This document shows positions 1 to 24,672 of a stretch of DNA of 24,672 bases, one piece after another. The translations under genes and the position numbers were made by a program. How positions within the stretch are numbered: the stretch's first letter is position 1; each line of letters opens with the position of its first letter. Source of the DNA: a virus. The notes under the pieces were generated by a model. That model had not been told where the DNA came from. It saw nothing but the letters and a program-made list of their open reading frames with translations, and made no database searches. The stretch spans positions 1 to 24,672 of the IMG/VR virus record IMGVR_UViG_3300028854_000049, one strand, 5' to 3'.

Positions 1-7
1 TGATACG

Positions 8-286
8 ATGCCAAACCCAAGGACCATTCGATTTGAGCCGATAGACGGGTTAGGTCGCACGTTCAGGTATAGGAATCCGGGAAAACGTAGGAGCAAAGAC
101 GATGATTTCGGAATTCAAATCAGTAGAAAGTTGAGGTATTCACGACGTTTGTGGCTAGGGACGCTGGTTCACGAAATGGTTCATCTGGAACAGCGAAACA
201 AGTATAGTTGCGGAATCAGGGGCAAGCGGTTTAACGGAAGGATGCGCCAGTTGGCACTGACAGGATGTTTTGATGGCATCTGGTAA
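8..286 (+). CDS. SprT-like zinc metalloprotease-fold protein, possibly 5'-partial
   Basis: The 92-residue product has an HExxH zinc motif (HEMVH, residues 55-59) followed by a short Cys-containing loop and the RGKRFNGRM segment at residues 71-79. This is the layout of small phage SprT-like proteins, which usually read HGxxF at that point, the His being the third zinc ligand. Here the codon is AGG, so that His is Arg (R71). Either Cys68 or another residue supplies the ligand, or activity is lost. No in-frame stop lies between base 2 and the ATG at 8, so the gene may begin upstream of the window. The next gene starts 14 bases downstream. The fold is fairly likely; the catalytic role is uncertain. 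Confidence 0.6.
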   Translation: MPNPRTIRFEPIDGLGRTFRYRNPGKRRSKDDDFGIQISRKLRYSRRLWLGTLVHEMVHLEQRNKYSCGIRGKRFNGRMRQLALTGCFDGIW

Positions 287-300
287 ATTGGAGGATTGAG

Positions 301-726
301 ATGAACGCGAAAGAACTAGCAGAGAATCTGACAGGAATAGAGTATCCATGCGATATTCCTACCGAGTTGACGAAGGAGGCAAAGGCGTCAGGACTGGTAA
401 TCGTATACGGTGGTTCTGACGATTTGATGGAGTTTGAGGGAGCAATTCACGATGAGGTAGGTGCGTATGGTGGAACCACGGTAAAGGTGTACTCTAGTGG
501 TCTGTTGCCTGATTTTGAACAAATCTCGGATGACAAGGACAAAGACCTGCTTCGAGAGTATTTTCTGCACGAAAACGACGCTAAAGAGATTGAAGCGTTG
601 TGGTGCAATGAAGGCGATTATTCGTGGACATATAAGACGGATATTCCTCACAGCACGTTTGAAATTGTTGAGGATGGGGAGCCTTACTGCCGGGGAATTG
701 TGTTTGCATTGAAAGATTGCGCATAA
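301..726 (+). CDS. Conserved phage protein of unknown function (141 aa)
   Basis: An acidic 141-residue protein preceded by GGAGG about 7 bases before the ATG. The middle (GGSDDLMEFEGAIHDEVGAYGG, residues about 37-58, and ALWCNEGDYSWTYKTDIP, about 98-115) and the end (EDGEPYCRGIVFAL) resemble, from memory, a conserved phage protein without known function that is found in phages of several bacterial phyla. No signal peptide, membrane segment or catalytic motif is visible. It lies 14 bases after the SprT-like gene and probably shares its transcript. A promoter follows it at 745. Confidence 0.75.
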   Translation: MNAKELAENLTGIEYPCDIPTELTKEAKASGLVIVYGGSDDLMEFEGAIHDEVGAYGGTTVKVYSSGLLPDFEQISDDKDKDLLREYFLHENDAKEIEALWCNEGDYSWTYKTDIPHSTFEIVEDGEPYCRGIVFALKDCA

Positions 727-744
727 AAATAGCGCAGAAAACAC

Positions 745-772
745 TTGACACGGCGCAGGAAAAGTTTATTAT
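745..772 (+). promoter_or_regulatory. Sigma70-type promoter TTGACA-N16-TATTAT
   Basis: TTGACA at 745-750 is a perfect -35 box and TATTAT at 767-772 matches 5 of 6 bases of the -10 consensus, with 16 bases between. Transcription would start near 779, only about 3 bases before the ATG at 782. The GGAGG at 773-777 would then lie outside the transcript and the mRNA would be almost leaderless. The spacer holds GCGCAGGAAAA (753-763), which recurs at 10852 upstream of the portal gene. Confidence 0.6.
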
Positions 773-781
773 GGAGGATAA

Positions 782-1000
782 ATGAGTACCCCACTAATGC
801 GAAGCATCGAATCCGAGGACAGATTTAGAGAAAAAGCGGCTTCCCACGTTCCTCCAATTCCTATGGGGGCGATAGACATGTACATACAGTTGTTGGAATC
901 GGAGCGGCGCAAGACCTTTGCGGCGGCGGTGTCTATCTACGCAGGAGTGATGCTGCAAACTATGGACAGGAAAGAGGATATTGAAAATGACAAAAAGTAA
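782..1000 (+). CDS. Hypothetical protein (72 aa)
   Basis: A 72-residue soluble, charged protein with a C-terminal half that looks helical. The ATG at 782 has GGAGG 4 bases upstream. The gene lies just below the promoter at 745-772 and is probably the first gene of that transcript. It overlaps the next gene by 14 bases, which suggests translational coupling. I recognise no family or motif. Confidence 0.6.
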   Translation: MSTPLMRSIESEDRFREKAASHVPPIPMGAIDMYIQLLESERRKTFAAAVSIYAGVMLQTMDRKEDIENDKK

Positions 1001-1256
1001 ACCTACGGAAGATGAACTAGAGGAACGAATTGCACGCGCACAGGAGTGGGGGCAATTTCGCCAAGAATTTGGGTTTACGCAGAAATCGCTAGCTGATACA
1101 CTCAAAAGTATCGATACGGACAAGACGGGAAAGCTGCCAGGAGTGAGCCGCCGAACAATCCAAATGATCGAGGCTGGTCTTATCAAGCCCCACGCGCACA
1201 CTTTGGCGTTGTTTGAAGAGTTGAAACGTAGGCATGAGAGAAATAAGGATCGGTAG
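987..1256 (+). CDS. Small helix-turn-helix (XRE/Cro-like) DNA-binding protein
   Basis: The 89-residue product contains a Cro/C1-type helix-turn-helix: the FGFTQKSLADTL helix pair (about residues 27-38), then GVSRRTIQMIEAGLIKP, matching the recognition helix and the following turn of the XRE family. The family binds DNA as a transcription regulator. I chose the ATG at 987 over the TTG at 981 because AGAGGA at 973-978 is then 8 bases away rather than 2. The insertion TDKTGKLP between the helices is longer than usual. It overlaps the preceding gene by 14 bases. It may regulate a promoter in this phage; no operator was identified. Confidence 0.7.
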   Translation: MTKSKPTEDELEERIARAQEWGQFRQEFGFTQKSLADTLKSIDTDKTGKLPGVSRRTIQMIEAGLIKPHAHTLALFEELKRRHERNKDR

Positions 1257-1281
1257 AGGAAGGTAATAATTGGGGGGGGCT

Positions 1282-1653
1282 ATGAGTGATAATAAATACG
1301 TAGTACCGGAAGGGATGTTGAAGGCTACTTTGGGGCCACTTGCTGATTTGCAGATGGGATCAGTCCTACAAAAGAATCTTGAAGTTTATCTCCAACGTGC
1401 TATCTGCTGGCAGGATGGAGAACTGGCAAAGATGCAGGCGGCGGTCACGCTTGGTTACAAAGGGGCAGTAATATTTTCGGCTATTGAGGACGTTCGCTGC
1501 ATGTACCTTGCTCCTGAACCGGAAGTTCCAGAGGAGATAAGGAGTCTTCAACGTATCCGTCTTGACTGGGTTAAAGACCAAGACGATCTTAATCGATTGG
1601 TAACTGAATTAAATGTTGAATCTTTCCGGCGTGGACAGAAATCAACCAAGTAA
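1282..1653 (+). CDS. VPDGM-family phage protein, copy 1 (123 aa)
   Basis: The N-terminus MSDNKYVVPEGMLKA matches two other proteins of this window (starting at 6603 and 7772), so this is one of three paralogues of an unknown phage family. Shared blocks are the N-terminal VPxGMxKA motif, a central LEAALRWQ-like helix (here LEVYLQRAICWQ) and RxMYLAPEPEVPE. The middle has diverged most in this copy. I start at ATG 1282 because it gives the same N-terminus as the paralogues; a TTG at 1270 would add four residues. The DNA from 1507 to 1526 is identical to 8024-8043 in copy 3. No function is known. Confidence 0.7.
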   Translation: MSDNKYVVPEGMLKATLGPLADLQMGSVLQKNLEVYLQRAICWQDGELAKMQAAVTLGYKGAVIFSAIEDVRCMYLAPEPEVPEEIRSLQRIRLDWVKDQDDLNRLVTELNVESFRRGQKSTK

Positions 1654-1677
1654 CTAACAAAATAAAAGGAGATGTAA

Positions 1678-2109
1678 ATGTCTGGAAATACAGTGGTTAC
1701 AGGTTTGAGTGGGACGGAAGTTATCGAAGACTTTCTGAATCACTTGCGCACTCAACTTAGGCGTGATTGCAATTTGCGCGATTCGGACTCGTATACACGA
1801 GGATACAGCGCTACTGCAAGCTACAAACTGAAGCTGTACGGAGTTGATGTGACTGAAGTTGAATCCGAAGTCGCGGTAGGACTCGATAACCCTGCTGAGA
1901 CGGAAAAGGTTGAGGTTGAGGATGTAGTCGAAATTCCTCAAGAGTTGGAACTGAACGCGGTTCGTGAGCGGTCAGGACAAGAAGAGCCGGTCATGACGAT
2001 TGACACGGAAGGTCGTCCATCGATCAAGAAAAGAAAGTATCAGCGTCGGATCGTTGCAGAGGCTCCTCCAGAGGGGTTGAGCGGCGGTGCTGTGGAAATA
2101 GACGAGTAA
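1678..2109 (+). CDS. Hypothetical phage protein (143 aa)
   Basis: A 143-residue acidic protein with AAGGAG 7 bases before its ATG. Residues 1-65 look folded, with an amphipathic helix (TEVIEDFLNHLRTQLRR) and a short beta-like stretch (ASYKLKLYGVDVTEV). From residue 70 it is rich in Glu and Val and probably disordered, with a basic patch near residues 117-123 (KKRKYQRR). No family recognised. It is followed by the first structured intergenic element. Confidence 0.6.
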   Translation: MSGNTVVTGLSGTEVIEDFLNHLRTQLRRDCNLRDSDSYTRGYSATASYKLKLYGVDVTEVESEVAVGLDNPAETEKVEVEDVVEIPQELELNAVRERSGQEEPVMTIDTEGRPSIKKRKYQRRIVAEAPPEGLSGGAVEIDE

Positions 2110-2112
2110 GAT

Positions 2113-2216
2113 TGTTCTCCGGGGAGAACATCAACTTCCTGCCGCTCCTAAGTAAAGGTGGACGCCAAACTCAGGGCAACGCCAATGAGTCCGATGTGAC
2201 ACTTGGCAAGCGGCAG
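2113..2216 (+). other. Structured intergenic RNA element 1
   Basis: The 133-base gap between genes holds nested inverted repeats. A hairpin TGTTCTCC (2113-2120)/GGAGAACA (2123-2130) comes first. CTGCCGCT (2139-2146) then pairs with AGCGGCAG (2209-2216), enclosing GCCAA (2164-2168)/TTGGC (2203-2207), which in turn encloses ACTCA (2169-2173)/TGAGT (2186-2190) with an inner GGC-AAC-GCC tip. There is no U-run, so it is not a simple terminator. It lies just upstream of the ribosome site of the gene at 2243 and could be a leader element, an RNA processing site or a small RNA. It matches no riboswitch class I know. Confidence 0.4.
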
Positions 2217-2242
2217 AACATAACAATTGAGGGGAGAAGAAA

Positions 2243-2548
2243 ATGCCGAAGTATGAAGTGAAGTTTGAAGATGCAACAGTGGAAACGGTTGAGGCTGAGA
2301 CGATTGGTCAGTTTGGAAACTTTGTTGCCTTTTCTAATGGGAAAGACGCAGATACTCAAGTGCTTGCGTTGTATCCTATTTCGGATGTAAAATCCGTCAA
2401 GAAGGTAGTTGAAGCTCCGGTTGAGGTGTCTACCAAGAAGCCTCGCAAGAAGCGTAATCTGACAGACGAGGCTCGTAAGGCTATTTCGGACGCTCAGAAG
2501 GCGCGTTGGGCGGCAAAGAAGGCCGTAGCAGAAGCACAAACGGTTTAG
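2243..2548 (+). CDS. Small protein with basic C-terminal tail (101 aa)
   Basis: Residues 1-55 form a compact beta-rich region beginning MPKYEVKFEDATVETVEAET. The last 40 residues contain KKPRKKR and two Ala/Lys helices ending KARWAAKKAV, a KxRWAAxKA pattern seen in the tails of some small DNA-binding proteins. DNA or RNA binding is plausible but inferred from charge alone. The ribosome site GAGGGGAGAAG lies about 5 bases upstream. It is flanked on both sides by structured intergenic elements. Confidence 0.65.
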   Translation: MPKYEVKFEDATVETVEAETIGQFGNFVAFSNGKDADTQVLALYPISDVKSVKKVVEAPVEVSTKKPRKKRNLTDEARKAISDAQKARWAAKKAVAEAQTV

Positions 2549-2549
2549 G

Positions 2550-2657
2550 TTCTCCCACAAGGAGAAGGCGCGGTGTCGGCCTAGCACGCTGCAATGTTCC
2601 TAGTGAACGCACCTGCAAATAGACAACAGACTACATTGGCGATAGTCTGCCGCGCCT
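2550..2657 (+). other. Structured intergenic RNA element 2
   Basis: TTCTCC (2550-2555)/GGAGAA (2561-2566) forms a hairpin directly next to a 7-bp closing stem, GGCGCGG (2567-2573)/CCGCGCC (2650-2656). Inside are GTTC (2596-2599)/GAAC (2605-2608), flanked by TGCA/TGCA, and CAGACTA (2627-2633)/TAGTCTG (2643-2649), which abuts the closing stem. It has the same plan as element 1: a short CTCC/GGAG hairpin, then a branched domain closed by a GC-rich stem, ending just before a ribosome site. It is not a tRNA, because the last arm has a 7-bp stem and 9-base loop with no TTCGA-like T-loop. Confidence 0.4.
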
Positions 2658-2674
2658 TAAAGATTGGAGAAGAG

Positions 2675-2827
2675 ATGAAAAACGAATTAACAGATGAAGA
2701 GAAAAAGAAGGAATGCGAACGCATCTGCGGTGATTCGGGTAAGCGTGGCATTCATCGTACCGCTCCCGTTCTATGCCCAGTTCAGGAGGCGTTGTGGAAG
2801 AATCCGAAAAAACCACCAATGTATTAG
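2675..2827 (+). CDS. Small Cys-containing hypothetical protein (50 aa)
   Basis: The 50-residue product (MKNELTDEEKKKECERICGD...) is highly charged, with three cysteines at residues 14, 18 and 34. I chose the ATG at 2675 because GGAGAAGAG lies just upstream and because an earlier start at 2594 would run through structured element 2. Its end overlaps the following gene (2794) by 34 bases in another frame. No family recognised. A small metal-binding role is possible but unsupported. Confidence 0.55.
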   Translation: MKNELTDEEKKKECERICGDSGKRGIHRTAPVLCPVQEALWKNPKKPPMY

Positions 2828-3270
2828 ACGAACCTCTTGATCGCAAGGACGCGATTTTACGTTTGGCAGAGGCGTTTGAACGTATCGCTGTGGCATTGGA
2901 AGGCTTAGATGGAGCAGGAAGAACAGCAGTCACTAAACTCTGGCCAGAACCAGCAGGACAAAGGGAAGTCATCGTCTCCAAGGTCGAAACGGAAGAAGAG
3001 CGTGTCTCAAGAGAGCAAGGTAAAGCAATTCCCAAATCAGGACTCAGTGACTGGCTTGCCGAAGATTTTGGGGGAGAGTCAGAACTCGTTGGAGAACGAG
3101 AAAGAGAATTCCTCAAGCGTCAAAGAGAAGGACTTGACGCAAAGCGCTCTACCAGTTCCCAAGGCGCTAAAGGCAGTGGACCGGCAGAGGGAAGCTCTGA
3201 AGAGACTTCAGGTGAAGGCGGAGGACTTGGAGAAGGCTCCCAAGATAACCAACCTACTAAAGAAGGCTAA
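2794..3270 (+). CDS. Hypothetical protein overlapping the terminase-small-subunit-position gene
   Basis: A 158-codon ORF beginning at GTG 2794, 4 bases after AGGAGG (2784-2789); an ATG at 2773 would also be in frame but precedes that ribosome site. Residues 15-40 (DRKDAILRLAEAFERIAVALEGL) form a clear amphipathic helix. The remainder is Glu/Gly/Ser-rich, with a short possibly ordered piece SGLSDWLAEDFGG. Its last 362 bases are also read in the +1 frame by the ORF starting at 2909. It may be a true overlapping gene, or the 5' part of one protein joined to the next by frameshifting. Confidence 0.5.
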   Translation: MEESEKTTNVLDEPLDRKDAILRLAEAFERIAVALEGLDGAGRTAVTKLWPEPAGQREVIVSKVETEEERVSREQGKAIPKSGLSDWLAEDFGGESELVGEREREFLKRQREGLDAKRSTSSQGAKGSGPAEGSSEETSGEGGGLGEGSQDNQPTKEG

Positions 3271-3814
3271 AGGCGGATTAAAGGCAACACTAGCTGCTAT
3301 GCGCTTCGTTCAAGGAGACGAGGTGGTAGCAGCTTTTTTGTCTAAATACGACTCAATTCCTAAAGGTGACAGGGATCACTTGCCTTGGGAGGCGATAGGA
3401 TTATCGGCGGAATTGGATTTGAGAGCGTTGTTAGGCTCTGCTGCACTTGCGATTACAAACTATTGTGGAAACGAGTCTAGGATTATAGCAGTAACCAACC
3501 ATCCTTCAATCACAAGAGCTAGAGTAAGGTTTGGAAAGACGCTGGTGGGGGCAGAGAAGGACAGGACGGCACTGGACATGATGGTAGGTGCGTTACCGTC
3601 ACCGAAGGGTCCGACGTTCATTGGCAAGGCTATATTCGGATCAGGAAGCGCACAGAGTACGCCTAGTACGAGCAGCGATTCAGACGATGGAGAGCCAACA
3701 GAGATGTTTGGCGCAGAGGATGATTTGGATAGGCTGTTTCCTCCTGCAAACGCAATGCAAGAAAAACTGATTGGAATTAGGCAGAAACTGCTAACGGCAG
3801 ATAATGGCGAATAA
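2909..3814 (+). CDS. Putative terminase small subunit-position protein (301 aa)
   Basis: A 301-residue protein with a Ser/Glu/Lys/Gln-rich, probably disordered N-terminal 70 residues, a helical linker (about 81-120) and a folded domain at about 125-245 (MRFVQGDEVVAAFLSKYD... AVTNHPSITRARVRFGKT... ALPSPKGPTFIG). The tail is acidic. From memory the folded domain resembles a protein that regularly precedes terL in soil phages. Position and family suggest a terminase small subunit or packaging co-factor that recognises DNA, but no HTH is certain. GGAAGG lies 6 bases upstream of the ATG. The first 362 bases overlap the gene at 2794 in another frame. A promoter and the HNH gene follow. Confidence 0.6.
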   Translation: MEQEEQQSLNSGQNQQDKGKSSSPRSKRKKSVSQESKVKQFPNQDSVTGLPKILGESQNSLENEKENSSSVKEKDLTQSALPVPKALKAVDRQREALKRLQVKAEDLEKAPKITNLLKKAKGGLKATLAAMRFVQGDEVVAAFLSKYDSIPKGDRDHLPWEAIGLSAELDLRALLGSAALAITNYCGNESRIIAVTNHPSITRARVRFGKTLVGAEKDRTALDMMVGALPSPKGPTFIGKAIFGSGSAQSTPSTSSDSDDGEPTEMFGAEDDLDRLFPPANAMQEKLIGIRQKLLTADNGE

Positions 3815-3827
3815 TATACGAAACATG

Positions 3828-3836
3828 TGCTATACT
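3828..3836 (+). promoter_or_regulatory. Extended -10 promoter TGC-TATACT
   Basis: TATACT at 3831-3836 matches 5 of 6 bases of the -10 consensus and is preceded by TG at 3828-3829, the extended -10 arrangement that can work without a good -35. No convincing -35 lies 16-18 bases upstream. Transcription would start near 3843, giving a leader of about 50 bases for the HNH gene and terminase. Confidence 0.45.
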
Positions 3837-3874
3837 AGGGCTGTCGAGTGTAGAAGCACCCGGCTCACGCCTAA

Positions 3875-3890
3875 TCGTCAAGGAGGACGA
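3875..3890 (+). promoter_or_regulatory. Hairpin presenting the HNH ribosome site in its loop
   Basis: TCGTC (3875-3879) pairs with GACGA (3886-3890), leaving the ribosome site AAGGAG as a six-base loop directly before the ATG at 3893. A hairpin here could limit or gate ribosome access. The LAGLIDADG gene at 15260 has an analogous arrangement. Confidence 0.4.
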
Positions 3891-3892
3891 CC

Positions 3893-4444
3893 ATGACAGC
3901 CCCTAAAGAAAGTTTAGCACCATTAACGCAGGAACAAGAAAACATATTTTGGTCGAAGGTAGACAAGAATGGACCTGTTGTTCGCGAGGGGTTGACGCCG
4001 TGCTGGGTATGGAAAGAGGGAAAAGCAAATACCGGATATGGTCAATTCACGATAAACCATGTAACGTATTTGGCGCATAGAATGGCTGTTTTTATTGCAA
4101 GAGGAACAGATGTGCATGATGGAGAGGCGTGTCATGCTTGCGACAATCGACCGTGTGTGAATCCTGACCATATAGTAATTGCAGATCGAACGTACAATAT
4201 GAGAGATGCGCTCAGTAGAGGTAGAGCTAGGCATATGGTTATGCGAGGAGTGGAACACCCTAGAGCTAGATTGACAGACGAAATTGTAGCGTCGATTCGA
4301 GAAGACGTTAAAAACGGAATCAAAATGAGATTATTGGCTGAAAAATGGAAGGTTTCTAAATGCACAATTAAGGACATAGTGCATTATCGAACTTGGAAAA
4401 ATCCCTCATCTGTGAGTGTGGAAGTATGTATTCCCAAAAAATAA
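3893..4444 (+). CDS. HNH homing endonuclease with C-terminal HTH
   Basis: The 183-residue product has an HNH_3-type nuclease domain (about residues 35-110). CWVWKEG is followed by AHRMAVFIARG, then CHACDNRPCVNPDHIVI, which supplies the paired Cys residues and the N and H of the HNH motif. Residues 123-165 (ARLTDEIVASIREDV... LAEKWKVSKCTIKDI) form a helix-turn-helix that would bind the target DNA. Such free-standing endonucleases spread by cutting alleles that lack them. It sits directly upstream of terL and overlaps its 5' end by 52 bases, with its own promoter and ribosome site. Composition is AT-richer than the neighbours, as expected for a mobile gene. Confidence 0.85.
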   Translation: MTAPKESLAPLTQEQENIFWSKVDKNGPVVREGLTPCWVWKEGKANTGYGQFTINHVTYLAHRMAVFIARGTDVHDGEACHACDNRPCVNPDHIVIADRTYNMRDALSRGRARHMVMRGVEHPRARLTDEIVASIREDVKNGIKMRLLAEKWKVSKCTIKDIVHYRTWKNPSSVSVEVCIPKK

Positions 4445-6591
4445 TAAATGCTCGATGTGACGAATTTACCAGACAAAATGGGTGGGAGCCTATTAGGCAC
4501 TCGTATGAGCAGGTGAAAGAGTTCTCAGCGTACATAGAGACATTAGTAAAAAAAGAGAGCAATTCAAAAAACACATATCTTACTATTTCCAAGCCTATAA
4601 CAGCAAGGAGGGGAAATGAAATTAAGCATTGGATTGAAAATGAGCAGGTATTGTGTGCATTAGACAGCAGTTACTGGGAACAGAATTATGCTTTTGTATG
4701 TGACGAGAAAGGACAAATTTATAAGTTTAGTCCAAGATTGTCACAGAGGATTTATGATTCCGTTATTTCAGACTTCGACGAAAAGCAAGTATCTATAGAG
4801 TTGCTAATTTTGAAAGGAAGACAATTAGGAATAACTACTCAAACAGCATTAAAGTTCATCCATCGTATCATGTTTGTACCCCACACTCAGGCGATTATGG
4901 CATCCGTCAAGGCAAGCGCATCGGAACTGATTGAACGCATCCTTGACACAGCGTACAACCGCTGCCCGTGGTGGCTAGTTCCTAGAAAACTTCCTAAGAG
5001 AGCGTTTGATAACGGATCAATCCTTTCTATTCAGTCTGGTATGCAGGCTACAGGTCTAGCGCAAGGTTGGACCCCGACAAGCGTGCATCTGTCTGAACTT
5101 GCAGATGTTCCAGACCCTAAGAGGACTATCGAAGAGGGCCTATTTAGAGCTACACACTCATCAAAAAATCTGTTCATGGTTTTGGAAGGAACTGGCGGCG
5201 GAAATACCGGCTGGCTTGCCGAGACGTGGCGTGCGTCAAAGGCTGATTGGCCGAGAGGGCGATCTAGGCTCTGCCCTGTGTTTATTCCGTGGCCAATGTG
5301 CCCAGAGATTTATCCAGAGACGGATTGGATTCGTAAATTCCCCGTAGAGGGGGGTTGGAAGCCTGCTGAAATGACGCGGAAGCACATTATGCGTTGTGAA
5401 TCATATATTCGCAATACACCATACCTTGCTAAAGTTGCTGGAAAAGATTGGAGTATGCCAATCGAACAACAGTGGTTTTGGGAATTCAATTATCAATCCG
5501 CTTGCAAAAACCATACACAGAAGACGTGGGCTGCTCAAATGCCCGCCGATGACTTTGAGAGTTTGACGGGACTAAATGATGCGGTATTTGGTATAGAAAC
5601 TACAAATATGATCGACAATGACATATACACAGTCATTGGGTCAAACGATATAGGAGAGGATACAAAAGTACGCAAAGCTCCACTTCTAGCCTACGGAATC
5701 ACAGGTCATTCGATACAAGAGAAGTTTAATCCTGACCCGTCTACAATTGATTGGGATAGGGAAGCGATACGAATTACGTGGGTATCGAATAGAGATGAGC
5801 GGTACGACTGGGAAATGATTCCTCTCCTACCCGTCAATGAGGATGTAGAAGCGGAGACGATGGATAAGCTCCTAGTGTATGAGGAGCCTAAGGAGGGGGA
5901 AGAATACTCGTGCGGAATCGATACAGCGCACGGTCTAGGAAAAGAAGACGAAGATAGGACTTGCATATCATTAACCAAGAAAGGAATAAATGCTGGTTAC
6001 GACGAGCAGGTAGCAGAGTATACCAGTAATAAGTTAAGCCCCGCACAGACGGTTCCTTTTGCTGCATGTATAGCAGCATGGTACGGAAAGAAGAATAAAG
6101 ACCCTAGAGGGGTCAAGTTTGCGATTGAGCAGACAATGGGACCGGGAGATATTTGCCAGAACCAGTTGAAGATTATGGGATTCAACCACCATATAAAGAG
6201 TTTCCGTCTGTATGCAAAGAAGATTAAGGATGAGCAAAAGAATAGAGAGGGTTTCTACTCAAACAGCGTAACGGTTCCTATTCTGATGGACTTTTACACG
6301 GAAGCGGTTGACGGAGGATGGTACAAGCCAAAATCCAAGTGGCACATTGAAGAACTAAAGACTCTTGAGCGTCATGTCAAAGATGGTGGTAAGGACCGAA
6401 TGGAACACCGTCAAGGGCAGCATGATGATAGGGTAAGGGCTGCTGCAATGAGTTATGTTGCGTTCCATACATATGATGATCTTGCGGCACGGTCACAAAG
6501 GAGATACGATGCCCCGCAAGGAAAAAAATCATTGACAAAGGGTATTTGCACGGCAAATTCTGTTACAATTGGCGAAGGTTGGGATGAATGA
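4393..6591 (+). CDS. terL: Terminase large subunit (DNA-packaging ATPase and nuclease)
   Basis: This is the motor that pumps DNA into the prohead through the portal and cuts the concatemer. The ATPase domain has a Walker A-type motif, KGRQLGITT (residues 141-149), and a likely Walker B, SVHLSELAD. The nuclease domain has the expected acidic triad: D510 in GIDTAHG, E579 in AIEQT and D679 in HDDRV. Length (732 codons) suits the soil-phage TerL group it resembles. The start is uncertain: an in-frame stop lies at 4369, so only TTG 4393 or ATG 4426 is available. Both lie in or near the HNH 3' end. CECGSMYS (residues 8-15) resembles a conserved N-terminal motif of the group, favouring 4393. Confidence 0.95.
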   Translation: MEKSLICECGSMYSQKIINARCDEFTRQNGWEPIRHSYEQVKEFSAYIETLVKKESNSKNTYLTISKPITARRGNEIKHWIENEQVLCALDSSYWEQNYAFVCDEKGQIYKFSPRLSQRIYDSVISDFDEKQVSIELLILKGRQLGITTQTALKFIHRIMFVPHTQAIMASVKASASELIERILDTAYNRCPWWLVPRKLPKRAFDNGSILSIQSGMQATGLAQGWTPTSVHLSELADVPDPKRTIEEGLFRATHSSKNLFMVLEGTGGGNTGWLAETWRASKADWPRGRSRLCPVFIPWPMCPEIYPETDWIRKFPVEGGWKPAEMTRKHIMRCESYIRNTPYLAKVAGKDWSMPIEQQWFWEFNYQSACKNHTQKTWAAQMPADDFESLTGLNDAVFGIETTNMIDNDIYTVIGSNDIGEDTKVRKAPLLAYGITGHSIQEKFNPDPSTIDWDREAIRITWVSNRDERYDWEMIPLLPVNEDVEAETMDKLLVYEEPKEGEEYSCGIDTAHGLGKEDEDRTCISLTKKGINAGYDEQVAEYTSNKLSPAQTVPFAACIAAWYGKKNKDPRGVKFAIEQTMGPGDICQNQLKIMGFNHHIKSFRLYAKKIKDEQKNREGFYSNSVTVPILMDFYTEAVDGGWYKPKSKWHIEELKTLERHVKDGGKDRMEHRQGQHDDRVRAAAMSYVAFHTYDDLAARSQRRYDAPQGKKSLTKGICTANSVTIGEGWDE

Positions 6592-6602
6592 GGGGAGAAG
6601 AT

Positions 6603-6902
6603 ATGAGCGAGAAGAAGGTTACAGTACCGGATGGGATGCTGAAGGCTGCATTAGCTCACATGATTGGCTTGGGGTTCAATCCAGCCAAGGAATCGACGCG
6701 AGAACTTCTCGAAGCGGCTCTTCGCTGGCAAAGTGAGAATCCGATTGTTCCAACCTGGAGCGATATGGATCATATGCTCGACGCGTATTCTCCAGACGAC
6801 GTTCCAAGCGTGAGCGATTGCCAATTCGTCGCCGTTGAGTGGCAGCGCCGCTGTTTCTTGGCTACCGACGAGCCTCAATACCGCGAGATTCAACTTACAT
6901 GA
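6603..6902 (+). CDS. VPDGM-family phage protein, copy 2 (99 aa)
   Basis: Starts MSEKKVTVPDGMLKA and continues with ELLEAALRWQSENPIVPT (about residues 32-49) and VAVEWQRRCFLA. These three blocks are shared with copies 1 and 3 in this window. I chose ATG 6603 because GAGGGGAG lies 5-6 bases upstream and the N-terminus then aligns with the paralogues; an ATG at 6588 overlaps the terL stop. The DNA at 6708-6730 is identical over 23 bases to 7874-7896 in copy 3, pointing to recent duplication or gene conversion. It ends where copy 3 continues into APEPEVP. Function unknown. Confidence 0.7.
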   Translation: MSEKKVTVPDGMLKAALAHMIGLGFNPAKESTRELLEAALRWQSENPIVPTWSDMDHMLDAYSPDDVPSVSDCQFVAVEWQRRCFLATDEPQYREIQLT

Positions 6903-6968
6903 AGTTCAGAAAATTAGGCACTATCGCGGAACTGGGGTAGCTATTTTTGATACACTGGAGAATTTGAT

Positions 6969-7760
6969 ATGAAAAATCTAGCAGAAGAACGTATCGCTAT
7001 ATTGAAGTCAGAACTAGACGCGCTCAAGCAGCAGCGCAAGGCAGACGCTCTAGCGATCAAGAAGTCGAAGCAGTGGGTAAAAGTAAAGAACACTCTTCCT
7101 GACGCGAACACAAAACGCGCAATTGTGTGGTCGAATAGGAAGATGTATCCATGTTGGTTCTCAGATGGCAAGTGGTACGCCTTCAATGGAACGTGGATGC
7201 TGACTAAGGATGACGTTATGGATGTTGTCAGCCATTGGATGCCTACCGACTGGATGAACGCTCTTTATTGGCCTCAGTGCGGACCAGGAATCGTTAACCG
7301 TTTGCGTTATCTGTGGCAGAGGGTGACGGATAAGGCGTCGGACATGACGGTTGACCTACGACCGAAGAGACGGGGAAATGCTCAACTGGGTAGGAAACCA
7401 GTGTTTTACACTAACAGTTTAGGTGAAATCACGTCTGGAATGCCAGAGAATGTCCCTGTTCCGCGAGGATATGAGAAGGTGGTTTGCAATAGTGTCCAAG
7501 AGGCAGAGCATTGGAGTGAGCGTCAGAGGCAGTGGGAGAGGGTGAAGCACGGTAAGATTCAAGAAGACAGGCAGAGGATTGAAGAGCCAATTCATCAAGA
7601 AATTAGAAGTGAAATGCACAATAGGATGAGTAATGCTAGGAATAGCGTAAATAGGGAATTCATGCGACGGGCGATTGAAACTAGCGATGCAAAGCATAGT
7701 CCGTGGAAGTACGATAGGGAATCGTATCTACATAGTGAGGCGTTTGAAGATAAGCGTTAA
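6969..7760 (+). CDS. DUF551-like domain protein with unknown C-terminal domain
   Basis: A short coiled-coil-like helix (residues 1-33, AEERIAILKSELDALKQQ) leads into a domain at about 36-97, WVKVKNTLPD... DGKWYAF... VSHWMP. This fits DUF551, a small Trp-rich domain of unknown function common in phages. Residues 130-263 form a second region (PVFYTNSLGEITSGMP... NREFMRRAIE... SPWKYDRESYLHSE). From memory it resembles stand-alone proteins of soil phages, so this gene looks like a fusion. The ribosome site is CTGGAG, about 8 bases upstream. Role unknown. Confidence 0.6.
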   Translation: MKNLAEERIAILKSELDALKQQRKADALAIKKSKQWVKVKNTLPDANTKRAIVWSNRKMYPCWFSDGKWYAFNGTWMLTKDDVMDVVSHWMPTDWMNALYWPQCGPGIVNRLRYLWQRVTDKASDMTVDLRPKRRGNAQLGRKPVFYTNSLGEITSGMPENVPVPRGYEKVVCNSVQEAEHWSERQRQWERVKHGKIQEDRQRIEEPIHQEIRSEMHNRMSNARNSVNREFMRRAIETSDAKHSPWKYDRESYLHSEAFEDKR

Positions 7761-7771
7761 GGAGGAAAGCG

Positions 7772-8428
7772 ATGAGCGACAAGAAGTACGTAGTACCAGA
7801 TGGGATGTTTAAGTCGGCAACGGATTCATGGGGTTTGGAATCTGATGCTATGCGGAAATGTACGAAGATAATCCTCGAAGCGGCTCTTCGCTGGCAGTCA
7901 GAGAACCCGATTGTGCCGACAGATCGACAATGGTATGAATGCGTCAATGAATCTCAAAAATTAGGGTATCCATCCAATGAACTGTATGCTCATGCGGCAG
8001 CAGAGTGGCAGCGCCGGATGTATCTTGCTCCTGAACCGGAAGTACCAACCTACGAGGAACTTATTTCCAAGTGGGAGGAGGAAAATAGAAGTGGCGTACC
8101 TAATCGCGTGGTGATGAAAGAATCGCAGGAGGCATCGTTTGATCCTCCATTGGAGAGAGCGAAGAAGACAGAAGCAAATCGTTCGTGTTCAGCTTGCGAA
8201 CAAGGACAAAGTTCCGAACGGGGAGAAGGGACGCATCTAGAGGGAACGGTTCAGCATCCGGTTGATCCTAAAGTACCAGAGAAAATCAAGGACTTGCTCT
8301 CAAAGTTTGATGCTGGCGGAAAATATGACCGGCGTGGAATTGTTACAGAGCTTGAGGAAATCAGAGACGAACACAATGCTGATATTCTCGAAGCCTACCG
8401 GCGCGGCAAGAAGGATGGGAAAAAATGA
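7772..8428 (+). CDS. VPDGM-family phage protein, copy 3, extended (218 aa)
   Basis: The longest member of the paralogous family. Residues 1-95 carry MSDKKYVVPDGMFKSA, ILEAALRWQSENPIVPT and EWQRRMYLAPEPEVP. Residues 100-218 are charged and less ordered, with a CSAC pair near residue 140 and a C-terminal helix EIRDEHNADILEAYRRGKKDGKK. The last part (AYRRGKK) echoes the FRRGQKS end of copy 1, so copy 1 may be an internally shortened relative. AAGGAGG lies 6 bases upstream. The stop overlaps the next ATG (ATGA), indicating coupled translation. Function unknown. Confidence 0.7.
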   Translation: MSDKKYVVPDGMFKSATDSWGLESDAMRKCTKIILEAALRWQSENPIVPTDRQWYECVNESQKLGYPSNELYAHAAAEWQRRMYLAPEPEVPTYEELISKWEEENRSGVPNRVVMKESQEASFDPPLERAKKTEANRSCSACEQGQSSERGEGTHLEGTVQHPVDPKVPEKIKDLLSKFDAGGKYDRRGIVTELEEIRDEHNADILEAYRRGKKDGKK

Positions 8429-9003
8429 CAAACTTTAAGGTGAATTTAGCGACTCCAGAGCAGCGTGAAGCAATTAAACGCATGGAAGACAATATGCCTC
8501 CAAAGTGGATATTCGAAAAAGTAGCAAAGGAAATACCTCAACAGGTTCCTGATGGAACGGACAAAACCGGATGGAAGTTTGGATCGGCAAGGGTAATTGG
8601 TAGAATAGGTGGATTTTCTCCAGATGAGTTTGAGCAAGGTCATAATTTCGATTATGTAAACGATAAACGTCCATCTCTATCGGATGCTGATTTGTCCGAT
8701 ATTAAATACTGTGCGTTCTGGAGGCAATCTGCGCATACTAAAAGATATGATGAATACAAGAAGGATTGTGATCGTAATATAGAACAGGTAGAATTATCAC
8801 AACCTTCTGAATGGACGGAATATCCTGTAGCGTTCGCTGCTACTATTCCGCTAGGATTCTGTGGAAAAGTAACTCCCGGTCAGGACGTAAATATAGAAAG
8901 ATGGATACCCATTGGGACTAGCAATGAAGAGATTGAACGAATGGCAAGAGAATCAATTGTTCGTTTGCAGGAAGTAGTTAAGGAATACTGGGAGTCGAAA
9001 TGA
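8425..9003 (+). CDS. Hypothetical phage protein (192 aa)
   Basis: A 192-residue soluble protein whose ATG overlaps the stop of the preceding VPDGM gene and whose stop overlaps the next ATG. I see no membrane segment or known motif. The C-terminal part (NIERWIPIGTSNEEIERMARESIVRL, about residues 154-179) looks like a beta strand followed by a helix. Base composition is AT-richer than in the structural genes. Family not recognised. Confidence 0.6.
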   Translation: MTNFKVNLATPEQREAIKRMEDNMPPKWIFEKVAKEIPQQVPDGTDKTGWKFGSARVIGRIGGFSPDEFEQGHNFDYVNDKRPSLSDADLSDIKYCAFWRQSAHTKRYDEYKKDCDRNIEQVELSQPSEWTEYPVAFAATIPLGFCGKVTPGQDVNIERWIPIGTSNEEIERMARESIVRLQEVVKEYWESK

Positions 9004-9278
9004 GAACAAAATTCAGATTTAAGGTAGGCGATAAGGTATGGGTGAGGGACCACGTACATCCATCAAAGAATAAAGGGTTGGCAAGGAGTATGGGTGGATT
9101 CTCTATCGTACAGGCTACGGTCCGTGAACGTCACCAGCATATTGATAGACACCCATTCTATCCCAATGGAGAAGGGTACGCTCTAGATGGTGAATTGTGG
9201 TGGGACTGCTATCCCGGATGCCGAGTGTTCGCAACGAGGGAAGATGCTGTAGCGGCGAGAATGGGTGCCATTCGATGA
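9000..9278 (+). CDS. Hypothetical small protein (92 aa)
   Basis: A 92-residue protein with an SH3-like beta-barrel flavour at the start (FRFKVGDKVWVRDHV) and a Trp/Tyr-rich middle (ALDGELWWDCYPGC). The start overlaps the previous stop (ATGA) and its stop overlaps the ATG of the truncated gene at 9275, so the three genes form a coupled string. The family is not recognised and any binding role is speculative. Confidence 0.6.
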   Translation: MRTKFRFKVGDKVWVRDHVHPSKNKGLARSMGGFSIVQATVRERHQHIDRHPFYPNGEGYALDGELWWDCYPGCRVFATREDAVAARMGAIR

Positions 9279-9373
9279 GCAATGCTATTCCACCTCGTCT
9301 TTGTGAGCGCGTTTGCGATGCGGGCAGGACGGAAATGGAAGCAGAGGATATTCTTAACGAAAAAGCTCCGTAA
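9275..9373 (+). pseudogene. 5' remnant of a gene split by the tnpB element
   Basis: A 32-codon ORF (MSNAIPPRLCERVCDAG...) starts on an ATGA overlap with the preceding gene, like its upstream neighbours, but reads into the left end of the IS and stops at 9373. If bases 9358-10656 are removed, the frame joins without a stop to the zinc-ribbon ORF downstream (ending 10837), giving 87 residues. One join in three would do this by chance, so the split-gene reading is plausible but not proven. Confidence 0.4.
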
Positions 9374-9398
9374 ATCCCCTATCTTTAGATATGGGGAT
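9374..9398 (+). repeat. IS left-end hairpin
   Basis: ATCCCC-TATC (9374-9383) pairs with GATA-T-GGGGAT (9388-9398) around a TTTA loop (9384-9387), with a bulged T at 9392. The shape is the same as the right-end hairpin. In this family such structures are recognised by TnpA on single-stranded DNA. Confidence 0.65.
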
Positions 9399-9417
9399 AT
9401 AAGGCGTTCCTTTGCGC

Positions 9418-9446
9418 TTGACTTTTACACTGTGTGGTGTTAAGAT
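9418..9446 (+). promoter_or_regulatory. tnpB promoter TTGACT-N17-TAAGAT
   Basis: TTGACT (9418-9423) and TAAGAT (9441-9446) each match 5 of 6 consensus bases, with the ideal 17-base spacer. Transcription would start near the tnpB ATG at 9453, and no ribosome site precedes that ATG. A leaderless tnpB mRNA is therefore predicted. Confidence 0.6.
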
Positions 9447-9452
9447 TAAACC

Positions 9453-10640
9453 ATGTTGAATGCGACCAAAGTCCGTCTCTATCCTACGCCTGAGCAAGAA
9501 CACTTTCTTGCATGTCAGTTTGGATGTGCGCGGTGGGCGTGGAATTGGGCTTTGGAAAACACACAAAATACGTACAGGGAAACCGGAAAAGGTCTGACAT
9601 TTTTTCAAATGATTCCTCTTTTGCCACCGCTAAAAAAAGAACACGAATGGCTTCATGACGCTTATTCTCAAGTTCTCCAAGCATCATTACGCAATCTTGC
9701 GGCATCGTTTCAAAACTTCTTTGAGAAGCGGGCGCGGTATCCAAGGTTTAAGTCAAAGCACGGCAAGCAGTCGATTCAGTATCCGCAGAATGTGAAAATT
9801 GTAGGAAGTAAGATACATTTTCCCAAGGTAGGAGATGTTGAGGCCGTGATTCACCGTGAGATTGTTGGACAAATCAAGACGGTTACGGTGAGCAAGAACC
9901 CCTGCGGTCACTACTACGCTTCAATCCTAACTGATGACGATATTCCTATGCCTCCGATTTCAACGAATGGAAAGGCTATCGGAATTGATGTAGGGTTGAC
10001 ACATTTAGCCATTACTAGCGACGGATCGAAGTTTAACAATCCTCGTTTCATTGCCAAGTCAGAAAAGAATCTCAAGCGTAAACAGCAGTCTTTAAGTCGT
10101 AAGAAGAAAGGTTCCAAGTCGCGTAATAATGCACGTTTGCTAGTTGCGCGAGTCCATGAACGTATCACAAATCAGCGTCGTGATTATCTTCACAAAGTCT
10201 CTCGTAGGATCGTAGACGAGAACCAAGTCATTGTTACGGAAGACTTAAACGTGAAGGGAATGACGGCCAACCATAACTTAGCAAAAGCAGTATCAGATAT
10301 AGGTTGGGGAACACTAACAGCATTTATCAAGTACAAAGCAGAGCGCGACGGAAAGGCATTCATCAAGGTAAGTCGATGGTTCCCGTCAAGCAAAGTATGT
10401 TCAGAGTGCGGCTACCAAATAGGCGAGATGCCATTGGATGTACGCTCTTGGACCTGCCCATTATGCAATACACATCATGACCGCGATATAAACGCGGCAA
10501 GGAATATCCGGGACGAAGGTCTACGGATTTTGGCGTCAGGGATTGGCGCTACTGCCGGTGGAGGCAACATAAGACGAAAGTTGGGACGCAAGTCTTCAAC
10601 TAACGAAGATGCCGTTGAATCCGGAAGCCCCCGTCTTTAG
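9453..10640 (+). CDS. tnpB: TnpB, RNA-guided RuvC endonuclease
   Basis: TnpB is the RNA-guided nuclease of IS200/IS605 elements and the ancestor of Cas12. The 395-residue protein has the usual N-terminal region (MLNATKVRLYPTPEQEHFL), an OrfB core and all RuvC residues: D179 in AIGIDVGLTH, E263 in VTEDLNVKGM and D345 in HHDRDINAARNI. It also has the four-Cys zinc ribbon C316-C319/C335-C338. The frame is intact, so activity is plausible. The C-terminus (ESGSPRL) and stop lie within the right-end hairpin, as is typical because the guide RNA overlaps the gene's end. Start ATG 9453 lies just after its promoter and lacks a ribosome site. Confidence 0.92.
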   Translation: MLNATKVRLYPTPEQEHFLACQFGCARWAWNWALENTQNTYRETGKGLTFFQMIPLLPPLKKEHEWLHDAYSQVLQASLRNLAASFQNFFEKRARYPRFKSKHGKQSIQYPQNVKIVGSKIHFPKVGDVEAVIHREIVGQIKTVTVSKNPCGHYYASILTDDDIPMPPISTNGKAIGIDVGLTHLAITSDGSKFNNPRFIAKSEKNLKRKQQSLSRKKKGSKSRNNARLLVARVHERITNQRRDYLHKVSRRIVDENQVIVTEDLNVKGMTANHNLAKAVSDIGWGTLTAFIKYKAERDGKAFIKVSRWFPSSKVCSECGYQIGEMPLDVRSWTCPLCNTHHDRDINAARNIRDEGLRILASGIGATAGGGNIRRKLGRKSSTNEDAVESGSPRL

Positions 10641-10672
10641 ACGTGGGGTAATTCACATATACGGCAGACTTG
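10520..10672 (+). ncRNA. Predicted TnpB guide RNA (omega RNA/reRNA), extent approximate
   Basis: In this family the guide RNA scaffold comes from the 3' end of tnpB and the right end, and the guide is the flanking sequence just beyond. The right-end hairpin at 10628-10648 and TTCAC at 10652-10656 fit this, which makes the guide start near 10657 (ATATACGGCAGACTTG). The limits given are inference from family architecture; the 5' end is not determined by the sequence. Confidence 0.4.
10628..10648 (+). repeat. IS right-end hairpin
   Basis: CCCC-CGTC (10628-10635) pairs with GACG-T-GGGG (10640-10648) around a TTTA loop, with T10644 bulged. The tnpB stop codon TAG (10638-10640) is inside it. It matches the left-end hairpin in topology and loop sequence. 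Confidence 0.65.
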
Positions 10673-10696
10673 GCAAATCAGTACGGAGAATCGTTC

Positions 10697-10837
10697 ATGC
10701 TATCTCACCCGTATACGCCTGGATGTGGAACACGTTTTCAGTGGTATTGGGGGATGAATGTTCTCTGCCCGAATTGTGGACGCTTATATGAATCTAAATT
10801 TGAATACCTAAAATCTGGAAAGTACGATCCTAAGTAA
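10697..10837 (+). CDS. Small zinc-ribbon ORF, possibly the 3' part of the split gene
   Basis: From ATG 10697 the frame encodes 46 residues containing CGTRF and VLCPNCGRLYESKF. Cys residues at 10, 24 and 27 suggest a small zinc ribbon. GGAGAA lies 7 bases before the ATG, so it could be expressed alone. The frame stays open upstream to the IS right end (10657), and may continue the gene starting at 9275. A shadow ORF in another frame (10609-10791) lacks this motif. Confidence 0.45.
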   Translation: MLSHPYTPGCGTRFQWYWGMNVLCPNCGRLYESKFEYLKSGKYDPK

Positions 10838-10843
10838 ATTTTT

Positions 10844-10862
10844 TTGTAGACGCGCAGGAAAA
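10844..10862 (+). promoter_or_regulatory. Promoter-like box shared with the 745 promoter
   Basis: TTGTAG (10844-10849) is followed, at the same 8-base offset from TTG as in the promoter at 745, by GCGCAGGAAAA (10852-10862), an identical 11-mer. A good -10 is lacking; TATGTT at 10864-10869 is the nearest, at a short spacing. It lies about 50 bases upstream of the portal ORF and may be a degenerate or activator-dependent late promoter. Confidence 0.35.
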
Positions 10863-10908
10863 TATGTTGTAGGCTGTTCTGAGGGATGAATATAGAACTA
10901 AACGCCAG

Positions 10909-13047
10909 TTGGGAGGCTGGTGTACCGAGAAGAACGGAAGTTTCGTGGGGTATATCGACATAAGTTCAGGAAATGGAACTTCTCGCGTAGAGAGCGACAC
11001 GGTACGCTGGCAGTGCCCTCCTTTTGAGAGACCTCCCTCTGAGCGCGTCGGGTGGGTTGAGGAAATGATTGCCGAGGGTGAGGGTTTTCTTTCCGCCCAA
11101 AAATGCTATCAGGAACTAGGAAAAAACCTTCGCGTCTTTGATGCGGCGTTTAGGGACAAGTCCCGTAGCTCACTGATAACGAACGAATTAAAGTACGATA
11201 TACGAAAGTTTTGCGAGACCCTTTCTGAAGTAAGAGAGATTGCTGGTTACGCTTCTGATTCCCCCGCATACAAAAAAATAGCTGAGATGCTTACGAAGGT
11301 CTCAAAGTGCGTTTATTTCGAGTCTGATTTTCCTTTCCAAATCCTAAAAGTTCTGCAATACGCAGCGGTCATGGGTATCGGATACCTGTGGCCTAAAGTC
11401 AGTGCGGATGAATATGGATACGGAGAGAGGAAGATGCGCTTCGAGGCTTTGGGACTTTTGGATGTAGTACCAGTCCAGATTCCGAAGTCGAACGACGTGC
11501 AGGATGCTTATGCGGTCACGATCTACGATTATATGCCTATCGCGGAAGCGTTTGGTAGATTTCCTCTATTCCAAACCAAACTACAAACGGTAGGGCGCAG
11601 GAACTACGCAAACCAAGTTCAGGCAAGGCGTCAGGACTTTGCAGAGCATTATCGTTATGGTGACAATGGCAGGAGTTTTGGTGACCTGTATACGGAAATA
11701 CGTTATACATTCATTCGAGATTTGAGGATCAATAATACAGGTTTTGAGCTTCCTATGGGGGACATAGGAACATCATGGTTTTACAAGGTTCCTACGGTAG
11801 GACAACAGATATTGGGTGGAGTAGAAAACGGTAAACCAGCAAAGCGCACAGCGATACCCGAAGATTGTAGAGTGTATCCTAACCTTCGCCTAATCATTAC
11901 ATCTAGCGGATTAGACGAACCGATGTATGACGGTCCTGCGTTCGATTGGGACAGCAAAATGCCAATTATTCAATATACGGTTGATGATTGGGCGTGGGAG
12001 CCGATGGGACGTTCCTTGGTAGGGGACGTGGCAACAATTGAGACCACGGTTCGTAAGCACGAAAGGAAAATGGATGCCGTCATTACCGTCAGATTGAACC
12101 CCCCTATGGGCTACAACGCCGACGAAAACGGTGGACAAAAGATTGAGCACATGGATTTGTTTGAGGAAGACGTAAGGATGGGACTGTTTGGTGGTAAGCC
12201 AAAGGAAACATTCCAATCCGTTCTTCCAGATGAGGTAAATGTAACGGAAACGAATTTCAAGTTCTTAGAATATCTCGGCAAGAAGAGAGAGAAGCAATTA
12301 GGTCTGCAAGACCTTGGCAACATGGCAAACTTGAAGTTGAATGTTGCCAGCGCAGATGCAATGGATAAAGCAATTGAGTCTATTGGTCCTATCGCCAAAG
12401 GGATCGCGGCACGAGTAGAGAAGGCCAATAAGGCAGTAGGAAATAGAGTTAAATTCCTGATTCTACAATGGTTTGACACTAACAGGATTATGTCCTACGT
12501 TGGTCCCGACAATGTTGCGCCAGAGGTATTTGACTACAATCCAAACGATCTCGTTCCTAGCCACATGCCAGATGAAATGATAAACGGGAATTTCCCTAAT
12601 TCGTCATCGGTGTATGACAAGTTGACTAGGGCACGGTGGTTTGCGAAACAGATTAGGCTTCTTCCTGTGGCTGGGACGTTGCTGAAGTTGACGCAGCAAG
12701 CCGAACAATTGAAATTCTTGACGCTGAAGAGAACACCAGATTGCCCAGTAAGCTGGGGAACGGTGTTTAAGAAGTTGGACATACCCGATCCTGAAGGAGA
12801 GATGGAGAAGTATTTCAAGGAGCAAGTACAGTTGACGAAGATGAAGATTATCGCGGCAGCACTTGCGCAGGAAGAGATGAAGAAGATGGGGATGCAGCCC
12901 CCAGAAGACGGTAAGGGGCCAGGACAGAAGAGCGGAGCGCATCCTGGAGGTAGGCCGGGGGGCGAAGGAAAAAATCCAAAATCTCCACGGTTGGCACAAA
13001 AGGGTGGAGCGGGTGGAGAACCAAGGCCGGTAATCAAACAGTCGTAG
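10909..13047 (+). CDS. Portal protein
   Basis: The portal forms the ring at one capsid vertex through which DNA passes and to which terminase and the connector bind. Recognition is from memory of a large portal family in soil phages: the PPFERPPSERVGWVEEMIAEGE opening, KVLQYAAVMGIGYLWPKVS, LLDVVPVQIPKSNDVQDAYAVTIYDY, and a helical C-terminal half. The final 45 residues are Gly/Pro/Lys-rich and probably disordered. Length (712 codons) is nearer P22-like portals than the roughly 400-500 of siphoviruses. The start is uncertain: TTG 10909 is the longest; GTG 10945, preceded by GGAAG, is an alternative. A TAG at 10870 closes the frame upstream. Confidence 0.85.
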   Translation: MGGWCTEKNGSFVGYIDISSGNGTSRVESDTVRWQCPPFERPPSERVGWVEEMIAEGEGFLSAQKCYQELGKNLRVFDAAFRDKSRSSLITNELKYDIRKFCETLSEVREIAGYASDSPAYKKIAEMLTKVSKCVYFESDFPFQILKVLQYAAVMGIGYLWPKVSADEYGYGERKMRFEALGLLDVVPVQIPKSNDVQDAYAVTIYDYMPIAEAFGRFPLFQTKLQTVGRRNYANQVQARRQDFAEHYRYGDNGRSFGDLYTEIRYTFIRDLRINNTGFELPMGDIGTSWFYKVPTVGQQILGGVENGKPAKRTAIPEDCRVYPNLRLIITSSGLDEPMYDGPAFDWDSKMPIIQYTVDDWAWEPMGRSLVGDVATIETTVRKHERKMDAVITVRLNPPMGYNADENGGQKIEHMDLFEEDVRMGLFGGKPKETFQSVLPDEVNVTETNFKFLEYLGKKREKQLGLQDLGNMANLKLNVASADAMDKAIESIGPIAKGIAARVEKANKAVGNRVKFLILQWFDTNRIMSYVGPDNVAPEVFDYNPNDLVPSHMPDEMINGNFPNSSSVYDKLTRARWFAKQIRLLPVAGTLLKLTQQAEQLKFLTLKRTPDCPVSWGTVFKKLDIPDPEGEMEKYFKEQVQLTKMKIIAAALAQEEMKKMGMQPPEDGKGPGQKSGAHPGGRPGGEGKNPKSPRLAQKGGAGGEPRPVIKQS

Positions 13048-13080
13048 GAACAAAAATAATAAACACCATAAGGAGATCGA

Positions 13081-13314
13081 ATGGCGATCAAGATTAAGGC
13101 TCAAAGAGACTACCTTTTAACCGAACTTTCCGTTGAAGGAAGTGTTTCGGAGATAGATGATGTTCTGAAGGCAATCAAGACTAGCGGAAAAACAATTGTG
13201 TTATATAACGATGGACACATTCAAGGAATTAACGTAGAACAAAAGACAAAATTGACAGAGGGACAATCTAACAAAGTACGGGAGTTATTAAACGTAAAAG
13301 ATGTGATTTTGTAG
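13081..13314 (+). CDS. Hypothetical small protein after portal (77 aa)
   Basis: A 77-residue protein with an AAGGAG ribosome site 5 bases before the ATG. It reads as strand-helix-strand-strand (YLLTELSVEG, EIDDVLKAIK, TIVLYNDGHIQGINV) and could be a compact alpha/beta fold. It is the last gene before a promoter and terminator unit. Possible weak terminator hairpin ACTGC (13321-13325)/GCAGT (13333-13337) follows. No family recognised. Confidence 0.6.
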   Translation: MAIKIKAQRDYLLTELSVEGSVSEIDDVLKAIKTSGKTIVLYNDGHIQGINVEQKTKLTEGQSNKVRELLNVKDVIL

Positions 13315-13371
13315 TGTACCACTGCCGTAGGCGCAGTAGTAAATTATTTTCAACTATTTTGAATATTTTGC

Positions 13372-13400
13372 TTGACAAGGGTCTTGATTTGTACTATCTC
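13372..13400 (+). promoter_or_regulatory. Promoter TTGACA-N17-TATCTC with A/T-rich upstream region
   Basis: A perfect -35, TTGACA (13372-13377), is preceded by an A/T-rich UP-like stretch (13340-13370). At 17 bases spacing lies TATCTC (13395-13400), a weak -10; TACTAT at 13392-13397 is an alternative with a short spacer. With the first choice transcription starts near 13407, exactly where the first stem of the following RNA begins. Confidence 0.5.
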
Positions 13401-13406
13401 TTGTAA

Positions 13407-13500
13407 AGACGCAAAAGAATAAGCGGCGTCAAAATATAGTGCGCGGCCCCTTTGGGACAACTGGCGACTAGGCGAATTTGGCCTAGTCGCCATTTTTCGT
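13407..13500 (+). ncRNA. Candidate small RNA or transcription attenuator
   Basis: Between the promoter at 13372 and a strong intrinsic terminator ending at 13497 lie about 90 bases with no credible ORF. The RNA would start with the stem GACGC (13408-13412)/GCGTC (13426-13430), then a short CCC/GGG hairpin, then the terminator. That is the plan of a stand-alone small RNA. Alternatively it is a leader that attenuates the basic-protein genes downstream. Confidence 0.45.
13462..13497 (+). terminator. Strong intrinsic terminator
   Basis: TGGCGACTAGGC (13462-13473) and GCCTAGTCGCCA (13481-13492) form a perfect 12-bp stem with a 7-base loop, followed at once by TTTTT (13493-13497). This is a textbook rho-independent terminator. 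It stands between the promoter at 13372 and the gene at 13536. Confidence 0.85.
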
Positions 13501-13535
13501 TTACTCCAAACGAAGTCAAACCAAAGGAGAACATC

Positions 13536-13658
13536 ATGACAAAGCGTCATTCGAAGAAGGTTGAAGCAGGTCTCGTCAAGAAGGTAGCTGCGAAGAAAGC
13601 TCGCGGCGTTAAGGGTCGCGCAAAGCGCACCGCTCACAAGCTGGCCATCAAGGGCTAA
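13536..13658 (+). CDS. Tiny basic protein A (40 aa)
   Basis: A 40-residue protein, MTKRHSKKVEAG... , with 11 Lys, 4 Arg and 2 His and a single acidic residue. It is Ala/Lys-rich and protamine- or histone-tail-like. AAAGGAG lies about 8 bases upstream of ATG 13536; a longer in-frame start at 13452 would run through the terminator. A twin gene follows at 13692. Nucleic-acid binding or capsid-interior charge neutralisation is inferred from composition only. Confidence 0.6.
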   Translation: MTKRHSKKVEAGLVKKVAAKKARGVKGRAKRTAHKLAIKG

Positions 13659-13691
13659 TCGTTAGCTATCAACCTAAAAAGGAGAAACATC

Positions 13692-13805
13692 ATGGCAAAC
13701 AAGCGTACAAAGAAAATCAGCGCCGTTGGCGTTAAGCACCTTCGGAAGGCTTCCCGCAAGCGTAGCCGCAAGGGTGCATCCAAGAAGACCGTAGTCAAGG
13801 CGTAA
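13692..13805 (+). CDS. Tiny basic protein B (37 aa)
   Basis: A 37-residue protein (MANKRTKKISAVGVKHL...) with 10 Lys, 5 Arg and no acidic residue. Preceded by AAAAAGGAG and a spacer ACATC also found before protein A (GGAGAACATC), so the two genes look like a duplicated pair with the same ribosome site. The end, GASKKTVVKA, recalls the VKK/VKA ends of the basic proteins near 20 kb. It is followed by a hairpin at 13813. Confidence 0.6.
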   Translation: MANKRTKKISAVGVKHLRKASRKRSRKGASKKTVVKA

Positions 13806-13812
13806 TTGAACC

Positions 13813-13849
13813 GTTTCCCCACCAGTGGCTAGACTGCCGGTGGGGAAAC
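13813..13849 (+). terminator. Terminator-like hairpin
   Basis: GTTTCCCCACC (13813-13823) pairs with GGTGGGGAAAC (13839-13849), an 11-bp perfect stem right after the stop of basic protein B. The bases after it (AAATAATGG) contain no U-run, so it may stabilise mRNA or weakly terminate rather than act as a full terminator. Confidence 0.5.
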
Positions 13850-13865
13850 AAATAATGGAGACGCA

Positions 13866-14159
13866 ATGGCTACAGCAGGTACACCAATGCCGCAAGATCA
13901 GCAGGGTCAGGGAGCGCCACCGCAGGGTGGAGCACCAGACGCCGGTTCACAGCCACCTCAACAGGGTGGACAAGATACAGCTACAGGTTTGCAACAGCTT
14001 CTGGCTAAGTGGTATCAGGCGGCTAAGCAGATGAGTCAGTCCGATCCTCGTTTGGCAGCAGGGGCAAACAAGGTAGCACAGGGATGTCAAGAAATGCAAG
14101 CTGCGCTGATTACACCTCAGCAACCAACACCTCAATCTCAACAACCGATGACATCATAA
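13866..14159 (+). CDS. Gln/Pro-rich head-module protein (97 aa)
   Basis: Residues 1-38 and 80-97 are rich in Gln, Pro and Gly and probably disordered. The centre (LQQLLAKWYQAAKQMSQSDPRLAAGANKVAQGCQEMQAAL, about 42-81) is a helical hairpin. From memory it resembles small proteins found between portal and scaffold in soil phages. Its place suggests a head-assembly accessory role, but no function is established. GGAG lies 5-6 bases upstream. Confidence 0.6.
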   Translation: MATAGTPMPQDQQGQGAPPQGGAPDAGSQPPQQGGQDTATGLQQLLAKWYQAAKQMSQSDPRLAAGANKVAQGCQEMQAALITPQQPTPQSQQPMTS

Positions 14160-14184
14160 CAAACTTCCGGGAGAAGATGAAACT

Positions 14185-15219
14185 ATGCCAATCACAGCAG
14201 GACAAATCGAGCTATTGAAACAGACGGGTTTCACGCAAGAGCAGATCGACGCGCTTGATCCGCGCTTGGCTAATGTATGGACAGGTATTACGTCTGCCGC
14301 CGAGCAAAAGGAAAAGGAAGCCGTAGCAGCAGCAGCGAAGGCTGAAGCAGACCGTAAGGCCGCAGAGGAATCGGCGAGGCAGGCTGAAGCAGCAAGAGAA
14401 TCCGCAAAAGCTGCACAAGACGCGACAGAACTTGAAAAGCGTTCCAATGTAGAGTTTTACGAAACAAAGGTTATGCCGGGACTTCTAGGGTTTGAGGAAG
14501 AGAAGAAAAATCTGGAGACGGCAAGGATTAACGCAGAGTCGAGAGCAACATTCTATGAGACTCAGATAAAGGGATTGAAGGATGCTGGATTCCTTCCTGC
14601 TGATGCTCCTGCTTTTGTAGTACCGAACGCTCTACCAGCAAACAACGCAGGAAGCCGTGACGGGCAAGGAAGATTTGTGGCAGGTACAAACGGAAGTCCA
14701 GTTTTCGACCCTAATACAGTGGTCAGCAAAGTTGGGGACGCGTACAACACAATTAACGACATTATGTACGAACATCAAGTTCTTTTCGGTAAGCCCCTTC
14801 CTATCGCCCCAAGCCAATTGATTGCACAAGCAGACGCGTTGAAGTTGAGTCCTGCCGCTTATGCGGAACGGACGTTTAACTTTACGGCGAAGAAGCAGGA
14901 GATGGCGGAAGCGGCGAAGAGAGAGCATGACGAACAGATTCGTGCAGCAGAACGCACCGAACAGGAAACCAAGTGGAAGGCAGAACTAGATAAGGTTCGT
15001 TCTGAAGCTGAAGCAAGTCGTAAGAAGTTGGCAGAAGGAATGACCGGAAACAACCCTGAAGTTAGGGTAGCCGTATCTTCCAAGATGCCAGAGATTGCCC
15101 GTGCAGTCAAGGCGGGAGATCGTCCCGATCCGTTGAAGATGACGGATTCCGCACGCAGACAAGCAACGAGAACAGCAATCCATAACGATCTTGCAGAACG
15201 GGAACAAGCAGTAGCGTAA
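14185..15219 (+). CDS. Putative capsid scaffold protein
   Basis: A 344-residue protein with long Ala/Glu/Lys coiled-coil stretches (about residues 38-125 and 225-285), a Gly/Pro hinge and a charged C-terminus. Composition, length and position directly before the capsid gene are typical of scaffold proteins, which line the prohead interior and leave before DNA fills it. The N-terminus (MPITAGQIELLKQTGFTQEQ) is a short helical domain. GGGAGAAG is about 10 bases upstream. The LAGLIDADG gene separates it from the capsid gene. Confidence 0.7.
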   Translation: MPITAGQIELLKQTGFTQEQIDALDPRLANVWTGITSAAEQKEKEAVAAAAKAEADRKAAEESARQAEAARESAKAAQDATELEKRSNVEFYETKVMPGLLGFEEEKKNLETARINAESRATFYETQIKGLKDAGFLPADAPAFVVPNALPANNAGSRDGQGRFVAGTNGSPVFDPNTVVSKVGDAYNTINDIMYEHQVLFGKPLPIAPSQLIAQADALKLSPAAYAERTFNFTAKKQEMAEAAKREHDEQIRAAERTEQETKWKAELDKVRSEAEASRKKLAEGMTGNNPEVRVAVSSKMPEIARAVKAGDRPDPLKMTDSARRQATRTAIHNDLAEREQAVA

Positions 15220-15221
15220 AA

Positions 15222-15250
15222 CCTAAGTTGCTAGTATAACATGACTTAGG
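15222..15250 (+). promoter_or_regulatory. Hairpin overlapping the LAGLIDADG ribosome site
   Basis: CCTAAGT (15222-15228) pairs with ACTTAGG (15244-15250), and two G-T pairs could extend the stem inward. The last two bases of the stem are the first GG of the GGAGG ribosome site (15249-15253). The hairpin could lower translation of the endonuclease from readthrough transcripts. Confidence 0.5.
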
Positions 15251-15259
15251 AGGAAACAA

Positions 15260-15907
15260 ATGATGGAACGCGACTACAAAATCGTCAAGAAAGACCGTGA
15301 GGGGTTGGATGCTGTAAGGCGTCCAACCGCTATCGAAGTTGCTTGGGCGGCTGGTATATACGAAGGCGAAGGAAGCTGCGTAACAACAAGAAATACCAAA
15401 ACTAGTACCTCTTTTGCGGTCTGTGTTCCACAAAAAGACCCAGAGTTGCTTTATCGATTGCGGGATTTGTTCGGCGGAAGAATAAGCCTCTACAACAGAA
15501 CTTTTAACGGAAATATTTGCCCAATTCATCATTGGAAAATTTGCGGGGATAGAGCAAGATCTTTTATTGCGTTGATCTATCCATTTTTAACTGCACGCAG
15601 GAAATTACAAGTAGAAACTACTCCAGCAGGAGAGTTTCTTTTGTTGGTTGATGATTTAATAGGGTTTGATGTAAATCTTGGTCCATCGCAGGTGTATGAG
15701 AGCTTATGGAATAGGATTTACGAATACGACGCACAGCAACGACAAAAGGCTTTAGAGCACAAGCGCCAAAGAGAAAAAGAATGGCGTTCAACCAAAGGGC
15801 AAGAGCCAGAATTTAAGGACCACAAACGTCTTGTCCGTCAACAACGCAGGAAAAATCAAAAGGAGCAGTCACAGGCCGAAGCTAATAAGTTAGTAGCTAT
15901 TGCCTAA
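15260..15907 (+). CDS. LAGLIDADG-type homing endonuclease, free-standing
   Basis: Residues 27-39 (VAWAAGIYEGEGS) match the single LAGLIDADG motif with its catalytic acidic residue. The following CVPQKDPELLYRLRDLFGG and LIYPFLTARRKLQVE fit the beta/alpha core of the family. One motif implies a homodimer. The C-terminal 60 residues are very basic (Lys/Arg/Gln) and may bind DNA. It lies between scaffold and capsid genes, a usual site for such parasites. Start ATG 15260 (an ATG follows at 15263) has GGAGG 6 bases upstream, partly in a hairpin. Confidence 0.85.
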   Translation: MMERDYKIVKKDREGLDAVRRPTAIEVAWAAGIYEGEGSCVTTRNTKTSTSFAVCVPQKDPELLYRLRDLFGGRISLYNRTFNGNICPIHHWKICGDRARSFIALIYPFLTARRKLQVETTPAGEFLLLVDDLIGFDVNLGPSQVYESLWNRIYEYDAQQRQKALEHKRQREKEWRSTKGQEPEFKDHKRLVRQQRRKNQKEQSQAEANKLVAIA

Positions 15908-15923
15908 CTGAAAGGATAATAAC

Positions 15924-17198
15924 ATGCCATTTACACCACAAGACCCGACCTACGGAGAAATCGATAGTTCAAACCTAGAGTCCGTAAGACGTGAAACGGT
16001 ATTTAATAACTTCTTCGTTGGGACCCCATTTCTTGAGAAGTTACGTGTTGCTGGTGTAGCTGACCCCTATCTTGGCGGCGCTGGCATGACTGAGGGCGTT
16101 CTTTACGGGCGTCCGCAGGGTTCCGCTGTAAGGCCCGGTCAGGACATTACAGTAACTCGCCAGCAGATCGATACCAAGCTGAAGTTCTGGCCGAAGGGCT
16201 ACGCTGCATGGTTCCCGATGGACGACTGGGAAATGGACGATGGCTCTGGTCAGGGTGGAGTGATAAACTCTGGTCCATCCAAAATCTGCGACATCTACAC
16301 CCTATATTTAGAGGGGCTTACGATGCAGATCAATACCATGCTGGAGATGGACTCTTTCAGGCATGGTCAGGCATCGTCCAGCACGATTGGTGACAACCGT
16401 ATTCTGTCATCGAATGGTTTGGATGAAGCCCTGAATAACGGTATTGACACTTCCCTGTATGGCAACCGCTATACCAGCTACGGAGCGCTGCAAAGGAACG
16501 GCAATATCGGCGTTGCCTTGAACGTCACGCCTCTGTATCTAGGACAGCAGGTAACGGGTGGAACGACCGCTGCTCCTGTAACCAGCAACCCTGGACAGAT
16601 TGATTTTGGTGCGTTGATGAACCTTTGGACCCGTTGCAAGGAAACGGGTGGTCAGCCTACGCTAGGAATCACGGGCGCTTTTGGATTTGCCGCAATTGCT
16701 ACCGCTTTGGACACGTATCGCAGAGATGTATCGAATATCAAGCATGATATTCGTTGGGATGCGCTTTCGTTCAACGGAGTTGATATTTTTGCCGATCCTC
16801 TGGCCCCATCCGCACAGGCGCAGAACTTCATTGCTCTTGGTCAGAATGCTGGTGCGGCAGGCAACACGAACTTGGTTGACGGCGTTGGATCGAACACAAC
16901 CACGATTCAGTACCAGACTCCTCAGTTCACGAATGCACAGGGTGGTTCGATTAACTTCTCTCCTACCAACTCTGGTTTGCCATCGAATGCTTTGATTCAG
17001 CCATCTGAAGCCCTCTATTTCTTGGAGCCTGATAGCTTCAAGCTGCGGACCACGGACAAGCCTGGATGGAACTTCGGTATTCGCAGGACTCAGTTGCCTT
17101 ACAATGTTAGCATCGACGCTATCTTTATGCGTTTGGCTACTAACTTGTACAACTGCCAGCCACGGCACTCTAACTATGCGTTTGGTTTTAGCGCCTAA
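15924..17198 (+). CDS. Major capsid protein
   Basis: A 424-residue protein in the canonical place after scaffold. The N-terminal region (ETVFNNFFVGTPFLEKLR), the VRPGQDITVTRQQIDTKLKF strand region, and the C-terminal YNVSIDAIFMRLATNLYNCQPRHS resemble, from memory, capsid proteins of related uncultured soil phages. The HK97 fold is inferred from the family, not seen directly. GAAAGGA lies about 8 bases upstream of the ATG. Codon use is more GC-rich and regular than in the endonuclease before it, as expected for a highly expressed gene. Confidence 0.85.
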   Translation: MPFTPQDPTYGEIDSSNLESVRRETVFNNFFVGTPFLEKLRVAGVADPYLGGAGMTEGVLYGRPQGSAVRPGQDITVTRQQIDTKLKFWPKGYAAWFPMDDWEMDDGSGQGGVINSGPSKICDIYTLYLEGLTMQINTMLEMDSFRHGQASSSTIGDNRILSSNGLDEALNNGIDTSLYGNRYTSYGALQRNGNIGVALNVTPLYLGQQVTGGTTAAPVTSNPGQIDFGALMNLWTRCKETGGQPTLGITGAFGFAAIATALDTYRRDVSNIKHDIRWDALSFNGVDIFADPLAPSAQAQNFIALGQNAGAAGNTNLVDGVGSNTTTIQYQTPQFTNAQGGSINFSPTNSGLPSNALIQPSEALYFLEPDSFKLRTTDKPGWNFGIRRTQLPYNVSIDAIFMRLATNLYNCQPRHSNYAFGFSA

Positions 17199-17251
17199 GC
17201 GGAGTATTAAGTCAACGATTTTGTAGCAGTTGAAGTTAAGGAGAATCTACA

Positions 17252-18091
17252 ATGCCTTTTGTAAATGCACTACCAACATGGCTTGCGTTGAACAATGCCA
17301 ACTTTACGTCTCCTACCGGGATGACTGACGCCGCAACAGGCCAGCCAGAGTACGGTGGTGGTCTGAATGTAGGCGACTACAGCGACTACACAAGCGATCA
17401 GGCTAAGACTGCATCCTATACGACTAACGGAATTCTGTATTCAGGCCGTTATCGTTTTGTGCAGGTTGACTCTGGCGCTACAGCAGCGAACGTGAAGGTG
17501 GGAACTGTCGGTTATATGAGGGCAGGATCAACCGTTAAGACGGTTGTGGTTCTCACACAGGGATCGGGACAGACACCCGGAACCTACCTGATAGGATCGA
17601 CGGGTGGCGGTGGGACAGGGGCCGTAGTTCAGGTTGTTGTATCCAGCGCTACTGCCATCACAGCCACAGTTGTAAGCGGTGGTTATGGATATACCTCGCT
17701 TCCGACATTCACTCTTGCAACAGGTGGAACACCTGGAACGGTTGCTGCTCAGTTGGACTCGACTCCAAACGTGGTAACCAGTTTTGATGTAGGTGTGACA
17801 GCAAACGCCGTCGTTCGTCCAGTAGTTTTCCTGAACTCCATCACCCCAGGAAACTATGGTTTTATTCAAGAAAATGGAATTGCAACAGTCCTTGCAAATG
17901 CTGCTCTAACTTCGGCTACCGCTGGCGCATGGGTAAACGCAAAAACTAACGGAGCGGGAACCGTAGACACCACCGCAGCTAGTGGAGCTAGTGGTTCTCC
18001 TATCGGAAGCACAATTGGACAGGCCATTGATATGCCTTATGTATCAGTCTTGTTCAAGTGCTTGCTTGATAATCCAATAGTCCAAGACTAA
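17252..18091 (+). CDS. Capsid decoration/stabilisation-like protein with GSGYT module
   Basis: A 279-residue protein immediately after the capsid gene, where decoration proteins are encoded. The flanks (SGRYRFVQVDSGATAANVKVG, then RPVVFLNSITPGNYGFIQENGIATVL) form a beta-rich scaffold. Residues about 96-168 are an inserted module with GSGQTPGTY and GYGYTSLPTFTLATGGTP. The same module type appears in the proteins starting at 19208 and 20437. AAGGAG lies about 8 bases upstream. The decoration role is inferred from position and resemblance. Confidence 0.65.
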   Translation: MPFVNALPTWLALNNANFTSPTGMTDAATGQPEYGGGLNVGDYSDYTSDQAKTASYTTNGILYSGRYRFVQVDSGATAANVKVGTVGYMRAGSTVKTVVVLTQGSGQTPGTYLIGSTGGGGTGAVVQVVVSSATAITATVVSGGYGYTSLPTFTLATGGTPGTVAAQLDSTPNVVTSFDVGVTANAVVRPVVFLNSITPGNYGFIQENGIATVLANAALTSATAGAWVNAKTNGAGTVDTTAASGASGSPIGSTIGQAIDMPYVSVLFKCLLDNPIVQD

Positions 18092-18103
18092 GGGTTAGAA
18101 AAA

Positions 18104-18125
18104 GGGGCGGTTTAACAGCCGCCCC
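18104..18125 (+). terminator. GC-rich hairpin after decoration gene
   Basis: GGGGCGGT (18104-18111) pairs with GCCGCCCC (18118-18125) around TTAACA. It lies 12 bases after the stop. No U-run follows on this strand, so termination would be partial; it could also protect the 3' end of the capsid and decoration mRNA. Confidence 0.55.
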
Positions 18126-18151
18126 GAACGCTCTTGTAATAAGGAGAACCG

Positions 18152-19150
18152 ATGCAACCTACACTGTTGAAGGGCTACCCGGACTTGATTGGAAGACGGC
18201 AGGCGTGGACTGAATATGTAAACGGTCCTGCGTCCTATGTTGCCGGGGGTGATCCTGTAATCCTTCCTTTGTATGGGATTCACATTGACGATGTTTTTGG
18301 TCCTGTCTACAGTATGAGCGGAAACTATTTAGCTACACCTATTCCTTCGGGAGTTGGTCCAAGGAATACGTGGAAATTAAAGTGGGCAGCATCATCCACT
18401 TCTTCTTCGGGTGGTTCGTCTGCTGTTACGGCTAAACTTGGTAGTGCCGCGAGCTACGCGCTGTTAGCGTACTCAGGAATTACGAATACAGGAGCTACGT
18501 TAATTACGGGTGGTAACGCTGGTTCATATCCTACCGCTACCATTACGGGATTAACGGCAACAAACTTCTCAGCCCCTGCGGCCATTGATAATGCGGATGC
18601 GCAAGCAGCCCAGACAGCATTAGCGGCGGCAATTACGTACTATCAAGGACTGACTCCTACCCTATCTGGTCTATCGAATTTGAGTACGGGTGGAAATGGC
18701 AGCACAGCGGCGACGTACACTCCTGGAAATTACTTTTCAGTAGCCGCTTCTAGTTTGACGATGCCAACGGGTATTATTCTAGACGCGCAGGGCAATCCGA
18801 ATGCACAGTTTGTATTCGTTGCAGGCTCGACCATTAACTTAGCGAGTGGACAAACAGTATCATTAGTTAATGGAGCTACGGCAGCTAACGTAGTGTTTGT
18901 AGCTGGAAGTTCCTTTACTAGCGTTGCTACTTCAACAATGAATGGTAACATCCTAGCAGTAGCAAGTGTCACCTTGGGTGGAGGAATACAGAATGGTCGT
19001 GCGCTAGCAAATACTGGAGCGGTAACTATTGCGGCGGCAACTACTGTGACTGTCGTATCCTCGATTAACACATCTACAGGAGAGGTACCAGCAGGAACCA
19101 ATTTATCCGCTGAAGTAATGCAAATTAGCGGATATTGTGGAGATTACTAA
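18152..19150 (+). CDS. Virion-module protein with an ice-binding-protein-like (DUF3494) domain
   Basis: Residues 1-82 (LLKGYPDLIGRRQAWTEYVNGP...) and 305-332 (EVPAGTNLSAEVMQISGY) match the ends of the neighbouring protein at 19208. Between them, about residues 96-303, is a DUF3494/ice-binding-like domain. Its family marks are LGSAASYALLAYSGITNTG, the N-A-D-A-Q-A-A-Q-TAL helix, ILDAQGNPNAQFVFVAGSTI, TAANVVFVAGSSF and NGNILAVASVTLGGGIQNGRAL. The family folds as a right-handed beta-helix beside one long helix and binds ice or serves as an adhesin. No signal peptide is present, which suits a virion protein and not a secreted antifreeze. AAGGAG lies 6-7 bases upstream. Confidence 0.8.
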   Translation: MQPTLLKGYPDLIGRRQAWTEYVNGPASYVAGGDPVILPLYGIHIDDVFGPVYSMSGNYLATPIPSGVGPRNTWKLKWAASSTSSSGGSSAVTAKLGSAASYALLAYSGITNTGATLITGGNAGSYPTATITGLTATNFSAPAAIDNADAQAAQTALAAAITYYQGLTPTLSGLSNLSTGGNGSTAATYTPGNYFSVAASSLTMPTGIILDAQGNPNAQFVFVAGSTINLASGQTVSLVNGATAANVVFVAGSSFTSVATSTMNGNILAVASVTLGGGIQNGRALANTGAVTIAAATTVTVVSSINTSTGEVPAGTNLSAEVMQISGYCGDY

Positions 19151-19207
19151 CGAGTTTTTGATTTGTGATTCAATCAAGTTTTGGTGGTTAAGAAATAAGG
19201 AGAGACA

Positions 19208-19765
19208 ATGCTTTTAACGCTGCTTCATGGTTATCCAGATTTAATCGGACGCAAATTTGCATGGGTAGGATACGGAAACGGTCCTACGTCCTATGTAACT
19301 ACTGGCGATCCCGTGTCTCTTCCTCTTCCGTATACGTATATTGACGCGATCTTTGGGGGAACTATTACAGTAAGTGGTACGTACTATGTAACTCCTTCGA
19401 TTTCACAAATAGTGACTCGCCCAGCGTGGAAACTGATATGGAACTACGCTACGGCTGGCAGTGTGGCGAGTGTCGCACAGAACGTAGCTGGTACTGGCAT
19501 GACAGCAGGAACGTATACCGTAACAGCGACTACGGGAACGGCACAGATTACTGTTGTTGTGGCAACTGCTACTACATTAGGCGCAATTACGGTTATCAAT
19601 CCGGGTTCTGGATATACAACAGCGCCAACATTTACGCTGACCGGAACAGGCGGAACTCCAGCTACACTGACGGCTACGCTTTCTACGATCAATGGCGCTG
19701 TACCGGCAGGAGCTAACTTGTCGGCAGAGAGTATTCAAATCGCAGGGTATGGTGTTCAGAGCTAA
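19208..19765 (+). CDS. Paralogous virion-module protein with a GSGYT module
   Basis: The 185 residues share their ends with the preceding protein (LLHGYPDLIGRKFAWVGYGNGP..., and AVPAGANLSAESIQIAGY). The centre, about 86-159, is different: GTGMTAGTYTVTATTGTA... PGSGYTTAPTFTLTGTGG, the module also found at 17252 and 20437. Both genes are followed by the same CGAGTTTT right after the stop (19151 and 19766), evidence of a tandem duplication. The role is probably a capsid- or tail-surface protein; the exact site is unknown. AAGGAGAG lies upstream of the ATG. Confidence 0.7.
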   Translation: MLLTLLHGYPDLIGRKFAWVGYGNGPTSYVTTGDPVSLPLPYTYIDAIFGGTITVSGTYYVTPSISQIVTRPAWKLIWNYATAGSVASVAQNVAGTGMTAGTYTVTATTGTAQITVVVATATTLGAITVINPGSGYTTAPTFTLTGTGGTPATLTATLSTINGAVPAGANLSAESIQIAGYGVQS

Positions 19766-19799
19766 ACGAGTTTTCACGAAGTCTTCTCCCCGGAGACAC

Positions 19800-19838
19800 A
19801 AAGGCGGTTTAAGTGGAGTGATCTGCTAAGCCGCCTTT
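19800..19838 (+). terminator. Terminator-like hairpin after the paralogue pair
   Basis: AAAGGCGGTTTA (19800-19811) pairs with TAAGCCGCCTTT (19827-19838), 12 bp with one G-T, around a 15-base loop. The TTT in the stem and following AATTTA give a weak U-run. A small TCTCC/GGAGA hairpin (19785-19796) lies just before it. Confidence 0.55.
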
Positions 19839-19853
19839 AATTTAGGAGAGATA

Positions 19854-20054
19854 ATGGCAACGAAGAAGCAAAAATCGAACTGGATGGAAGACGGAGACGA
19901 TGCACACTTCTCCGATAATCCTGCCGTTGACAAGAAGACGCGAAAGAAGTGGCGGGCGGAAGAAAAGAATCTCGTAGTCTCATCGGTTAAGGGCCATCCT
20001 TCGGCAAAGGCAAAGAAAAAGGGTTCTGTAAAGAAGTATGCGGTGAAAAAATAA
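19854..20054 (+). CDS. Small basic-tailed protein C (66 aa)
   Basis: A 66-residue protein with a mixed-charge first half (WMEDGDDAHFSDNP) and a Lys-rich end (SAKAKKKGSVKKYAVKK). The ending VKKYAVKK resembles that of the next gene (GKKVAVKK). Ribosome site GGAGAG lies about 6 bases upstream. First of three consecutive small basic genes between the virion-module pair and the connector gene. Function unknown. Confidence 0.65.
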   Translation: MATKKQKSNWMEDGDDAHFSDNPAVDKKTRKKWRAEEKNLVVSSVKGHPSAKAKKKGSVKKYAVKK

Positions 20055-20065
20055 GGAGAAACATC

Positions 20066-20245
20066 ATGCAGCCAAAATCTACTGGACTTCACAAGGCTTT
20101 AAAAGCGAAGCACAACATCCACAAGCATTCCTCAGCCAAGAAGGAAATTGTGTTGAACAAGACGACGACACATAACCTAAAGGCGGGATTGAAGCACAAG
20201 ACCAAGAAATCTAATGTGGGCAAAAAGGTTGCGGTCAAGAAGTAG
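20066..20245 (+). CDS. Tiny Lys/His-rich protein D (59 aa)
   Basis: A 59-residue protein (MQPKSTGLHKALKAKHNIHK...) with 17 Lys and 6 His and one acidic residue. The ribosome site and spacer AAGGAGAAACATC are the same as before basic protein B at 13692, so these genes look related or under the same selection for expression. It starts 11 bases after the previous stop. The composition suggests nucleic-acid or polyanion binding; that is inference. Confidence 0.6.
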   Translation: MQPKSTGLHKALKAKHNIHKHSSAKKEIVLNKTTTHNLKAGLKHKTKKSNVGKKVAVKK

Positions 20246-20255
20246 GAGAGAATCG

Positions 20256-20384
20256 ATGTCAAAGAAAACGAGCAAATTAAGCGTTAAGACAATCGCGCCA
20301 TCTGCGAAGCCAGTAGGAATTTTGCACAAGCAGAGCAAGCGCAAGGGACGCAGCGTAAAGGCAATGGCCAAAAAGTCCTGCTGA
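20256..20384 (+). CDS. Tiny Lys-rich protein E (42 aa)
   Basis: A 42-residue protein (MSKKTSKLSVKTIAPSAK...) with 11 Lys, 2 Arg, no acidic residue and a C-terminal Cys (KKSC). TAGGAGAG lies about 5 bases upstream, overlapping the preceding stop. Its stop lies in a hairpin (20374-20397). Third of the basic trio; function unknown. Confidence 0.55.
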   Translation: MSKKTSKLSVKTIAPSAKPVGILHKQSKRKGRSVKAMAKKSC

Positions 20385-20397
20385 CGATAGCGGGACT
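20374..20397 (+). terminator. Hairpin over the stop of basic protein E
   Basis: AGTCCTGCT (20374-20382) pairs with AGCGGGACT (20389-20397), 9 bp with one G-T, loop GACGAT, followed by TCTGGTT. A weak terminator or an mRNA-stability element at the end of the basic-protein cluster. Confidence 0.4.
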
Positions 20398-20436
20398 TCT
20401 GGTTACGCGGTAGCGGTAGGAACAGGAGCAGAAATT

Positions 20437-21672
20437 ATGAGCTTGGGGACAATGATTCAGTCACTTCTCGGAACGATACCAGGGAGTAACTACGGTCTTG
20501 TCAAAACAAGTATAAACGATGCCTTCAGAAAAATACAAGATGAAAATATGTGGTCTTTCCAACTAAAGACTGGAGGTTGGTTAACTCCAAGTTTGTTAGG
20601 TGGCCCCAACACTTCATTTCTAAGCCCCGGAACAATCACAGTAGTACCATTTACAACCACAATCACTGGCGATGCGGTTGCAACGGCTGCATGGACGACT
20701 AACGTCCCTTACCCTCCATTGTTGACTCAGCAGCAAATCAGAGTACCATATTTTGATATATACAACATCATTGCGTTAGGAAATAACGGAACTGTGGCTT
20801 CCGCTACAGTCTCTACCGCAGGCGCTTCACAAACTCCCGGCGTCTATACTGTCCCCATTCTCGATTCCGCGACGGGCGCTGGTGGAACTGTTTCTATTAC
20901 TGTAGATGCTAACGGAACAGTGACAAAAACCCCGGTATTGTTGAATGCAGGAAGCAACTACACGACTCCGTACATTACGTTCTCAGCGGGTGGAAATCCT
21001 GCCACGTTCTCGGTTACTTTAATTGCGACGCTGACGATTGATAGACCTTGGACCGCCCCCCCAGCACAGTCTTCAAACTACATGATTTACCAGAGCCTGT
21101 ATCCCGCTCCCGCTGGTTTTAAGAAGTGGTTTTATATAAGCGATGTGCAGAATAACTGCGGAATGGATTGGTGGACTAAGACAGAATCGGACTTGGCGAA
21201 TGATGATCCTGAAAGAACGATCTTTGACCAACCTTACTACGTATGTGCTTGGGGTCCAGACAATAGGCCGGGAAGCGCAACTGCAGGTCAAATGATGTAC
21301 GAACTCTGGCCCTCGCCAATTTCTGTTTTGACCTACTCGTTTGGTTGCTTGTGTAATTATCCTCCACTGGTTAATAACACAGACACAATTCCTTATCCAT
21401 TAAACGATGAAATCGTTAAGTGGAGAGCAAGGGAAATACTTTGCCAATGGAAAGAAGGAATGAAGGGTGATAATTTGGAGCGCGGTTCAGGCGCTAACTG
21501 GCAGTTCTTAAGTAAGGCAGCACACGAGGAATACAAGGAATTATTGAAACAGGCAAGGATTATGGATAGCAACCTTGTCAGTTTGTATTTCACCAAGTCT
21601 CGTCAGTTACCGCCGTTTGGAGGAGAACCTTTCTCAAGTCCTAACGGAAACACAAATATAGGTTTGTTTTAA
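20437..21672 (+). CDS. Head-tail connector/adaptor-like protein with inserted GSGYT module
   Basis: The N-terminus (MIQSLLGTIPGSNYGLVKTSINDAFRKIQDENMWSF) is the helical start typical of phage adaptor proteins that dock on the portal. The C-terminal part (LNDEIVKWRAREILCQWKE... AHEEYKELLKQARIMDSNLV) is also helical. From memory the whole resembles a conserved soil-phage connector. Between IYNIIAL and TLTIDRPW, about residues 117-196, a GSGYT-type module (ASQTPGVYTVPILDS... AGSNYTTPYITFSAGG) has been inserted into what is otherwise a short strand connection. GGAG lies about 10 bases upstream. The adaptor role is inferred. Confidence 0.65.
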   Translation: MSLGTMIQSLLGTIPGSNYGLVKTSINDAFRKIQDENMWSFQLKTGGWLTPSLLGGPNTSFLSPGTITVVPFTTTITGDAVATAAWTTNVPYPPLLTQQQIRVPYFDIYNIIALGNNGTVASATVSTAGASQTPGVYTVPILDSATGAGGTVSITVDANGTVTKTPVLLNAGSNYTTPYITFSAGGNPATFSVTLIATLTIDRPWTAPPAQSSNYMIYQSLYPAPAGFKKWFYISDVQNNCGMDWWTKTESDLANDDPERTIFDQPYYVCAWGPDNRPGSATAGQMMYELWPSPISVLTYSFGCLCNYPPLVNNTDTIPYPLNDEIVKWRAREILCQWKEGMKGDNLERGSGANWQFLSKAAHEEYKELLKQARIMDSNLVSLYFTKSRQLPPFGGEPFSSPNGNTNIGLF

Positions 21673-21701
21673 GTAGCAGTAGGAATTGAAGGAGGCAGAG
21701 T

Positions 21702-22079
21702 ATGCCATCGTATACGACCCCTGGACAGGCAAAACTGCTTAGGGACAACACGCAAGGGATTCTATGGGCAGGAGAGAGTGTTCCTGCGTCAACATTGAGT
21801 ATTGGCTTCCTTCTTGAGCGTATTAACCGTTCGTTCTATCCGTGGGGATTGTCGTTTGAGGTATCGTTCTCAGGCGCACCGGGAACGTTCGAGATAGACT
21901 TGATGGCCGCTAACACAGATACGGCAGGTAGTTATATACAGATAGGAACTATCACAACGGTAAACAGTTCTAACGTAGGACGTTGGGATATGCCAAGCAA
22001 CATATGGCCTAAGTATGTTGCTGGATATATCAAGACGTTGACAAACGCAGTAAACACTACGCTCATTGTAACGAAGTAG
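21702..22079 (+). CDS. Small conserved structural protein (125 aa)
   Basis: A 125-residue beta-rich protein. LLERINRSFYPWGLSFEVSFSGAPGTFEIDLMAANTD and VGRWDMPSNIWPKYVAGYIKTLTN resemble, from memory, a short protein regularly found between connector and tail-fibre genes in soil phages. GAAGGAGG lies upstream of the ATG. Its jelly-roll-like composition would suit a tail or fibre-base protein; the role is not established. Confidence 0.6.
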   Translation: MPSYTTPGQAKLLRDNTQGILWAGESVPASTLSIGFLLERINRSFYPWGLSFEVSFSGAPGTFEIDLMAANTDTAGSYIQIGTITTVNSSNVGRWDMPSNIWPKYVAGYIKTLTNAVNTTLIVTK

Positions 22080-22090
22080 GGAGGAATGCC

Positions 22091-24672
22091 TTGAAAAAGA
22101 CAATCATTATTTTGATGCTTCTATTTTCGGTTAAGACGTTCGCTCAGACGGCGGCATTGCCGGTGTATGCTTGTGTCCAGAACGGAACACAAGCCGTCAC
22201 CAGCGGTCTGAAGTCAAGCAACTACCAACTTGGCGTAGTTCCCTATTGCTCTGTGAGCGTCTACTTGACAGGCACGACCACTATCGCCACTACGACTCCA
22301 CAGAGTCCGTTTAGGGCGAATAAGGATGGCTCTATTCCCCCGATTTATGCGGCTGTAAACCAGGGATACGATGTGGTGTTGAGCGGAGGAATTTCGCCTA
22401 ATACTTATACATCTCCGGTACCGCTGACTGATTTATATCCGGGATTCAGCTTTAGTGGCATCTCCAGACTCATCGCGGGAACGAATATAACGCTTTCCCC
22501 ACCAGGAGGGACCGGAAACGTCACGATAAGCGCGCGTGGAGTCGTTTTAATGCAGCAGGTGGTTCCTCCAGTTTCCGGGCAGTACGTGATCGTCTATCCG
22601 ACGACTTACACAGGTAATTGGGCCGGTCAAAGCGCAGTAGGTGGCAGTTGGATTGATCCTCCGACATGTGTTGGAACTAGCATAGGAACGGAATCATGGG
22701 GAAATCCAGTTCTTCCGAGTTATGTTCTACCTTCGAACGTAACTGCTGTGTATGCGTTTGCATTAACGCGTGAATACGTAAACCCTTCAGATGGAGGCTG
22801 TCTTGGGCAACCTTTCACCCCTGCGCCCGCGTCTTTTTCAGTGGGCGCTAGTGGAACATCTTCTGTTTTGACACCTACCTCTACTCCAATATGGGCACCA
22901 GTTCAGAATGCGGTTCTATTACCCAGTGTAACTGGAGAAAACTTTGCTTCACAAACTTTCAGTGCAAGTTATGGGGCGTCTAGCCCTATTCGTACGGGAT
23001 CTAGTGGCGTCGTATCTTTGGGATGGATTGTTTATTACACGGGTTCCGCGCCCCCGGCGGACACTGACATCCAAGTTGAACTGCCTCTTTACTATAATTC
23101 TGTGGACAATTCTCTAAGTATAAGTCCGCTATCTGAGTTTCCTGGATCGGCTTTGGTCCCTACCACGGTTGCAAATCTTCCGTGGGCTGCGGCCTCAAAC
23201 GGATGGGTTGTGCCGGTTACGGATGCCTTAACCTCGACATCGTGCGCCATAGGTGGAGGATTCAACTACGTTCAGTGCAAGAGCGACGGCTCTAACTGGT
23301 ACCCGCTGCCTAGCTCCCCTGTAGCTTTCGCCCTTACCACGACTGGCACGAGCGGCGTGGCAACATATCAATCTGGAACTCTAAATATCCCGCAGTATAC
23401 CAGCTCAACGGTTGCCACATTTGCAACCGGAACGTCCCCTATGGGAATCACAGTGGATAGCTCAGGAAATATATGGGTCGCCAACAATGCAAGTAGTACC
23501 GTCAGAGAATTTACAGGTGGTGGAGCATTTATTCGAGATGTGAGTGTTGAGGAGCCGAACAGTCTGGCTCCCGATTCATCCGGTAATGTGTGGGTGGTCA
23601 ATAGCAGCTATTCCAACTCTGTTAGTAAAATATCAAGCACAGGCTCCGTTTCCAGTACGTATGGGACGGGAGATAGCACGTCCGGTATAGCGCTCGACTC
23701 TTCGGGAAACATCTTTGTTGCAAATTTCTATGCACAGACGATTATCAAAAGATCGCCCGCCTGGGCTGACCTTGGAGATTTTTCTATTCCGTGCCAAAAT
23801 GAAGCGGTGGCTATTGATGCAACCGGAAACGCATGGACACGTTGCCGCAACGGTGTCACTGCATACGAGGTGACTACATCCGGTACCGTCCTCGGACCAT
23901 TTGCCATAGGGACAAATGCAAACAATGATGCCGGTATCGCTGCCGACTCTTCGGGCAATGTCTGGTTTACAAACAGCGGAGGAGCAAGCGTCACCAAACT
24001 GTCCAGTTCAGGAGCACTAGTAGGGACATACCCGGTTGGGGGAGGACCAATTGGTATAGCTATCGATTCATCGACAGGCAATGTGTTCGTCGCAAACCAA
24101 AACGACAATACCGTTACTGAACTATCGTCATCTGGGATTCACCTAAACACTTTCTCGGTCGGTGCAGGACCGTACGGAGTAGCTATCGACCCATCTCATA
24201 ACATATGGGTCACGAATTATACGGGCAACACGGTTTCAGTAATCAGTTTGCAGCCTCCATTAACATGGCCTTTTCAGGCAGGTATTCCTGTTTACAGCGG
24301 TAGCGGATCATGGTTGTCATCGCTGGCCCCCGTCAATGGTGCCTGCGTGGTAGGAGCGGGCGGCGCTTGGACTGCTGGCTCTTGCGCTGGCAGTGATTCC
24401 TCCCCTCTCACGACTAAGGGCGATCTGTACGGATACAGCACGACGAATGCGCGTATCCCTGTTGGAACAGACGGAGACGTGTTGACAGCGGACTCGACCC
24501 AGGCGCTAGGGCTGAAATGGGCGGCGGGTGGCGGCGGCTCCGGCACGGTGAACAGTGGGACGGCGGGTCAGGCTACTTACTATGGTGCGACGGGTAGCAC
24601 TGTTAGCGGAACGAACTCTTTACCCCCATCTGTTGCCACGGCAAACTCTTTCAGTATCCAAGCCGCGCCATA
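22091..24672 (+). CDS. Tail-fibre-like protein with Sec signal peptide and seven-repeat beta-propeller, 3'-partial
   Basis: An uninterrupted frame of 860 codons runs to the window edge from TTG 22091, 6 bases after GGGAGG (22079-22084). Residues 1-19 (MKKTIIILMLLFSVKTFAQ) form a signal peptide with a T-F-A cleavage site. Residues 50-125 hold a fibre N-terminal pattern (YDVVLSGGISPNTYTSP). Residues about 437-720 contain seven NHL/Vgb-like repeats (DSSGNIWVAN, DSSGNVWVVN, DSSGNIFVAN, DATGNAW, DSSGNVWFTN, DSSTGNVFVAN, DPSHNIWVTN), enough for a closed propeller. Then comes SSPLTTKGDLYGYSTTNARI, a repeat common in tail fibres. It probably binds the host surface. A signal peptide is unexpected for a virion protein. 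Confidence 0.8.
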   Translation, partial: MKKTIIILMLLFSVKTFAQTAALPVYACVQNGTQAVTSGLKSSNYQLGVVPYCSVSVYLTGTTTIATTTPQSPFRANKDGSIPPIYAAVNQGYDVVLSGGISPNTYTSPVPLTDLYPGFSFSGISRLIAGTNITLSPPGGTGNVTISARGVVLMQQVVPPVSGQYVIVYPTTYTGNWAGQSAVGGSWIDPPTCVGTSIGTESWGNPVLPSYVLPSNVTAVYAFALTREYVNPSDGGCLGQPFTPAPASFSVGASGTSSVLTPTSTPIWAPVQNAVLLPSVTGENFASQTFSASYGASSPIRTGSSGVVSLGWIVYYTGSAPPADTDIQVELPLYYNSVDNSLSISPLSEFPGSALVPTTVANLPWAAASNGWVVPVTDALTSTSCAIGGGFNYVQCKSDGSNWYPLPSSPVAFALTTTGTSGVATYQSGTLNIPQYTSSTVATFATGTSPMGITVDSSGNIWVANNASSTVREFTGGGAFIRDVSVEEPNSLAPDSSGNVWVVNSSYSNSVSKISSTGSVSSTYGTGDSTSGIALDSSGNIFVANFYAQTIIKRSPAWADLGDFSIPCQNEAVAIDATGNAWTRCRNGVTAYEVTTSGTVLGPFAIGTNANNDAGIAADSSGNVWFTNSGGASVTKLSSSGALVGTYPVGGGPIGIAIDSSTGNVFVANQNDNTVTELSSSGIHLNTFSVGAGPYGVAIDPSHNIWVTNYTGNTVSVISLQPPLTWPFQAGIPVYSGSGSWLSSLAPVNGACVVGAGGAWTAGSCAGSDSSPLTTKGDLYGYSTTNARIPVGTDGDVLTADSTQALGLKWAAGGGGSGTVNSGTAGQATYYGATGSTVSGTNSLPPSVATANSFSIQAAP

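Follow-up and report, generated by a model that had tools for sequence, protein, structure and literature searches.

Why would a tailed phage carry an ice-binding-like domain inside a protein encoded near its capsid gene? The question is posed by a virus record of 24,672 bases, a 24.7-kb fragment from a metagenome, the whole of which is called the window here. From patterns in the sequence, the initial annotation had assigned about 208 residues encoded at positions 18437 to 19060 to the DUF3494 family, had noted that the surrounding protein (P0001) has no signal peptide, and had suggested that a virion could display the domain. The family assignment was borne out by the Pfam HMM PF11999 (DUF3494, Ice_binding), which matched P0001 with an E value of 1.5e-30 (106.9 bits against a curated cutoff of 28.7). 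The match covers residues 105 to 297 and nearly the whole profile (positions 2 to 206 of 208); the annotated span corresponds to residues 96 to 303, and all three of the motifs originally quoted are present. By sequence, P0001 also matched 23 distinct sequences in the PDB at an E value of ≤0.01, the best being 6eio (2.1e-17). All are named as ice-binding, antifreeze, or DUF3494 proteins except 6bg8, which is named “Ig domain protein, group 2 domain protein” and whose entry title is that of the S. frigidimarina IBP DUF3494 domain.

The predicted structure agrees with these matches. An AlphaFold model of P0001 (pLDDT, 77.5; pTM, 0.71; 38 aligned sequences) has block means of 76 to 95 over residues 91 to 300, and of 28 to 78, i.e., low confidence, over carrier residues 1 to 90. 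The predicted fold is a beta-solenoid with 19 strands between residues 102 and 300, among which runs one long helix (residues 150 to 165). Foldseek returned 31 PDB chains at an E value of ≤1e-3, all with titles of ice-binding or antifreeze proteins, and VIA-align superimposed the model on 7bwx with a Z score of 30.4 and an rmsd of 1.6 Å over 197 residues. The match to solved ice-binding proteins (IBPs) spans residues 90 to 303. The PF11999 match, the PDB relatives, the model, and the fold matches therefore confirm the original observation, including the expected solenoid with a single long helix; its handedness, given there as right-handed, is left-handed according to PMC12337378. P0001 thus resembles the DUF3494 IBPs AnpIBP (7bwx), EfcIBP (6eio), FfIBP, and SfIBP in its full domain, predicted fold, and bracing helix and, judging from the alignment, in the S/A/G-x-T rungs of the ice-binding face. 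The characterized DUF3494 IBPs mostly possess a signal peptide (PMC9957290), whereas the domain of P0001 is an insert and no signal peptide is evident by eye at the N terminus of the protein, as had been noted.

Table 1. Positions of the carrier genes, their parts, and their neighbors in the window
Feature	Coordinates	Strand	Basis
Putative major capsid protein gene	15924..17198	+	phrog_9953 major head protein, 1.1e-5, residues 232-294 only
P0003, 279-aa structural-module protein, neighbor, with its own GxGYT-type stretch	17252..18091	+	
AGGAG ribosome-binding-like site, P0001 gene	18142..18146	+	read in sequence; five bases before ATG
P0001, 332-aa carrier protein with inserted DUF3494 domain	18152..19150	+	ORF, PF11999, AlphaFold model
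Carrier N-terminal part, all-beta, residues 1-80	18152..18391	+	alignment with 23 viral loci; also occurs without insert, as proteins of 108-114 aa
DUF3494 / PF11999 ice-binding-like domain	18437..19060	+	residues 96-303 of 332-aa ORF 18152-19150
Carrier C-terminal strand, residues 305-332, ..EVPAGTNLSAEVMQISGY..	19064..19147	+	sequence alignment
AGGAG ribosome-binding-like site, tandem paralogue	19198..19202	+	read in sequence
P0002, 185-aa tandem paralogue: same carrier, GxGYT-type insert in same loop	19208..19765	+	
ORF in connector position	20437..21672	+	position only; weak GxGYT stretch, phrog_438 0.0022

The two carrier genes (18152-19765) belong to the structural module and lie close to the putative major capsid gene, whose call comes from a weak and partial match (phrog_9953). 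The order of putative capsid gene, one further gene, and carrier gene is shared by the window, L018, L059, and L064, and L005 has the same neighborhood with one extra ORF in between. The initial annotation had placed the DUF3494 protein between the decoration and connector genes. This placement needs revision, as the DUF3494 protein is itself likely to be the decoration-type protein, and the downstream ORF is a connector by position only. The intervening gene product, P0003, to which no function is assigned, matches phrog_438 (2.8e-5) and phrog_460 (2.7e-4) in its GxGYT-type stretch (residues about 80 to 169). A perfect hairpin, GGGGCGG..CCGCCCC, without a T-run, is found at 18104-18125, just before the P0001 gene.

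The part of P0001 outside the domain, residues 1 to 80 and 305 to 332, recurs in the tandem ORF with a different insert. In total, 23 viral loci with the N-terminal part of the carrier were found and read gene by gene, and wherever an insert is present it occupies one and the same loop. The loop is empty in eight loci (L044, L046-L051, and L053), holds a GxGYT-type domain in eight (L038-L043, L045, and L052), DUF3494 in six (L001, L004, L007, L034, L035, and L037), and in one (L036) a long insert with no Pfam or PHROG match. These are counts of loci rather than of events, since near-copies are included (L038-L040; L044/L051; L001, L004, L034, and L035). In all five complete DUF3494 carriers, the domain lies between both carrier parts, and the sixth, L007, ends at a contig end. 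The flank-domain-flank layout, for which a survey of viral sequences had been proposed, is accordingly found in other viral contigs, at a site that is elsewhere empty or otherwise filled. Twenty-three loci with one loop in four states amount to a constant core with an exchangeable, putatively displayed domain. The tandem arrangement recurs as well: in 5/5 cases (L059, L060, L061, L063, and L064), a plain carrier gene of 120 to 126 aa directly precedes the DUF3494 carrier gene, and, the genes of L059, L060, and L061 being identical, these represent three distinct cases.

A model of the 109-aa plain carrier of L047 (pLDDT, 77.0; pTM, 0.66) has seven strands and is probably a beta-sandwich, in which the predicted insertion site is the loop between the last two strands. 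The fold of the plain carrier found no confident counterpart in the PDB (best E value, 0.15), by VIA-align (best Z score, 6.0), or in BFVD (best E value, 5.9e-3, to an unnamed 112-aa protein). Searches of Pfam gave no match, those of PHROGs gave 0.064 at best, and no family match named a capsid protein; tblastn of 50,697 records of cultured phages gave no match to the plain carrier. A scan of GTDB for the carrier returned one contig of an Acidobacteriaceae MAG (L095), which is no more than a hint, from sequence, of an Acidobacteriaceae host, and a family search gave no PF11999 match in the assembly of L095. One relative (G007/L018) has a single carrier gene with a GxGYT insert beside its capsid gene and no PF11999 match in its 65.8-kb record, and it forms a natural outgroup for dating the gain of DUF3494.

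The domain is not confined to this carrier. A scan of viral contigs yielded 41 DUF3494 domain loci, and of 32 domain-bearing records searched, 8 contain a protein related to the capsid protein of the window; the remaining 24, some of which are short fragments, lack one. Record G002, which is 99.5% identical in DNA to the window over 9 kb and represents the same species, encodes a 1290-aa tail-region protein that contains a second DUF3494 copy, 79% identical in DNA over 632 bp. This protein has no PHROG match; it is encoded two genes before a gene with tail-fiber matches, and the gene preceding it has a subthreshold SU10-adaptor match (23.5 bits against a cutoff of 27). Among 15 orthologues that were read to their end, out of 19 loci, the domain is present in 2 and the site is empty in 13, including two pairs that appear to be copies. 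DUF3494 is likewise absent from the orthologues in G003 and G007, and the one in G003 (C1:26008-29385; L032 and L033) reads through one in-frame TAA, reflecting either a genuine interruption or faulty assembly. A comparable arrangement is seen in a second carrier family, in which a plain gene of 125 to 129 aa is directly followed by a copy with an N-terminal DUF3494 in four of five loci (L148-L151); the fifth, L152 (in the L010 record), has the fused form only. A look-alike “PD-x-x-GK/R..GG.P” stretch had suggested that the first and second carrier families (C-terminal part of L008-L010) are homologous, and this is not claimed, given an hhalign probability of 1% (P, 0.046).

Among the large carriers, PHROGs named 4 of the 12 tested (L087, L088, L090, and L093); the other 8 were uninformative, with L067 falling in a family of unknown function and L066, L068, L069, L080, L081, L091, and L094 giving no PHROG match. 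The L008-L010 proteins likewise had no PHROG match. L088 and L090 have PF11999 at residues 174 to 355 and 174 to 358, respectively, of a 754-aa tail sheath (phrog_2839; E values, 4.1e-36 and 5.7e-37). When the whole L090 sheath was compared with cultured phages by tblastn, the best 15 of 214 matching records aligned with its C-terminal part (residues 398 to 753), which matches tail sheaths. The first among the matches listed is Tunturi_5, a phage of Tunturiibacter psychrotolerans, an acidobacterium, from Finnish soil. Three separate open frames of the L090 record each encode a PF11999 domain. L093 is a 1266-aa tail sheath (phrog_10581, 3.4e-211; Phage_sheath_1C, 7.2e-8) with PF11999 (5.9e-31) at residues 238 to 417. 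The sheath of phage Atu_ph07 aligns with L093 residues 13 to 178, 491 to 620, and 693 to 1260 and has a shorter, nonmatching stretch at the place of DUF3494. In L087, PF11999 lies within a 2526-aa Baseplate_J protein. Display of DUF3494 on virions is strongly indicated by its presence within the tail sheath and baseplate proteins of other phages. The initial interpretation is therefore supported in part: it stands for family and fold and, by way of these phages, is strengthened for virion display, which for the particle of the window's phage we infer; adhesion to ice, mineral, or host surfaces stays a suggestion.

All of these carriers come from uncultured phages. No DUF3494 match was obtained by tblastn of 50,697 cultured-phage records with P0001, the L008 protein, and the L090 domain, and neither Tunturi_5 nor Atu_ph07 has a PF11999 match. 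The same is true of Synechococcus phage S-SKS1, which PMC11515562 names as a homologue; the same family search was positive on other records. Two minor features of the domain loci are that L074:3944-5928 encodes two DUF3494 proteins in tandem, and that in L073:3941-5701 our own profile marks a possible second DUF3494 stretch at residues 357 to 554 of the open frame, where Pfam counts one.

The domain is under purifying selection, as judged from codon alignments of eight domains (NG86). Nine of 28 pairs gave a ratio, the other 19 being saturated at silent sites, and dN/dS ranged from 0.048 to 0.113, rough values for the 5/9 pairs with dS above 1.8. The ratios for the window domain were 0.059 against L003, 0.098 against the second copy in G002, and 0.068 against L005, and that for L059 against L063 was 0.048. 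The N-terminal part of the carrier gave 0.193 (window against L005) and 0.247 (window against L059). Replacement sites were changed at a share of 0.142 in the domain and 0.281 in the carrier N-terminal part between the window and L005, and of 0.156 and 0.409, respectively, between the window and L059. The domain is therefore constrained and evolves more slowly than its carrier; the pair of window and L003 is uninformative on this difference because its N-terminal part has zero replacement changes in 84 codons.

A tree was computed from 30 viral rows together with 20 that represent a single acidobacterial family. The viral rows are the window and 29 of the 41 domain loci; L058, L062, and L077-L079 are represented by earlier loci at the same places, and L054-L057 (the window's species), the near-copies L060, L061, L082-L084, and L089, the partial L076, and L093 were omitted. 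Nineteen viral rows form one clade (100/99) that is phage-only relative to this sample. Within the tree, the domain of the window pairs with the second copy of G002 (96/73), and L005 comes next (98/91). The window domain is 86% identical to that second copy, 75% to L065, and 69% to L066, all in other carriers. Among 396 genomes of the acidobacteria, the phylum of G012, 27 contain a match, with a best identity to the phage domain of 47%, and no cellular donor was found among them.

Building on the domain, its predicted fold, the single site with alternative inserts, the tandem duplication, and the purifying selection, together with the second copy in a tail-region protein and the sheath and baseplate carriers of other phages, all of which are established at the level of sequence, we consider it fairly probable that the exterior of a tailed-phage particle bears a DUF3494 beta-solenoid as a mobile cassette, one face of which binds ice or another ordered surface. 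The cassette would occupy a single loop of a small all-beta protein encoded beside the capsid gene. The tandem gene would supply the same carrier with another cassette and relatives make the plain carrier, so that plain and armed copies could occur side by side on one particle. In the window's phage, the carrier may be a capsid decoration-type protein, with plain and armed copies together on the head, and a flat face of small residues and threonines would grip the surface. Virions could thereby stick to ice or grain surfaces where hosts gather or gain shelter during freezing. A broader version, in which several unrelated groups of uncultured phages armed capsid decoration, sheath, and baseplate proteins with ice-binding solenoids spread by domain shuffling, so that free virions would attach to ice, or be retained where ice meets brine, alongside their hosts, is offered only tentatively.

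The rungs of the B-face were mapped by sequence onto 7bwx. The aligned rungs of the window are SGITNT, ATIT, SSLTMP, STINLA, SSFTSV, ASVTLG, and GAVTIA. Down column 4, the residues are T, T, T, N, T, T, and T, giving threonine in 6/7 rungs, a count reached in 3 of 100,000 random draws from the domain for this one column, uncorrected for the choice of column; in L005 and L059, it holds threonine in 5/7 rungs (36 and 227 of 100,000, respectively). Columns 1 and 2 of the window contain S, A, G, or T only and are uncharged in the 19 phage rows. AnpIBP requires residues S153 and T156 (PMC7277481), and the equivalent positions of the window domain are S and T. The share of threonine in column 4 is 70% both in the 19-row phage clade and in the 20 acidobacterial cellular rows; the threonine-rich face is therefore a family trait and no proof of ice. 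Nor did the B-face prove to be the most conserved surface, as its mean entropy in the phage clade was 0.96, compared to 1.05 for random sets, of which 5,229 of 20,000 were as low. In sequence, the ice-binding face is intact, which is necessary but insufficient for ice binding, and ice is a plausible ligand of the window domain, with a polysaccharide or mineral a possible one.

It is conceivable, if on the unlikely side, that virion display is right and that the ligand is not ice but a polymer or mineral, such as host capsule, extracellular polysaccharide, or a humic or clay surface, the domain serving as a weak, broad adhesin in the manner of the Ig-like domains of other phages. DUF3494 occurs in ice- and substrate-binding proteins (PMC12337378), many DUF3494 proteins also have Ig-like and adhesion domains (PMC9957290), and the decoration proteins Hoc, pb10, gp12, and gp8.5 act via carbohydrates (PMC7602432). 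The domain is, moreover, common in acidobacterial genomes (26/150 in one family). The flat, uncharged S/A/G-x-T ladder is nevertheless the ice-binding pattern and has been kept, and a domain that changes more slowly than its carrier is not what would be expected of a surface evolving in competition with the glycans of the host.

That the solenoid is structural filler, a rigid spacer that stabilizes the particle and binds nothing, seems improbable to us. The same loop also accepts GxGYT-type and other inserts, the columns of the B-face show no special conservation, and the additional domains of tail sheaths may cement the tail (PMC9230969), all of which a spacer would accommodate. Purifying selection and the retained uncharged threonine face speak against it, however, and carriers of several different families argue for a portable function.

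Much less credible still is an auxiliary host-protection gene, from which the infected cell would produce a soluble ice-binding protein, the sense in which three viral PF11999 genes are read in PMC11515562. By eye, 2 of the 41 domain loci do look like free proteins (L085, which has a signal-peptide-like start, and L086), but no signal peptide is evident in the window copy, which lies within a structural-module carrier that exists without the domain, while other phages place the domain in sheath and baseplate proteins. Whereas an auxiliary gene would make a stand-alone or secreted product, the window's carrier type is neither. Finally, an assembly artifact or cellular contamination has a practically negligible chance of explaining the gene: metagenomes are the source of every contig, the fragmentary window included, but the P0001 gene is present in four further contigs of 35 to 54 kb with 99 to 100% protein identity, and relatives occur in L005 (68%) and in L059, L063, and L064 (63 to 65%), in the same records as the capsid gene; these independent contigs refute an artifact.

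Display on the particle therefore remains our preferred reading, and the nearest known principle is that of the Ig-like domains of phage particles (PMC10385173, PMC7602432, and PMC9230969), which occur on head, tail, and baseplate proteins (PMC10385173 and PMC7602432). Hoc-type and Ig-like virion domains likewise combine a conserved particle-binding core with exchangeable display domains (PMC10385173 and PMC7602432). The window's domain differs in being a DUF3494 solenoid rather than Ig-like, in occupying an internal loop, and in the tandem of plain and armed genes; Pfam scans showed no relation of the carrier to Hoc. The additional domains of tail sheaths (PMC9230969) have their counterpart in L088/L090 and L093, where the extra sheath domain is DUF3494. 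Those described in the available text of PMC9230969 are mostly Ig-like beta-sandwiches, and ice is not mentioned there. The “ice-binding-like” auxiliary metabolic genes of Central Arctic viruses (PMC11515562) belong to the same Pfam family as the window domain and are interpreted as host cryoprotection, with no mention of virion display in the available portions of that article. An “antifreeze protein domain” is an accessory gene in a Pseudoalteromonas phage (PMC6527751), and antifreeze protein homologues occur in polar giant viruses (PMC13335480), in both cases with no family stated in the accessible text. Within the partly accessible open-license PubMed Central literature, which leaves most subscription journals outside, PMC11515562 was the only source found on viral PF11999, and no statement on DUF3494 on virions was found.

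If the proposal is true, DUF3494 would be a second portable adhesion class after the Ig-like domains, found on head-module, sheath, and baseplate proteins and extending adhesion to a physical surface, and whether viruses bind ice could be tested directly and cheaply. Ice binding, if it holds, would bear on the survival and movement of viruses in frozen ground, sea ice, and snow. In practice, the carrier protein of a viral PF11999 match should be checked before the match is called a host-protection gene.

Several further features of the window deserve mention. The GxGYT-type stretch (phrog_438/460/701-like) is a second portable module, present in the window at 17252-18091, 19208-19765, and 20437-21672 and twice in a tail-region protein of the window's species (L006:6796-9966). 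The gene after the connector region (22091-24670) has, by eye, a signal-peptide-like start (e.g., MKKTIIILMLLFSVKTFAQ), which is shared by L003:9945, L005:9823, L059:6779 and 8278, L063:7605, L064:6500 and 7943, and L095:10274; the window copy runs on into NHL/Vgb_lyase propeller repeats, which is odd for a tail-region protein. Amid the phage genes, a 395-aa ORF (9453-10640) resembles what we take to be a TnpB/OrfB-type transposon protein, and the ORFs at 15260-15907 and 3893-4444 presumably resemble homing endonucleases of the LAGLIDADG and HNH types, respectively. The LAGLIDADG-type-like ORF directly precedes the putative capsid gene, and look-alikes are found in the same place in L059 and L095.
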